Assembly (NCBI RefSeq): GCF_001182045.1
Contig: NZ_CVTY01000006.1
Coordinates: 1-64,000, forward strand
Length of the DNA stretch: 64,000 nt
Source: Dakarella massiliensis
GTDB taxonomy: Bacteria > Pseudomonadota > Gammaproteobacteria > Burkholderiales > Burkholderiaceae_F
Direction of reading: 5' to 3'
Position numbers and translations under genes: made by a program. Position 1 is the stretch's first letter. The number at the start of each line of letters is the position of its first letter. Shown here piece after piece: positions 1 through 64,000 of this stretch. The notes beneath the pieces are model-generated. The model was not told where the DNA came from. It saw only the letters and a list, made by a program, of their open reading frames with translations, and did not search any database.

Positions 1-406
1 GGTCCAGCGCCACGCGCGCCTGCCGGCGGCCCCGCTTTGCGGCGAGCGTCAGGTGCCCGCGGACCGTGAGGTGCGGGAAAAGCCGGTGATCCTGGAACAC
101 CATGGAGACGCCGCGTCGGTGCGGCGGGAGGACAAAGCGCCTGTGCGTATCCACGATCGGCTGCGTTCCGAGCCGCAGGAACCCTCCCGTCGGCCGGATG
201 AGTCCCGCGATCAGCTGCGCGAACGTCGTTTTTCCCGCGCCGCTCTCCCCCATCACGGCGGTGACGCCTGAAAGCGGCATATTGAGGACGAAGTGAAAGT
301 CACTCGTTCCCCTCACGCAGCGGAGGTCCATCACGCAAGTGAGCCCCCGCGGGCTTTTCTCACCACCCGCGGGGGCTCCATCCCCACCAAGGATCCGATT
401 CATCAT
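1..406 (-). CDS. modC: Molybdate ABC transporter ATPase ModC, N-terminal part, cut by window edge
   Basis: This is the N-terminal 135 residues of an ABC ATPase reading off the left edge. Visible motifs are the Walker A GESGAGKT at about residues 53-60 and the Q-loop VFQDHRLFPHLTV near residues 103-115. The FQDHRLFPHL form is typical of ModC, the cytoplasmic ATPase that powers molybdate import. The gene follows modD by seven bases and is in the same operon as modD and modA. Two adjacent ATG codons (406 and 403) could start it, and neither has a clear ribosome-binding site. An alternative ATG at 331 would remove a 25-residue lead. No modB permease gene lies between modA and modC, so it probably lies beyond the edge. 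Confidence 0.85.
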   Translation of the reverse strand, partial: MMNRILGGDGAPAGGEKSPRGLTCVMDLRCVRGTSDFHFVLNMPLSGVTAVMGESGAGKTTFAQLIAGLIRPTGGFLRLGTQPIVDTHRRFVLPPHRRGVSMVFQDHRLFPHLTVRGHLTLAAKRGRRQARVALD

Positions 407-413
407 CTGAAAA

Positions 414-1250
414 TCAAAGGGCCTTGAAGCGCATCTTGATATCAAAGGGCTGCGCGAAGTAGGGCCACGTGGTCACAATCGCGTCCACGCCGGTCGCGGC
501 AAAATCTGCGGCGTTCGAGCCATTGATGCCGCCGGCCGCGAGAATCTTCCCGGCCGGGTACTTAACACGCACCGCGTCCACAAAGGCTTTCAAAGCCTCA
601 GTCGAAAACTTCTCGCACTGGATCACATCCGCCCCGGCTTCAAAGTACGCGAGCCCCTCTTCTCCCGTCGCCACTTCAACCGTGACGCGGCGTTCGGGGG
701 ATTTGAGCTTCGCGTCGTGCACCGCCTTAAAGGGGGCGGGTAAAAACACCCGATGCTGATCAAAAACGAGAATGGATTCCGAGAGCCCCGCGCGGTGGAA
801 GACACCGCCGCCCGAGAGAATCGCGTAGAGCGAGAGGAGCTTCGCGCCAGGGAAGTGTTTCCGCGTGAGGGCCACCTGGCAGTTCGGGTTCACGGATTGC
901 GCCGCGTCCACCATCTGACGCGTCCGCCCGGCGATCCCGGAGTACGTTTCCATGAGCCGCTGCGCGGTCTTATAAACCAGGTGAAGCTGCGACGCGGTGC
1001 CTTCAAGCGTCAGAACGGGCGTCCCGGCTTCGACCCGAGCGCCATCCTTCACGTGTTCCGTCGCTTTGAGTCCCACCCGGCGGCAGAGTTTCGCGGCAAC
1101 GGAGACACCGGACACCACGCCTGTCACCTTCGGAGCCCCGACCACCATGCTCGGCTGATCCTCAATTCCTAGCAGCGCGGAGGTTTCATCACCGTAAGGC
1201 GCGTCCTCACGGATCAGGTCATCCAAATAAGAATCCGGAAAGTAGACCAT
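414..1250 (-). CDS. modD: ModD, quinolinate phosphoribosyltransferase-like molybdenum gene product
   Basis: A 278-residue protein of the nicotinate/quinolinate phosphoribosyltransferase fold, of the ModD type found in molybdate operons. The start MVYFPDSYLDDLIREDAPYG and the segment ALTRKHFPGAKLLSLYAIL are characteristic. The glycine-rich end of the barrel is visible as ILAAGGINGSNAADFAATG. The family's precise reaction in molybdenum metabolism is not established. The start ATG is preceded by AGAGGAAA. It lies between modA and modC on the same strand and ends seven bases before modC. Length is normal for the family. Confidence 0.88.
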   Translation of the reverse strand: MVYFPDSYLDDLIREDAPYGDETSALLGIEDQPSMVVGAPKVTGVVSGVSVAAKLCRRVGLKATEHVKDGARVEAGTPVLTLEGTASQLHLVYKTAQRLMETYSGIAGRTRQMVDAAQSVNPNCQVALTRKHFPGAKLLSLYAILSGGGVFHRAGLSESILVFDQHRVFLPAPFKAVHDAKLKSPERRVTVEVATGEEGLAYFEAGADVIQCEKFSTEALKAFVDAVRVKYPAGKILAAGGINGSNAADFAATGVDAIVTTWPYFAQPFDIKMRFKAL

Positions 1251-1288
1251 CAGAAATTTCCTCTTCTGTTGATAAAGCTATCAGAACC

Positions 1289-1314
1289 GGGCGGAGCCGT
1301 TCAAGGTTCCGCCC
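1289..1314 (-). terminator. Hairpin between modA and modD, possible attenuator
   Basis: Perfect 7-bp inverted repeat GGGCGGA/TCCGCCC with a 12-base loop in the modA-modD gap. No T-run follows, so it is more likely an mRNA-stabilising or attenuating hairpin that keeps modA expression above modDC than a full terminator. Confidence 0.45.
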
Positions 1315-1344
1315 AGTCCCCCCTGTCTATAACGAGACTCGCTC

Positions 1345-2100
1345 TTACTTCGCGTCGCCCACGCCGAACTTCTGAAGCACCTGCTTTGCCTTCGGGGTCG
1401 TGAGGCAGCTGAGATACTGTTCCGCGGCCTTTTCGTTCGGAGCGCCCTTCACGATCGAGGCCGTCATCGTGATCGGTTCGTACCCCGTCTTCACCGGCAT
1501 CATGCCGCCAAGCTTCTCGTGATTCTTCTTCGCGGCAACCACGTTCACAAAGGCGACATCCGCCTCACCCCGGACGACATACGAAATCGCCTGCGGGACG
1601 TTTCCAACCGTGAGCCACTTCGCTTCAAGCGCCTTCTTCACTTCAGGCTTCTGACCCGAGAGCCACTGGGTCGCGGTGCGGCCGTAAATCGCGGCCTTCG
1701 GATCCGGAGCGGCGATACGGGTGACGGAGGCGTTCGTGAGATCGGCCGGGCTCTTGATATTCAGGCCCTTCTTCCACACCATCATCATCGGGGTGTCGCC
1801 AAGCGTCACAGTCTTCGTGTAGGTGACGTTCGACTTGATCTTCTTCAGGGTCGACGCGTCTGACACCACGACCGACACGTCATTCCCCGCCTCGATCTGG
1901 GCGAGTTCCTGACCGATATTTCCGCCGAAATGCCCTTCGATCTTCACATCCGGCGCTTTGCAGACTTCATTCACGGCCTTCACCATCGGGATATAGCCCG
2001 CCCCCGTCGTTACCCCTAGCACCGACGGAGCGGCGAAGGCCGTGCCTGACATCGCGAAAGCAGCGCCGCAGAGCACGGCAAAGATGGCGGTTTTCTTCAT
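1345..2100 (-). CDS. modA: Periplasmic molybdate-binding protein ModA-like
   Basis: A 251-residue solute-binding protein. It starts with a clear Sec signal peptide (basic MKK, hydrophobic core AVLCGAAFAMSGTAFA, cleavage after AFA near residue 23). The mature part has the ModA-type layout: a conserved GNIGQELAQIEAGNDVSVVVSDAS segment in two halves, and a late VVRGEADVAFVNV region that lines the oxyanion site in the family. It would bind molybdate (or a related oxyanion) in the periplasm for the ModBC channel. A GGAGAG ribosome-binding site precedes the ATG. It is the first gene of modA-modD-modC. Selectivity between molybdate, tungstate and other oxyanions cannot be read from the sequence. Confidence 0.8.
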   Translation of the reverse strand: MKKTAIFAVLCGAAFAMSGTAFAAPSVLGVTTGAGYIPMVKAVNEVCKAPDVKIEGHFGGNIGQELAQIEAGNDVSVVVSDASTLKKIKSNVTYTKTVTLGDTPMMMVWKKGLNIKSPADLTNASVTRIAAPDPKAAIYGRTATQWLSGQKPEVKKALEAKWLTVGNVPQAISYVVRGEADVAFVNVVAAKKNHEKLGGMMPVKTGYEPITMTASIVKGAPNEKAAEQYLSCLTTPKAKQVLQKFGVGDAK

Positions 2101-2200
2101 ATTCTTTCTCTCCAGAAGCGTTGTGGTCAGTACCGAAGGGAAGGAAAAAATCGGTTCTTATGAATCCCGTTTCCGCTTCGGCGTAACGCTATTCTACATA

Positions 2201-2223
2201 CGATATTCTATTTAGTAATATCG
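2201..2223 (-). promoter_or_regulatory. ModE-like inverted repeat upstream of modA
   Basis: Perfect inverted repeat CGATATT-N9-AATATCG, about 100 bases upstream of the modA start. The spacing and AT-rich half-sites resemble the known ModE operator of enterobacterial modA (half-sites of CGTTATAT type). The repeat overlaps AT-rich, promoter-like sequence read on the minus strand. The position suits molybdate-responsive repression. No modE gene is present in the window, so this is inference from shape and place. Confidence 0.45.
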
Positions 2224-2839
2224 GCTTGAAGAGGGAGTTTTGGAGGATATTGAGGCACTCTTTGGATAGGACAAAGTCGGCAGAGAAGAATGGAGAAGAA
2301 AGCGGGCCCTCGCCTTTACTTAGCGACAAAGGTTCACCGCCGAAGAAACAGGGGTCTTGAAACTGAGTCCTGGCGTTGAAGACACTGCCTTTAAAGGATC
2401 GGGTCTGGCAGAAGGACAGCATCCTTCCCGGATGGGTCTGGTCCCGCATCTGATTTTTATCCGATACTTTAAAAAGAGATCATTATTTACCTGTTTTTAA
2501 ACGATTTTATAAAACAGAAAAACGAATAAGACCGCTTCGCGTCATTCGGCGCAAGTGTCGTTCGAGTCTCTGGATCCGCGGCTCCGAAATCGGATTTTTC
2601 TCTCGATTCTCCCTCCTTCTGGGGGCAGTTCCCGGTCGCTCTGAAGCCGGTTTTCTCATCCTCCGGCAGACAAACACATAACCGAAAGCGCTTCAATTCC
2701 CGTGATCTGATAATCATTCGCAGGTCAAGATTTAGAGATAAATCAAATGATTACAGATTGATGACAGAATCTGCCGGAAAAATCGGGGTTTCGACTTAAA
2801 ATAAATCGGTCTAAAAAGCGACTCTTCATTGATTTCCCC
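2224..2839. other. Intergenic region without a supported gene
   Basis: About 600 bases between the modA operator and the secreted-protein gene at 2840. Short open frames occur on the minus strand but have no ribosome-binding site, no recognisable product and no codon preference like their neighbours. The last 100 bases before 2840 are AT-rich and probably carry the promoter of that gene. Confidence 0.4.
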
Positions 2840-3919
2840 ATGCATACAAAAACTATAAAAATCGCCGTACTGCTTACGTGCTTCGCGTCGCTTTCTGCCT
2901 CAGCCAATCCCATCGGCGATGCCCTTGGGAAAATCATCAACTGGGGTCAGAATACGCTGCACCCCGCGGACCCGGCGTCATCCGCGGTAGCGTCTGCCGC
3001 GGCGAACTCACTCGCCGCAGGCGGCACTCTGAATACCTTCTGGAACCCCTTTACGGCAAAGCCGATCGCGACCCCGACGGACGCGAAGCTGAAAGCGTTT
3101 CATGACAGCGTGATCAGCCTCGCGAAGGCGAACGCCTCGCTCTACGCCGCGAAGAAGCCTTTCCCTGAGTTCTACAAGATGTACCTCAATAACCTCGTGG
3201 CGTTTAATAGCCGTGATGCGTCGCAGTTTAAAGTCACGGACCTCGTCGGAAAACCGGAATTCGGCGATATCGAGCATGAGCTGCATGAGAATCTCCTCGA
3301 CTGGGGGACGTATTCGATCTCAGGCTCTAAGTTTGAGGTGACGCCGCTCTACTCGTTCTTCGCGAAGCTCCCGAATCTCCCGCCGATGTGGAAGCAGTAC
3401 TTTGACGTCATGGCGCTTGGAAATGGGCGCGTGAGCGCAGATAACAAAAACCGCAATATTCCGTCGCCCGCGGAGCTCTCGCACGTGATCGCGAACTGCG
3501 ATTCATTCGTAAAGGCGTACCCGGACTTCCCGTACGCGTTCCAGGTGCAGTCGGTGTATTTCTCGCTTCTGCACTTCTATCTGCACGATCCCCGGATGCA
3601 GCAGAATCCGACGCTGAGAAGCCAGTACCTCGCGTCCTATCAGTCGTTCATGAGAACCGCGCCGCAGTCGACCGCCGCCTGGTTTGTGCGCCGCGCCGCC
3701 GCCCGCGTCAAGGCCTCGAACTTCCAGATGCCGCAGAACGAAGTCGCGATGATGGAAACCGCGCTCGGACTCAAACCCACCCGCTACGTCCCGGTCTCGA
3801 AGAGCGCCCGGGCGTCGATCCGCGCGTCGCTGAAGGCCGACACCCCGCAGGTCGCATCGACCACCCGCACCCAGACGGTTGCGGCTCCGGTACATCTGAA
3901 TTCACACGCGCAGAACTGA
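2840..3919 (+). CDS. Secreted protein of unknown function
   Basis: A 359-residue protein with a Sec signal peptide (MHTKTIKIAVLLTCFASLSASA, cleavage about residue 22). The mature part begins with NPIGDALGKIINWGQNTLHP. It then becomes mostly helical, with tryptophan- and tyrosine-rich stretches that resemble tetratricopeptide-like or DUF4034-type periplasmic helical proteins, though no defined repeat can be assigned. The tail (about residues 325-359) is rich in Ala, Thr and Gln. It is a single gene followed directly by a rho-independent terminator. I do not recognise the family. Periplasmic or exported location is inferred from the signal peptide. Confidence 0.75.
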   Translation: MHTKTIKIAVLLTCFASLSASANPIGDALGKIINWGQNTLHPADPASSAVASAAANSLAAGGTLNTFWNPFTAKPIATPTDAKLKAFHDSVISLAKANASLYAAKKPFPEFYKMYLNNLVAFNSRDASQFKVTDLVGKPEFGDIEHELHENLLDWGTYSISGSKFEVTPLYSFFAKLPNLPPMWKQYFDVMALGNGRVSADNKNRNIPSPAELSHVIANCDSFVKAYPDFPYAFQVQSVYFSLLHFYLHDPRMQQNPTLRSQYLASYQSFMRTAPQSTAAWFVRRAAARVKASNFQMPQNEVAMMETALGLKPTRYVPVSKSARASIRASLKADTPQVASTTRTQTVAAPVHLNSHAQN

Positions 3920-3930
3920 CCGCTCAAAAA

Positions 3931-3961
3931 GGAGGCGGACCGCTGAGTCCCCTCCTCTTTT
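3931..3961 (+). terminator. Rho-independent terminator of the secreted-protein gene
   Basis: Stem GGAGG-(bulged C)-GGAC pairs with GTCC-CCTCC around a 6-base loop and is followed by TCTTTT, 12 bases after the stop codon at 3919. Confidence 0.75.
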
Positions 3962-3967
3962 GCTATA

Positions 3968-4004
3968 CCAAGGGCCGCCGGAGACATTCCCCCGCGGCCC
4001 TTGG
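3968..4004. terminator. Strong GC-rich hairpin between convergent genes
   Basis: Perfect 11-bp inverted repeat CCAAGGGCCGC/GCGGCCCTTGG with a 15-base loop. It lies between the secreted-protein gene and the convergent MFS gene. No T-run follows on either strand, so it may block read-through from both sides or protect 3' ends. Confidence 0.5.
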
Positions 4005-4029
4005 TGTTTCCGGGTTCTAGTAAAACGCT

Positions 4030-5247
4030 TTACGCCGGAACCGGGTTTTCCTTTCTGAGGGTCCAGGCGGCAAGCCATCCAACGGCAAGCATGCCAGCCG
4101 CAAAGTAGAAGCCGCTGTTCCATGTGTTCGTGCTGTCTCGCAGCCACCCGGTGATGTAGGGCGAGAGAATCGCCCCAAGCATCGCGATGCAATTATAGAT
4201 CCCGTAGACCGACGACAATTTGTCCTTCGGGGCGGCGTCTGAAATGAGGGTCAGAATAATCGGGTCGCAGGCGAGTTTCCCGAAGAGCCCGTAGGCGACA
4301 AGCGCCGCGATCAGGAGATCCCATTCCTGGACGAGCACGAGCGACACAATCGACGCGATCGCGACGGGGATGAGAATGAGGAGGAAGGGCTTCCGCTTTC
4401 CGATTTTGTCTGAGAGCCTGCCGATGAGGAGCGCGGCCGGCACACTCGTCCACGCGACGAGTGACGCGATCATTCCGGTTTCGGAGAGCGGAATATGCCG
4501 CACATCCGCAAGGTAAAGCGGGAGCCAGGTCACCATGACGAAGAATCCGTAGACATTACAGAACGCGATAAAAAAGATTGTCGCAAGCTGCCGGTTCCCG
4601 AGAATCTCCCCGATACTCGCCACAGACCCGGCCTTTGTCTTCGCGTGCTCCACCTTCTTCGCGTGCGTCCCGGTCTTGACGAACATATAAATCAGAATGC
4701 CGACGATAAAGGTGGGGATCGCGTACGCCATGAAGGTCACGCGCCAGCCGAGATCAAGACCAAAAGAGATGTAGCTGGAACCAATGAGCACGAGCGTAAT
4801 CCCGACCGCCTGGCCGTTATTGATAATCGCATAGCCGAGCGCCCGGTATTTCGGAGGCGTGGAGTCGCTTGAAATCGCGTACTCGGGACCGTAGTAGAAG
4901 CCTTCACCGAACCCCGCGAGAATGCGGATCAGGATCAGCATGAGAAAGGACGACGCGAAGTGCGTGAGCGCGGTCGCGGCTCCAAACACCATGAAGCCAA
5001 AGAGAATGATCTTCGTGCGGCCGAAGCGGTCCCCGAGGAGCCCGGACGGGATCTGGACCGCGGTGTACATGATGAAGAAGACGGAGGTGATGAGGCCGAC
5101 TTCCGCGTTGGAGAGCAGGAATTCTTCCCGGATTACGCCCTGCACGGGGCTGAGAATCGTGCGGTCCGCGTACATAAAGACCCAACCGAGGAAGAAGAGG
5201 AGCGAGGTGGTGAGCCAGTTCCCGGTTCCCGATTTGCCTTGCGACAT
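4030..5247 (-). CDS. MFS transporter, anion:cation symporter type
   Basis: A 405-residue major facilitator with about 12 hydrophobic segments. The cytoplasmic loop between helices 2 and 3 shows the MFS signature GLLGDRFGRTK (about residues 71-81), repeated in weaker form as GRLSDKIGKRKP in the second half. The N-terminal motif YADRTILSPVQ is typical of the anion:cation symporter family (glucarate, galactonate, phthalate carriers), so an organic anion is the likely substrate. The start ATG has a strong AGGAGG ribosome-binding site. A paralogue lies 140 bases upstream on the same strand. The specific substrate cannot be read from the sequence. Confidence 0.85.
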   Translation of the reverse strand: MSQGKSGTGNWLTTSLLFFLGWVFMYADRTILSPVQGVIREEFLLSNAEVGLITSVFFIMYTAVQIPSGLLGDRFGRTKIILFGFMVFGAATALTHFASSFLMLILIRILAGFGEGFYYGPEYAISSDSTPPKYRALGYAIINNGQAVGITLVLIGSSYISFGLDLGWRVTFMAYAIPTFIVGILIYMFVKTGTHAKKVEHAKTKAGSVASIGEILGNRQLATIFFIAFCNVYGFFVMVTWLPLYLADVRHIPLSETGMIASLVAWTSVPAALLIGRLSDKIGKRKPFLLILIPVAIASIVSLVLVQEWDLLIAALVAYGLFGKLACDPIILTLISDAAPKDKLSSVYGIYNCIAMLGAILSPYITGWLRDSTNTWNSGFYFAAGMLAVGWLAAWTLRKENPVPA

Positions 5248-5327
5248 TTGGATTTCCTCCTAAAAAGATCGGAAGAAAAAGCGGTGTGTTTGGTTTCTAC
5301 ATTCTTCTTTTCAAAGCCTGTCTGAGA

Positions 5328-5350
5328 CCCGGCGGGGGAGTCCCGCCGGG
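5328..5350 (-). terminator. Hairpin between the two MFS genes
   Basis: Perfect 9-bp stem CCCGGCGGG/CCCGCCGGG with a 5-base loop, downstream of the second MFS gene and upstream of the first. No T-run is present. It suggests the two paralogues are separately transcribed or processed. Confidence 0.5.
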
Positions 5351-5387
5351 CTAAGCAAAGTTATTTGAAATTAAGAGCGGATGAGCG

Positions 5388-6596
5388 TCAGATCTGCTTC
5401 TTCTTTTTGATGCAGAGAACGGCGACGATACCGAGAATCAGGAGCCCGACCGCGACATAGAAGCCGCTGTTCCAGGAACCCGTGATATCGCGGAGCAGCC
5501 CCGTCGCGTACGGCGCGATGATGGCGGACGACATCCCGACGAAGTTAAAGATCCCGAACGCGGTGGAAAGCTGGTTCCGCGGCGTGTTATCGGCGACGAG
5601 GGCGATCGTCAAGGGGTCCGTCGCAAGCTTTCCGAAGAACCCGTATCAGACGAGCGCCGTGATCATGAACGCGTGGCTGTTCGTGAGAAGCATCAGAAGG
5701 ATGCTGCAGGCCGCGAGCGGCAGAAGGCAGAGCACCACCGGACGGCGCTTCCCGATCTTGTCCGAGATGTAGCCATAAAGCAGCGCCGCGGGGATCGAGG
5801 TCCAGGCAACCAGCGACGAGACGAAACCGGTGTCAGACCGCGCGATGCCGCGGACTTCCTCGAGGTACACCGGGAGCCACGTGCACATCACGAAGAACCC
5901 ATAGAGGCTGCAGAAAACGAGTAGGTACGTGAGAAGGAGGTTGCGGTTTTTCAGCAGATCCGTGAACTTCGCCTTGGGAGCAGAGGCGGACTGGGCTTCG
6001 CGCTTCGGTTCCTTCACGAAGATCAGGATCCCGAGGCCCACAAGGATCGTGGGAACCGCGAAGATGTAGAACGGAAGCCGCCAGCCGCCATTCATGTCAA
6101 ACGCGATGTAGCTCGACGCCACGAGACCGAGCGTGATACCGAAGGCCTGTCCGCTATTGATGATCGCGCTGCCGAGCGTCCGGAATTTCGTCGGAATGAG
6201 TTCGGAGGAAAGACCGTACTGCGGCCCGTAATAAAAACCCTGGCCGATACCGGTCATCGCACGGGCAAGAAGCAGAGTGCCAAACGACCCGGCGAGACCC
6301 GTAAACCCAGTGAAGAGACCGAAGATCGCGAAACCGAAGGCGATCACTTTCGCTTTTCCGAGCTTATCCCCGAGGATGCCGGACGGCACCTGGAGGAGCG
6401 TGTACGTCATAAAGAACAGACTGCTGATCAGACCGACCTCGGCGTTTGTGAGATTGAAGTCCGTGCGGATCAGCACCTGCACCGGATTCAGAATCATTCG
6501 GTCTGCGTAGATGAAAATCCAGCCCAGGAAGAAAAACAACACAGCGACTTTCCAACTGGTTTGTTTCTCCTGTGCCGGAGCAGTAATCGCGGCCAT
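5388..6596 (-). pseudogene. MFS transporter paralogue interrupted by an in-frame UGA
   Basis: A second anion:cation symporter of 402 codons, closely similar to the product at 4030-5247. It has the same N-terminal motif (IYADRMILNPVQ), the loop motif GILGDKLGKAK, and SDKIGKRRP in the second half. Translation from ATG 6596 (GGAGA ribosome-binding site) runs to a TGA at 5645-5647. The same frame then continues without further stops as YGFFGKLATDPLTI to the natural stop at 5388-5390. The paralogue reads ALVAYGLFGKLACDP at the same place, so the TGA replaces one amino acid in a transmembrane helix. Read-through, a sequence error or a recent inactivating mutation are all possible. The two parts together have normal family length. 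Confidence 0.82.
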
Positions 6597-7048
6597 AATA
6601 GGTCTCCAAAAATGGAAGATGAAAAACTCCTTTGACAGAATCAATTCTACGGTGACGTGTTTTTGGGATAGCGCAGTTTTTTTGTGGGAATTTCAGGCCG
6701 TTAATCGAAAATTTTTAAAAGTCCGAATCAGCCTCCGGAAGGCGCTTCAGACCCGCTATAGTAGCGAGTGATGGACGGAAGCGTTTTTCTTAATTCTGGC
6801 TTAAACCGCTGTTTTTATCGATGTTTTGATTTTCACTGATTGAGGAAAACGCAAGTTCTGTTTTTAAGTCCGGAAGGAAGCATGGGGTCACCCCTCTGTC
6901 ACTGCTTCGCAGGATTCTGTGTGACAGGAATTCTGAAGCGAGATTCTGAGAAATGGACCCTGCGTCTGCTGATAGGTTATTAAGAACACTATCTTTTAGA
7001 AGTTCCCGTCCCTTCGGTGCCAGGTTTCTCTTTTTCTTGAGGTGAGTC
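6597..7048. other. Divergent intergenic region
   Basis: About 450 bases between the divergently read MFS paralogue and the AllH-like gene. It should contain both promoters. A short symmetric element CGCTA-TAG-TAGCG lies near 6753-6765. No ORF with a ribosome-binding site was found. Confidence 0.35.
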
Positions 7049-7924
7049 ATGTGGGTATCAGCGTCTGAGAAGAGCCTGCGGGAGAGAATCGTGTCTGCCG
7101 GGTCAGATCCCCTCGAGGCCTCGATCGCGGCGCGCTACCGCCATGGGCTCGATATTGAGATTCCGGCACTCTCAGAACGCGTTTTTGTCAGTACGGCAGC
7201 GAAGGGGCTCTTTCCCTCGCACTTCGCGGTGCGGCAGCCGGTGCTTGAGGCTCTTCTTCAGAAACCAGTCGGGAGTCATCTCTGGATCCGTACCGATTCT
7301 CAGGATCGGACCGCTCCGGACGCGCTTACCCTCTCCTACCGGACCTTTGATCTGTATCTGCCGGATAACCTCACCGGAACCCCGGATCCAAAGCGTTTGG
7401 TGTCCCGGTCCCGAGTCCTCCGGAGCACGCTCCTCCTTATTGCATCTTCCGGCGGGCTCGATCCCTTCACAGCGATGTTTTCGGATACCTGGGAGCACCG
7501 GGGGGCGTTCGCGAGTAGCGGCAAAACGTCCGACTCGATCCTCGGGCTTCTCGGGAAAGGCGCGGGCTCAACCCCGTCCGGCGACGATATGCTGGTCGGC
7601 GCTGCCGCGGTCTGTACACTTTTTAAAAATGCTGAAGGATCGGTCTCCGACATCGCGGCCTCGTGGCTCTCGGCCCTCTCTTGCTGCGAGCCCCGGTTCC
7701 CCGCTCTCACCACCCTGATGAGTACCGGATACCTGAAAGCGGCGCTTCAGGGCCGGTTCGGGAGTCACCTGATCGCGCTCCTCAAGTGCCTCTCACTTCC
7801 CTCGAATCGGTCGCTCTACGCGACAGTCCTCAGAGTCAAAAAGCATGGGAACACCTCGGGACTCGACACGCTCGCTGGCGTCACCCTTGCCTGCCGGATG
7901 ATCGGGCGAGCACTCCAGAAGTAG
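7049..7924 (+). CDS. AllH/DUF2877 family protein (oxamate carbamoyltransferase subunit-like)
   Basis: A 291-residue cytoplasmic protein. The diagnostic segment is GKGAGSTPSGDDMLVG (about residues 169-184), the hallmark of DUF2877. This family is now linked to the AllH subunit of oxamate carbamoyltransferase, with AllF and AllG partners, in anaerobic allantoin breakdown. Here no allF, allG or allK neighbours are present, so the role may differ. The start ATG follows a GAGGTG ribosome-binding site. It is read divergently from the MFS pair. The function is inferred from one motif and overall length. Confidence 0.7.
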   Translation: MWVSASEKSLRERIVSAGSDPLEASIAARYRHGLDIEIPALSERVFVSTAAKGLFPSHFAVRQPVLEALLQKPVGSHLWIRTDSQDRTAPDALTLSYRTFDLYLPDNLTGTPDPKRLVSRSRVLRSTLLLIASSGGLDPFTAMFSDTWEHRGAFASSGKTSDSILGLLGKGAGSTPSGDDMLVGAAAVCTLFKNAEGSVSDIAASWLSALSCCEPRFPALTTLMSTGYLKAALQGRFGSHLIALLKCLSLPSNRSLYATVLRVKKHGNTSGLDTLAGVTLACRMIGRALQK

Positions 7925-8096
7925 CCCTCCCCTATTCGCTGCCCGACTTTTAGACCCCGGTCTTTCTCCTCTTCCTATATATAGAGAGTCACTTCGACCC
8001 CAGGAACGAGCGCTGCCCGCGGCCATCTTTTGCTGTCGGTCCAGTGTCTAACCGCCCGATGCCACCTGTGGGCGTTTTCATTCCCCCAGAAACACA

Positions 8097-8126
8097 CATG
8101 CCGCGGGTCTTCCGACCCGCGGCATG
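8097..8126 (-). terminator. Very strong hairpin after the anchorless adhesin
   Basis: Perfect 13-bp stem CATGCCGCGGGTC/GACCCGCGGCATG with a 4-base loop, 27 bases after the stop codon of the minus-strand gene. The following minus-strand sequence is TGTGTGTTT, a weak U-rich tail. Confidence 0.7.
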
Positions 8127-8152
8127 GGGTTCAAGCGAGACTACCGAGCGAC

Positions 8153-10144
8153 TCAGGCGTCGATCCCAAGCTTCTCCGCGGCGGCCTCAAAGGCCTTCAC
8201 GAAGCAGTCGAGCGGAGCGCGCACCGTACCGGCCGAGACCGTACCCGTGGTGGTGACACCGGACGTCGACACCGTGGTGTTCCCCGCGGTCACCGTGCCA
8301 AACGTCGCGGAATCGGCGGAAACCGTGCCAGCGGATACCGTGCCAGTCGTCGTGAGACCCGTGGAAGACACAGTGGTATTTCCCACCGTCACCTGATCCG
8401 CGGTCACAGTCCCCGCGGTCACCTGATCGGGATCGGCCGACACGGACGTGAAGGTCGCGGCATCCGTCGTTCCGACTGTCACCGTGCCGTCTTCAGCGGT
8501 CGACACAGCGGCGTTCTTTCCGGCCGCGATCTTCGCTACCGCGGTGCTGGAATCCGTCGTCGTTCCCTTATAGGTATTCGTTAAATAGTCATAGACGTCG
8601 CCGCCCGACACCGCGGTCTTCGACCCCTCGGCGATCACGCCGGAGCCGAGATTCGTGATCTGATTGCCCCCAGCGTTGATGCCGGAACCGGAAATCTTCA
8701 CGTTTCCGATCGTGAGGCTGCCCGCGGTTCCGAGGTTCACATTCTGAAGGAGGGAAACCGTGAGGACACCTTCATCCGCAGCTACCTGGATGTTGCCAGA
8801 GGTCACCGCGGCGTCCGCCGCCGCTCCGCCCTGGACCGTGACGGCTTCGCCGTTCTTCACGACGGACGACCCCGTGTCACCCTTAAACGTGAGGCTTGAA
8901 TTCTTGAGCTGAGCGACGTTCACGGCGTCGGTATCCAAGGTACCGGCCGCCACATTCTGAATCTGACGGGTCGAACCGGTGTTCGCGTTTCCGATCGACA
9001 TCGCGCCGTCAGTCGACACCCAGGCGGAACCCGTGTGCGTTTCACCCGACGGGTCGTAACCGATCTTGCCGGCTTCCGTATTCGCGTAGGAGTTCGCGCC
9101 AAGCGCGATCGCGCCTTCGCCGACCGTCAGAGCGTTCGCGCCCATGGAGAACGAATTCTTCCCGTAAGAAGCGGCTCCGTAGCCGATCGCGGTCGAGAGT
9201 TCGCTGTTCGCGCCGCTCCCGTAACCGATCGCCGTGGAGTTCGCGCCGGACGCGTGGGACGAAATACCGATCGCGGTCGCCCAGTAAGCGCCGTTCGAGT
9301 CACTGGCCGTGCTGAAGGAGCCGACGGCGAGTGACGAGATACCGGCGGACGCCCCGTAACCCACGACGGCGGAATAGTCCGCGCCGGACGCGCCGTGGCC
9401 GATCACGACCGCGTTCGACCCGGTGGTCGACGCGCCAGCGCCGATCACGACGAGCTCATTATTTCCGTAATAGGTGCCGCCGGACGGATTGATGATGACA
9501 GATTCGTTAGAGGTGGACTTGAGGTCGCTGCCGATCAGGACGAGATCCGACGGGCCATAGCCGTAGATACCGGCCTGGTTATTCGTGCCGAGAATCACGG
9601 TGTTCGTCGTTCCGACGTCCGCGAAGTTGCCGCTTCCGATAATCGGGGTCGACGCGCCCTGGCTCGAGACGGAGACGCCGCTCGCGAGCGTGAGTTCTTT
9701 ATCAGTCAGAGAGGAATACGACGTGGAGGAGCCCGCGTTCAGCTGCGTCGCGGTGAGCTCACTCTCGTCCCCGAGGTTCACGGTATCCGCGAGTCCGAAG
9801 GTGATCGAGGCACCGTCCGCGGTATCCGTGACGGCCGCCTGAAGGTTCCCGTCGGTATTCACGGAAAGCGTGTCCGCGTCAGACACCACGGCGGACTTAT
9901 TTCCGTTCCCGGCCGCCTTGATCGTATAGGCGAGCGCCGGAGCGGACGCGGAAATCGCGGCGAAGATCACCGTGTGGACGAGGTTAAGGACACCGGGAAG
10001 GCGCTTTTTCGCGCGGCGAGTGGTATGGCGTTCGGTGCACCAATCCTGCGCGGCTGCAGCCGCGCCGTACACCTTGACGCCCGCGGGCGAAGAAGTTTTG
10101 GCAGGGTTCATATCTGTGGCAAGGAGTCGCTTAATTTTTTTCAT
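8153..10144 (-). CDS. Trimeric autotransporter-like adhesin fragment lacking a membrane anchor
   Basis: The protein has about 663 residues from ATG 10144. An extended N-terminal region (MKKIKRLLATD, then a long basic stretch) precedes a hydrophobic segment ending APALAY near residue 73, as in large autotransporters. The body has YadA-like head repeats (motifs of the type STAIGYGSGANS, FSMGANALTVG), then a neck (RQIQNVAAGTLDTDAVNVAQL) and short Thr/Val/Ser-rich repeats. No YadA C-terminal barrel follows. Instead the last 22 residues, RAPLDCFVKAFEAAAEKLGI plus DA, are unlike the repeats and look like the tail of an unrelated protein. Without an anchor it could not be surface-displayed by the usual route, so it is probably a deletion fusion or an adhesin donor cassette. 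Confidence 0.72.
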   Translation of the reverse strand: MKKIKRLLATDMNPAKTSSPAGVKVYGAAAAAQDWCTERHTTRRAKKRLPGVLNLVHTVIFAAISASAPALAYTIKAAGNGNKSAVVSDADTLSVNTDGNLQAAVTDTADGASITFGLADTVNLGDESELTATQLNAGSSTSYSSLTDKELTLASGVSVSSQGASTPIIGSGNFADVGTTNTVILGTNNQAGIYGYGPSDLVLIGSDLKSTSNESVIINPSGGTYYGNNELVVIGAGASTTGSNAVVIGHGASGADYSAVVGYGASAGISSLAVGSFSTASDSNGAYWATAIGISSHASGANSTAIGYGSGANSELSTAIGYGAASYGKNSFSMGANALTVGEGAIALGANSYANTEAGKIGYDPSGETHTGSAWVSTDGAMSIGNANTGSTRQIQNVAAGTLDTDAVNVAQLKNSSLTFKGDTGSSVVKNGEAVTVQGGAAADAAVTSGNIQVAADEGVLTVSLLQNVNLGTAGSLTIGNVKISGSGINAGGNQITNLGSGVIAEGSKTAVSGGDVYDYLTNTYKGTTTDSSTAVAKIAAGKNAAVSTAEDGTVTVGTTDAATFTSVSADPDQVTAGTVTADQVTVGNTTVSSTGLTTTGTVSAGTVSADSATFGTVTAGNTTVSTSGVTTTGTVSAGTVRAPLDCFVKAFEAAAEKLGIDA

Positions 10145-10973
10145 CTGAGACTCTCTTCTCTCCAAATTCAATCTGTCACGTGAGCCGGCCGCACTCTCCA
10201 AGCAGACAGCTCACTTACTAAATGTTCAGCAAAAGTTCGAAACCGCTAATTTTAGTAAAGAGGAAAGAAATATGCTCGTGTTTTGTATTTTTCTCTATTA
10301 CCGTGAAGGGATAGCCCAAAGTAGTGAAATTTAAATTAGGTATGAGTTTTGTAACTTTTAAATGTTCCGGAAACCAGCTGTTTTAAGGGGTGTACGGGAA
10401 TTTTTGTGAATAGCTGTCAAAAATCCAAAGTTTTCAGACTAAAAATATCGGCTCTCTTCGAATCCCTGATTGCGTAATACGCACTTTTCTGTCGTTATCT
10501 TCGTCGATTTTTCACGATCGCTATCAGGTTCCTGTCGCTTTACAACTTCCCGACCGCTGTTCCGTATACGAAAAACGAAACGCGAGTCACTCTTAATGCC
10601 AAAAATGAAATTGATAAAAATGCATTCACAGGGATTTGACGGGGCGTATCGAAGGATTAATCCCTTAGGTGGGTCCGTTCGACATAAATTTCACCCCTTC
10701 TTCCGGCGTTGAAAAAGATACAGTATTGAAATTGAACAGATTTTCTGGGGTTGTTTCTAAGTGATGGATCCATAGGCAAAAAACATAAATACGGGGTGGT
10801 ATTCCATGGGGGTACACCGGATTTTCCGTATTCTAGGGTATTTTCCTTACATAAACATGGGATAGGACTTTCCCTAGTTACCTACTTTTTTAGGTAGGAA
10901 CACCGGGTTTCGGGCCGAAATCTTTACACTTTTTTGACCGGAAACCCGTTTTTTCTTGAGAACGAACCGCAGT
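10145..10973. other. Long AT-rich intergenic region between adhesin genes
   Basis: About 830 bases with no supported ORF on either strand. It is much richer in A and T than the genes around it and contains several short palindromes, for example ACCTA-N6-TAGGT near 10881-10896. The promoter of the anchorless adhesin should lie in its left part and a strong terminator marks its right end. Confidence 0.4.
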
Positions 10974-11007
10974 AAAAACCGGGGAGAGACGTCCGCCCCT
11001 CCCCGGT
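10974..11007 (-). terminator. Rho-independent terminator of the giant adhesin
   Basis: Perfect 9-bp stem ACCGGGGAG/CTCCCCGGT with a 12-base loop, followed on the minus strand by TTTTT. It lies about 105 bases after the stop codon at 11113. Confidence 0.8.
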
Positions 11008-11112
11008 AATCTGAACAACTTTGAAAATTCCCGACCCAGTTGATAAGCACTTTTTGACGTGCTTAAGCGTTGCTAAAAGCCCGGTTTCAGGGGATCTTCA
11101 GTTGCGAGGCCG

Positions 11113-12103
11113 TTACTTCTTTCCTCCCGCCGTGAGCGCCCGGACCGCGGCTTCGAGTTTCTCAAGCCTCGCCTTCGTTTCATCGAGCTCGGCCTGAGTC
11201 TTCGAGAGCTTCGCGTCCTGGGTCGCGAGCGCGGTCTTCTGCGCCGCGAGCTTCTCATCCTGCGTCGTGATCCGCGTGCGGGCGACCGCTAACTGAGCCG
11301 AAAGGTCGCGGTTTTCGCTATCGAGACTCACAAGCCTCGCCGCCATCTGCTGCGGCTTCTGAGCAAGCGTATCGCCGCCGAACCGGTAGCTGAAACTCAG
11401 GTTCCCCATCACGTCATCATTCCCCACAGCACCGCCGAGCGAAATGAGGGAGTTCTCTGTCGGCCGCACGAAGAGACCCACAGCTGCCGCGCCGGATCCC
11501 CGGTACGCGCCGCCGCCAATCGACACCGACACGCGGTGATCCTCATCAAAGGGGAGCGGGTGGAGCGAGGCGATCGCTGCGGCCTGCGCCCCCACATCGT
11601 TGATCCGGCGATTAAGCCGCGCGTCGTTCCTCGCCAATTGATTGATCGCGTCCGAATTCTGGATCACCGCCTGGTTCGTGGTCCAGAGCTGACCGCCCGT
11701 CACGGCCTCGGTCGACCCTTCGGCGATCTCCCCAGCTTTCACGTTCGTGATCTTGAGGTTCCCGGCGTCGACGCCGTTCGATGTGAGGCTCGGCCCGTTC
11801 CCGACCGAGACGCCGTCTGTCGTCACCGTGGTGTTCCCGACCGTCACCTTGTCGAACGACACCTCGCTCGCGGTGCCGATCGTGAGGGTGTTGTTCTCAG
11901 TCGTGATCGCCATGTTTTTGCCGAACGAGTAGCCGATCGATTTGGAACTCGTCGACGTCGTGTTTCCGAGGACATCGGTCGTCGTCTGCATGATCGTGAT
12001 CGATCCATCCGCCACCGTGAAGTTCGCGACCTTGGTTTCAGTGGCCGCCCCGGCGTCCGCGGAAATCTTATCCGCGAGCGTCTGGATCGCGGAGTAGACC
12101 TGA
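11113..12103 (-). pseudogene. Giant trimeric autotransporter, C-terminal segment: YadA anchor plus coiled coil
   Basis: This frame holds the last 330 residues of the giant adhesin. It contains a terminal stalk unit, the neck AEGSTEAVTGGQLWTTNQ, a short coiled coil with paired Asn/Arg positions, and the YadA-type membrane anchor (IASLHPLPFDEDHRVSVSIG to LGGAVGNDDVMGNLSFSYRF). The anchor forms one third of a 12-strand trimeric outer-membrane barrel. Unusually, the protein does not end at the aromatic residue of the last strand but continues for about 85 residues as a heptad-rich coiled coil ending LEKLEAAVRALTAGGKK. The frame is joined to the upstream stalk only if one G is restored at 12104-12107. 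As it stands it has no start of its own with a ribosome-binding site. Confidence 0.8.
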
Positions 12104-15100
12104 CCCCTGTCACCACGTCCGTGCTGTTGGCCGCAAGGGCACCCGTGCCGGCGTTCGTGATCGTGGAGCCGCCCGCGTTGATGCCGGCGGTCGTAAAGAA
12201 CGCGCCGTTCGAGAGCGTCACGCCGGTCGACCCGATCGTGGTGCCGGAACCCGCGGTCCCGAAGGTCGCGGAGGTGAAGACCGGGGTGAGGCTCATCCCG
12301 ATCGTGACACTGCCGTTCTCTCCCGAAAGCTCGACGTTATCCCCGGCGACGTAACTGATCGCCCCGTTATTCGCGACCCGGAAGGTGGACGTGGAGCTCC
12401 CGTCCCTCACGTTCACGGTGTAGCCCGTGTTCGCGCTTGTCGCGTAGTTGCTTTGCAGATAGTCATACACGGCGGAACCCGAGACCGCTGAGGAGTCCGT
12501 TGACGTGATGCCGCCTGACTGCAGGTTCGTGATCGGTTTCCCGGCCATATCGATACCGGCTGACGACACCGAGACGCCGCCGAAGTTGCCGCTCGCCGCC
12601 GTGATCGCGCCGGTCGACGCGAGAAGCGAAATCGCGCTGCCGACCGTGATGCCGTCCGCCGTGACGCCGGTGGTGTTTGTGCCATCCGTGACCGAGAGCC
12701 TAGTGGAGCTAAACGTCGCGCCGTTCGACGCGGTGCCGGCGGTGACGCTAGATGCGGTCACCGTGCCGGTCGTTGTGAGACCGGAATCCGACACTGTGGT
12801 GTCACCGGTCGTGAAGGATTCAGACGTAACCGAGTCCCCGGTGATCGTGGTCTTCGCGGTGTCAGTGCCCACTGTCACGGAGTCCGACGCGGCGACGGTC
12901 TTAAAGGTGACATCGTCCGATGTCGCGATCTTCACCGACCCGTCGCTCTCAAGCGTGAGGCTCACATTCGTCCCCTCATCGAAATTCAGCGTGCTCGAGA
13001 GCGGGATGAGGTTATCGGACGAATTGTGATTCACGGTCGAACGGACGCCCGTCTGATCCGCGGTCTTGTAATTCTGATCAAGATACGCGGCCACCGCGGC
13101 TCCGGTCACCGCCTCATCATTCCCCGACGCGATAGCGCCGGAGGTGAGCCCGGAGATTTTGCCGTCCGACCCGATCGACACCTTTCCGATCGTCGCGGTG
13201 GCAGCGGTGAGGTTTCCAGAGATCGCGGCGGAGGTCGCGGTGAGGCCCGAAGCCGTCAGGGCGTTCCCCGAGGTTCCGACCGTGACACCGGAGCTGTTAA
13301 CCGTCGTCTGCCCAGCCGTAAAGGTGTCAGCACTGACGCTCGAAGCGGTCACGGTTCCGGTCGTCGTAAGGCCGGAGTCCGTCAGGGTCGACGCCCCGGT
13401 CGAGAAGGATTCGGAGGTCACCCCGCTTCCGGTCACCTGGGTCGTCGTATTGCCCGACCCCACCGTGAGGGAATCGGTCGCCGTCACGGTGCTGAAGCTC
13501 GGGGTGGACGACACGCCATACGTCACGGTGCTGTTTTCGAGCGACACCGTCGCGTTGGTGCCCGCGGCGTAGGTCAGAGCGCCGTTCGGATCCACCTTGT
13601 AAGTGTCCGAACCGACGGTCGCGGTCCAGCCGGAATTAGCGGACGTGGTGTAGTTCTGGCTCAGGTAAGAGGCCACCGCCCCGCCTGTCACGGCTTCATT
13701 GTTATCCGCCGCGATGGTGCCGGACGTGAGATTCGAGATCTTCCCGTCTGTCCCGATCGACACCCCGCCGATCGTCGCGGTCGCGGCGGTCAGGTTTCCG
13801 GAAATCGCGGCGGTTGTAGCCGTTAGTCCGGAGGATGTCAGGGCGTTCCCGGTGGTGCCGACCGTAATCCCGGAACTGTTCACCGTAGTGCTGCCAGCCG
13901 TAAAGGTGTCAGCACTGACACTCGAAGCTGTCACCGTCCCGGTCGTCGTGAGGCCGGAGTCGGTCAACGTCGACCCTCCGGTCGTGAAGGATTCGGATGT
14001 GACCGAGTTCCCCGTGACCGTGGTCTTCGCGGTGCCGGAGCCGACCGTCACGGAGTCTGTCGCGGCGACAGTCTTGAAGGTGACATCCTCCGCCGTCGCG
14101 ACTTCCACTGAGCCGTCGTCCAGCAGCGTGAGCGTGATGTTATCCGCCGAATCAAAGTTCAGCGTATCGGTGAGCGCGGCATCACGGTTCGCGACACCAT
14201 TCACCGACGCCCGGACGCCGGTTTCGGCGGACGTCTTGTAATTCTGATCAAGGTACGCGGCGACCGCCCCGCCCGTCACCGCTTCATTGTTATTCGCGGC
14301 AATGGTACCGGAGGTGAGATTCGAGATCTTCCCGTCCGTCCCAATCGATACGCCGCCGATTGTCGCGGTGGCTGCGGTCAGGTTACCGGCGATGGAGGCC
14401 GAAGACGCGGTAAGGCCGGAAGACGTCAGAGCGTTTCCTGACGTGCCGACCGTGATGCCCGTGCTGTTAACAGTCGTTGTGCCGGCCGTGAAGGTATCGG
14501 CACTGACGCTCGAAGCGGTCACGGTTCCGGTCGTGGTGAGACCGGAGTCCGTCAAGGTCGACGAGCCGGTTGAGAAGGATTCAGAGGTCACCCCGCTTCC
14601 CGTCACCTGAGTGGTCGTGCCATCCGACCCCACCGTGAGGGAATCCGTTGCCGTGACAGTCGTGAAGCTCGGGGTCGACGAGATGCCGTACGTCACCGTG
14701 CCGTTTTCAAGCGACACCGTCGCGTTGGTGCCGGCTGCGTACGTGAGAGTGCCGTTCGGATCCACCTTATAGGTGTTGTCACCCACGGTCGCGGTCCAGC
14801 CGGAATTCGCGGACGTTGTGTAGTTCTGACTCAGGTAAGCAGCGACCGCGCCGCCTGTCACCGCCTCATTGTTATCCGCCGCGATAGTGCCGGACGTGAG
14901 ATTCGAAATCTTGCCGTCCGACCCGATCGATACGCCGCCGATTGTCGCGGTCGCGGCCGTGAGGTCACCGGCAATGGTGGCCGAAGACGCGGTGAGTCCG
15001 GACGTCGTCAGAGCGTTCCCAGAAGTGCCGACCGTAATGCCGGAAGTGTTAACCGTGGTCGTGCCGACCGTAAAGGTATCGGCGCTGACACTCGAATCGG

Positions 15101-16028
15101 TCACCGTGCTGAAGCTCGGCGTATCCGAGACGCCTACCGTCACCGTACCGTTCGCCTGAGACACCGTGGCGTTCGTACCGGCAGCAAAAGTGAGCGTGCC
15201 ACCCGGAGCAACAGTGGACGACGTGCCGCCCGCTGAAACCGTGATTCCGGAAGCCGAAGTGGTCGAGTAATTCGCAGCCAAATAGTCTGCGACTGCTTTA
15301 CCTGTGACAGCGTTGGTATCGTTCGACGCGATCGAGCCGGACGTGAAACCAGAGATGGTGTTTCCGGTTCCTCCAATCTTGATATCGCCGACATTCACCT
15401 GATTTGCGGACAGCGTGCCGTTAATCGTCGCTGCGGACGCGGTGAGTCCAGAGGACGTCAGCGCGTTACCTGAAGTTCCAACCGTGACGCCCGTGCTGTT
15501 AAGGGTGGTCGTGCCAGCCGTCACCTTAAAGCCCGACCCCGTAGTGGTCGAATAGTTATCCGCAAGGTACTTCGCCACCTCGCCGCCTGTCACCGCTTCA
15601 TCGTTATCAGCCTCAATGGTGCCGGACGTGAGATTCGAGATCTTGCCATCCGTTCCGATCGACACACCGCCGATCGTGGCGGAGGTCGCGGTGAGACCGG
15701 ACGTGGTCAGGCTGTTCGTGACCGACCCGCCGCTTGAAATCGAGAGTCCCGTGGACGAGAGCGTCGCCCCGGTGGCTGAGGTTCCGGCCACAACCGTCCC
15801 AGACGTCGTGAGACCGGAGTCCGTGAGTGTCGAGGCACCCGTCGTGAAGGTTTCCGAAGTGACCGAAGTAAAGGTCGGGGTCGACGAAATCCCATACGTC
15901 ACCGTGCCATTCTCTTGAGACACAGTGGCGTTGGTACCGGCCGCGAAGGTGAGCGTGCCGCCCGGGGCGATCGTCGACGCCGCGGTCGAGCCGTCGGTCA
16001 CCGAGAATCCGGAACCCGAAGTCGTCGT
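12104..16028 (-). pseudogene. Giant trimeric autotransporter, middle stalk segment
   Basis: This segment continues the same frame directly after the TAA at 16029-16031 and runs to the slip at 12104-12107. There the frame changes and becomes Arg-rich nonsense to a stop at 11844. It encodes about 1,308 residues of stalk: repeated units with the phrase SIGTDGKISNLTSGTI, a neck VTGGAVAAYL, and Thr-rich strands such as FTAGTTTVNSTGITVGTSG. The units are alternating 582- and 588-base repeats. The first possible start is GTG 16001 without a ribosome-binding site, so it is probably not expressed alone. Loss of one G in the run read as ACAGGGGTCAG explains the frame change, because a fifth G restores TGGQVYSAIQTLAD. 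Confidence 0.8.
13068..15050 (-). repeat. Alternating 582/588-base stalk repeats (1,170-base super-unit)
   Basis: Equivalent positions (the Asn-Tyr codons that follow each neck) occur at 13068, 13650, 14238 and 14820, giving steps of 582, 588 and 582 bases. Two unit types alternate. One reads NYKT..TGVR and the other NYTTSANSGWTATVG. The higher-order period is therefore 1,170 bases (390 residues). This regular ABAB pattern suggests duplication of a two-unit block by unequal recombination. Confidence 0.75.
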
Positions 16029-19000
16029 TTAATTCGCAGCCAAGTAATCCGCGACGGCCTTACCCGTGACAGCATTGGTGTCGTTCGACGCGATCGTGCC
16101 GGAAGTAAAGCTAGAGATAGTGTTCCCGGTTCCGCCGATCGTGATATCGCCGACATTCACCTGCGTCGCGGAAAGCGTGCCGTTGATCGTGGCGGCTGTC
16201 GCCGTAATCCCAGAGGAGCCCCAGGTGTTCCCGGTGCCAAGCGACAGAGCCGAGGCATTCACGGTCCCCGTTGTAATCGTGTTTCCGGAAACCGTGGTCT
16301 GATTGCCGACCGCCCCGACTGTCAGCTGCCCCGCAATGTCCGCTTTCGACGCGGTGAGCCCGGTGTTCGTGAGTGTGTTTCCGGAACCGGCGCTGAACCC
16401 GGTCGGGGTCACTGTCGCGGAGTCTGTTCCCTCTTTCACGGTGAGACCGGAGGACGCGAGGGTCGACCCCGTGGCAGAGGTGCCAGCCAATACCGTTCCG
16501 GTCGTTGTGAGACCGGAATCCGTAAGACCCGACGCTCCGGTCGAGAAGGATTCAGACGTTACCCCGCTTCCGGTGATCTTCGTGTTAGACGCGGTATCCC
16601 CGACCGTTACCGAGGTCGCGGCTGCCACGGTTGTGTACGAGGGGTTCGCGGAGGTCGAAATCGTGAGCGTTCCGGTGCTCGAGAGCTCGGCGCTGAGGTT
16701 ATCGTCCGTCGCGTAAGTCAGCCCCCCATTCGGATTCACCTTGTAAGTGGTGCTGCCCACCTTCGCGGTCCAGCCGGAATTCGCGGTGGTCGTGTAATTC
16801 TGCAGCTCAGACCACACCGCGCCGCCCGAGACAGCATCCGTGCTGTTCTGCGAGATAGAGCCTGACGTGATATCCGTGATGGTCTTGCCGTTCAAATCAA
16901 GACCAATCGACGTGATGCCGACGCCGCCGATTGTCGCGGCGGTCGCCGTGATTCCAGTGGATCCCCAGGAGTTTCCTTCGCCAAGCGACAGAGTCGAGGC
17001 ATTCACAGTCCCTGTTGTGACCGTATTTCCGGAAATGGTGGTCTGATTGTCAGACGTACCGACCGTCAGCTGCCCCGCTATATCCGCTTTCGATGCGGCG
17101 AGTCCCGTGTTCGTGAGTGTGTTCCCGGAACCGGCGCTGAATCCGGTCGGCGTCACCGTCGCGGAGTTCGTTCCCTCTTTCACGGTGAGACCCGAGGACG
17201 TGAGCGTTGAACCCGTGGCGGATGTACCCGCCGTCACCGAACCGGTCGTTGTAAGGCCGGAATCCGTAAGCACCGACGCCCCGGTCGAGAAGGATTCAGA
17301 CGTTACCCCGGTTCCGGTGATCTCGGTGTTCGAGGTCTCATTCCCAACGGTCACAGAAGTCGCAGCTGCCACTGTCGTGTAAGAGGGGTTCGCGGACGTG
17401 GAAACGGTCAGAACACCCTTATCACTCAGCGCGACACTGAGGTTCGAGTCGGTTGCGTAAGTCAGCGCCCCATTCGGATTCACCTTATAAGTGGTGTCAC
17501 CCACCTTCGCGGTCCAGCCGGAATTCGCGGTCGTTGTGTAATTCTGCAGCTCAGACCACACCGCGCCGCCTGAGACGGCATCCGTGCTGTTCTGCGAGAT
17601 AGAGCCTGACGTGATATCCGTGATGGTCTTGCCGTTCAGATCGAGCCCCGTCGACGTGATGCCGACGCCGCCGATTGTCGCGGCAGATGCGGTGATGCCG
17701 TCCGTTGTATTCCAGGTGTTACTGGTATCAAGCGACAGCGTCGAAGCGTTTACGGTGCCAGTCGTAATGGTGTTACCGGAAACCGTGGTCTGACTGCCTA
17801 TTGTTCCAAAGGTCAGAGTCCCGGTCACAGCGGCAGCGCTGGCGGCGAGTCCGGTGTTCGTGAGACTGTTTCCGCTCGTTCCCACGGTGAGACCGGAGGC
17901 GTTGAGCGTTGCCGTATTGGCATCCGTCCCATCAGTTGTCACCGTGAGACCGGAGGACGTGAGCGCCGCGCCGGCGCTACCGCTGCCTGTCGCGTTCAGC
18001 GTCCCAGTGGTCGTGACCCCTGCGTCACTCAGCGAGGTCGCCCCGGTCTGAACCGTTTCTGTGGTGACTGTACTGCCAGAGATCGTGGTCTCGCTCCCCG
18101 TCGATCCCACAGTCACGGTCCCGGAAACCGCGGCCGATGTCGCCTCGAGACCTGAGGTGGTCAGCGAATTCCCCGTTCCCGCCGTGAACCCGGTCGAGGA
18201 CACACTCGCCGTATTCGTGGCGTCCTTCACCGTGAGACCCGTGGAGGCAAGCGTCGAACCCGCCGTGGCGGTGCCAGCCAGTACAGTACCGGATGTGGCA
18301 AGACCCGAATCTGTCAGAGAAGAGTCTCCGGTCGAGAAAGTTTCCGCCGCGACTGACGTATAGGACGGTGTCGCGAAGGTCGATACTGTGAGGGTGCCGG
18401 CGTCTGAAAGCGCGAGGCTCAGGTTCGAATCCGTCGCATAGGTCAGCGCGCCGCCAGGAGCCACGTGGTAAGAGCTCGTTTCTCCAACTTTGGCGTTCCA
18501 CCCCGCGCTCGATGTCGGCGTGTAGCTCTGGAAATAAGACCAGATAGCGCCGCCCGACACCGCGTCCGTACTATCCTGCGCGATGCCATTCGTTCCTGCG
18601 CCGAGCCCTGTGATCGGGCTGCCGGCCATATTGATGCCGCTCGAATTCCAAAGCATCGAACTTCCGACCTGCACCGCGTTGGTGTTCAGCCGGGTCGCTT
18701 TGATAATGCCGGAAGATGCCGTAAGGGAAATATTGGGATTCCCATTCGTCAGGCCAAGAGAAATCCCGGTGTCTGATATCGACGTATTCCCAATGGTGAG
18801 GGAGCCTGTGCTTCCCAGATCCACGTCTTTCACGAGCGACACGGTGAGCGTGCCTTTACTGGAAGCAACCGAGATATTGCCGGTCGACGCGGTTTCACCC
18901 GAGTCCGCCCCGCCCTTGATTGTCACCGTATTCGCGTTCTTCACCATCGAGGTGCCCGTGTCACCCGCGAAGGAAATATTGGAATTGATCAGCTGAGCGA

Positions 19001-22000
19001 CGTTCACCGCGTCGGTATCTAATTTACCTGCGGCGACATTCGTAATCTGACGCGTGATCGAATTCGCGGAAGAACCGACAGAGAGCGCCGCGCGGCTGGA
19101 TCTCCAGGTGGAGGAGGAAGAGCTCGAATTCGCGCCGCTCGGGTCCCAGCCCTGGACCCCAGAGAGGATCAACGCGACGGACTCACTTCCGATCGCGATC
19201 GAGTTCGCCTGATTCGCGATGGCTCCCATGCCGATTGCGGTAGACCCTGCTCCGCCCGCCTTCGCGTTGTAACCGATCGCGGTCGCCGACGCCATAGTTT
19301 CATTGCCGGCAGTTGCCCCGTAGCCGATCGCGGTGGATTGTCCCGAGAGGGCTTTCGCCTGATAGCCGATCGCGGTGGAACCGTTAAGCGAGCTGCCGGC
19401 CGCGCTCGCCTGATAGCCAATGGCAGTCGACCCCGTCATGGTAGCCTGGCTTGCCTGACCGATGGAGACCGATGACGTGCCGGTCGCCTTGGCGCTGTCG
19501 CCGACTGCCACCGAGTCTGAATAGGTCTTTGCGGCGGCCGCCGCGTCAGAGTACGCGTACGCGCTGCGGCCGATAGCGACCGCGTTGGTGCCGGCGGTCG
19601 AGCCGTAGCCGTAAGCTGTGCCGCTTCCATACGCCGTGGTATTGGTACCAACCGCGGTGCCGTAACTCGCTTTCACCTGAGCGTTGTCTCCAATCGCGAC
19701 GAGTCCGATGAGGTCGTTATACGTGCCGCCTGTCGGATTGATGATGACGGAGTTCGAGGAGTCGGAGCTGATCCCGTTTCCCAGCATGATGAGGCCAGTC
19801 GCCGCGGTTGCCGAGTCCCCCGCGGTATTCCCGTTCCCCATCACAATGGAGTTCGTCGCATTGCCGACAACAGAGTTGTTGTACCCGATCACCGGAACGG
19901 ACTGCCTGGCGCTCGTGTACACCATGCCGTTATCGTAGGTAAGGCCGGAGTCGGTCAGCGTCACGGTCCCAGTGTCAAAGGTTTCTGAAGTCACGGAACC
20001 GGCTGACAGCGCTCCGGCAATCGTCGCCGCGGAAGCAGTGAGGCCAGATGTCGTCAGCTGGTTATCCGCGGATCCTGCCTGGATACCGCTTGACGTGACG
20101 GTTGTCGTGACCGCATCCGGGTTATCCGTATTGGTGCCCGAAGTGACGGTCAGTCCGGAAGAGCTGAGCGACGCGGCAGCAGCCGTCGTATCCGTTTCCG
20201 CTTTGACCGCGTTTGCCGTAAAGGTGCCGCCGGTTGTGGATACACCCGCATTATCGAGCGCCGTGGCACCCACTGTGAGGCTCCCGGTGCTCCCGAGGTC
20301 AACATCCTCGACAAGCGAAAGCGTCAGCTTTCTTCCATCCTGGGTCGTAAGGATATTGCCATCCGCTGTGACTGCGCCCGTCGCTGCGTCACCCGCGATC
20401 GTGAGGGTTTCGCCATTCTTGATCGCATAGCTGCCGGTGTCGCCCGCGACCTTAATGTTCGAATTCTTGAGCTGAGCGACGTTCACCGCATCCGTATCCG
20501 CCGTTCCTGCGGCGACATTCGTGATCTGGCAGGTGATAGCGGCCGTGTGATACGCGTTTTCATTCGCCTTCGCGCCGACCGACACCGCGCCGTCAGTCGA
20601 AATCCAGGTGGATCCGGACACAGTGTCGCCCGTCGGATTCCATCCCGTAACGCCGGACGCGGTCGATGCGACCGAATTGATGCCAAGCGCCACTCCGTTT
20701 TCCGCGCTCGCGATGGATTCGTGACCAATCGCGCTCGCACCAACAGCAGTAGCGGCAGCGCCGCGGCCAATCGCGACCGTATCCTCAGCAGTGGCCCTGG
20801 TGCCGTAACCGATAGCTGTCGCGCTGTCCCCGGTCGCGTTGGCGTCAGTGCCGACCGCGACCGAACCGCCGTTCTGGGTGAGGTCATTGGTCGCAGTATT
20901 AATCAGTCCCGCTTTGCTTCCATAGCCAACCGCGGTGCTGTTATCCTGCGCCGCCGCCTGGTAGCCAAAAGCCGCGCTGTTTTCCCCGGCAGCCGCTTCC
21001 GCCCCGACCGCGGTCGCGCCGTTATACGTCACATTGGCTCCGGACCCGATCACGGTGATGTTGCTGAGATCCGTATACGTGCCGCCGGATGGGTTGATGA
21101 TGACGGAATCTGTCGCGTTGGTAGAGACTCCGCTCCCAAGCAGGATGAGATCAGAAACCGTGGCATTCTCAGATCCAACCGTATTTGTGCTGCCAAGCAC
21201 GATGGTGTCGGAAAGCGTGCTACCGGAAACTGAATTCTGATAGCCGATCACAGGGACCGTCGTGGCTGCGCTCGTGAACGCGACACCATCCGAAATCACC
21301 AGACCTGACGAACTGAGAACCGCTTTCGGAGCGGTGGTTCCCTCCTCAGCCGCGGCCTCAGCCGTAAAAGTGCCGGCAGTCACGCTGCCCGCTGTCCCAA
21401 GATCCACATCCTCGACAAGCGCGACAGAAAGGGTGCTGTTCCCCGTGTCGCTGTCAGACGTAATGCCGACCGAGATGTTGTTGCTCGTGAGCGTCTTATC
21501 CGTCGCACCGCCCGTGACCGTCAGCTGCTTTGAATTGAGCACCCGCGCGGCTGTCCCGGTGTCCGCCGCGACCGCGATATTGCTTGCCTTCAGCTGAGCG
21601 ATATTCGCGGCATCGGTGTCCTCCGTACCAGCGGCGACGTTAGTAATCTGACGGGTGTAACCGAGCGTCGAATTACCGATAGAAACCGGTCCATCAGTGG
21701 ATTCCCATGCTGAAACCGTACTTTGTGCCCCGGTCGGTTTCCACCCTGCGACACCAGCCGCGGTTGTCGCGTTTGAATTAATACCGAGTGCCACAGAGTT
21801 CTCAGTCCACGCATGGGCGTCATGACCGAGGGTGGTGCCGCCAACCGCGTCTGAACCAGCACCGCGGCCGATAGCCACAGAATTGTTTTTGGTCGCCGTG
21901 GCTCCATAGCCCAGCGCTACCGCGCTGTCACCTGTCGCCTGCGCGGTGGTACCGATAGCGACCGCGAAATTAGTTGAATTTTCAGCCGAACCGGCATCAC

Positions 22001-23015
22001 TCTCGTAGCCCATGGCGAGGCTCGATATCGTGGCCGTCGCGTCATAACCAAAGGCCGCGCTGCCCTGCCCAGCCGAAGCTCCATGACCTACGGCAGTCGA
22101 TTCGCCGGACGTAACCGTTGCGTCTGCGCCGATCACGACGATTCCGTCCATGGCGTTATATGTGCCGCCTGTCGGTGAAATGATGACGGAATCCGTGGAA
22201 TTCGTTGTGGTATTGCTGCCGATCAGGATCAGGTTGGAATCGGGGGTGTCACCCGCCCCCACCGTGTTGCCGCTGCCGATCACAACCGAATTGGCAGTGT
22301 TCGCGACAACCGTGTTATTGCTGCCAATCACCGGCGTTGTGGCGCTCGAAGACGTGTAAGTCATGCCATTCCCGAGCGTGAGAGCGGTGCCGGTCAGAAC
22401 CGACTGGGAATCGTCGTCGCCCACATAGATGGAGTCTCCCGCGGAGACTGTACCCGTGGTCGATATGCCATCCGGAGTGAGTGAAGAGGACGAATCCGTG
22501 CCGCCTGTAATGCTGAGACCTGCAGAGCTAAGCAAAGCCTGCGGAGTATAGGTATCACTTTCCTGCTTCGTCCCGGTTATCTTGAGACCGGATGTCGAAA
22601 GAACGGAATTCCCTGCCGTAAACGATGTCCCGGTGACATCGTCATTCAGATAGAGATTGATCGTGTTGGTGTCGTCATTTAACGACATGACGATATTGGA
22701 GTCCCGCGCTACGGTGATGGTTTCGAGCACCTGGATCTGCATCGAACTGGTCTCAGTTTCTGTCCCCGTCTCAGTCGATGTTTCAGTCGATGTCTGCAGC
22801 GTGAAGGCATAAGCCGGCACCGCCGGAACTGTCACAGCGAGCGCCGCGATCACAAGCGCCCGGATGAGACTCACCTTGCCAGGGAAGGGATCTGATTTAG
22901 GTTTCCAGGATTGGGAGGTACGGGGTGGACGGACCGGAGTCAGCCGTCTTTTACGGCTCTGTCCCGCCGAAAACTCACTTTTAACTGTCCCCAAGAGCCG
23001 ATTCTCTTTTGTCAT
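16029..23015 (-). CDS. Giant trimeric autotransporter adhesin, N-terminal segment (heads and stalk)
   Basis: A 2,328-residue open frame with a strong GGAGGAGCTGAA ribosome-binding site before ATG 23015. An extended signal region (MTKENRLLGTVKSEF, basic middle, hydrophobic ALVIAALAVTVPAVPAYAF) ends near residue 70. Three YadA-like head blocks follow (around 22,360-21,600, 21,240-20,500 and 19,940-19,000) with left-handed beta-roll motifs such as STAIGYGATAGN and SVAIGRGAG. Each closes with the neck RQITNVAAGTEDTDA. The rest is a Ser/Thr-rich stalk including repeats of about 744 bases. It ends at a TAA where sister repeats have a tyrosine codon (DYLAANY), and the same frame continues beyond, so this is the front part of a longer adhesin. 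It has no anchor of its own and so would be trapped or secreted. Confidence 0.82.
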   Translation of the reverse strand: MTKENRLLGTVKSEFSAGQSRKRRLTPVRPPRTSQSWKPKSDPFPGKVSLIRALVIAALAVTVPAVPAYAFTLQTSTETSTETGTETETSSMQIQVLETITVARDSNIVMSLNDDTNTINLYLNDDVTGTSFTAGNSVLSTSGLKITGTKQESDTYTPQALLSSAGLSITGGTDSSSSLTPDGISTTGTVSAGDSIYVGDDDSQSVLTGTALTLGNGMTYTSSSATTPVIGSNNTVVANTANSVVIGSGNTVGAGDTPDSNLILIGSNTTTNSTDSVIISPTGGTYNAMDGIVVIGADATVTSGESTAVGHGASAGQGSAAFGYDATATISSLAMGYESDAGSAENSTNFAVAIGTTAQATGDSAVALGYGATATKNNSVAIGRGAGSDAVGGTTLGHDAHAWTENSVALGINSNATTAAGVAGWKPTGAQSTVSAWESTDGPVSIGNSTLGYTRQITNVAAGTEDTDAANIAQLKASNIAVAADTGTAARVLNSKQLTVTGGATDKTLTSNNISVGITSDSDTGNSTLSVALVEDVDLGTAGSVTAGTFTAEAAAEEGTTAPKAVLSSSGLVISDGVAFTSAATTVPVIGYQNSVSGSTLSDTIVLGSTNTVGSENATVSDLILLGSGVSTNATDSVIINPSGGTYTDLSNITVIGSGANVTYNGATAVGAEAAAGENSAAFGYQAAAQDNSTAVGYGSKAGLINTATNDLTQNGGSVAVGTDANATGDSATAIGYGTRATAEDTVAIGRGAAATAVGASAIGHESIASAENGVALGINSVASTASGVTGWNPTGDTVSGSTWISTDGAVSVGAKANENAYHTAAITCQITNVAAGTADTDAVNVAQLKNSNIKVAGDTGSYAIKNGETLTIAGDAATGAVTADGNILTTQDGRKLTLSLVEDVDLGSTGSLTVGATALDNAGVSTTGGTFTANAVKAETDTTAAAASLSSSGLTVTSGTNTDNPDAVTTTVTSSGIQAGSADNQLTTSGLTASAATIAGALSAGSVTSETFDTGTVTLTDSGLTYDNGMVYTSARQSVPVIGYNNSVVGNATNSIVMGNGNTAGDSATAATGLIMLGNGISSDSSNSVIINPTGGTYNDLIGLVAIGDNAQVKASYGTAVGTNTTAYGSGTAYGYGSTAGTNAVAIGRSAYAYSDAAAAAKTYSDSVAVGDSAKATGTSSVSIGQASQATMTGSTAIGYQASAAGSSLNGSTAIGYQAKALSGQSTAIGYGATAGNETMASATAIGYNAKAGGAGSTAIGMGAIANQANSIAIGSESVALILSGVQGWDPSGANSSSSSSTWRSSRAALSVGSSANSITRQITNVAAGKLDTDAVNVAQLINSNISFAGDTGTSMVKNANTVTIKGGADSGETASTGNISVASSKGTLTVSLVKDVDLGSTGSLTIGNTSISDTGISLGLTNGNPNISLTASSGIIKATRLNTNAVQVGSSMLWNSSGINMAGSPITGLGAGTNGIAQDSTDAVSGGAIWSYFQSYTPTSSAGWNAKVGETSSYHVAPGGALTYATDSNLSLALSDAGTLTVSTFATPSYTSVAAETFSTGDSSLTDSGLATSGTVLAGTATAGSTLASTGLTVKDATNTASVSSTGFTAGTGNSLTTSGLEATSAAVSGTVTVGSTGSETTISGSTVTTETVQTGATSLSDAGVTTTGTLNATGSGSAGAALTSSGLTVTTDGTDANTATLNASGLTVGTSGNSLTNTGLAASAAAVTGTLTFGTIGSQTTVSGNTITTGTVNASTLSLDTSNTWNTTDGITASAATIGGVGITSTGLDLNGKTITDITSGSISQNSTDAVSGGAVWSELQNYTTTANSGWTAKVGDTTYKVNPNGALTYATDSNLSVALSDKGVLTVSTSANPSYTTVAAATSVTVGNETSNTEITGTGVTSESFSTGASVLTDSGLTTTGSVTAGTSATGSTLTSSGLTVKEGTNSATVTPTGFSAGSGNTLTNTGLAASKADIAGQLTVGTSDNQTTISGNTVTTGTVNASTLSLGEGNSWGSTGITATAATIGGVGITSIGLDLNGKTITDITSGSISQNSTDAVSGGAVWSELQNYTTTANSGWTAKVGSTTYKVNPNGGLTYATDDNLSAELSSTGTLTISTSANPSYTTVAAATSVTVGDTASNTKITGSGVTSESFSTGASGLTDSGLTTTGTVLAGTSATGSTLASSGLTVKEGTDSATVTPTGFSAGSGNTLTNTGLTASKADIAGQLTVGAVGNQTTVSGNTITTGTVNASALSLGTGNTWGSSGITATAATINGTLSATQVNVGDITIGGTGNTISSFTSGTIASNDTNAVTGKAVADYLAAN
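16800..18500 (-). repeat. Stalk repeats of about 744 bases
   Basis: The phrase encoding NYTTTANSGWTAKVG and the preceding neck recur at 16801 and 17545 (step 744 bases, 248 residues), with a more diverged third copy near 18500. The units are highly alike at DNA level, which fits recent duplication in the stalk of the giant adhesin. Confidence 0.6.
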
Positions 23016-23930
23016 TTCAGCTCCTCCCCCTTATCTCTGTGCGGGGCCCAGGTCAGGGCTGCGGTGGTTTCCGGTCTACACGGCGGGCTTCAAGTGTTTA
23101 CTTGTTCTGAAACCTGTCAAATAAGAAGAATCAACTCCTTTTCAGAAGGGAAGCGCATTCTGCAGCTCTTATGTCAGTGGTTTAAAACACATCTTTTTGA
23201 GCATCACTGGGCCGTTAATGTATTACATAAGTTACTTTTGTCTTTATTTTTATCCGATCAGAAAACATATCGATTGATCAAATAAAATTAACAAAAGTAA
23301 ACTTAACATCACCTATATTATCCACTGTTTTTATAGGGATTTCACAATTTTTTCTCTTTATACTGCCAAAAAAGGCGTACGCAATTCTGTGATTTTCGAA
23401 AAGTTTATTCGTGACAAAGTTTCACTACTGGATACCGGGGTCAGAATCAATGCATTAAAGGCAATTACAGATACGCGCGAAGAGACAGCCGCCCCCCTTC
23501 AGCCGGGTTAAACCCTGCCGGCCTTGCGCCTTTCATCCGGACATAATCCGATTTAAGTCGCGTGAAAATGCCATCTTGTCAAAAGTCATCTGCAGGCAGG
23601 CGTTCTCCATTCGTCCCCTGATGAACCCCCAACAGGAAAACCGCGGAATCCCTGCCTCGGTCTCACTTAAAGGCCCGCAAACGCTCTTCTCCTGAAACGA
23701 GGACTTTTAAATCCCGCCATCCTCCGGAACCTCTCCAGACCCGATCCTGAGGAAACCGTCGGAAAATCCAAACTCCCTTCCCTTCTTAGGGACTGATTTC
23801 ACGCGATTCTTTGGTTATGAAATCGCGCTATTCGCTCTACCTTGGTATATATTGGCGGGAAAAAGAGACGGGGCAATCGGACTCCCCTCCGCGATTCGGG
23901 AAGAAGAGTCCCCGCAGCCCCTAAAGCGAA
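23016..23930. other. Intergenic region upstream of the giant adhesin
   Basis: About 915 bases without a supported gene. The part 23,200-23,400 is strongly AT-rich, typical of promoters bound by nucleoid proteins at adhesin genes, and probably contains the minus-strand promoter of the adhesin. The part 23,450-23,930 is of mixed composition. It has no ORF with a ribosome-binding site. Confidence 0.4.
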
Positions 23931-26456
23931 TCAGATAAACCGCCCGGTGACGCTTGCCTTCGTGTGTTTGATGTCGTCCGGCGTCCCTTCAGCCACAATA
24001 CGGCCGCCCTCGTCTCCGCCGCCCGGACCCATATCGACGATCCAGTCCGCGTTCCGGATGATATCGAGGTCGTGCTCAATGACGATCAGCGTCGCCCCGT
24101 GGTCGATGAGAGACGAGAAAACGGAGAGGAGCGTCATGACGTCAAGCGGGTGGAGCCCGATCGTCGGCTCATCGAAAACGAACACCGAGTCCTCCTGCGT
24201 GCGCCCCATTTCGCTCGCGAGTTTCAGCCTCTGCGCTTCGCCTCCTGAAAGTCCCGGGGTTTCTTCCCCTAGCGTCAGGTACCCGAGTCCAAGCTGCGAA
24301 AGCACCTCAAGCCTCGGGCGGACGTTCTTCATATCGCGGGAAAAGCTGAGCGCCTCTGTGACATCCATCGCCATGAGTTCGGGGAGGGACTTCTCTATTC
24401 CCTCTTTATTCGCGGCGCGGATCGACTCCGCCGCCTTCGAGTACCGGCTCCCGCGGCAGCCCGGGCACGGAATGTCGACGTCCGGCAGGAACTGCACGTC
24501 GAGACTGATTTCCCCCGTGCCGTCACACACGGGGCAGCGGAGCTTCCCGGTGTTGTACGAAAAGTCGCCCGCTTTGAAGCCCGCGGATTTCGAGGCTTTC
24601 GACCGTCCGTAGATCTTCCGCAGCTCATCATGAATCCCGGCGTACGTCGCGACGGTCGACCGGACGTTGATCCCGATCGGGGTGGAGTCGATGAGTTTCA
24701 CGTGCTCAATCCCGGGGGCCGCCACTCCCTTCACATGCTGCGGAAGTTTATTTCCGGACAGCATCGCCTCAAGCCCTGGGATCAGGGATTCCAGCACCAT
24801 CGTCGTTTTGCCCGACCCCGAGACTCCGGTGACCACTGTCATCCGGCCCTTTGGGATCGTGACATGAAGGGGCTTCACGGTGTGGATCGGGAGCGTGTCC
24901 ATCGTGATCTCGCCTTCCGAGAAAATCTCAGGCTTCGGAATCACGGGCCTGACGCGCCGCTCGTAGGTCCCGGCAAGGAACGGGCCGATCCGGGAATTTT
25001 TGTTTCCGGCGATCTCGTGCACCGTCCCCTTCGCGATCACGTTTCCGCCCTTCGCCCCGGCGACCGGTCCCATCTCAATCACCCAGTCGGATTCCTTCAG
25101 GATCTGCACATCGTGATCAACGAGCACCACACTGTTCCCATCGTGAATCAGGTCATGGATGACATCCGTGAGCCCCACGATATTCGAGGGGTGAAGACCG
25201 ATCGAGGGTTCGTCGAGCACATAAAGCACGCCGGTTGTCCGGTTGCGGACCGCGCGGGCTATCTGCATCCGCTGCCGCTCACCGGTTGAGAGGGTGTTTC
25301 CGGCACGGTCAAGCGACAGGTACGAGAGCCCAAGGTCGACGAGCCGCGCCGCGACCGCGAGGAACGACGCGCAGATGCTTTCCGCCATGGGGCGCATTTC
25401 TTCCGGCAATGACGCCGGCACCCCCTTCACCCAGGGGATGAGTTCCGTGAGTGTCATCCGGCACGCGGCATCAAGCGTAATTCCCCGCAGCTTCGGAGCC
25501 CGGGCGGCTTCGGAAAGACGGCTCCCCCCGCAGTCCGGGCACGCGTCGAACTTCAGGAACTTCTCAACCCGCTTCATTCCCTTATCGTCCTTCACCTTGG
25601 CAAGCGCGTTTTCCACAGTTTTCACGGCGCTGTAATACGTGAAGTCGAGTTCCCCGGCGGAGTTGGAGCCGTTTTTCGGCCGGTAGAAGATGTGTTTCTT
25701 CACCATCGGGCCGTTATAGACGATGTCCTTCTCTTTATCCGTCAGATCCCGGAACGGGACATCGGTCCGTACGCCCATCGCGCGGCAGACATCGGTCATG
25801 AGTGACCACATGAGACTGTTCCAGGGGGCGACCGCGCCTTCATCAATCGTGAGCGACTCATCGGGCACGAGCGTCGCGAGATCGACGGTATGCACGATCC
25901 CGGTGCCGCCGCACTTAGGGCACGCACCCTGGCTGTTAAAGGACAGCTCTTCCGCGGACGGCGCGTAGAACGACTCCCCGCACTCGGGGCAGACGAGCGG
26001 CTTCCCCGCCGCCACCGCGAGACTCGGGGGCACATAGTGACCGTGAGGGCAGCGGTGGGAGGCGAGGCGCGAAAACATGAGGCGGAGGCTGTTCAGCAAT
26101 TCAGTCCCGGTCCCGAAGGTCGAGCGGATCCCCGGCACCGCGGGGCGCTGATGGAGCGCGAGCGCGGCGGGAATATAGAGCACCTCGTCCACATCGGCTT
26201 TCGCGGCCTGCGTGAGACGGCGTCGCGTATAGGTGGACAAGGCCTCCAGATACCGGCGGGAGCCTTCGGCGTAGAGCACGCCAAGCGCGAGGGACGACTT
26301 CCCGGACCCCGAGACGCCGGCGATCCCGGTTATTTTCCCGAGCGGAATATCGACATCGATATTTTTGAGGTTATGGACGCGGGCTCCCCGCACCTCAATA
26401 TGATCCGGGGGAGTCTCGGCCATCGCTGTGTTTAAACCCTTTTTCGCTGCTGTCAT
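23931..26456 (-). CDS. UvrA paralogue lacking the UvrB-binding domain
   Basis: An ABC ATPase of 841 residues with two nucleotide-binding halves. Walker A sites are GVSGSGKSSL and GVSGSGKTTM. Signatures are LSTGERQRMQIARA and LSGGEAQRLKLASE, with Walker B VLDEPSIGLHP and VFDEPTIGLHP. Zinc modules are visible as CPECGESF/CPKCGGTG and CPVCDGTG/CPGCRGSR. Canonical UvrA has about 940 residues. Here the region between the first P-loop and the first zinc module is about 100 residues shorter, which is where UvrB binds. Such short UvrA proteins form a separate class linked in some bacteria to drug resistance or DNA-damage tolerance. The start at ATG 26456 was chosen for its GGAG site over an upstream TTG (26480). 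Confidence 0.85.
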   Translation of the reverse strand: MTAAKKGLNTAMAETPPDHIEVRGARVHNLKNIDVDIPLGKITGIAGVSGSGKSSLALGVLYAEGSRRYLEALSTYTRRRLTQAAKADVDEVLYIPAALALHQRPAVPGIRSTFGTGTELLNSLRLMFSRLASHRCPHGHYVPPSLAVAAGKPLVCPECGESFYAPSAEELSFNSQGACPKCGGTGIVHTVDLATLVPDESLTIDEGAVAPWNSLMWSLMTDVCRAMGVRTDVPFRDLTDKEKDIVYNGPMVKKHIFYRPKNGSNSAGELDFTYYSAVKTVENALAKVKDDKGMKRVEKFLKFDACPDCGGSRLSEAARAPKLRGITLDAACRMTLTELIPWVKGVPASLPEEMRPMAESICASFLAVAARLVDLGLSYLSLDRAGNTLSTGERQRMQIARAVRNRTTGVLYVLDEPSIGLHPSNIVGLTDVIHDLIHDGNSVVLVDHDVQILKESDWVIEMGPVAGAKGGNVIAKGTVHEIAGNKNSRIGPFLAGTYERRVRPVIPKPEIFSEGEITMDTLPIHTVKPLHVTIPKGRMTVVTGVSGSGKTTMVLESLIPGLEAMLSGNKLPQHVKGVAAPGIEHVKLIDSTPIGINVRSTVATYAGIHDELRKIYGRSKASKSAGFKAGDFSYNTGKLRCPVCDGTGEISLDVQFLPDVDIPCPGCRGSRYSKAAESIRAANKEGIEKSLPELMAMDVTEALSFSRDMKNVRPRLEVLSQLGLGYLTLGEETPGLSGGEAQRLKLASEMGRTQEDSVFVFDEPTIGLHPLDVMTLLSVFSSLIDHGATLIVIEHDLDIIRNADWIVDMGPGGGDEGGRIVAEGTPDDIKHTKASVTGRFI

Positions 26457-26938
26457 CTGTTGCTCCACTCCCCCTTTCAACTTCTCTTTCTTTCCTGGGA
26501 CCCGGGGAAAGGAAAACCGGCCGCCCTCTCCTCTCTATATAGAGAAGCGCGCCCGAGGATCCCCTTTCACGCCGTTCCCTCGTTACGAAGACAGGATACC
26601 AGCGTGAAAACGAAGTTCAAGAACCGCGCGTCACTCTGGGAGTCTGGACCGTCGGCTGACGCCCCCTGCCCCCGCGGTCCTTCCATCTTCGGGAAACCGG
26701 GCCGAAACGCCTTTTGAAGACACAGTATTTCACTTCGCTCTCTGCGTTAGAAAAAAACGCTTCAGACATTTTTATCATGCAGCACGAGCTCAAAAATCCC
26801 CTCCGATCCCTCACAGATCACGGTTTTTCGGCGTCTTTACATGCATATTCCGCAAGATGCCAATTAACGCTATGTTCCTCTGAGATGATAGGGACTAAAG
26901 TAATACATAACGGGTTGCAACTTTTGGAGAGTAACTGA
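26457..26938. other. Intergenic region between the UvrA paralogue and ppk2
   Basis: About 480 bases between divergent genes. A short palindrome CTCTCTATATAGAGAA lies near 26535-26550, and AT-rich sequence before 26938 probably holds the ppk2 promoter. No ORF with a ribosome-binding site was found. Confidence 0.35.
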
Positions 26939-28348
26939 ATGGCAGATAAGAAAAACGATTTCAAGGCGATCTCTGACCGCGTGAACAAGGTCGCCGCGAG
27001 CCAGGCCGCGAAAGCAGTGAGCTCCGCCCGCGCCGTGAAGGAAGAGCGGCAACGCCTTCAGACCGAAGCCGAGGAAGAACTCGGCGTCGCTGGCAGCACG
27101 AGAGGCGGGGACGTGAAGAATAACCTCAGCATGGAGCGTGACGTTCGGTACACGACGCCTGAAGGCGCGATGAAGTTTGAGACAGCGGACCGCTCAAGCT
27201 CCGCTGTCGGCCGCACGACGAACTTCATCCGTGAGGTGGTGCTCGAAGACCAGTCACCGTCTGACCGCGAGAAGATCCTGCAGGGACTCCTCTCCGCGGA
27301 AGTGAAGGATGAAAAGGGCCGCGTTGTCTCCACCCGCGGGATCAACCCCGATATTGAGCTTTCCGAAGACTGGGAAAAGGGCGGCTACCCCTATAAGAAC
27401 CACCTTCGCCGCAAGGTCTATGAAACCGAGAAGTTCAAGCTCCAGGTGGAACTCCTGAAGCTGCAGGCCTGGGTGAAGAAGACCGGAAGCCGGGTCGTGA
27501 TTCTCTTTGAAGGCCGCGACGCGGCAGGCAAAGGCGGCACGATCACCCGCTTCATGGAACACACGAACCCCCGCGGCGCGCGGCTCGTCGCTCTCGATAA
27601 GCCGACCGCCGCCGAGTCCGGCCAGTGGTACTTCCAGCGCTACGTGAAGCACCTCCCGACCGCGGGCGAAATCGTGCTATTCGACCGCTCCTGGTACAAC
27701 CGCGCGGGCGTTGAGCGCGTGATGGGGTTCTGCACCGATGAGCAGTATGAGGAATTCATGAAGGAAGTGCCGGAATTCGAACGGTTCCTCGTTCACTCCG
27801 GGATCTACCTCATCAAGTTCTGATTCTCGGTGTCGCGCGAAGAACAGCGGAAGCGCTTCAAGGAGCGTCAGGTTCACCCGCTGAAGCGCTGGAAGCTGTC
27901 GCCGGTTAATCTCGCGTCGCTCGACAAGTGGGATGACTACACCCGGGCAAAAGAAGCGATGTTTGAGAAGACGGATACCGTGGAGTGCCCGTGGACCGTT
28001 GTGAAGAGCGACAATAAGAAGCGTGCCCGTCTGAATGCCATGCGTTACGTCCTGAACACGATTCCGTATGAAGGGCGGGACGACAAGATGGTGGGACCGG
28101 TTGATCCGCTGATCGTCGGCCGCGCGACCGCGATGAATGAAGCGGCGGAATCTCTCAAAGCCCTCCGTTCGCTTCGCGAGCGTCAGCTGCATAGCATGAT
28201 GGCAGCGGACGCCCATAAGACGAAGTCCCGGAGCCGCAAGGCGAAGGCGAAGACCGCGTCCAAAAAGAAGACCGCGGCAAGCGTCGAACCCGCTCACGCG
28301 TCGGACGCCTCCGATAAGGCAGTTGAAAAGAGCGCCTCGCTCTCCTGA
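26939..28348 (+). pseudogene. ppk2: Polyphosphate kinase 2 family protein interrupted by an in-frame UGA
   Basis: A PPK2-type kinase of 469 codons that transfers phosphate between polyphosphate and nucleotides. Visible are the Walker A FEGRDAAGKGGTI (about residues 190-202), the Walker B region VLFDRSWYNRAGVERVMGFC, and the lid motif REEQRKRFKER. The N-terminal 100 residues are a charged extension, and the C-terminal tail is Lys/Ala-rich. A TGA at 27821-27823 lies between LIKF and FSVSREEQ. In PPK2 proteins this position is normally the tryptophan of (K/R)YWFSVS, so TGG has become TGA. The first part (294 residues) lacks the lid. GTG 27830 could restart but has no ribosome-binding site. The start ATG 26939 has GGAGAG nearby. 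The gene is followed by a good terminator. Confidence 0.85.
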
Positions 28349-28403
28349 CCGTCATAAACGTCACCCCTAGCACAGTTTTGTGACAGGGGTGTGACCGATC
28401 GGG

Positions 28404-28441
28404 CCGGATCACCGGAATTTCCGGCGATCCGGTTTATTTTT
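28404..28441 (+). terminator. Rho-independent terminator of ppk2
   Basis: Stem CCGGATC-A-CCGG pairs with CCGG-C-GATCCGG around AATTT and is followed by TTTATTTTT. A weaker hairpin CACCCCT/AGGGGTG precedes it at 28362-28391. Confidence 0.8.
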
Positions 28442-28604
28442 ACAGGATCATGGTATCCGCTCTTGCAATCCGGGGATCTTCAACTAGAATTCGATCGGAA
28501 TCCATGGGATCCACGCGTGGGAGACGGGCGTCCGGAAGTGAAACCGGACCGCGGCCATCGATCTCCCTTTTTCCGACCTCTTTTTTTAAAAGCTGGCTAC
28601 CTCA

Positions 28605-29090
28605 ATGGTTGATGAATTCATTCAGTGGCTCTCCGCTCAGAACTGGAAAGTCATTCCTGCCGAAACCGCGACGCCGATTCCGGAGGACGTTCTCAGTCGC
28701 TACGGGCACGAAATCCCGCAGTCCTGGCTTAACTTCGCCGGGAAACTCGCGAAGTGCGAGGATCAGACCGGGAACAAGTGGTTCCTCGTGGGTCCGGACT
28801 TCAAGCCTGCGAAGACCGAGGACGACTGGAGCTGGAATGAGCTTGAGCTGATGGGGCTTGACGCGGCCGGAAAGGATAAGAAGTGGGCGAAGGAAGTGAC
28901 AGACTTCTGGGACACCCATTTCCCGATCTACCTCTGCACCGATCCCGAGTATTACTACTACGCGATCGATATCGAGGATGGCTCGGTGATCACGAGCACG
29001 GAACCCGACTTTGAGGAACGCGCGAAGCGTGTCGCGGGGTCCTTCCCCGAGTTCCTCGCGAAGATTGTGTCAGGCGCGATCAAGCTCTGA
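28605..29090 (+). CDS. SMI1/KNR4 (SUKH)-like protein
   Basis: A 161-residue acidic cytoplasmic protein. The segment IPQSWLNFAGKLAKCEDQTG, the central tryptophans, the acidic FPIYLCTDPEYYYYAIDIED strand and the C-terminal FPEFLAKIV helix have the layout of SMI1/KNR4 superfamily proteins. Many of these are immunity proteins to toxins, while others are housekeeping. No toxin gene is adjacent, so an immunity role is not supported here. The ATG lacks a clear ribosome-binding site. It stands alone between two terminators. Confidence 0.5.
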   Translation: MVDEFIQWLSAQNWKVIPAETATPIPEDVLSRYGHEIPQSWLNFAGKLAKCEDQTGNKWFLVGPDFKPAKTEDDWSWNELELMGLDAAGKDKKWAKEVTDFWDTHFPIYLCTDPEYYYYAIDIEDGSVITSTEPDFEERAKRVAGSFPEFLAKIVSGAIKL

Positions 29091-29112
29091 CCGAGAGCCT
29101 CTGACCAGGCAT

Positions 29113-29150
29113 AACCGCGGCGTCCGGCGCATCCGGAACCGCGGTTTTTT
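29113..29150 (+). terminator. Rho-independent terminator of the SMI1/KNR4-like gene
   Basis: Stem AACCGCGG/CCGCGGTT with an 18-base loop, which itself contains CCGG palindromes, followed by TTTT, 23 bases after the stop codon. Confidence 0.8.
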
Positions 29151-29171
29151 ATTGGGCGGGTATCTAACAGG

Positions 29172-29204
29172 CAAAATAAAAGCCCCGGCTGTTGAAACCG
29201 GGGC
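29172..29204 (-). terminator. Rho-independent terminator of the NlpC/P60 gene
   Basis: Read on the minus strand: stem GCCCCGG/CCGGGGC followed by TTTTATTTT, 39 bases downstream of the stop codon at 29243. Confidence 0.8.
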
Positions 29205-29242
29205 CCGTTTTGCCTTTATAGTGCGTGATTATTCTATAGCGG

Positions 29243-30205
29243 TCAGGAGTGGCCGTGGCGGCGGCCCTTCGCGTGACCTGAGGAGGCCTTCGCGACCACC
29301 ACCTTCTTACCGGACGAGGCGCGGGTCTTGCCGGCGCGCGAGGCCTTCGCGACCTTAGCAGACTTCGATCCCTTCACGCGCTTCTCAGCCTTCGCGGATT
29401 TCTTGCCGTGACGGACCGAGGCGACGACCCGGGCGGGCTCCGCCTTCTCCTGATACTCAAGCGCGGGGCCGGGGTTAAACGCGGCGTCGCGGGACTCGGT
29501 ATCGGCGATCTTTTCTTCGAGGTCATCCGTCGCCACTTCAACGTCTGAAGGAAGCTTATTCTTCGCGAGCTTCAGGCCTCCGACGTGACGCACCGAATAA
29601 AGGTGCCGCGCCCAGTAGCCCGTAAGCTCCGACTCCCGCACACGGTCACCGGAACGCGGCGCGTGAATAAAGTGCTCGGAATCCGTCATGATGCCGGTGT
29701 GGAAGCCGTTGGGACCGCGGTTTGTCTTGAAAACAACGATGTCGCCTGCCTTCGCGTCCGCGAGATCGACCCGCGTCCCAACGTGAGACTGAGAGACAGA
29801 GTCGCGGGGGAGCGTGATCCCCTGCTGCTGATAGACCCACCACACAAGCCCCGAACAATCAAAACCGCGCCCGGGCGTTTCAGCGCCGGCGCGGTACGGG
29901 GTTCCAAGCTGGGTTTCCGCGGTCTTGATCACGCGGAGACCGAACCCATGCGGGCGGTCAGAGGAGTTCAGGCTCGCCTCGCCATCCTTCTCGGGGGCGG
30001 AGCCAAGCGACGCCTTCGGAACCGAGATTTCCGTCGATTCCTGAAGCGTGGTGAGCGTATCGTAAATCGGATCCTGAACCTCGGGGGCTTGGAGATCAGC
30101 GAACGAAGCGGACGACATCATCAGAAGCGCAGCCAGCGCAAAAACGCTTTTCTGCCATCGGCCAGCCTTCGCTTTCTTCTGATTTCCTTCATCCGTCCGC
30201 GTCAT
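29243..30205 (-). CDS. Secreted NlpC/P60 peptidoglycan endopeptidase with a basic tail
   Basis: A 320-residue exported cysteine hydrolase. A hydrophobic signal (SVFALAALLMMSSASFA, residues 20-36) follows a charged start. The NlpC/P60 domain spans about residues 87-210: catalytic Cys in GFDCSGLVWWVYQQQG, His in GFHTGIM and the third polar residue in HFIHAPRSG. It cleaves cell-wall peptides in the periplasm. The C-terminal 65 residues are extremely basic (Lys/Ala/Ser repeats, GKKSAKAEKRVKGSKSAKVA, ending GRRHGHS), a tail not usual for the family. It might bind the acidic glycan, nucleic acid or lipopolysaccharide. It is a single gene with its own terminator and a weak ribosome-binding site. Confidence 0.87.
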   Translation of the reverse strand: MTRTDEGNQKKAKAGRWQKSVFALAALLMMSSASFADLQAPEVQDPIYDTLTTLQESTEISVPKASLGSAPEKDGEASLNSSDRPHGFGLRVIKTAETQLGTPYRAGAETPGRGFDCSGLVWWVYQQQGITLPRDSVSQSHVGTRVDLADAKAGDIVVFKTNRGPNGFHTGIMTDSEHFIHAPRSGDRVRESELTGYWARHLYSVRHVGGLKLAKNKLPSDVEVATDDLEEKIADTESRDAAFNPGPALEYQEKAEPARVVASVRHGKKSAKAEKRVKGSKSAKVAKASRAGKTRASSGKKVVVAKASSGHAKGRRHGHS

Positions 30206-30697
30206 TCTTATTCACCCAGTCCGCAAGTTAATTTCCAGTACCCGACGAAAAACTGTCATCCAGAATAGCAGGGTATGCACATGTTTGGGGCAGACGAAAA
30301 AAAGCGAATTTTTCATTTTTTGTCGTTTTGTTAAAATTTACGGTTTATTTTCAAATAATTATTAAAAATAGGTAGCCCCTAAGGAATAACCCTCTAAAGG
30401 GAAATCGGTAATGGGCGGGATCATCCGTATTCATGAGGCGATCAGCGGAATTCTCTCAAAAGAACGACTGTTTGCTTTTTATCATGATGGGTTTCGCCGG
30501 TTTCTTTCCATTTTGACGTGTTTGACTCTCATGCCCGTCTCCGGGTTAACACATCCGTTTTGTCTCCGGCTTCTAAGCAGTCTGGCTTAGAATGGCGCGG
30601 CGGCAAAGGAAGGCGGACACCGGGGACGATCAATCCCCTCTTCCCCTCTTCACCGCTTATACAAAAACAACAATTCAGCAACACACCTCATCTATCT
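30206..30697. other. AT-rich divergent intergenic region
   Basis: About 490 bases between the NlpC/P60 gene and the MATE gene. The stretch 30,290-30,380 is very AT-rich and likely contains promoter elements. The frame upstream of the MATE start is open to 30518 but contains no ribosome-binding site and no family similarity. Confidence 0.35.
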
Positions 30698-32119
30698 ATG
30701 AAAGACAGCGTTTCCCAGCGGCTGATCGGAAAGATCCGGTCGGGCGAGTCGTTTACGCGGGCCGAGGAACTTGCCCTCGTGATCCGGCTCTCGATCCCGG
30801 CGATCCTCGCGCAGTTCGCGAATGTTTTGATGCAGTACATCGATGCCGCCATGGTGGGTAACCTCGGCGCGGTCGAGGCTGCCGCTGTCGGTATTGTGTC
30901 GAGCACGATCTGGCTCTTCTGGGGCCTCGGGTCCGCGGGGATCACCGGGTACTCGGTACTGGCCTCGCAGGAAATCGGGGCGAAGTCATACCCCACAGCC
31001 CGGAAGCTTCTGCGGCAGGGGATCACGGTCGCGGTCGCGACCGGCGCGATTCTTGGCGCTGTGGGGCTCATGATCAGCCCCTGGCTCCCGGGGTTCCTTG
31101 GAGCCGGGGCAGACGTCGCGCGGGAAGGCACGAAATACTTCGCGATCTACACCGCCGCGATGCCGCTTCTCTTCCTTAGCTACGAAGCGGGGTCGATGCT
31201 CCGCGCGAGCGGCAATATCCGCGTCCCCTCGTTCCTCAATATCTTTATGTGCGTGGAGGACGTGGTCTTTAACTACTTCCTCATCTTCCCGACGCGGCTT
31301 GTCACGTTCCTCGGGTTCACGTTCACGATGCCAGGGGCCGGGATGGGCGTCGCGGGGGCGGCGTTGGGGACCGTGCTCGCCGAACTCTGCACCGCGGTCC
31401 CGATGCTCTGGTACGTCTGCACGAAGAGCCCCGAGCTCGCGATCCGGGGCGAAAAGGGAAGGTTCCTCCCCGAGTTCCCGCTGCTTAAAAAAGCATTCAA
31501 GATCGGGATTCCGGTCGGGCTTCAGCACACCGTGATGTGCTGCGCGCAGGTCGCGTCAACGATGATCGTGGCTCCTTTAGGCACGATAGCGATCGCGGCG
31601 AATTCACTTGCGATCACCGCGGAAAGCCTCTGCTATATGCCGGGGTACGGGGTTTCAGATGCCGCGGCCTCCCTCACCGGCCAATGCATCGGCGCGAGGC
31701 GCGAAAACCTCGCGATGCGGTTCGGTAAGATCGCGATCGCGACGGGGCTTGGCGTCATGACCGTGATGGGTGTTCTGATGTTTATCTTCGCCCCGATCAT
31801 GATCGGCCTCATGTCGAACGTCCCCGAAATCATCGATCTCGGCGCGACGATCCTCCGGATCGAGGCATTCGCGGAACCGATGTTCGCGGCCTCGATCGTC
31901 GCCTACGGCGTCTTTATGGGCGCGGGAGACACCCTGATCCCCTGCCTCATGAATCTCGGCTCGATGTGGTTTGTGCGGCTTCCGGCCGCCTGGCTCCTCG
32001 CCCGCACCTTTGGCCTCAAGGGGGTCTGGATCGCGATGTGCGGTGAGCTCATTTTCCGGGGGATGATCTTCCTGCTGCGCTTCCGCTCAGGCAAATGGCT
32101 GAAGCACGGGAAGGCGTAG
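30698..32119 (+). CDS. MATE family multidrug efflux transporter
   Basis: A 473-residue membrane protein with about 12 hydrophobic segments in two similar halves. Family motifs are visible: IPAILAQFANVLMQYIDAAM (helix 1), the internal repeat IGIPVGLQHTVMCCAQVAST (helix 7), and AAASLTGQCIGARRENLA in the second half. It would export cationic drugs or dyes using a Na+ or H+ gradient. The start ATG 30698 is chosen because similarity begins there (MKDSVSQRLIGKIRSGE), while an upstream extension of 60 residues is not protein-like. The ribosome-binding site is poor. It ends at a double hairpin. The substrate is not known. Confidence 0.85.
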   Translation: MKDSVSQRLIGKIRSGESFTRAEELALVIRLSIPAILAQFANVLMQYIDAAMVGNLGAVEAAAVGIVSSTIWLFWGLGSAGITGYSVLASQEIGAKSYPTARKLLRQGITVAVATGAILGAVGLMISPWLPGFLGAGADVAREGTKYFAIYTAAMPLLFLSYEAGSMLRASGNIRVPSFLNIFMCVEDVVFNYFLIFPTRLVTFLGFTFTMPGAGMGVAGAALGTVLAELCTAVPMLWYVCTKSPELAIRGEKGRFLPEFPLLKKAFKIGIPVGLQHTVMCCAQVASTMIVAPLGTIAIAANSLAITAESLCYMPGYGVSDAAASLTGQCIGARRENLAMRFGKIAIATGLGVMTVMGVLMFIFAPIMIGLMSNVPEIIDLGATILRIEAFAEPMFAASIVAYGVFMGAGDTLIPCLMNLGSMWFVRLPAAWLLARTFGLKGVWIAMCGELIFRGMIFLLRFRSGKWLKHGKA

Positions 32120-32159
32120 GGAAGGTTTGCCTCCCTCCACTCCTCCGGGAGGCATAGAG

Positions 32160-32194
32160 AATCGGATTCTGCATCAATACAGAATCCGATTTTT
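32160..32194. terminator. Bidirectional terminator between the MATE and AlkZ-related genes
   Basis: Perfect 12-bp stem AATCGGATTCTG/CAGAATCCGATT with an 8-base loop and T-rich flanks on the plus strand. It is placed between convergent genes. A second hairpin TGCCTCCC/GGGAGGCA lies just before it near 32128-32154. Confidence 0.8.
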
Positions 32195-32219
32195 CGTGGG
32201 GGGACGCCGAAGCCTTGAT

Positions 32220-32939
32220 TTAGGCGATAAAGGACGCGAGCTGCTCCTCCGTCGCCCGGGGAAGGATCTTCCGGAGATGCGCGAGGATCCGGTCGCGGGA
32301 CTCGTGCGGCGTCCGGTCCACGTGAAGCGTGGACTCTCCGAAATAGGATTCCGGCGTCGTGTAGCGGGCGACTCCCCAACCGTAGGTGTTCCCCTTCCTG
32401 TCGCGGGAATACTCAAAATCCGAAATGATCACGTAGCCCGCCATCTGGAGGTGCGTGAGCGCGGTTTCAAAGCCTTCGCGTTGCCGCCCATCGTCGTCGC
32501 CTAACATCGAGTTGAGATGCGTGAGCCGCTCGCCGAAAGGATCGATCGCTTTCGTTCTCGGGCGGCTGTAGCCCGTGAAGGCCTTGAGTTCCTTCGAGAG
32601 GAGCGAATCCTCCCCCTTCAGTGTCTCAAGGATGAACTTTTCGTCTGCCGTCAGATGACGGCGGAACCTCCGGTAATTCACGAAATCCGGGTACCAGCCG
32701 CGCGAAATCCAGACCGCTTTCCCGCGATAAAACTTTCCATACGCGCTTTCACTCCGGGAAATGATCGGGCCTTTCCACTCCCAGTCCCCGTCGTTATCGT
32801 CGTTGAACCAGAATTCGGGAGGCGTTTTCTCTTCTAGCGACCACCCCTCAATCGGATTCCGGAAGAAAGGCAGGAACCCCAGCTCATCGATCAGATCGAC
32901 GATATCCTCCATCCCTTCAATTTTTCCGTATCGGTCCAT
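32220..32939 (-). CDS. AlkZ-related winged-helix protein
   Basis: A 239-residue cytoplasmic protein. The segments EGWSLEEKTPPEFWF, DWEWKGPIISRSESAYGKF and GWYPDFVNYRRF are typical of proteins annotated as AlkZ-related, a relative of the winged-helix DNA glycosylase superfamily. The middle part LLSKELKAFTGYSRPRTK is conserved in them too. No catalytic activity is established for this branch. The start ATG 32939 (MDRYGKIEGMEDIV) fits family length and has AAAGGA 11 bases upstream. The longer open frame to 33128 is unlikely. It is read divergently from the DUF333 gene at 33134. Confidence 0.7.
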   Translation of the reverse strand: MDRYGKIEGMEDIVDLIDELGFLPFFRNPIEGWSLEEKTPPEFWFNDDNDGDWEWKGPIISRSESAYGKFYRGKAVWISRGWYPDFVNYRRFRRHLTADEKFILETLKGEDSLLSKELKAFTGYSRPRTKAIDPFGERLTHLNSMLGDDDGRQREGFETALTHLQMAGYVIISDFEYSRDRKGNTYGWGVARYTTPESYFGESTLHVDRTPHESRDRILAHLRKILPRATEEQLASFIA

Positions 32940-33133
32940 CGCGCGTAAGTCCTTTTTCCTTGAAACTGAATCCCGCTGCCGCTCTGCCCCTCGCGTTTCC
33001 GCCGCGTGAGAGACAAGGGTGCATATATGTAGAAGTGTAGCGGGAGCCGGAACGGCGGACGACACCTCGAACGGTTTCGCGTCGGCAGATAGAATAAAAA
33101 GGACATAGGTAATTTCTTTGAGGAACACAAACG

Positions 33134-33406
33134 ATGAAGCCGCTTAAAGCGCTCGGAGCCGTGGGAGCCGCGTCCGCCGCTCTCCTCACAGGATGGGCGG
33201 GGACCGGATCCGCTTCTGATCAGCCCGCCTCTGAACCGATGGCCGGAATGGCTAACCCCGCTTCTGTCTGGTGCGTGAAGCACTATCACGGAATGCTTGA
33301 AATCAAAAAGGATAAGGATGGCGGCGAATACGCGATCTGCCATCTGCCGGACGGCCGCTCGATTGAGGAGTGGGAACTCTTCCGGGCTGATCACCCTGAA
33401 AAATAG
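33134..33406 (+). CDS. DUF333 small secreted protein
   Basis: A 90-residue protein with an N-terminal hydrophobic export signal (LKALGAVGAASAALLTGWAG) and a complete DUF333 domain. The domain shows NPASVWCVKHYHGMLEI, then KDKDGGEYAICHLPDG and IEEWELFR, with two conserved cysteines likely forming a disulphide. DUF333 proteins are small periplasmic or lipid-anchored proteins of unknown role, sometimes loosely called putative hemolysins. No lipobox cysteine is visible, so it is probably soluble in the periplasm. A GAGGAAC ribosome-binding site supports the ATG. Confidence 0.82.
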   Translation: MKPLKALGAVGAASAALLTGWAGTGSASDQPASEPMAGMANPASVWCVKHYHGMLEIKKDKDGGEYAICHLPDGRSIEEWELFRADHPEK

Positions 33407-33464
33407 GGGATCGGCGATCCGGACTTCAAGAAACACCTGAAGTTCGGAAGTAGCGAAAAACCAG

Positions 33465-33503
33465 AACAGGATCGGTCTCGCAAGGGACCGGTCCTGTTCT
33501 TTT
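33465..33503 (+). terminator. Rho-independent terminator downstream of the DUF333 gene
   Basis: Stem AACAGGA-T-CGGTC pairs with GACCG-G-TCCTGTT and is followed by CTTTTATT, about 60 bases after the stop codon. Confidence 0.7.
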
Positions 33504-33537
33504 ATTCCCCGCCCGCGTCGCTCTTTCCAGCCGCCCG

Positions 33538-33571
33538 AAAAAAAGCCCCCGGTGTCATCCGTACCGGGGGC
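33538..33571 (-). terminator. Rho-independent terminator of the amidohydrolase gene
   Basis: On the minus strand, stem GCCCCCGGT/ACCGGGGGC is followed by seven T residues, about 45 bases after the stop codon at 33618. Confidence 0.85.
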
Positions 33572-33617
33572 AAGCGCTGACTCTGCAAGTCAGTGGGAGA
33601 GAAAAATTGTTTCGGGA

Positions 33618-34907
33618 TTACTTCCGGCCGAGCACTTCTTTCGCGATGCCGGCGAAGACTTCAAGACCCGGCTCGAGATTCACGGTGTCCTGGACATCAA
33701 AGTCCGGGCGGTGATGGCCGTGGTGCTCGCAGCCGTAGAGGAAGAACGCGGCGTTCCCGCCATGCGCCACCACGGCGCGCGTGAAGATCGTGCAGTCTTC
33801 AGAGGCCTGCGGGGCGGTTATTTCCTTCACTTCCTTCACGTCCTTCGCGGCAGCGGCGGCTTTGCGGACCACTTCCATCGCGGCGGGGGTGGCTTTCAAG
33901 GTCGTCGCTTCGCCGACCTTCGTGAGTTTCACTTCGACCCCCATCATCTCGGCCGCGCCTTTCACAACGGTCTGAGCCTTTTCCCACATGAAGTCACAGG
34001 CCTCCGACGTGGTGCCTCGCACCTCACACTCCATATGGGCGTGCGCCGGGGTGATGTTGCGGCCCGTACCGGCAACCAGTTTCCCGACCGAAATCCGGGT
34101 GTTGCCTTCAGACGTGCGGCTGATCGCGGAAAGCATCACCGCGGCGTTCGCGGCGGCAAGCAGCGCGCTGCGGCCCTTTTCCGGAGCCGCGCCCGCGTGG
34201 GACTCCAGCCCCGTGAAGTCCACATCAAACTTGACGGTCGCGAGGAACACGTCGTGACAGACACCGACTTCGTGCGAATGGCATTCAGTGCCGATATGAC
34301 CGCCGAAGAACCAATCAACGTCATCCACGACACCAGCCGCGGTCATCGGGCTCGAACCGCGCGTCCCTTCTTCGGACGGCTGGAAAATGAGCTTCACTTT
34401 GCCAACGAGCTCATCCTTATGGTCCATCAGCCACCGGGCGACCCCGAGACCTACCGCGGTGTGAGCGTCGTGACCGCAGGCGTGCATCACGCCTTTGAAC
34501 GTCGACGCGAACCCTTCTTTCGCCGGCAGGTGAACCGCCGGATCCTGCAGCTCCTGAATCGGGAGCGCGTCCATATCAAAGCGGAAAGCAAGCGTCGGAC
34601 CGGGACGGCCAGTGTCCAGAATCCCCACCGCGCCCGTGTAGCCGCCCATTTCGGAGAGGAGGTCGTCCGACACCCCGGCTGACTTCGCGCGCTCAATCGC
34701 CGCGGCGACGAGTTTCTCGTCACGCCCGAGCACCGCCTCCGGTTTCACGACCTGCGTCCCGCAGAGCACCTGATACCCCAGAGCCCGAAGCCGCGTGATC
34801 ACAGTCGCCGTCGTCTCGAACTCGGTCCAGCCGAGCTCCGGACGGGCATGAAACTTCCGGCGGGTCGCCACCATCTCAGGAACGTACGAATCAAAGTTAT
34901 CAGCCAT
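33618..34907 (-). CDS. M20 family amidohydrolase, AbgA-like
   Basis: A 429-residue cytoplasmic zinc amidohydrolase. The start RRKFHARPELGWTEFETTA, the metal-binding motif MHACGHDAHTAVGLG, the acidic FQPSEEGTRGSSPM and the late histidine cluster GCEHHGHHRPDFDVQ place it in peptidase family M20D. The layout is that of the p-aminobenzoyl-glutamate hydrolase subunit AbgA. It would split an N-acyl amino acid or p-aminobenzoyl-glutamate. No AbgB or AbgT partner is adjacent, so substrate is uncertain, and hippurate-type hydrolase is an alternative. Length is normal and catalytic residues are intact. A long hairpin sits in its 5' leader. Confidence 0.83.
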   Translation of the reverse strand: MADNFDSYVPEMVATRRKFHARPELGWTEFETTATVITRLRALGYQVLCGTQVVKPEAVLGRDEKLVAAAIERAKSAGVSDDLLSEMGGYTGAVGILDTGRPGPTLAFRFDMDALPIQELQDPAVHLPAKEGFASTFKGVMHACGHDAHTAVGLGVARWLMDHKDELVGKVKLIFQPSEEGTRGSSPMTAAGVVDDVDWFFGGHIGTECHSHEVGVCHDVFLATVKFDVDFTGLESHAGAAPEKGRSALLAAANAAVMLSAISRTSEGNTRISVGKLVAGTGRNITPAHAHMECEVRGTTSEACDFMWEKAQTVVKGAAEMMGVEVKLTKVGEATTLKATPAAMEVVRKAAAAAKDVKEVKEITAPQASEDCTIFTRAVVAHGGNAAFFLYGCEHHGHHRPDFDVQDTVNLEPGLEVFAGIAKEVLGRK

Positions 34908-34927
34908 TTTCTTTTCTTTTCCGTAAT

Positions 34928-34977
34928 GGAGATCTCCCGCCGTAGAGAGAGGGAACGTTGTCTTGCGGGAGATCTCC
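34928..34977 (-). promoter_or_regulatory. 13-bp inverted repeat in the amidohydrolase 5' leader
   Basis: Perfect arms GGAGATCTCCCGC/GCGGGAGATCTCC separated by 24 bases, ending 21 bases upstream of the ATG at 34907. In RNA it would form a stable hairpin close to the ribosome-binding region. Each arm contains the palindrome GGAGATCTCC, so it could equally be two protein-binding sites. Confidence 0.5.
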
Positions 34978-35124
34978 TGACACGGAAAATTTTCCCAAAG
35001 GGTAACCCCAAAAAACGAGGGTTTCCGAATTCATATATATGATTTGGGAAAAATACGGAAATCGGTTTTCCAGGGGAGAACGGCCAAAAGACCTGGAGCA
35101 AAAAGTCTGAAACGCCCATAAATC

Positions 35125-35156
35125 AACGCCTCCGGGGATGAACCGGAGGCGTTTTC
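35125..35156. terminator. Terminator-like hairpin
   Basis: Perfect 11-bp stem AACGCCTCCGG/CCGGAGGCGTT with a 7-base loop and TTTT on the plus strand. No plus-strand gene ends just upstream. It may serve the minus-strand zinc-ribbon fragment or be a remnant. Confidence 0.5.
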
Positions 35157-35230
35157 AGGTGTGAAATCAGGCGGCTTTCGGCAGGAACGCCGTCTTCAAT
35201 TGATGTATATGAATTGGAGAGGAAACCGGA

Positions 35231-35494
35231 TTACGGAATTTTCCTTCCGCTGTGCGGGCACTTCTGAACCGGGATCACGACCACGCCGAAAATCCCGGTC
35301 TGAACGGGGAGCGGTTTTCCGCAGACCGGGCAGCACCAGACCTTCCGCGCCGCGGCTTTTGTCACCTGCAGCCCCGCGAAGATAAAGAGGACCTCGAGCG
35401 CGACGCGGCCCGCGAACCCCTGCATCGGGAGGATCGAGGCGAGGACGAGCGCGAACCGTTCTCCCAATGAGAGGAACTTACTTGGCATTCGCAT
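35231..35494 (-). pseudogene. Truncated copy of the zinc-ribbon membrane protein
   Basis: The C-terminal 74 residues (from FALVLASILPMQGFAGRVAL onward) match the second half of the product encoded at 41197-41589, including the zinc-ribbon start KVWCCPVCGKPLPVQTG. The first 13 residues (MRMPSKFLSLGER) are unrelated and overlap a decayed gene. The last zinc pair is damaged: CPHCG of the full copy is CPHSG here. DNA similarity to the full copy is partial, about four bases in five by eye, so the duplication is old. It is probably a non-functional fragment at the left edge of the accessory island. Confidence 0.65.
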
Positions 35495-35681
35495 GGGGAA
35501 TTTGTCCGCCTAGGATATTGGGAGGCACATAGCCACCTGGCAGAGCTTCCTTGTCGGAACCCCCTGCGATCAGATCCGATGGCTTTCGAACGTATTCTTC
35601 GTGCGCTGCGATCACCATTCGTGAGTCAAGCACGATGTAGCCCTAATTACGAAGCATGGCTATCGCCTGTCCCGTCTTCAT
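35478..35681 (-). pseudogene. Decayed small gene of unknown function at the left island edge
   Basis: From ATG 35681 the frame reads MKTGQAIAMLRN, meets a TAG at 35643-35645, and continues in frame as GYIVLDSRMVIAAHEEYV and LPGGYVPPNILGGQIPHANA to a stop at 35478. A CAG-to-TAG change would explain the stop. Further upstream the same frame (35,700-35,890) holds a hydrophobic stretch (GIAHITTAIVAAINGFGASV) with two more stops. I do not recognise it. It looks like a degraded mobile-element or phage gene. Confidence 0.35.
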
Positions 35682-36081
35682 AAAAGACGCCTCATCGCCC
35701 TTAGCAGAAGATCAGTGACTGAAGCCGCGAGTTTCACCATATCAGCAACGGCTATGGGTTATGGGTGCAGGCAATTTCTGCACGGGCGGGAAATAATGAA
35801 AATAGAGAACGGACGCACCAAAACCATTAATAGCGGCAACGATGGCGGTCGTGATGTGAGCAATGCCCCAGCGTACGAAGTCCCCATGAGGTGGCCTTCG
35901 GTCAGATCAATATCGTTAGTTAACTAAACATGAGCGGGAATGGGATACCTTTGGAAGCTCACAGTTAGACCTAGATTGAAAAAGCCATTTCAATTCTTTT
36001 CCCTTGCTTTTGTTTCATCCCATCCCATTTCGTTTTATCTGAATGCTATAGTAAAAGAAGTTATCGCGATAGGTACAAAAA
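35682..36081. other. Region upstream of the helicase gene
   Basis: About 400 bases. The left half carries remnants of the decayed minus-strand gene. The right half is AT-rich and holds a possible -10 TATAGT at 36047-36052 for the helicase, with no good -35 box. The composition is clearly lower in GC than sequence left of 35450. Confidence 0.35.
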
Positions 36082-38782
36082 ATGAGTGGTACAGGTAATT
36101 TTTCAAAGATCAAACAATTTTTCCCTGAAATGGGCGCAGAGGCAGAAAGCGCGGAACAGTTAATCGGAAAAGACAACCTCTCATCAGGCACCCGCTATCG
36201 ACGTTTTCTAGAAGTATTCATAGATGAAGTTATATCTAAAGTTCTCAATGATGATGTAAGCAAGTACAAGAAACTGAGTCTGGCGGGGAAATTTGACTTC
36301 GTTTATAAAAATTTCCCGAAAACAATTCCTTCCGATATTTCAAGAGATTGCAAAGGCCTTAGGCTTTCCGGCAATTCGACCGTTCACCACTCGGACGATG
36401 ACCTGAAATCGCCCGCAAAAACTAACGTACTGATTCAAAATAATTTCCGAGCATACAAACTTGGGCAATGGCTGTTAACGACTTTAGGGTATTCCGCCGA
36501 CAGCATCGACTCATACAAAGAGCCTGTTTTAAACGAGGCACTTGCACAAAATATCTCTCGCATCGTTCAGAATGATGTACCTGATCTTCGACTTATTGAC
36601 TTCTATGGTGATATCACCCTCAATGCTGACCAAAAGAAAGCTGTCGATGCGTTGCAAGGGTTCCTTGACGATAATACTGCCCGTGTTTTTGCCCTGTATG
36701 GTTATGCTGGAACAGGCAAGACTACCCTAATGAAAGGGCTATGCGAATACCTCTTCAGCTCCGGCAACAGCAATGCCTGGTTATTGGCTCCTACCGGCAA
36801 GGCTGCAAACGTATTAATGGCTAAAACCGGCCTACCGGCTAAGACTATTCACAGCCATATATACGAAATCATTGAAGACAAAATTTCTGAAAAGTTTGAA
36901 TTAGAGAAACCAGAGCTTCCCCGCATACAAGGACGGCTGAAAGTATTACCCGAAGAGTTGAAAAATCCTATTTTGATAGTCGATGAAGCATCCATGATCG
37001 GCGACTCAGAAAATGCCGATGATGACGCAGTCAACGATCTCTCATCTATTAAATTCGGTTCGGGAAAACTTCTCAAAGATCTTTTGACCTTCGCCCACGC
37101 TACTGACTCTGACTTTACCGGCAAAATCATCTTTGTCGGTGATGAAGCGCAGCTTCCCCCCGTCGGCGCAAAAGTCTCTCCTGCATTCGATTTTTCTTAT
37201 TTAGAAGAGGAATACAAGCTCAAATCAACAGGCTATAAGCTGACCGAAGTAGTACGCCAAAAAGGAGATAACGGCGTTTTATCTTTAGCCAATGAGTTGC
37301 ATAAAGACATTGAAACCTCCTCCTTTTCAAAACTTGCTATTCAGTTTTCCAACGATGTTCGAAAAGCCGAGAAAGACGACATTATCAGCATATTTGATGA
37401 GGGATGGAAACATAAACCTCAAAAGCCTGTTGCAATCATTGCTCAAACAAACGCTGACGTTTTTCTATACAACCAAATGGTTAGAAAGCGTTACTTCAAG
37501 TCCGAAGGCCCCGATTCACCCGCGTGATCGACTGATGGTGTATCGGACAGTTCGACAAAACACAGATTACTTTTTTAACGGGGAATCTCTTCAGGTTAAA
37601 ACAGTCTATGAACCTGAAATCCATCGTGTGAATTTTTACGTTAAAGATCCCAAGACAAAGGAAACTCATCATTTTGATACTACTCTTGTCTACCGACAAG
37701 TTGATTTTTATGATGAAAGTCATTCAGGGAATTACTACATACTGGAAAATTATCTTAACCAGTCAGATCCCCAGCTTGACCTTGAACTGTCGTGTGCTCT
37801 GAGAGAAGACTTCAAAAATCGACACAAGGAACTCTACAAAAATCTACCCGAGGGACTCAGCCGTGAAAAGATCCGTGAACAGATAAAACAAGCTAGACGC
37901 GATGACCCGTACCTGAATTGTCTTCTTGTGAAATATGGATATGCCATTACCTGCCACAAGTCGCAAGGCAGCGAATGGCCTTGGGTAGTGATTGTTTCTG
38001 AGAACCAAGAAAAAGGTCACTCTGATTTCTTCCGTTGGTACTACACAGCAATTACCCGTGCTAGCGAGCGCATTTACTTGGTCAACGAACCTCATATCAC
38101 GCCATATAAACTCAAAGAGATCTCTCAAGACTGGAAACCTATTTTGAGTGACCCTGCTGAGGATTCTGCAACCTTATTAAAAGCAGAAAATACTCAAACT
38201 TCTAATGTTTCTCAAACCGAGCTTGCCTCCGAGAGGCAACGTCTAGCTATTCCTAATGACGGCAATTCCCGGATTATCTTCGATCAAGCTTGGCCTCTTA
38301 TTGATAAAGACTCAGTTAAGTTTATAAATGCGAAAAGAAATCCGTATCAGGAACACTACCTTTTTTCAAACGATCAGGGAGAACCCGCCAAAATTGTTAT
38401 TTACTATAACAAGAAAAAAATAACGAGAATTGAAGACAAAAGTCTTAATGAATTAAGTAATAAAATTACTGAAGCCCTTCAAAGCTTGACAGGTCTTCGA
38501 TTTGATATGTTCCCCTCATCTGAACCCGTTCAGGATTTGGGAGATGATAATTTAAACGAGTTCCTAGATCTGCTTAAGCAATATTGTGACAAACAAAATA
38601 TATCGGTTACATTAATCCGACATACACAATTCAGAATGGAGATTCTATTCATAAAAGAAGATCGCAGAACCATAATCGATTTCAACTACGACGGCAATCA
38701 TAATGTCACAAAATTTGATTTCGATTCTGGATCTCATGCTCTGTATAACGAAATCAAGCCGATATTTAACGAAATTCGATAA
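36082..38782 (+). pseudogene. RecD-like SF1 helicase with N-terminal DUF4145-like domain, frameshifted
   Basis: The intact form would have about 899 residues. Residues 1-140 are helical, with LRLSGNSTVHH recalling the R-x-x-GN-x-x-H motif of DUF4145/HEPN-like domains fused to restriction and helicase proteins. The superfamily 1 core follows: Walker A YGYAGTGKTT (about 204-213), APTGKAANVL, Walker B ILIVDEASMIGD, IIFVGDEAQLPPVG and LTEVVRQ. In the second half come YAITCHKSQGSEWPWVV and WYYTAITRASERIYLV. The last 200 residues are an unrecognised domain. One extra C in the run at 37509-37512 breaks the frame, and removing it gives SEGPIHPRDRLMVYRTV. It is followed after five bases by its likely partner gene. 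AT-rich composition suggests transfer. Confidence 0.82.
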
Positions 38783-38787
38783 TTATT

Positions 38788-40738
38788 ATGAGCACACGGG
38801 AAATTACAGCTATTAGAAAAGAAGGACGTTTAGACGAAGCATATGAAATGTGTCTGAAAGAGTTTCCTAACTTTCAGTCTTTGACAAATATTTATGAAAT
38901 AGGTGCAGTGGGTTGGACCCTTATCAATCTAATAGACCGAGAGATTTTATAAAATAGAATAGAATCAGCTCTTCAGTATTTTAATGAACTTCTATCACTT
39001 AAAACCAACAACGGTGATGAAGAAGATATACTGTACAAAAGAGTTAACAAAATACAAACAAACTTCAATCTCTATGCTGCCGAACTTCACTCAAAAAAAG
39101 AAAATTTTGATATAGCAAAAAATTATTACTTAAGTGCAATAAAAGAGCAGCCTAATAACTTGAAAGCCAAAACTGGACTTGCATGGTTATTTTATAAATC
39201 AGCAAAGGAAGCTTTTAACAACAAAGATTGGCTGAAATCTAAATCAGAAATTAACCGATACATTAAATTAAATAATACAGATCTCCCGTCTAATTTAAAT
39301 TCGAATTTTTTAACTTTAGCGTTGCGAATGAAACGTGAGTTAAAAAAGGAATTCAAATTTGGCATATTCCTACGGCTTTGGAAGACTAAAAACTTCTCTC
39401 CAGCTGATTGGGAGAAAAAAGAGGATTATGACAGTACAGCCGTCCAGGCTATCTATGCAGCATGCAAAGAAGCGTATGACGAAGCCAAAAAGGCAGAAAA
39501 TCCTCCCTCTCCTGAATCAATTGCATTTTTTACCAATGAGCTTCTTCCACTGGTAGCCAGAGAAATGCCTGCCTGTAAGTACGGCGAATGGTTCCCTCTG
39601 TACGAATGTCGTATTCATTTGTGGCTTGGCGATACTGACTTGGCTTTTAAGGAAGCACTTGAGATAGTGCGTAAAAAGAGTTCCGAATTCTGGGCCTGGT
39701 CACTGCTGGCAGTAATTTTGATCGCCCAAGGTAAACATGATGATGCTTTTACATGCCTTGTAAAATCAGCCACTTGTCCCGGCGAGGAAAAGTTTAGGTT
39801 TTCAGTTCGGTTTGATTTAGCTCGCCGTCTGGTTGAGCGGAAAATGTACCCTGAAGCCAAGTTTGAAGCGGATCGTGGAAGAGAAGGTATTGAATTCTAC
39901 GGCCATGATGTCCCTGATGATATAGCTGCCCTTGAAGGCATTCCCGAATACGCCGCTGCTCCTACCCTTAAAGACATTAAGGCTTTATATAGAAAATACC
40001 TATCCAGCGCTAATGAATTGCTTCTGGGCAATCTGCCATGGTTCGAAGCAATTCTCGGCAATAAATTCACGAAGAAAAAATCTCCTGAAGACAAAAATAG
40101 GAAAGCCTTTCTTCAATATCTACATAAAAAATGCAATCGGCAAAGTGCTGTCCTGCTCAGTCTCTGCTCGTGCATTGAACGACTTGACTGAAACAGAAGA
40201 AGGTTCCCCGATTAAGGTCAAAGGAGAATGGGACGGCGACCGATTTAAAGTTTTTCAAGCGTCAGCTCGTCTCAACGGTGCTTCGTGGGACCTGATAAAA
40301 CCCGAATCTGCCATAGTGGAGAATGTAAATTCTTCGAAACACTGTGTTTACTGTGTCTTCCCTGACATGAACGGTGTAGTGATTCCCTTTGACCGTCTAA
40401 AGGGCATTAAAGCAGAACCCGGAGATATCCTGGACATTCGTCGTATTCAACGCAGAACTTAAGATGGAGTTCGATGGAATGTTGTGGAGATAGCAAAGTC
40501 TGAAAAGGATCTCCCAACATTGAAAACTCAGTTTAAGGGCAAATATGAAATAGTTGTAGGCAAGCCTTTTGCCTTCGTAAAGGCTGATACTAGGAGTGTT
40601 TTCGTTCCACCTCCCCTTGTGACAGTGACAGACTTAGATGATGAAATGACTGTTGAAGGAATCGCCATAAAAGGCGACAAAGGATGGAAAGCTATCAGCA
40701 TCAATGCCTGTGAACCATCTGATGCTATGTTGTCTTAA
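38788..40738 (+). pseudogene. TPR-like protein with C-terminal OB/cold-shock-like region, disrupted
   Basis: Restored, this gene encodes about 649 residues. The N-terminal two thirds are helical tetratricopeptide-like repeats (REITAIRKEGRLDEAYEMC, EALEIVRKKSSEFWAWSLLA, MYPEAKFEADR). The C-terminal 180 residues are beta-rich and include KPFAFVKADTRSVFVPPPLV followed by GDKGWKAISI, a layout recalling OB or cold-shock folds. It resembles proteins I remember as annotated DUF7017, unchecked. Three lesions are visible: TAA at 38950-38952, a one-base slip in the A6 run at 40126-40131, and TAA at 40460-40462. It starts five bases after the helicase stop, which indicates one operon and joint function. 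Confidence 0.7.
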
Positions 40739-40741
40739 CGT

Positions 40742-41009
40742 ATGACAAACGAAGTCAAATCAGAAGATCGTTCTAATTCAGCATTCACCAATTTAATCAG
40801 AGCCTCTATTTGCACTTGAAGTGATAATTCGCCCTGTTAAAGAGGTGTGCGGTTGTCGTTCGACTCTATTCAATAGGATAAAGGATGGAACATTTCCGCG
40901 CGGGCGAACAACCATCTGCAATCGCCGACTTTGGAGCGAATCGACTGTTAAGGTGTATGTTGAGGAACGTCGATCGACAAAGAAGCAAATTCGGCAAGCC
41001 TCTTACTAA
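40742..41009 (+). pseudogene. AlpA-type regulator/excisionase, frameshifted
   Basis: A small winged-helix DNA-binding protein of about 88 residues when a one-base slip near 40793-40796 is corrected. Corrected, it reads MTNEVKSEDRSNSAFTNLSE and then PLFALEVIIRPVKEVCGCR. The helix-turn-helix STLFNRIKDGTFPRG and the late segment LWSESTVKVYVEERR match AlpA-family regulators, which control excision of integrated elements. As sequenced, the N-terminal frame stops at 40819 and the main domain could start only at GTG 40821. It lies three bases after the TPR-like gene and before a terminator, so it is the last gene of the island operon. Confidence 0.65.
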
Positions 41010-41026
41010 AATCGGCTCAACACCAA

Positions 41027-41052
41027 ACCGCTACGAAAAGTAGCGGTTTTTC
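41027..41052 (+). terminator. Rho-independent terminator at the right end of the island operon
   Basis: Perfect 9-bp stem AACCGCTAC/GTAGCGGTT with GAAAA loop followed by TTT, 18 bases after the AlpA-like gene. Confidence 0.85.
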
Positions 41053-41196
41053 GTTCTACCTATGTCAAAATGTATGGCATGGCCAAGAACGTCAAGATTT
41101 CCGTTTAAATTCAACGGCTATCAGCTGACAGCTCGACTCAGGAGGAACACCGCCCTCAATTTGATATATATATATGAATTGAGGCAAGAATCCCGG

Positions 41197-41589
41197 TTAC
41201 GGAATCCTTGTGCCGCAGTGCGGGCATTTCTGAACCGGAATCACGACGACCCCGAGAAGCCCGGTCTGCACGGGGAGCGGTTTTCCGCAGACGGGGCAGC
41301 ACCAGACCTTCTGCACCGCGGCTTTCGTGACCTGCAGCCCCGCGAAGATAAAGAGAACCGCGAGCGCGATCCGGCCCGCGAACCCCTGTATCGGAAGGAT
41401 CGTGGCTAGCACCAGCGCGAACATGAAGGTCGCGGTGGTCCCGAAAACGGAATAGAGCTGCGCCTTCTTATAGGTCTGCGTCTCCATCCCGGGAACCGGG
41501 TGCATCCGCTGCTTCGCGAAGTACCGAAGGACGAGCCAGAGGACCAGCACCCCGCCCCAGATAATCCAGAAAGTATTGCCGCCCGTCAT
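41197..41589 (-). CDS. Small membrane protein with C-terminal zinc ribbon
   Basis: A 130-residue protein. The N-terminal part has hydrophobic segments (FWIIWGGVLVLWLVL, then TTATFMFALVLATILPIQGF and IALAVLFIFAGLQV), followed by a CxxC...CxxC zinc ribbon (CCPVCGKPLP and KCPHCGTRIP) at the end. The topology suggests a membrane-anchored cytoplasmic zinc finger. I do not recognise a named family. ATG 41589 is preferred to the upstream codon at 41613 because GGAG lies eight bases before it. A truncated relative is at 35231-35494 on the other side of the accessory island. Confidence 0.65.
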   Translation of the reverse strand: MTGGNTFWIIWGGVLVLWLVLRYFAKQRMHPVPGMETQTYKKAQLYSVFGTTATFMFALVLATILPIQGFAGRIALAVLFIFAGLQVTKAAVQKVWCCPVCGKPLPVQTGLLGVVVIPVQKCPHCGTRIP

Positions 41590-41823
41590 AGCGCCGGCTC
41601 CTAAAGTAAACACCCTGACCCGTCAATTTTACCCGTCTCCTGAAATTCCTTAACTGTATCCGAAAAAATAAGATATCTCACCGTTTTTTATGATTACAAC
41701 TGACACAATAATTTCCTCGCTATAGCACGATAAAGCGCCTAGACTATACGGTGGGTGTTGGGGATCCAATCAATATACGGATGCTATCAAATGAGCGTCC
41801 GTCCATGAGGAGTGAAGAGAAAG

Positions 41824-43311
41824 ATGAGTGAAGAATTGGAATTTTTCAGGCGTCCTGAGCCGATCACCCAGTGCGACGAAACCGTGGAATGCGATGTGGC
41901 GGTTGTGGGTGCCGGGTCGCCAGGTGTCCCCTGCGCGATCCGCGCGGGTGAGCTCGGAATGAAGGTCGCGGTGCTGCAGAAGGAATCCTACGCGTCCGCC
42001 TGCGGCAACTTCGGGGCCGGCATTCTCCTCGATAAAAGTGATCCTGAGCAGGTTGAAGCCTGCGTGTCGCTTCTCGTCGCGGGGTCGGATTACCGCGCGA
42101 AGCGGGGCGTCCTCGAAACCTGGGCGAAGAATTCCGGAGTCGCCGTCTCCTGGATGGTCGACCGCGCGAAGAAAGCGGGCTGCCAGGTGGTCGATATGGG
42201 AACCACGCCGCATAAGGCGTTCCTCGCGAAGGAAGGCTGGGATAAGCTCAACTTCACGACCTGCGTGTTCGGGCCGAAGCCCTATAACACGGGAGTTGCC
42301 GTGCAGGAGCTCGCCGACTGGGCGGAGAAGAACCTCCCCGTGAAGGTGTACTACAAGACTCCCGCCGTGCAGCTGATCCAGGATGAGACAGGCCGCGTCA
42401 CGGGCGTCATCGGCAAGGACCGCGCCGGAAAATACATCCGCTTCAACGCGAAGAAGGGTGTCGTGATGGCCACCGGTGACTACGCGAACGATAAGCGGAT
42501 GATGGATTACTACCTGCCGGATGTCACGAACCTTGAGCTGAAGCGCCGGGGGCGCGACGGTGACGGCCAGAAGATGATCGTCTGGGCAGGCGGCCGCATG
42601 GAAAACGTCGGCCACACGAAGATGGTCCACGATATGGACGCGGGTCCCGCGACGATGATGAGTCACCCGTACCTCCGCGTGAAGGCCTCGACCGGCCGCC
42701 GCTTCTCAAGCGAAATGGTGCCGATGGAATACATGAACTGCTTCCTTCTCTCGAAGGAAGACGCCGGTCACTACTGCCAAATCTTTGACTCGAACTATAT
42801 CGAGCAGGCAAAGAAGCTCGGGCTCCCGGTGGAAGACACCGAGTCGCTGAAGAACTGGATGCCGGAAGAGAAGATCGAGCATAAGGGCGTGATGGAAGGC
42901 CTGATCGATACCTGGAAATCGGATACGATGGAAGAACTCGCGAAGAAGCTCCGCATTCAGGACGTTCCGGCGTTCCTTGAAACCGTGAAGCGCTATAACG
43001 AGATGGCGCATGCCGGAGCCGATACCGAATTCGGCGTTCCGGCGGATCACCTCTGCCCGGTCGAAGTGGGTCCGTTTTATGGCATCCATCGCCACGTTCG
43101 GTTCACGGTCGGTTGCTCCGGAGTCGAAATCAACGAGCGGCTCGAATGCCTCGATAAGGACGATAAGCCGATCCCGGGTCTCTACGCGATCGGGAACCTC
43201 GCCGGCAACTTCTACGGGTCGGTCGACTATCCGCTTGATATCTTCGGACTCAACCTCGGACACAATTACACTGAGGGCTATGTGGTCGCGGAGGAGCTCG
43301 CGAAGCTCTGA
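41824..43311 (+). CDS. FAD-dependent oxidoreductase, fumarate reductase/flavocytochrome c type
   Basis: A 495-residue flavoprotein. The FAD-binding start is VAVVGAGSPGVPCAIRAGELG, close to the usual GxGxxG. A second FAD contact is GVVMATGDYANDKRMMDYYL, and the C-terminal end LDIFGLNLGHNYTEGYVVAEEL closes the FAD site. FYGIHRHVRFTVGCSGVEIN corresponds to the substrate loop of fumarate- and urocanate-reductase-like enzymes. There is no signal peptide and no heme or FMN domain, so it is a cytoplasmic enzyme needing an outside electron donor. The substrate is unknown. ATG 41824 follows GAGGAG. It is a single gene with its own terminator. Confidence 0.8.
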   Translation: MSEELEFFRRPEPITQCDETVECDVAVVGAGSPGVPCAIRAGELGMKVAVLQKESYASACGNFGAGILLDKSDPEQVEACVSLLVAGSDYRAKRGVLETWAKNSGVAVSWMVDRAKKAGCQVVDMGTTPHKAFLAKEGWDKLNFTTCVFGPKPYNTGVAVQELADWAEKNLPVKVYYKTPAVQLIQDETGRVTGVIGKDRAGKYIRFNAKKGVVMATGDYANDKRMMDYYLPDVTNLELKRRGRDGDGQKMIVWAGGRMENVGHTKMVHDMDAGPATMMSHPYLRVKASTGRRFSSEMVPMEYMNCFLLSKEDAGHYCQIFDSNYIEQAKKLGLPVEDTESLKNWMPEEKIEHKGVMEGLIDTWKSDTMEELAKKLRIQDVPAFLETVKRYNEMAHAGADTEFGVPADHLCPVEVGPFYGIHRHVRFTVGCSGVEINERLECLDKDDKPIPGLYAIGNLAGNFYGSVDYPLDIFGLNLGHNYTEGYVVAEELAKL

Positions 43312-43360
43312 AGATAAGTCCCACCCCTTCGCGGGGTGAAATTTAAATCGCAAATCGAAG

Positions 43361-43395
43361 GAGGAATCCCGGAATTTCCGGGGTTCCTCTTTTTT
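43361..43395 (+). terminator. Rho-independent terminator of the FAD oxidoreductase gene
   Basis: Stem GAGGAATCCCGG pairs with CCGGGGTTCCTC and is followed by TTTTTT. A smaller hairpin CACCCC/GGGGTG precedes it. Confidence 0.85.
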
Positions 43396-43874
43396 GTGTC
43401 CCTATCCTTGCGTAAACCATTTTAGTTATCGGGTATTTTCTACCCATATTGGGGAATTTCGTGTCAAAAAAATCCTGATCTCTTTTCTTTCATTTCTATA
43501 AAATAGAAAGAACGAATTGATCTGATCTGGAGGCTATCTTCAGCGATCTTCCGGGATTCTGTCACGAACAGATGGCTTCATCGCAAGCGTCGCTCTTTAT
43601 CCGAGGGAAAGATGTTTTCCCCGTAACTCCGGTCCATTTCCGCCTGTGTTTCTGGCAGGAAGCGCCGGTAAATAAAAGAACGGCCGCCCGCCTGACATCT
43701 GTCACACAGAAACTCTCATTCAGATCTGCTTTTTCACCCCCGGGACGTCTCTTCAGGGGACTCGTGAAAGAAGCCAGCGCCTGGGCATCCCGACCGCGGA
43801 TCCCGAAAGGCGCTGAATCCGGAGCAGCGAAAAGCTTTTATTTCTCCACTATTTAGGGATTTCCGGAGAACTTC
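43396..43874. other. Leader region of the ArsA array
   Basis: About 480 bases without a supported gene. An AT-rich symmetric element TTTCTAT-AAA-ATAGAAA lies at 43493-43509, overlapping a TATAAAAT-like -10 box, and could be an operator. No copy of the ArsR-type repeat found at 48256 was recognised here. Confidence 0.4.
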
Positions 43875-46061
43875 ATGAAGAGTCTTACGGTATTCGACCC
43901 GGCGGTCGCTGACAGCACAGGCGCGGGTGAATCCACCCCGAACCCGGACCTGATCCGATTCGCGTCTGACGCCGAATGGCTGAAGCGGAAAGGTGTCGCG
44001 GTTGAGCGCTGGAATCTCGTCTCGAACGCGATGGAATTCGCGCTGAACCACCGGGTATCGATGTTCCTGAAGCGTCACGGTCCTGAGGACCTCCCCTATA
44101 TTCTCGCGAACGGCTCCCCGGTGCTTTACGGGCGCTATCCGACGCGGGCAGAGCTCGCCGGGTGGTTCGGCGTGTCGCTGAAACCAACGCCTGAAGACTG
44201 CGCCGCGGCCGCGTCGCCCAAGAAGCCCCGCTCCGTCTGGGTTTACCACGCGGCGGCGCTTCGCCCTTCCGTGATCCACGAGGCACCGGCGTCAGGCGAC
44301 TCCACCGCGGGTCTGCGGTTCCTTGACCGCGCCCCGAAAACGATTTTCTTCACCGGAAAGGGCGGTTCCGGCAAAACCTCGGTCGCCGCGGCCGCGGCGA
44401 TTGCCCTGACGCGGGAAGGAAAGCAGGTGCTGCTGGTCAGCGCCGACCCCGCGTCTTCCCTCTCCGATATCTTTGAGCAGCCGATCGGAAACACTCTCTG
44501 CCCGATCAAAGCCGTTCCCGGTCTCTCCGCGATTGAGATTGATCCGCGGCTCGCCGCGTTCGCGCACCGCGAGCAGATCGTGAAGCCCATCCGGGATCTC
44601 CTCCCCGAATCCGCGATCGCGTCGATTATTGAGGAGCTCTCTGGCCCCTACGCGACGGAAGTCGCGGTGTTTAATGAATTCACGGGACTCATCACGAGCC
44701 CCGCGGTGGCGTCGCAGTACGATCACGTGCTCTTTGACACCGCGCCTTCCGGTCACACGCTTCTCGTGATGAAGCATCTCGGAGCCTGGTGCGATTACCT
44801 TGAGGCCCGGGTACAGAACCGCGCGGACCTCGCGCCGGATTCGGAGCTTGAGCGGCAGCGTCATCAGTATCAGGCGGCGATGCAGTCTCTCATCAACCCG
44901 ACAAAGACCCGCTTTGTGACCGTCTGCCGGCCTCACGCGGCATCGGTCCGCGAGGCCGCCCGGACCGTGGACGAGCTGCGGGACTCGGGAGTCGTGAACC
45001 AAACGCTGGTGCTGAACGGAGTGCTTCCGGAAAGTGAATCCGGAACGGGGCCGCTCGCCACCTCGATCTTCGAGTGGGAGTCCGATGTCATTAAGAATCT
45101 CCCCGCCCCGCTTCCCGCGCTGCCGCGCGATATCCTGCCGCTGAAACCCGATACTCTGGTCGGGGCCGCGAATCTCCGCACACTCCTTCGGGATGACGGG
45201 GAACCGGTGGAGGATGTTGAGTTTGATCCTCCCGCCCCAAAGCCGCTCGCGGATCTCGTGAACGAGATCGCCGCGTCCGGCCACGGTCTCATCATGATGC
45301 TGGGGAAAGGCGGTGTCGGCAAAACCACGATAGCGGCCGCGATCGCGGCTCGCCTCGCGACACTCGGGCACAAAGTTCACCTTTCGACCTGTGACCCGGC
45401 GGCCCACATTGAGGAAACGCTTGACAGCACGCTCCCCAATCTCACGGTCTCCCGGATCGACCCCGAGAAGGAAACCGAAGAGTACCGGGCGTACGTCATG
45501 GAAACGCAGGGGTCGAGGCTCGACGCCGCGGGACGCGCGCTCCTTGAGGAAGACCTCCGGTCCCCCTGCACCGAGGAAATAGCAGTGCTCTCCGCAATCT
45601 CCCGGGTGTTCAGTGAAGCCGAGAATCAGTTTGTCGTGATGGATAACCCGCCGAACGGCCACTCACGGATCTTCCTCGATCTCTCGGAAAGCTATCGGCG
45701 GGAGCAGGAAAAGAAGGCCGGAAATCCGGAAGCCTTCCGGTCACCGATCCTCTTCCTTCAGGATCCGACACTCACCAAGATGATTCACGTGACGGTCGCG
45801 GAACCCACCCCGGTGCGGGAAGCGGAGTCGCTTGAAGCGAATCTCCGGGATGTCGGGATCGACTCCTGGGCCTATATCGTGAACTGCAGCCTCGCGGCTT
45901 CATCCCCGGTGACCCCGATCCTCCGCAGCCGGGCAGCCTCCGAAATCCCGCTGATTGAGGAAATCGAGGCGAAATCACCGCGCGTCGCGATTGTGCCGCT
46001 CGTCCGCGAGGAACCCGTAGGGTTTGAGAAGCTCCTGAAACTCACGGAACCGAAACCATAA
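43875..46061 (+). CDS. ArsD-ArsA fusion paralogue that has lost its metalloid-binding cysteines
   Basis: A 728-residue fusion. Residues 1-115 are ArsD-like (MKSLTVFDPAV...), but the arsenic-binding cysteines at 12, 13 and 18 of ArsD are Ala, Asp and Gly (FDPAVADSTGAGES). Two ArsA ATPase halves follow, with intact P-loops FTGKGGSGKTSV (about 158) and MLGKGGVGKTTI (about 475), and DTAPSGHT in the first half. The second half has the altered switch MDNPPNGHS. Of the ArsA metalloid cysteines, the one in LSGACTTE of the canonical copy is Tyr (LSGPYATE), the TSCLGP one is absent, and only SPCTEEIAV remains. It looks like an active ATPase whose cargo is not As(III). A CGGAGAAC ribosome-binding site precedes the ATG. 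Confidence 0.82.
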   Translation: MKSLTVFDPAVADSTGAGESTPNPDLIRFASDAEWLKRKGVAVERWNLVSNAMEFALNHRVSMFLKRHGPEDLPYILANGSPVLYGRYPTRAELAGWFGVSLKPTPEDCAAAASPKKPRSVWVYHAAALRPSVIHEAPASGDSTAGLRFLDRAPKTIFFTGKGGSGKTSVAAAAAIALTREGKQVLLVSADPASSLSDIFEQPIGNTLCPIKAVPGLSAIEIDPRLAAFAHREQIVKPIRDLLPESAIASIIEELSGPYATEVAVFNEFTGLITSPAVASQYDHVLFDTAPSGHTLLVMKHLGAWCDYLEARVQNRADLAPDSELERQRHQYQAAMQSLINPTKTRFVTVCRPHAASVREAARTVDELRDSGVVNQTLVLNGVLPESESGTGPLATSIFEWESDVIKNLPAPLPALPRDILPLKPDTLVGAANLRTLLRDDGEPVEDVEFDPPAPKPLADLVNEIAASGHGLIMMLGKGGVGKTTIAAAIAARLATLGHKVHLSTCDPAAHIEETLDSTLPNLTVSRIDPEKETEEYRAYVMETQGSRLDAAGRALLEEDLRSPCTEEIAVLSAISRVFSEAENQFVVMDNPPNGHSRIFLDLSESYRREQEKKAGNPEAFRSPILFLQDPTLTKMIHVTVAEPTPVREAESLEANLRDVGIDSWAYIVNCSLAASSPVTPILRSRAASEIPLIEEIEAKSPRVAIVPLVREEPVGFEKLLKLTEPKP

Positions 46062-46096
46062 AAGACGCTGAGGCAGTTCGCTCCTCCACCCGTCAG

Positions 46097-46127
46097 CCGC
46101 GTCCCGGATTCCGGGGCGCGGTTTTTT
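46097..46127 (+). terminator. Rho-independent terminator after the first ArsA paralogue
   Basis: Stem CCGCG-T-CCCGG pairs with CCGGG-G-CGCGG around ATT and is followed by TTTTTT, 35 bases after the stop codon. Confidence 0.85.
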
Positions 46128-46274
46128 ATGCTTTGAAAATTTGACGTTCGGCGTTATGATATTCAGCTTTAAAGCATTGCTACCTATTCCTTCAGACGAT
46201 AGTCCTACGACCTTCGGGTTGAAAAAAACAAAAGCACGGTCATCGTTTTGACGGGAAAAGAAACGGAGAGAGCC

Positions 46275-48204
46275 ATGAAAACGGGAAAGGGAGCGGGAGC
46301 CCCTTCACGCCGAACTCGCCGGACGGGAGAAAAAACGGCTGCAAAGAAGAAACGGGTGACCGCGGCACGGATGCCGCGCGCCCCGAAAACGGAAGCGGAG
46401 CGTCTGCGGGACGCGGCCGCAGCCCTCGCGTACCTGAAAGACGCCCCGAAGCATCTCGTCTTCACGGGGCCTGTCGGCGCTGGAAAGACATCGATCGCGA
46501 GCGGCACGGCGGTGCTTCTCGCGCGGCTTGGGAAACGCGTGCTTCTCGTCAGCATGGATCCGGACATGAATCTCGCGGAGCTCTTCAATGAGCCGATCGG
46601 GAGCTCCGTCACCCCGATTCAATCCGTTCCAGGTCTCTCCGCCCTCGAACTGAACCCCAGGAAAACCGCGGACCTCTATCGGAAAAAGGTGCTGCGGCCG
46701 ATGAAGGGGTTCCTTTCGGAAACGACGTTTGCCGCGATCACGGAGCAGCTTTTCGGGACGGACACCGAGGAAATCGCGTGCTTTGACCGCTTTACGGCGC
46801 TCAGAACCGACCCCCGGATCGAGGGGCCGTTTGATCACGTGATTCTCGACACGGCTCCTTCCGCTCACACGATCCGGTACCTCGGGATCCCGGCCGCGTG
46901 GAATCAGTTTTTTGAGCGGCGTCCGGACGGTCAGGCGTCTATCGCCCTCACCGCCGGTCTCGGACAGTCCCGCACGCTTTATGACGAAACACTCCAGACA
47001 CTGAAGGACCCGCAATCAACCCGCCTTATTCTCACGGCGACGCTCTCACGCGGACCGATCCGGGAGACCGCGAGGCTCGCGGAGGAGTATTCGGACGCTG
47101 GACTTCGGAACCTCTCCCTTGTCCTCAACGCCGAGATGGAGAAGACCTCAGGAGAGGAAGGAACGCTTGACGCCGCGGTGTTCAGGCGTCAGCGGCAGGT
47201 CCTTCGGTCGCTTCCCAAGGCACTTTCCAGCCTCCCCCCGGACTGTGCTTCCGCTGCAGTCCCGGAGGGCCGCGGGCGCTGACGCTCTTCAGGGGATTTT
47301 CCGCTGGGGCACGCGGCCCCCGGAACCGAAACCCACCGCCTGGTACCCGAGCACGAAGACGCTCGCTACACTCGTACGTGAACTCCATGACGCGGGGCCT
47401 GGTCTCATCCTGCTGATCGGCAAACGCTCGGTCGGGAAGACAACGCTTGCCGCCGCGATCGCGCTGCGGCTCGCGGCGGAAGGGGAAGATGTTCACTTTG
47501 TAACGACAGACCCCGCGGCGCTGAAGGCCTCTGACCTCGGGGATCCCATCCCGACGCTTGAAATCACCCCCGTGGATCCGAAGAAGGAAACCGAACGCTA
47601 CCGGGCTCTTGTCCTCAGGACCGCCGGGCAGTCGATGACAAAAGAAGAGAAACGGCTCCTTGAAGAGGATCTTAAAGCCCCGTGGGCTGAGGAAACCGCG
47701 GTTTTTTACGCGGTGTCACACTTCTTCCAGGAAGCGGAAAAGCGGTTCCTCGTGATGGATACCGCGCCGGAAGGCCATACGCTTCTTCTCATCGACGCCG
47801 CGGACACCTATCACCGGAACGCCGCGAACCGCCTTGGGACCGAGCGGACATTCCGTACGCCGCTTGAGTTCCTGCAGGAACCGGCGCTGACCCGAGCGAT
47901 CTTCGTCACGCGCGCGGAACCCTCCGCGCTCCGGGAAACTAAGTTTCTGAAGGACGACCTGAAGCGGGCTGGGATCGCTCCCTGGGCCTATATCGTGAAC
48001 GGGAGCCTCGCGGCCGCGGGTCCCATGTCCCCGATTCTCAAAGTCTGGGCGGCCGCGGAAGAGCCCCTCTTCACCCGGGTCGCCGCGAATACGAGGCGCT
48101 ATGCCGTGGTGCCGCTTGAAAGCGAAAAGCTGATCACCGCCGAGCAGCTCCTCAAACTCACGGAAGCGGAAGAAGAGGAAGAACCGGAAACCCCGCAAAG
48201 CTGA
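46275..48204 (+). pseudogene. Divergent ArsA-type ATPase without ArsD domain, frameshifted
   Basis: About 642 residues when one base is removed. A 45-residue basic leader (Lys/Arg-rich) replaces ArsD. The first P-loop is degenerate in ArsA terms, FTGPVGAGKTS, lacking the signature lysine of GKGGVGKT, and the second is LIGKRSVGKTTL. LDTAPSAHTIRYL and MDTAPEGHTLLL are kept. All three metalloid cysteine positions are lost (for example KAPWAEETAV for SPCTEEIAV). One extra C in the run at 47234-47239 breaks the frame after LRSLPKALSSLP. With five C residues it reads SLPRTVLPLQSRRAAGADAL, as in relatives. ATG 46275 is preferred over TTG 46248 because of GGAGAG. A stop before the second domain would leave a half-size ATPase. 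Confidence 0.78.
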
Positions 48205-48242
48205 TCAAACGACGCCAGAGATCAATCCGGTCATCAAAAGCC

Positions 48243-48277
48243 TTGCGGTTTTAAACATATTCACTAAAATGCATATG
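48243..48277 (+). promoter_or_regulatory. arsR promoter with ArsR-like operator
   Basis: A -35 TTGCGG (48243-48248), 16-base spacer and -10 TAAAAT (48265-48270) overlap an inverted repeat CATAT-N12-ATATG (48256-48277). This shape and its overlap with the -10 box resemble the operator that the ArsR repressor binds upstream of arsR. It lies about 62 bases before the arsR start. Confidence 0.55.
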
Positions 48278-48338
48278 ACTTCTGGCACCGCGCGTGTCAG
48301 AAGTGTTGATTCCGACTCTTACTGTTTTCCGGCACACC

Positions 48339-48695
48339 ATGATTCTCCTTCTCACCCCGCTTCAGCTTTTCAAGACGCTTTCTGACGACACGCGTCTCAG
48401 CATCGTGCTGCTTCTCCGCGAGATGGGAGAACTCTGTGTCTGCGATATCGGCGCGGCGCTTGACGCCCCGCAGCCAAAGATCTCGCGTCACCTTGGGATG
48501 CTGCGGGACGCGGGGCTGCTTCGGGATCGGAAGGAAGGCAAGTGGGTGCATTACCGGCTTTCGCCCCAGATGCCCGCCTGGGCCGCGCGGGTGATTGAGG
48601 AAGCCTGGGAAGCGGATCGGACCGCGGCGCGGAATCTCGCTGCCAAACTCACTTCGGGAAACGGCACCGCGGACGGCAAGTCCTTCTGCTTATAA
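48339..48695 (+). CDS. arsR: Arsenic-responsive repressor ArsR
   Basis: A 118-residue winged-helix repressor of the ArsR/SmtB family, nearly the length of the E. coli plasmid/chromosomal protein. It has LFKTLSDDTRLSIVLLLRE, the metalloid-sensing site ELCVCD (two cysteines in the alpha-3 helix), and the DNA-recognition helix PQPKISRHLGMLRDAGLL followed by GKWVHYRLSP. It would repress the operon and release DNA on binding As(III) or Sb(III). ATG 48339 aligns with the family start, and an upstream GTG 48294 would add 15 unsupported residues. It separates the two metalloid-blind ArsA paralogues from the canonical ArsDA and ArsB. Confidence 0.92.
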   Translation: MILLLTPLQLFKTLSDDTRLSIVLLLREMGELCVCDIGAALDAPQPKISRHLGMLRDAGLLRDRKEGKWVHYRLSPQMPAWAARVIEEAWEADRTAARNLAAKLTSGNGTADGKSFCL

Positions 48696-48744
48696 AAATT
48701 TTACTCATTCATATCTGTTTTAACGAATATATACGGAGAACGCC

Positions 48745-50925
48745 ATGAAGAAGCTCACGGTTTTTGACCCGGCGATGTGCTGCAGCACCGGGGTCTGCGG
48801 TCCGGATCCGGATCAGGCGCTGATTGATTTCGCGTCGGATTTCGACTGGCTGAAAGCGCATGGCGTCCCGGCTGAGCGCTGGAATCTCGCGAATCAGCCG
48901 ATGGCGTTTGTCCTGAACCACAAGGCATCCGCGTTTCTGAAGGCGAAGGGGTCTGACGCCCTCCCCCTCATCCTGGTCGATAACGAAGAACGGCTTTCGG
49001 GGCGCTATCCGACGCGGAGCGAACTCTCCGAATGGTTTGGCATCCCCCTCACCGCCTGCGAGCGGGCGCGGGAGCTTGAGAAAACCACCGGCATTTCGTC
49101 CGCCGCGGTCTGCGGTCCGGACTGCGGCTGCGGGGGGAAAGCGAAGCCGGCATCCGAGCCGACTCTGAAAGAAACCGTTGACGGGCTGAAGTTCCTTGAA
49201 AACGCGCCGCATACCCTCTTCTTCACGGGGAAAGGCGGTGTTGGGAAGACCTCGGTCGCGGCGGCTTCCGCGGTCGCTCTCGCGGGTCTCGGGAAACGGG
49301 TGCTTCTCGTGAGCACGGATCCCGCGTCCAACGTCTCCCAGGTCTTCGGGCAGCCGATCGGGAATCAGGTGACCGGTATCCAGTCGGTCCCCGGTCTCTC
49401 CGCGATTGAGATTGATCCGCAGGCGGCCGCCGCGTACCGCGAGAAACTGATTCAACCGATCCGGGGGCTGCTCCCGGATGAAACGGTCGCCTCGATCACG
49501 GAGCAGCTTTCCGGTGCCTGCACGACAGAAATCGCGGCGTTTGACGAATTTACGGGGCTTCTTACGGACCCCGAGGTGACCTCTCAGTACGACCACATTC
49601 TCTTTGACACCGCGCCGACCGGGCACACGATCCGGCTTCTTGAGCTCCCCGGGGCCTGGAGCCAGTATCTCGACGCGAACCCGAATGGGACCTCGTGCCT
49701 CGGGCCCGTGTCAGGGCTTGATAAACAGCGGAGCCAATACGCGGCCGCGGTCCGGTCGCTCTCAGACCCCGCGGAGACGCGCCTCGTCCTTGTCGCCCGC
49801 GCCCATCGGGCGTCGATCCGGGAGGCGGCGAGGACTTCTGAGGAACTCGCCGGAATCGGGATCAAAAATCAGTATCTGGTGCTGAACGGCGTGATGCCGG
49901 CGACAGACTCCGCTTCAGGAGAGCTCGCTCAGAGTGTGTGCCTCCGGGAGCGGAAAGCGATATCCGAGATCCCGGAGCCGCTTAAAAGCCTCCCCCGCGA
50001 CACCCTCTTCCTTAAACCCCGGAATATGGTTGGCGTGGAGGCGCTTCGCACGCTCTTTATAAAGAATAGTGAGAGCAAAGCGGAAAACACCGCGTTCACA
50101 CCCCCGGAACCGAAGCCGCTCTCCGATCTGATCGCCGGGCTCACGGGCATGGGCCACGGTCTCATCATGCTAATGGGGAAGGGCGGTGTCGGCAAAACCA
50201 CGATGGCAGCCGCGATCGCGGCACGTCTCGCGAAGATGGGGTACGACGTGCATCTCTCAACCTCAGACCCCGCGGCCCACGTGGACGCGGCGCTAGCGGG
50301 CTCCGTTCCCGGCCTCACCGTGTCCCGGATTGATCCCGTGAAGGAAACGGAGAATTACCGGGCCCTAGTCCTGAAGACTCAGGGCGCGGGGCTCGATGAC
50401 GCTGGGAAGAAGCTCCTTGAAGAAGACCTCCGATCCCCCTGCACGGAAGAGATCGCGGTTTTCCAGGCGTTCTCGCGCGTGATCCGGGAGGCGGATAAAC
50501 GGTTCGTCGTGATGGATACCGCGCCGACCGGGCACACGCTCCTGCTGCTCGACGCCGCGGGGGCTTACCACCGGGAGGTTGTCCGGAAGATGGGGGAGAC
50601 GGGAAGCGACACCACACCGCTCTCGCTTCTTCAGAACCCCGATATGACCCGCGTCATCATCGTGACGCTCCCTGAAACCACGCCGGTGCTTGAGGCAAAG
50701 GGCCTCGAAGCGGACCTCAGGCGGGCGGGGATCACCCCCTGGGGCTATATCGTGAATGACAGTCTCGCGGCCGCGGATCCGGAGTCCCCGCTTCTGAGAA
50801 AACGGGCTGCGTCTGAGCTTCCTCTGATCCGGGAAATTGAGTCGGAGTCTCCCCGGACCGCGATCGTGCCGCTTCAGACAGACGAACCAGTTGGGGTTGA
50901 GAAGCTCCTCGCTCTCACCCGGTAA
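48745..50925 (+). CDS. arsA: Canonical ArsD-ArsA fusion: arsenite chaperone and pump ATPase
   Basis: A 726-residue fusion. The ArsD part has FDPAMCCSTGVCG with cysteines 12, 13 and 18, and a Cys-rich linker VCGPDCGCGGK. Two ArsA halves follow with GKGGVGKTS (about 160) and GKGGVGKTT (about 477), and DTAPTGHT in both halves. All three metalloid-site cysteines are present: LSGACTTEIAAF (about 258), TSCLGP (about 317) and SPCTEEIAVF (about 564). ArsD hands As(III) to ArsA, which drives export through ArsB. It starts 49 bases after arsR with GGAGAAC before the ATG and is followed by arsB. This copy is complete. Confidence 0.93.
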   Translation: MKKLTVFDPAMCCSTGVCGPDPDQALIDFASDFDWLKAHGVPAERWNLANQPMAFVLNHKASAFLKAKGSDALPLILVDNEERLSGRYPTRSELSEWFGIPLTACERARELEKTTGISSAAVCGPDCGCGGKAKPASEPTLKETVDGLKFLENAPHTLFFTGKGGVGKTSVAAASAVALAGLGKRVLLVSTDPASNVSQVFGQPIGNQVTGIQSVPGLSAIEIDPQAAAAYREKLIQPIRGLLPDETVASITEQLSGACTTEIAAFDEFTGLLTDPEVTSQYDHILFDTAPTGHTIRLLELPGAWSQYLDANPNGTSCLGPVSGLDKQRSQYAAAVRSLSDPAETRLVLVARAHRASIREAARTSEELAGIGIKNQYLVLNGVMPATDSASGELAQSVCLRERKAISEIPEPLKSLPRDTLFLKPRNMVGVEALRTLFIKNSESKAENTAFTPPEPKPLSDLIAGLTGMGHGLIMLMGKGGVGKTTMAAAIAARLAKMGYDVHLSTSDPAAHVDAALAGSVPGLTVSRIDPVKETENYRALVLKTQGAGLDDAGKKLLEEDLRSPCTEEIAVFQAFSRVIREADKRFVVMDTAPTGHTLLLLDAAGAYHREVVRKMGETGSDTTPLSLLQNPDMTRVIIVTLPETTPVLEAKGLEADLRRAGITPWGYIVNDSLAAADPESPLLRKRAASELPLIREIESESPRTAIVPLQTDEPVGVEKLLALTR

Positions 50926-51036
50926 TCCGACGGACGGCCGAAGGTCGGACCTTAGTCTCCGGCCCGGCCGCGCCGCTTTTCCGCTTTCCTCCTTCCCCTG
51001 CAGGCAGCCGCCGGCTGCCTGTGGACAGAGCTCATC

Positions 51037-52321
51037 ATGCTTACCGCTCTCGCGATCTTTATCCTCACTCTCACGCTCGTTATCTGGCAGCCGCGCGGTC
51101 TCGGCATCGGCTGGAGCGCGTCGCTTGGCGCTCTCCTCGCCCTTCTGACCGGAACGGTGCATCTGGCCGATATCCCGGCGGTCTGGCAAATCGTCTGGAA
51201 CGCGACCGGAGCCTTTGTGGCGGTGATTCTCATCAGTCTCCTTCTCGACGCCTCCGGATTCTTTGAGTGGGCTGCGCTTCACGTCGCGCGATGGGGAGGC
51301 GGCCGGGGCACGTGCCTCTTCACGCTCATCATTCTCCTTGGGGCCGCGGTGGCGGCGCTTTTTGCGAACGACGGCGCGGCGCTCATCCTGACCCCGATCG
51401 TGATCGCGATGCTCACGTCGCTCGGATTCGGGAAAAAATCCACAATCGCTTTTGTCATGGCGGCGGGCTTCATCGCGGATACCGCGAGCCTCCCGCTCAT
51501 CGTCTCGAACCTCGTAAACATTGTCTCCGCGGATTTCTTCAGCCTCGGCTTTTCGGAATACGCCTCGGTCATGGTGCCGGTGGACCTCGCGTCGATCGCG
51601 GCGTCGCTCGCCGTGCTCCATTTTTTCTACAGGAAAGACATCCCTGCGGCTTATGCCCCAGAGAAACTCGCGTCACCCGCTTCCGCGATCCGGGACCGCG
51701 GCACCTTTTACACGGGCTGGGCGGTGCTTCTCCTGCTTCTTGCCGGGTTCTTCATTCTTGAGCCGCTCGGGGTCCCGGTGAGCGCGGTGGCGGCCGCGGG
51801 CGCGCTTACTCTTTTCGCCGCGGCGCTCCGGGGCCGCGTGATTGACACCGTCCGGGTGCTGAAGAACGCCCCCTGGCAGATCGTCACCTTTTCACTCGGT
51901 ATGTATCTCGTGATTTATGGGCTCCGGAACGCGGGGCTTACGGAGCTGCTCGCCTCCTCCCTCTCGCGCCTCTCAGACTCCGGGGTGTGGGGCGCGGCGC
52001 TCGGGACTGGGTTTCTTTCCGCTTTTCTCTCCTCTCTGATGAACAACATGCCGACCGTCCTCGTCGGAGCCCTTTCCATTGATGGCGGCACAGCGTCCGG
52101 GATCATCCGGGAAGCGATGATTTACGCGAACGTGATCGGATGCGACCTCGGCCCGAAGATCACCCCGATCGGAAGCCTCGCGACACTCCTCTGGCTTCAC
52201 GTGCTTTCTGAAAAGGGGATCCGGATCCACCTGGGGCTTCTATTTCAAAATGGGGATCGTGATGACGCTCCCCGTGCTCTTCGCGGCGCTCTCAGTTCTC
52301 GCGCTGAGACTCTCGATCTGA
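51037..52321 (+). pseudogene. arsB: ArsB arsenite permease with a one-base frameshift near the end
   Basis: A membrane permease of about 427 residues when corrected, matching ArsB length (429 in E. coli). Motifs: [51 protein letters not shown] and [22 protein letters not shown]. Near the end, the run GGGG at 52233-52236 has one G too many. With three G residues the frame continues [20 protein letters not shown] and ends LRLSI at 52321, as in ArsB. As sequenced, it instead continues to 52356 with a non-homologous tail. Most of the protein is unaffected, so function may be kept or the base may be an error. It is the last gene of the ars cluster. Confidence 0.88.
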
Positions 52322-52512
52322 CTTCTTTCCGGCCGGGTTTTCAGCCCCCGTTATGAAATATGCGAATAGTGAATATGAAATAGCCGGACCGCGGGGTTAT
52401 TTTTTGCGGATCAGATTTCTGACACGCCGTAAAAATCGGATTCTGAACCTCGGAAACACGGAGGTCTCAGCCGATTCAGATCAAAAAAATGAACGCAAAA
52501 ATCGGTTCGCTA
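52322..52512. other. Spacer between arsB and the sRNA promoter
   Basis: About 190 bases with no gene and no strong terminator for arsB recognised. It is AT-rich near the end. Confidence 0.3.
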
Positions 52513-52541
52513 TTGACACTCAGTATGAATAAAACTACTAT
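52513..52541 (+). promoter_or_regulatory. Near-consensus sigma-70 promoter of a candidate small RNA
   Basis: The -35 TTGACA (52513-52518) matches the consensus exactly. A 17-base spacer separates it from the -10 TACTAT (52536-52541). The predicted start is near 52548. No ORF with a ribosome-binding site follows, and a strong terminator lies 230-260 bases on. Confidence 0.75.
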
Positions 52542-52547
52542 TACAGA

Positions 52548-52806
52548 TGTAGTACCAAGGGCGTTCCGCAGAGTGGTGTCTGCACAGGGGCCCGCCCGGA
52601 TGCTGGTGCGAGAGAAGGGGCTGTGTGGTGTTTTGCTCCTTAACCTTTGATGCGGTTGTTCATAGCTTCTTTTCTCCGCCGGCACATTTAGTAACCTGTA
52701 GTTCTTGTATGCCTTGTGAGACTGCTGGCTTGTACTGCTTGGTACCCTGCAGTGATTGGCCCCTTTCAAAGTCCGCCGGATCTTCAGATCCCGCGGACCT
52801 TTTTTT
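52548..52806 (+). ncRNA. Candidate small RNA of about 260 nt
   Basis: The segment is bounded by a near-perfect promoter and a strong rho-independent terminator. It shows internal pairing: GCAGA/TCTGC (52568-52583) near the 5' end and a long-range GGGGCC (52587-52592) with GGCCCC (52758-52763) that could close a large bulged structure. Frames inside it lack a ribosome-binding site and have no recognisable product. I could not match it to RNase P, tmRNA, 4.5S or 6S RNA by eye, though the long closed hairpin recalls 6S-like architecture. It lies between arsB and the pst operon and may be regulatory for either, or independent. Confidence 0.55.
52771..52806 (+). terminator. Rho-independent terminator of the candidate small RNA
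   Basis: Stem GTCCGC-C-GGATC pairs with GATCC-C-GCGGAC around a TTCA loop and is followed by seven T residues (52800-52806). Confidence 0.85.
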
Positions 52807-53007
52807 CCTTGTCGGGAAGACACCGGGCGAGTCGATATTCCAAAAAGTCATATCGCTCCGAAAACTGTCACCCGAAACACAGAAAAAGAAATCCCCCGAC
52901 GGGTTAAACCGGGTCATTAAAACGGATTTTCTTGAATAAAGTCAAAATTTTTACCGCTTTCCGCAGGACCCCTGTCTTTTTTTGTTTTTTCAGCGCATAA
53001 TATCGCT

Positions 53008-53229
53008 ATTCCTAAACGGAATAATGACGAAAAGCCTCCGGCAGCCTCTCCCGCTTCTCCTTGGGGGTGCCTGCGAATCTGGCTTCGGGTCCGTCCGGCT
53101 CAGGGGTTCTCCCGCTCCTCAGCGATTCCGTTTCGGTTGTTCTGCGACGAGTAATCCTCTAAAGGGCTCGCACCTTTAAAGATTCTCTCTTTTATTACAC
53201 CGGACGGTCACTACCCGTCCGGTTTTTTT
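53008..53229 (+). ncRNA. Possible second short transcript
   Basis: A -10-like CATAAT at 52996-53001 (weak -35) precedes a stretch of about 220 bases ending in a strong terminator. A hairpin TAAAGG/CCTTTA lies near 53160-53178. A small frame (ATG 53023) is open for 51 codons but is Arg/Leu/Gly-rich and not protein-like. It may be a small RNA or a short leader. Support is weaker than for the transcript at 52548. Confidence 0.35.
53199..53229 (+). terminator. Rho-independent terminator without an upstream gene
   Basis: Perfect 8-bp stem CCGGACGG/CCGTCCGG with a 7-base loop followed by seven T residues. No protein gene ends before it on this strand. Confidence 0.85.
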
Positions 53230-53365
53230 CTGCAGGGTTCCCGGCGCTGACCGACCCCTTTTGCCCGATCTCTTTTCAGTTCCGCACTACGGATTAACGG
53301 CAATCCGGTCTACAGCAGACGATCAAAACAGGCTTATTTCAGCCGTTTTTACGCAGAAACCGTGT

Positions 53366-53410
53366 TTGTCATCATTCTGTCATGAAAAATTCATGTACAC
53401 GTCATGAATT
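53366..53410 (+). promoter_or_regulatory. Tandem Pho boxes of the pst operon
   Basis: Four repeats GTCAT, GTCAT, TTCAT, GTCAT start at 53368, 53379, 53390 and 53401, exactly 11 bases apart. This is the direct-repeat pattern bound by phosphorylated PhoB, here two adjacent Pho boxes. A possible -10 (AATAAT, 53425-53430) follows. The pst genes should therefore be induced by phosphate starvation. Confidence 0.85.
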
Positions 53411-53451
53411 CGCAACAGGGTTGAAATAATCGCCTCGTAGTATGCAGGGTA

Positions 53452-53484
53452 CCGGGATGGAAGTGAAGAGTTGTCCCATCCCGG
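53452..53484 (+). other. Hairpin in the pstS 5' leader
   Basis: Perfect 9-bp stem CCGGGATGG/CCATCCCGG with a 15-base loop, 34 bases upstream of the pstS ATG. It may stabilise the transcript or modulate translation. Confidence 0.45.
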
Positions 53485-53517
53485 CCTTCCATTTTTCAAT
53501 TGATTGCATACTCGAAA

Positions 53518-54567
53518 ATGATCACTCTCAAGCCGTTCAAAGCTGTCACTCTCGCCGCCCTTATCGCTGCCTCGACGCTCGCCGTCGCGCACGCTTCCAC
53601 GATTACCGGTGCCGGCGCTTCGTTCCCCTACCCCGTCTACGCCAAGTGGGCTTCTGACTACAAGGCTGCTACCGGTAACCAGGTGAACTATCAGTCCATC
53701 GGCTCCGGCGGCGGTCAGCGCCAGATTATCGCGGGTACCGTTGACTTCGGCGCTTCTGACGATCCGATGTCCCCCGCTGAACTGGAAAAGCATAAGCTCG
53801 TTCAGTTCCCGGCTGTTATCGGCGGCGCGGTTCCGGTTGTGCATATCGCCGGTGTCAAGGCTGGCCAGCTCCGCCTGACCGGCCCCGTTCTCGCCGACAT
53901 CTACCTCGGCAAGATCAAGATGTGGAATGACGCCCAGATCACGAAGCTGAACCCGGGCCTCAAGCTCCCGGCCTCTCCGATCGTCGTGATCCACCGCGCT
54001 GACGGTTCCGGCACCACGTTCCTCTGGACCGACTACCTCTCCCAGGTCTCCGCTGACTGGAAGTCCAAGGTCGGTGCCGGCAAGGCTGTGAAGTGGCCGG
54101 TGGGCCAGGGTGGCAAGGGCAACGAAGGTGTTGCCGCTTACGTCGGTCAGCTGAATAACTCGATCGGTTACGTCGAATACGCTTACGCGAAGCAGAACCA
54201 CCTCGCCTGGACCCAGCTCCAGAATAAGGCGGGCAAGTTCCTGCAGCCGTCCGGTGACGCCTTCGCTGCCGCCGCCTCCAACGCCAAGTGGAACAGCGTG
54301 AAGGGCATGGGCGTGTCGCTCGCGAACACCGACGGTGCCAAGTCCTGGCCGATCACCTCCGCTACCTTCGTCCTCCTGCAGCAGACCCAGACGAAGCCTG
54401 ATCAGGGCCGCGCCGTCCTGAACTTCTTCGACTGGTCCTGGAAGCACGGCGGCAAGGCTGCTGAAAAGCTCGACTACGTGCCGCTGCCCGCTGCTGTCAC
54501 GACCCGCATCCGCGCGATCTGGAAGTCGGACCTCAAGGCTGCTGACGGAAAGCCGCTGGTGAAGTAA
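53518..54567 (+). CDS. pstS: Periplasmic phosphate-binding protein PstS
   Basis: A 349-residue solute-binding protein with a Sec signal ([17 protein letters not shown], cleavage after VAHA). Phosphate-site motifs are clear: [14 protein letters not shown] at the mature start, [35 protein letters not shown] and [14 protein letters not shown]. It captures phosphate in the periplasm for PstCAB. ATG 53518 was chosen because it begins the signal peptide, while an upstream TTG at 53500 is not needed. It is the first gene of pstS-pstC-pstA-pstB behind tandem Pho boxes, and an intergenic hairpin after it should raise its level over the other subunits. Confidence 0.95.
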
Positions 54568-54575
54568 TTCACTAT

Positions 54576-54623
54576 CCGCCCCTGAGACCGACCCGTATCT
54601 GTCGGACCCTCAGGGGCGGTTTT
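54576..54623 (+). terminator. Attenuating terminator between pstS and pstC
   Basis: Perfect 11-bp stem CCGCCCCTGAG/CTCAGGGGCGG with an inner hairpin ACCGAC/GTCGG-type loop, followed by TTTT. It probably limits read-through so that the binding protein is made in excess. Confidence 0.8.
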
Positions 54624-54649
54624 CCGTATCTGGCTCTTCTCTCATCTCT

Positions 54650-55585
54650 ATGATTACCAAATCCACGCTCGCAGACACTGGCTTTGAGAACCTCTCCCGG
54701 TTCGCGGCCATTTTTGTGTTTCTGCTCCTCGCGGCGATCCTCGTGTCCCTCGGGTACGAGAGCCGCGACACCATAAATCAATATAGACTCTCCTTCCTCA
54801 CCTCGTCTGAATGGGACCCGGTGCAGGATATTTACGGAGCCCTTTCGCCGATTCTCGGTACTCTCATCACCTCAGCCATCGCTCTTCTCATCGCGGTTCC
54901 GGTTTCTTTCGGTATCGCGGTTTACCTCACTGAACTCGCTCCGGTCTGGATCCGCAAGCCCTGCAGCATCGCGATCGAGCTTCTCGCCGCGGTTCCTTCC
55001 ATCATCTACGGTATGTGGGGTCTCTTCGTCTTCGCGCCGCTCTTCCAGACGTACGTGGAACCGTGGCTGATCGAAGGCCTGGGTTCTCTCCCCGTGATCG
55101 GGAAGTTCTTCTCCGGCGCTCCGTTCGGTATCGGTCTTTTCACGGCCGGCCTCGTCCTCTCCATCATGGTGATTCCGTATATCGCCTCCATCATGAAGGA
55201 AGTGTTTGACATGGTGCCCCCGCTCCTCAAGGAATCCTCCTACGGTATCGGCTGCACCACCTGGGAAACGATCTGGCACGTGGTTCTCCCCTACACCCGC
55301 GCGGGTGTCATGGGCGGCATCATGCTGGGTCTCGGCCGCGCGCTCGGTGAAACGATGGCCGTAACGTTCGTTATCGGTAACTCGTTCGCGCTCCCCACTT
55401 CGATCTTCGACCCCTCGAACTCGATCGCTTCCGCGCTCGCTAACGGCTTCAACGAAGCGGCTGGCCTGCAGAAGTCCGCTCTGATTGAACTTGGTCTCAT
55501 CCTCTTCCTCATTACGACGGCAGTTCTCGCAGCTTCCCGTCTGCTTCTCTTCCGCCTTTCCCGCAAGGAGGGCCGCGCATCATGA
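54650..55585 (+). CDS. pstC: Phosphate ABC transporter permease PstC
   Basis: A 311-residue inner-membrane permease with about six hydrophobic segments. It has the PstC features of a long periplasmic loop after helix 1 ([20 protein letters not shown]), [18 protein letters not shown], and the ATPase-contact EAA-type loop [19 protein letters not shown] followed by [18 protein letters not shown]. It forms the membrane channel with PstA. The gene overlaps pstA by four bases (ATGA), which shows translational coupling. Confidence 0.93.
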
Positions 55586-56520
55586 CGCAATCTCACGCAA
55601 CTGACTATACGAGCGCCGCGAATTACGAGGCCTCGGTGAACCGTGACGAGGAGGCCCGTAAGCGGATCCTCGCGCGCGAAGCGACATTCCCGATTCGCTC
55701 CGCCACTGACCGCCTGATGAAGATTCTCGCGTTCGGTGCCATGGTGTTCGGTCTCTTCTGGCTCGTCTGGATCCTCGTGACCCTCGTCCAGAATGGTGTC
55801 GGCGCGATGTCGCTCACGCTCTTCACGGAAGAAACGCCTCCTCCGGGAGCCGCGGGCGGCCTGAAGAACGCGATTGTGGGTTCTGTCCTCATGGCGACCT
55901 TCGGTACGCTGATCGGCACCCCGATCGGTATTCTCGCCGGCATCTACCTCTCGGAATACGGGAAAGGCGGCTGGCTCGCTCCGGCAACCCGCTTCCTGAA
56001 TGACGTGCTGCTTTCCGCCCCTTCCATCGTCCTCGGCCTCGTAGTGTACGCCGTGGTGGTGGCCCCGGCCGGTCACTATTCCGGATGGGCCGGCGCGATC
56101 GCTCTCTCTCTCATCGTGATCCCGGTGGTGACCCGTACGACGGATAACCTCCTGCAGCTGGTTCCGAATAACCTCCGCGAAGCCGCGATCGCTCTTGGGT
56201 GCCCGAAGTCGAAGATGATTCTTTCTGTCATCTGCCGGGCGGCCAAAGCCGGCATCGTGACAGGCGTCCTCCTCGCGGTGGCCCGTATTTCCGGTGAAAC
56301 GGCTCCGCTCCTCTTCACCGCGCTTTCGAACCAGTTCATGAGCTGGAACATGAATGCCCCGATGGCAAACCTCCCGGTGGTGATCTACCAGTACGCCGCG
56401 TCCCCGTTTGACGACTGGAAGCAGCTCGCCTGGGCCGGTGCCGCGCTCATCACGTTCCTTGTTCTCGCAATCAACATTTCGGTCCGCCTTCTCTTCAGAA
56501 ACCAGACGAACCGCAAGTAA
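55582..56520 (+). CDS. pstA: Phosphate ABC transporter permease PstA
   Basis: A 312-residue inner-membrane permease. The N-terminal 45 residues are a cytoplasmic charged extension, then about six hydrophobic segments follow. PstA motifs include [35 protein letters not shown], and the coupling loop [21 protein letters not shown] with [15 protein letters not shown]. It pairs with PstC and contacts PstB. The start overlaps the pstC stop by four bases. Confidence 0.93.
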
Positions 56521-56541
56521 ACACATTTGGATATTGACATC

Positions 56542-57351
56542 ATGACGAATACTCAGACTATGGTTCCCCCCGCGATGCCGGGCGAAGTGGACGAGGAAGA
56601 AGTGAAGATTGCCGTGAATAACGTCAACTTCTGGTACGGCGGTTTCCACGCGATCCACGACGTATCGATGCCGATCATGGCAAACAAAGTGACGGCCTTC
56701 ATCGGACCGTCCGGCTGCGGCAAGTCGACGCTCCTTCGTATCTTCAACCTCATGTACCGCATGTACCCGGGTCAGCGGGCGGAAGGCGAAGTGATGCTCG
56801 ACGGTGAAAACCTCCTCACCACGAAGACGCCCCCGGCGCTTATCCGCGCCCGAGTCGGTATGGTGTTCCAGAAGCCGACCCCGTTCCCGATGAGCATCTA
56901 TGACAACATCGCGTTCGGCGTGAACCTCTTTGAGAAGCTCTCGAAGAAAGACATGGATGAGCGTATTGAATGGGCGCTCACGAAGGCGGCCCTCTGGAAC
57001 GAAGTGAAGGATAAGCTCGATCAGAGCGGCTACGGTCTCTCCGGCGGCCAGCAGCAGCGTCTCTGCATCGCCCGCGCGATCGCCGTGAAGCCTGAAGTGC
57101 TGCTGATGGATGAGCCCTGCTCCGCCCTTGACCCGATCTCCACGATGAAGATCGAGGAACTCGTGACGGAACTGAAGCGTGACTACACGGTCGCGATCGT
57201 GACTCACAACATGCAGCAGGCCATGCGCTGCTCGGACTACACCGCTTACATGTACCTCGGCCGCCTTGTTGAATACGGCGAGACGAATCAGGTCTTCAAT
57301 CATCCGCGCCAGAAGGAAACGGATGACTACGTGAGCGGCCGCTTCGGCTAG
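56542..57351 (+). CDS. pstB: Phosphate ABC transporter ATPase PstB
   Basis: A 269-residue ABC ATPase. Walker [19 protein letters not shown]-loop [19 protein letters not shown], signature [16 protein letters not shown], Walker [21 protein letters not shown] and the switch [18 protein letters not shown] are all intact and typical of PstB. It hydrolyses ATP to drive phosphate import. ATG 56542 is preferred to TTG 56527. It is the last gene of the operon. phoU does not follow, although it often does elsewhere. Confidence 0.95.
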
Positions 57352-57402
57352 TCAACCGGTTTCGGCTGAGAGGAGCCCTGCCGCAGGAGTGCGGCCCTGG
57401 AG

Positions 57403-57428
57403 CCCGGAAGGACGAGAGTCCTTCCGGG
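57403..57428 (+). terminator. Terminator hairpin of the pst operon
   Basis: Perfect 11-bp stem CCCGGAAGGAC/GTCCTTCCGGG with GAGA tetraloop, 52 bases after the pstB stop. The T-rich tail is weak (TTCCTCGTTT). Confidence 0.7.
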
Positions 57429-57603
57429 TTCCTCGTTTCGGGGACCGGTTAAACCCCCTTCTTTCCCCATTTTCCGGGCGTCCCGGTGCGTTTTTCCGTG
57501 TATCAAAAGTCACTCAGAAAACGAATAAAACCGATTCTTAAATAACGCTTAAACAATTGAAATTGCAACAATAAAAAAGCCTCGCATTATTTAAACCGAC
57601 GCC

Positions 57604-57609
57604 TATAAT
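57604..57609 (+). promoter_or_regulatory. -10 box upstream of the glutathione peroxidase gene
   Basis: Exact TATAAT in AT-rich sequence, about 107 bases before the ATG. The -35 region (CTCGCA at 57581-57586) is poor, so an activator may be needed. The 280 bases between the pst terminator and the gene hold no other feature seen. Confidence 0.5.
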
Positions 57610-57715
57610 CGATATTAACAGTGAACAGATACTCCTCGCAGAGCGCGGAGGAGCCGCACGGGAAACCCCTCTCTTCCCGCCTTCCCCGCGCTCCGTCTAT
57701 GAAAAGGAATTGAGC

Positions 57716-58258
57716 ATGAACGTCTATGACTTCAGCGGCAAGACCCCGAAGGGCGACAAGTCGCTCCGCGACTACGAAGGCAAAGTCCTTCTCATCGTGA
57801 ACACCGCGAGCAAGTGCGGCTTCACGCCGCAGTTCAAGGAACTCGAAGACCTCTACCTGAAGTACAAGGACCGGGGGCTTGAGGTGCTCGGCTTCCCCTG
57901 CAACCAGTTCGCGGAGCAGGATCCGGGGACAGACGCCGAAATTCACGAATTCTGCCAGCTGAATTACGGGGTGACGTTCCAGGTGTTCGGAAAGGGTGAC
58001 GTCCGGGGTGAAAACGCCCAGCCACTCTTTAAGTGGCTGACATCTCAGAAGGGCTTCAAGGGGTTTGATGAAAGTCACCCGATCGCGAAGATTCTCGAAG
58101 GCGTGCTGAAGGAAAAATTCCCCGAGTATCTCGAAGGGGACGGCCTCAAGTGGAACTTCACGAAGTTCCTGATCGACCGCGAGGGGAACGTCGTGGATCG
58201 GTTTGAGCCGACGACGGTGCCTTCCGCGATCGCGCCTGAAATTGAGAAGCTGCTCTGA
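57716..58258 (+). CDS. Glutathione peroxidase family protein (BtuE-like)
   Basis: A 180-residue thiol peroxidase of thioredoxin fold. Motifs are [13 protein letters not shown] with the peroxidatic cysteine (about residue 37), [17 protein letters not shown] and the late [18 protein letters not shown]. The catalytic Cys-Gln-Trp-Asn set is visible. It reduces hydroperoxides using thioredoxin or glutathione in the cytoplasm. The ATG at 57716 has AAGGA nine bases upstream. It is a single gene with its own promoter and terminator. Confidence 0.93.
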
Positions 58259-58317
58259 AGCGTGGCTTGAAGTAAGAAAGATCTCTGTGGTGGGACCTTT
58301 CTCTTAACCGGGAAAGG

Positions 58318-58354
58318 ACGGGGAGCCGGACTAATCAACCGACTCCCCTTTTTT
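58318..58354 (+). terminator. Rho-independent terminator of the glutathione peroxidase gene
   Basis: Stem GGGGAG-CCGG pairs imperfectly with CCG-ACTCCCC and is followed by TTTTTT, about 60 bases after the stop codon. Confidence 0.75.
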
Positions 58355-58414
58355 GCGCCCTGAAGTCTGAGACACTGGGCTCCGGGACTCAGCCCGGAAC
58401 CCTTTTCTCCTCTC

Positions 58415-61400
58415 TCAGAAGAGGATCTTCGCGCCGACAAACGCCCCGGCGTTCCAGTAGCTGTGGGATCCGGCCTGATAAAGCGCCGCGCCCCAGAGGT
58501 TCACGTTCTTCGAGACCTTCCCCTCGATCCCGAACTTCACTTCGCCGAAGTTCCGTGTTCCCTCAATCCTATCCTTCACGCCGTCATAGACCACACCGAA
58601 GTTCTTCGTGTCGTGGTACCAGTTAAGCGTCAGGTACGGCTTGATCGCTCTGCCCGTCTTCGGGTTCGTGAAGAGGTGGTACGCGGTCGCGCCGATACGG
58701 GGCCTGACGTTCCCGGCCCCGGTCCCCTGAACCGTGAAGTTCTCGGCGTCGACATGTTCATCGGCGCGGACTCCCATGCGGATCACCTGAGCCTGGAGCT
58801 GGAGCCGCGTCGCGTTTTGGGTTCCGCTCGCGCTCACCCAATCCTTCAGCCCAAACGTGTAGCCCGCTTCAAGAGACCCGGTCCAGCCTTTCGAGTGATA
58901 CTCCTCTTCGGCTGCGCTGCTCGCGTGGACCTTATCCGTGAAGTGCTGGTAAATCATCCAGAGATCCGCGTACGGTCCGGTCGCTTCCGGATTGTCATTC
59001 ATGTAGATCGCGTAGAAACCGGCGGAATAGCCGGAGAGCTTTCCTTTCGATGTGAGCCCGATGTCGCTTGACCGTGTCTTCGTGCTCTGATGCGCGTAGC
59101 CCGCCATGAGACCGACGTGGAACCGGTGATCACCGGAACCGGGCCACGTGACGAGGTCACCGCCCACCTGCACGACACCGTACGTGCCGCGGTTCGTGAG
59201 CTGGCTATCCGTCATCGTCGTGTAGTTCTTGCCGCCCTGCATCCGGATCCAGACGTTACCGGACTTCTTCTGACTCTTCAAGGCGTCCGAGTACCGCGTC
59301 TCGCCCAGGCGGTCATAAAGCGACGTCGTAAAGAGCGTGTTCGACGCGAGCATATTCGCGGCGTAGCTTCCGAGCTCCGGCTTCACATAGTGAATAGTGG
59401 GATCTGTCGGATCTACTGCTGGAATGACATCCGGCTGCGCGGGATCGGGATCGTCATCGGTTTTCGGAAGAATGATCTTCGACGCGTCCGGATCCCTCTG
59501 ACTCGTGAGGTACCAGTCGCTTCCGATCTTCTTCAGCTCATAGATATAAGCGCCGGCGGTAAGCCGGTTCGATTCCGGTTTCGTGAAGACCGCGTCCGAA
59601 TTTCCGCCCACCTGGACCACCTTGATCCCTTCAATCGTCTGGCTGCCGTAGCCTGACACCTTCGTGAACACGAGGTTCGCGGTGCCGGACGTATTCCCGT
59701 TCACGACGATCTTGTCGTGCGGCGACGTATCACCCTGGAGCACGGTGCTCATGTTCACGGTGCCGCCGTCAGCGGAGTAATCCCCGTCCACCGTAAGCGT
59801 GGTGCCTGCGAAGCCAGTCGACGGAGCGGCCGGGAAGTTGATCGTACCGGAAGACTGCTTGAGACTCGTGACTTCGGAAGTTGCGGCGATATTCCACACC
59901 GCGGACGCGTCCGTGAATTCCAGATCCGTCGTGCCGCCTGAAAGCGTTGAGGTGCCGTTCCAGGTGCCGCCGAGCGACGTGGTCACCGCGGCGCTGTCAG
60001 CGGACGAAAGATTCCCATTCACCGTGGTGCCGGGGTAAAACATTTCCGTCACCTTGGTGCCGGTGCCGGTAGCCGTCACATCACCATTCAGGGTCGCGGT
60101 GTCCCCGAGGTAGACCGCCGCGGTCGCGCCGGCAGACGCGTCAACATTACCCGTGAGGACGGTTTCACCCGAGCCCATCAGATAGAGCACCGTTTTATCG
60201 TCTTTCGCGGTAAAGTCGCCGTCAACCTTCACCGTATCCGTCACCCAGAGCTCACCGAAAGCGCCGCCCGAGAGATTCATGTTGCCGGTAAAGGATCCTG
60301 TGCCGCTGCCATTAAAGTTCCAGGTCGACGGAATGCCGCCGCTTGACGTACCTGAGACGTTTACATCCCCTGACATCGAGGCAGCGCCTGAGAAGGTTCC
60401 GTAAATGTGACCGCCATCCGTCACGGTCGACGTGCCTTTATAAGCCGTGTTCTCATAAAGGGTCAGCGTGTTCAGGCTCCGGGTAAAATCGTCAGCGTCC
60501 GCTTCATGCCCAGGCGCAACCCCTTGAGCGGAGAGATCGCCGGTTATTGTCGAATTTCCTGAAAGCATCATACCGGCTGAGGCACCATTGGTGACCGTCA
60601 GATTCATAAGAGCCTTCGCGGTACCGGCCTCCTGAATGCTCATGCTGCTGTCATCCCCGTCAACCGTCGCTTCTGACGTTCCGCCGTTGAGCGACGTGTA
60701 AGCCGCGTCACTGTATAGCCCAATGTAGGTTGCGCTGGCGCCCGAGGTCTTTATCGTATCGGCCTTCAGGTAAGAACCCGCTCCGGTTTCATAAATTCCG
60801 ACACCGGACTGATTATCCGCGATGACATTCCCGTTCACTCTGACGCCAGTTGCTATCTCAGAGCTATTGATAGAAACCGAGCCGTTATCAGCCCAGATTG
60901 CGTAACCATTCGCCTGATTGAGAACCTCAATCGGGCTGTTTTGCGCCTGGATCGTGACACCGCCTTTACCGAGCGCCCCAATCGTGGGGTTTACGGCTGA
61001 GTTATTCAGTACCTGAACCCCGGAGCCATTCGCGTCAAGAGAGGTCAGGGCAACTGTGCCATTATCAGCGGCTACGGCTGCGCCCGGATTGTTCTGAACC
61101 TTCACGCTGCCGGCCTGAAGGGCAACAAACCCCTCCTGTGTAGCCATTACCGCGTACGGAGTATTTGCTCCCGTGCTTTCAACAACAACACTCCCGCCCG
61201 CACCGGTCTGACCGGAACCAAAAAGATCCACTTCACCGCCGGCCTTGGTATAAATGGCGATGTTTCCGGAAGAAATCGTGGTCTTTGAAGCCCCCCCGAT
61301 ACGAACCGTAACATTGGAACTCTCCGTTTCGATACCGTAGTCTGCTGCGGTTATCGAGGCTTCGCCGCCAGAAAGCGTGAGGAGAATACCGCGGTCAATG

Positions 61401-61933
61401 GTTGCGTAGTGTGACCCCGACGAGGCCTGAAGACCGATTCCGTCGGACACCACAGTCAGATCGCCGCCGATTGTGCCATCGATATTGTTGTTATCGGACG
61501 CCACGAACGCGCGGGTTCTCGCGGTAATAGACACATCGCCAGACACCGCAAGGTGCACGCCGCCGGTCGTCGGGTCTTGCCAGGCAGAAGTCCCCGCTGT
61601 AGTACCCGTGCTGATCGCGTCACCGTTCCGCCCGGTCTCACCCGTTTCTCCGGCTGTTGTCGTATTGGAAACCGTGAGTGACTTGAGAGTCAGCGTAATG
61701 CCGGACGACGGATCAACCCCATCTCCCGGTATCACCGGAGTCAAGCCGACGATTGTTTCGCCCGTATCGTCCGTGTACGTCACAGCCGCGTCCTGATCCG
61801 GCTGATCGATGGATGTTGTAATCCGATCGTAATTCACCGGATCCGCGGCCGCCGCGCCTGAAGCGGCGAGGAGCGCCGCGGCGACCGCCAGCGCCACCAC
61901 ATGTCGTTTCGCGCACAGTTTCTGCTCTGTCAT
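58415..61933 (-). CDS. Classical (type Va) autotransporter with beta-helical passenger
   Basis: A 1,172-residue surface protein from ATG 61933 (AGAGGG upstream). The signal is MTEQKLCAKRHVVALAVAAA ending AAAA near residue 29. The passenger (about 30-810) is Gly/Ser/Thr-rich beta-helix with repeated VxGDV/VNGN turns. The C-terminal 300 residues are an autotransporter barrel: DRLGETRYSDALKSQKKSG, VWIRMQGGKNYTTM, GSLEAGYTFGLKDW, and a last strand YWNAGAFVGAKILF ending in Phe, the usual BAM signal. The barrel exports the passenger through the outer membrane. The last 550 residues are almost identical to those of the gene immediately upstream. The passenger's target is unknown. Confidence 0.85.
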   Translation of the reverse strand: MTEQKLCAKRHVVALAVAAALLAASGAAAADPVNYDRITTSIDQPDQDAAVTYTDDTGETIVGLTPVIPGDGVDPSSGITLTLKSLTVSNTTTAGETGETGRNGDAISTGTTAGTSAWQDPTTGGVHLAVSGDVSITARTRAFVASDNNNIDGTIGGDLTVVSDGIGLQASSGSHYATIDRGILLTLSGGEASITAADYGIETESSNVTVRIGGASKTTISSGNIAIYTKAGGEVDLFGSGQTGAGGSVVVESTGANTPYAVMATQEGFVALQAGSVKVQNNPGAAVAADNGTVALTSLDANGSGVQVLNNSAVNPTIGALGKGGVTIQAQNSPIEVLNQANGYAIWADNGSVSINSSEIATGVRVNGNVIADNQSGVGIYETGAGSYLKADTIKTSGASATYIGLYSDAAYTSLNGGTSEATVDGDDSSMSIQEAGTAKALMNLTVTNGASAGMMLSGNSTITGDLSAQGVAPGHEADADDFTRSLNTLTLYENTAYKGTSTVTDGGHIYGTFSGAASMSGDVNVSGTSSGGIPSTWNFNGSGTGSFTGNMNLSGGAFGELWVTDTVKVDGDFTAKDDKTVLYLMGSGETVLTGNVDASAGATAAVYLGDTATLNGDVTATGTGTKVTEMFYPGTTVNGNLSSADSAAVTTSLGGTWNGTSTLSGGTTDLEFTDASAVWNIAATSEVTSLKQSSGTINFPAAPSTGFAGTTLTVDGDYSADGGTVNMSTVLQGDTSPHDKIVVNGNTSGTANLVFTKVSGYGSQTIEGIKVVQVGGNSDAVFTKPESNRLTAGAYIYELKKIGSDWYLTSQRDPDASKIILPKTDDDPDPAQPDVIPAVDPTDPTIHYVKPELGSYAANMLASNTLFTTSLYDRLGETRYSDALKSQKKSGNVWIRMQGGKNYTTMTDSQLTNRGTYGVVQVGGDLVTWPGSGDHRFHVGLMAGYAHQSTKTRSSDIGLTSKGKLSGYSAGFYAIYMNDNPEATGPYADLWMIYQHFTDKVHASSAAEEEYHSKGWTGSLEAGYTFGLKDWVSASGTQNATRLQLQAQVIRMGVRADEHVDAENFTVQGTGAGNVRPRIGATAYHLFTNPKTGRAIKPYLTLNWYHDTKNFGVVYDGVKDRIEGTRNFGEVKFGIEGKVSKNVNLWGAALYQAGSHSYWNAGAFVGAKILF

Positions 61934-62130
61934 GGTTTCCCTCTCATTATCAGAATCGGACCGAACGGAACCGGTCCCTTGCTTTTTGTCCCCGCTCAGT
62001 GCTGCGGCTGAACAGGCGGAATGAGTCATGGTCTTTCAGCTGAAGAACGCCGATCTGTAAACCGCGGCCAGGTGTGGGTCGGAAGACATTCCGGAATGAG
62101 CCGCTCTTTGGCTGGAAGACTGATAAACGT

Positions 62131-62172
62131 AAAAAGGAGGCATCAAACGAAATAACCAATGTGCCTCCTTTT
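62131..62172 (-). terminator. Terminator between the two tandem autotransporters
   Basis: Perfect 11-bp stem AAAAGGAGGCA/TGCCTCCTTTT with a 19-base loop and T-rich sequence on the minus strand after the upstream gene. A smaller hairpin GGGCGTC/GACGCCC lies at 62185-62208. Confidence 0.7.
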
Positions 62173-62224
62173 CTGAAGGGGTATGGGCGTCCGGGAATCC
62201 AGACGCCCTCACCCCTTGCCTAGG

Positions 62225-64000
62225 TCAGAAGAGCACCTTCGCCCCGATAAAGGCCCCGGCGTTCCAGTAGCTGTGAGAGCCAGCCTGGTAAAGCGCCGCA
62301 CCCCAGAGGTTCACGTTCTTAGAGACCTTCCCTTCAATCCCGAACTTCACTTCGCCGAAGTTCCGGGCGCCCTCGATGTGATCTTTCACACCGTCGTAAA
62401 CCACGCCGAAGTTCTTCGTGTCGTGGTACCAGTTGAGCGTCAGATAAGGCTTGATTGCGCGTCCCGTCTTCGGGTTCGTGAAAAGGTGATACGCGGTCGC
62501 GCCGATACGGGTGCGGACGTTTCCGGCCCCGGTTCCCTGAACCGTGAAGTTCTCGGCGTCGACATGTTCATCGGCTCGGCCCCCCATGCGGATCACCTGA
62601 GCCTGGAGCTGCAGGCGTGTGGCGTTCTGCGTGCCGCTCGCGCTCACCCAGTCCTTCAGCCCAAACGTGTACCCAGCTTCAAGAGACCCGGTCCAGCCTT
62701 TCGAGTGGTAGCTTTCTTCCGCGGCGTTGCTCGGATTCACCTTATCCGTGAAGTGCTGATAGAGCACCCAGAGATCGGCGTACGGACCCGTCGCTTCCGG
62801 TTTGTCATTCATGTAGGTCGCGTAGAACCCGGCTGAATAACCGGAGAGCTTGCCTTTCGATGTAGTCCCGATCTCACTCGAACGCGTCTTCGTGCTTTGA
62901 TGCGCGTAGCCGCCCATGAGACCGACGTGGAACCGGTGGTCACCGGAACCGGGCCACGTGACGAGGTCACCGCCCACCTGCACGATGCCGTAGGTACCGC
63001 GGTTCGTCAGCTGATCGTCGTACATATTGGTGTGGTTCTTCCCGCCCTGCATCCGGATCCAGACGTTCCCGGACTTTTTCTGGGATTTCAGAGCGTCTGA
63101 GTACCGCGTTTCGCCCAGGCGGTCGTAAAGCGACATTGTGAAGAGCGTGTTTGAACCATAGAGGTTCGCGGCGTAGCTTCCGAGCTCCGGCTTCACGATG
63201 TGCGTGTTCGGATCAGTGGGGTCGGTAGCCGGCAGAATATCCGGCAGCGGATCATCCCCGTTTGCCGAGTTATTGGACGGATCGTCAGACGGATTGTCCG
63301 CGGGATCGTCATTGGCATGCGGAAGAACAACCGCCGGCGCGTTCGGGTCTCGCTGGCTCGTGAGGTACCAGTCGTTGCCGACCTTCCTCAGGTCATAGAT
63401 ATAAGCGCCGGCCGTGAGGCGGTTCGAGTCCGGCTTCGTGAAGACCGCGTCAGACGTTCCCGCCACCTGGACCACCTTGATGCCTTCAATCGTCTTGCTG
63501 CCGTAGCCTGACACCTTCGTGAACACGAGGTTCGCGGTGCCGGACGTGTTCCCGTTCACGACGATCTTGTCGTGCGGCGAGGTGTCGCCCTGAAGCACCG
63601 TGCTCATGTTCACGGTGCCGCCGTCAGCCGAATAATCGCCGTCGATCGTGAGCGTTGTACCCGTGAAGCCCGTTGAGGGCGCTGCCGGGAAATTGATCGT
63701 CCCGGAAGACTGCTTGAGACTCGTGACTTCGGAATTCGCGGCGATATTCCACACCGCGGACGCGTCCGTGAATTCCAGATCCGTCGTGCCGCCTGAGATC
63801 GTCGATGTGCCGTTCCAGGTGCCGCCGAGCTGAGTCGTCACCGCGGCGCTGTCGGACGATGTGAGGCCCCCGTTCACCGTGGTGCCGGGATAAAACACTT
63901 CCGTCACTTTGGTGCCGGTGCCAGTGGCCGTCACATCACCATTCAGGGTCGCGGTGTCCCCGAGATAAATCATGGACTGAGCGCCGGCCGAAGTATCAAT
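62225..64000 (-). CDS. Second tandem autotransporter, C-terminal part, cut by window edge
   Basis: Reads in from the right edge with no start in the window. The visible 591 residues are the last beta-helix rungs, the linker and the full barrel. The ATG at 63973 is internal, since the frame is open to the edge (IDTSAGAQSMIYLGD, aligning with DASAGATAAVYLGD of the neighbour). The barrel ends YWNAGAFIGAKVLF. Compared with the downstream gene it differs mainly in a Pro/Asp/Asn-rich linker (NDDPADNPSDDPSNNSANGD) between passenger and barrel, which is longer here. Both are outer-membrane autotransporters in tandem. Confidence 0.85.
   Translation of the reverse strand: MDTSAGAQSMIYLGDTATLNGDVTATGTGTKVTEVFYPGTTVNGGLTSSDSAAVTTQLGGTWNGTSTISGGTTDLEFTDASAVWNIAANSEVTSLKQSSGTINFPAAPSTGFTGTTLTIDGDYSADGGTVNMSTVLQGDTSPHDKIVVNGNTSGTANLVFTKVSGYGSKTIEGIKVVQVAGTSDAVFTKPDSNRLTAGAYIYDLRKVGNDWYLTSQRDPNAPAVVLPHANDDPADNPSDDPSNNSANGDDPLPDILPATDPTDPNTHIVKPELGSYAANLYGSNTLFTMSLYDRLGETRYSDALKSQKKSGNVWIRMQGGKNHTNMYDDQLTNRGTYGIVQVGGDLVTWPGSGDHRFHVGLMGGYAHQSTKTRSSEIGTTSKGKLSGYSAGFYATYMNDKPEATGPYADLWVLYQHFTDKVNPSNAAEESYHSKGWTGSLEAGYTFGLKDWVSASGTQNATRLQLQAQVIRMGGRADEHVDAENFTVQGTGAGNVRTRIGATAYHLFTNPKTGRAIKPYLTLNWYHDTKNFGVVYDGVKDHIEGARNFGEVKFGIEGKVSKNVNLWGAALYQAGSHSYWNAGAFIGAKVLF

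Follow-up and report, generated by a model that had tools for sequence, protein, structure and literature searches.

The window analysed here is the whole 64,000-nucleotide stretch of DNA presented above. Its segment 48745-57351 carries a gene encoding ArsD and ArsA domains, arsB, two candidate small RNAs and the pst genes. The first of these candidates, which we call RNA1, is located between arsB and pstS, and the frames downstream of pstS read, by eye, as pstC, pstA and pstB. The coordinates of the features are collected in Table 1. Examination of the window sequence together with a pattern scan delimited a unit at 52513-52806 on the plus strand, composed of a promoter, about 230 bases devoid of any credible open reading frame, and a terminator hairpin. 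The first-pass annotation had described an exact TTGACA, a 17-base spacer and a TACTAT, and this promoter sequence is indeed present at the place indicated. It had also described a terminator with a 12-bp stem and seven T residues. The hairpin (52771-52798) and the seven T (52800-52806) are there, but the stem is made of 11 pairs with a C.C mismatch; the pattern scan had missed this terminator. The promoter motif is not rare: an exact -35 box accompanied by at least four of the six -10 bases occurs once in the 64-kb window, against 0.5 +/- 0.6 times in 20 shuffles, and sites with at least 10 of 12 matching bases occur twice, against 2.55 +/- 1.8. A pattern found at chance frequency proves nothing alone. 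Upstream of pstS, four direct repeats look, by eye, like a Pho box.

Table 1. Features of the arsB-RNA1-pstS locus, in window coordinates
Feature	Position	Strand	Basis or remark
arsB, upstream neighbour of RNA1	51037..52356	+	ArsB, E 1.3e-142
Predicted sigma-70-type promoter, TTGACA-17-TACTAT	52513..52541	+	hexamers 52513-52518 and 52536-52541, both identical in M. multiformis
RNA1, candidate small RNA, about 259 nt	52548..52806	+	start inferred from the -10 box; conservation and fold
5' hairpin of RNA1	52548..52584	+	minimum-energy fold; 9 of 10 outer pairs never vary, 1 broken in the relative
Domain closed by AGGGGCC/GGCCCCU, 7 pairs	52586..52764	+	minimum-energy fold; 7 of 7 pairs unchanged
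Long hairpin, 24 pairs, branched tip	52601..52684	+	fold comparison with M. multiformis
Segment of RNA1 with complementarity to the pstS leader	52738..52751	+	unchanged in M. multiformis
Predicted intrinsic terminator of RNA1, 11 pairs and a C.C mismatch, followed by C and a run of seven T	52771..52806	+	sequence
Four 7-base direct repeats, 11-base spacing, Pho-box-like, upstream of pstS	53366..53405	+	read by eye
Putative pairing site for RNA1, pstS leader	53443..53456	+	complementarity
pstS, phosphate-binding protein	53518..54567	+	PBP_like_2, E 1.5e-34; start codon chosen by eye

We then asked whether the unit could encode a peptide. Six open reading frames of at least 25 codons overlap it, and each was compared with the corresponding region of Mesosutterella multiformis. 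All six run into an alignment indel, four contain internal stops in M. multiformis, and the remaining two (52716-52907 and 52756-52920) cross the terminator. The first-pass annotation had seen no plausible frame between the two signals and had named a conserved peptide frame with ribosome-binding site in relatives as one observation that would speak against an RNA; the comparison with M. multiformis revealed no such frame, and this lack of frame conservation argues for an RNA. A short translated peptide gene, or a decaying coding sequence, is thus scarcely credible at this place: the inner 41-codon part of a 53-aa frame, starting at 52525, is indeed uninterrupted in both species, but it begins with an ATG situated inside the promoter, between the two boxes, and therefore upstream of the predicted transcription start, no ribosome-binding site is seen by eye, six of its codon changes between the species are nonsynonymous against two synonymous, and the full 53-aa frame has no match in Pfam and is interrupted by stops in M. 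multiformis.

The segment is syntenic with M. multiformis contig NZ_BGZJ01000002.1, where a 24-base exact match is found; on these grounds the window was assigned to Mesosutterella (Sutterellaceae). Comparison with M. multiformis provides what we consider the strongest evidence that the candidate RNA1 exceeds chance. Across the unit, -35 box and T tract included (52504-52807), the two species differ by 21 substitutions over 304 bases, with no indel. The spacer upstream of the unit shows 68 substitutions over 173 bases and the spacer downstream 29 over 165 (Fisher p 1e-17 and 5e-4, respectively, relative to the unit). Conservation thus shifts at the -35 box and again where the T tract ends, the downstream contrast being the weaker one, and a downstream bin, 52860-52899, equals the unit in conservation (2 substitutions over 40 bases). 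Within RNA1 (52548-52800), 17 substitutions and no indel were counted over 253 bases; identity between the two species is 93% for the RNA and 87% for the arsB gene. The promoter and the intrinsic terminator with its U tail, both predicted, are both kept in M. multiformis, the terminator with one change in the loop. Close to the 3' end of arsB, at about 52230, a one-base indel, either real or a sequencing error, changes the frame relative to M. multiformis, so that the predicted C-termini of the two ArsB proteins are not comparable.

The folding of RNA1 was predicted in both species. The fold energy corresponds to a z of -4.31 for the window sequence and of -4.84 for its M. multiformis counterpart, and none of 200 shuffles was as good in either case. 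The predicted fold common to both species comprises a 5' hairpin, the terminator and, between them, a closed domain holding three hairpins, one of 24 pairs and two that are smaller. A long-range GGGGCC/GGCCCC pairing within a closed, bulged rod had been proposed from the sequence at first reading. The pairing itself stands, since 52587-52592 pairs with 52758-52763 when the sequence of either species is folded to minimum energy, but the simple rod gives way to the three-hairpin domain; an alternative fold nearer to a closed rod, in which the 5' end (52552-52559) pairs with 52738-52745, was rejected as 5.6 kcal/mol worse. Conservation of the pairing in relatives, which had been suggested as a check, was found for the most part. 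Paired positions account for 10 of the 17 transcript differences; 4 of 85 pairs are broken, against 7.3 +/- 1.6 under random placement (P 0.039), and one of the 85 is kept through a two-sided change, M. multiformis being the only relative found. In the 24-pair hairpin, 18 pairs are invariant, four are changed on one side and still paired, one is changed on both sides and still paired, and one is broken. Moreover, the folding energy of the relative is better than that of most of 1000 random mutants (P 0.024). The covariation statistic calculated on the two sequences was reached by 243 of 500 shuffles; two sequences make a proof by covariation impossible.

It could be argued that this region is merely conserved DNA without a functional transcript, its promoter and terminator being spurious, and both the chance frequency of the promoter pattern and the equal conservation of 52860-52899, beyond the terminator, go in this direction. 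However, conservation shifts at the two signals and the fold surpasses all shuffles in both species, which renders such an explanation quite improbable. From the sequence evidence, we propose that RNA1 is very probably an independent small-RNA gene, equipped with both a promoter and a terminator of its own. The comparative data, namely a conserved unit, a maintained fold and unconserved frames, also favour the first-pass view of a small-RNA candidate that belongs to none of the common housekeeping families.

Does RNA1 belong to a described family? A scan of the whole window against Rfam 15 gave no match at the gathering threshold, and permissive scans (E up to 10) in both species returned over RNA1 only unrelated families at chance level. 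The covariance search against Rfam suggested at first reading therefore leaves RNA1 without a fitting family, in agreement with the impression, gained by eye, that it resembles no common housekeeping RNA. The first suggestion for that search was 6S RNA, and on the evidence of covariance models this one is rejected. The 6S model RF00013 had no match over 52400-52900 up to E 10, nor in the genome of the window as a whole (G000) at E 10. At E <= 0.001, it matched 12 of the 21 genomes searched and none of the five Mesosutterella genomes, which make up five of the nine without a match; at E <= 10, it gave only two weak matches in these five (G003 and G004). A second model, R2, was built from eight oriented 6S sequences of the order, i.e. 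the eight loci returned by the RF00013 search. R2 located a separate 6S gene in all five Mesosutterella genomes, at 53-72 bits; that of G000 lies at C5:393022-393210 (68 bits). The Mesosutterella 6S RNA is thus a gene that RF00013 misses at E <= 0.001 and that a model made from relatives recovers in five genomes out of five. Over RNA1, R2 scored 3 bits at 52597-52689 (+) and 3.9 bits at 52766-52802 (-), and its best score within 52300-53600 was 6.9 bits, on the terminator of the second candidate, RNA2. The idea that RNA1 or RNA2 was the missing Mesosutterella 6S RNA was dropped once R2 had found the 6S gene in all five genomes; RNA1 is not 6S RNA, because the 6S gene is located elsewhere in the genome.

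RNA1 and 6S RNA (RF00013) are both intergenic and both have a long-range helix, but 6S RNA forms a rod with a central bubble whereas RNA1 has three hairpins in a closed domain. RNA1 might nonetheless use its long hairpin to bind a protein, in the manner of 6S or CsrB-type RNAs, and the maintenance of the 24 pairs despite seven changed positions in their 5' strand would fit such a role. The exclusion of 6S by RF00013, by the R2 scores and by the separate 6S gene in five of five genomes stands against it, and we regard a protein-binding function as unlikely. RNA1 would represent a new, narrow sRNA family of ordinary kind.

The distribution of RNA1 is indeed narrow. By DNA search (E <= 1), the full-length sequence was found in two of the five Mesosutterella genomes (G000 and G002), while two more contained short matches at chance level. 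The same two genomes out of 67 in the family were obtained by DNA search and by covariance model; a third DNA match in the family (G023, 28 bases, E 0.006) was dismissed as chance after its locus had been read. A wider DNA search at E <= 1 was positive for 37 of 61 genomes; the matches, apart from the full-length ones of G000 and G002, were short words covering 16 to about 43 bases of the query. Nine of these loci were read by eye, none resembled the RNA1 unit, and the rest were discarded as chance on length alone. A covariance search over 399 genomes of the order, a sample into which G002 was evidently not drawn as it is not among the matches, returned G000 itself and G113 (22.8 bits, E 0.004 per genome); the latter was set aside as chance because it lies inside long open frames. 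Plasmid and phage records gave no match at E 1e-5, a 20-mer of RNA1 had none in viral contigs, and a 24-mer was found in the genome contigs of a single species, M. multiformis, in a set from which the window's own record is possibly absent. According to these searches, RNA1 appears to be lineage-specific, with two species found so far.

The presence of RNA1 parallels that of its neighbours. Full-length RNA1 and this pstS co-occur in two of the five Mesosutterella genomes, while the searches of the remaining three yielded neither. These three congeners have no pstS match at E 1e-20 and a single arsB match each, 56-59% identical to the arsB of the window, while G000 and G002 possess this arsB and a second one elsewhere, at 60-61%. 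The pattern of pstS and of the second arsB suggests that RNA1 rides on an extra ars-pst segment, so that one branch of Mesosutterella would carry it along with arsenic-efflux and phosphate-uptake genes; the joint absence of RNA1 and pstS in the three congeners may represent one evolutionary event. In the family, a pstS match at E 1e-40 was obtained in 16 of 67 genomes, 14 of which lack RNA1 (their pstS being 46-59% identical). It follows that pstS does not generally need RNA1, which is no general companion of this gene.

What could be the target of RNA1? A segment of the RNA is complementary to the leader of the adjacent pstS gene: 52741-52751 forms 11 perfect Watson-Crick pairs with 53443-53453, and the pairing extends to 14 pairs when G-U is allowed. 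The leader is itself conserved, with no substitution and one 1-base indel over 53441-53512 relative to M. multiformis. On a larger scale, one substitution was found in 53420-53459 and none in 53460-53539, the preceding 53225-53365 differing by 17%. As both sides of the pairing are invariant, there is no covariation. The leader is predicted to fold into an 8-bp helix between 53439-53446 and 53505-53512, which covers bases 6-13 before the ATG at 53518. The duplex energy of RNA1 with pstS, -29.3, ranks first among the 33 predicted gene starts of the window, which are mechanical ORF calls and in part spurious; the next value is -22.7 and the mean -18.1. This energy was reached by 3 of 1000 shuffles of RNA1 and by 1 of 1000 shuffles of the leader. 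It was also equalled or beaten by 9 of 1265 other 100-base segments of the window, which implies that many equally good chance sites must exist genome-wide. Other complements of 11 or 12 bases occur in the window at 10215, 38035 and 63296, none of which is, by eye, a gene leader on the pairing strand, and at 59231 on the minus strand.

The picture is less favourable when accessibility is considered. With opening costs of 6.6 and 11.8 kcal/mol, the net energy of the RNA1-pstS interaction is -6.3 kcal/mol, and pstS then ranks eighth among the 32 starts left after removal of an antisense ORF that overlaps RNA1. Ten of 149 random segments matched this net energy, with eight helices considered per segment against 12 for the genes; a 150th segment, at -238 kcal/mol, was taken as overlapping RNA1 and dropped. 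Occupation of the site raises the predicted unpaired probability of 53506-53511 from 0.01-0.02 to 0.69-0.97, and this freeing of most of the stretch suggests an opening of the leader. However, opening 53503-53522 is still predicted to cost 4.5 kcal/mol, compared with 6.4 for the unbound leader, and two bases of the pstS AUG (U and G) remain paired in the prediction. In view of the net energy, the rank and the AUG, we retain pstS as a target only tentatively.

We speculate on the following scenario. RNA1 would act by base pairing, with the adjacent pstS mRNA as its likeliest single target; its complementary segment (Table 1) would pair with the putative site in the leader, thereby displacing the helix that precedes the start codon, and pstS translation would be favoured. 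Taken as a whole, the statement that RNA1 is a base-pairing sRNA gene directed primarily at its neighbour is possible and remains tentative. The DsrA RNA is known to open the rpoS leader. The two cases are alike in that the pairing involves the 5' strand of a leader helix covering the ribosome region; they differ in that the RNA1 case is only predicted, has a modest net energy and involves an RNA gene adjoining its proposed target. A further step would be that RNA1, by opening a leader that follows a Pho-box-like sequence, couples the phosphate transporter to a second input at the RNA level, which we consider rather unlikely. A phosphate transporter of the pstS kind can also admit arsenate. 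A survey of 21 arsenic islands, which describes connections between arsenic and phosphate genes, found 10 pst operons next to ars operons (PMC3834237); given this proximity, a position between ars and pst would be a reasonable place for an RNA mediating cross-talk. LapS of Pseudomonas aeruginosa is reported to act on putA by pairing over 16 nt (PMC12131859). Like RNA1, LapS is an sRNA tied to a phosphate-related locus (lapA); it differs in deriving from an mRNA 5' region, in targeting putA and in its sequence.

Alternatively, RNA1 could be a genuine base-pairing sRNA, dependent on Hfq or not, whose targets are distant, the complementarity to pstS being a matter of chance. We hold this to be a serious possibility, if short of probable. 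Once accessibility is included, pstS is outscored by seven of the window's other predicted gene starts, Hfq is encoded in all five Mesosutterella genomes, and the closed domain contains an unpaired C-rich stretch (52593-52600). On the other hand, this stretch differs between the species at 52594, and RNA1 adjoins the very gene with which it forms the best duplex of 33 starts. Returning to pstS as the proposed target, its value is that RNA1 would constitute a bounded candidate family with a target that can be tested; a new, narrow sRNA family is in itself an ordinary finding. To judge by the literature searched, gut Sutterellaceae appear to be uncharted territory as regards small RNAs. Indeed, a full-text search yielded no paper joining Sutterella with small RNA and 6S RNA, and among the matches listed for Mesosutterella no title concerned RNA regulators. 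According to a 2020 paper, transcriptome analysis of M. multiformis was not feasible for lack of RNA (PMC7765368).

Directly downstream of RNA1 lies the second candidate small RNA, RNA2 (52976-53226, +). Its sub-threshold likeness to Hrs13 (RF02631; 18.8 bits, gathering threshold 52) and to ncS16 (RF02866, 'Burkholderia sRNA 16'; 14.8 bits, gathering threshold 48) is confined to 53159-53231, is in large part due to the terminator and does not extend to RNA1. RNA2 possesses a -10-like CATAAT at 52996-53001, read by eye, and a terminator stem at 53199-53223. The fold of 53010-53232 has a z of -2.37, with 2 of 200 shuffles as good, and 13 substitutions separate the two species over the 249 bases compared.
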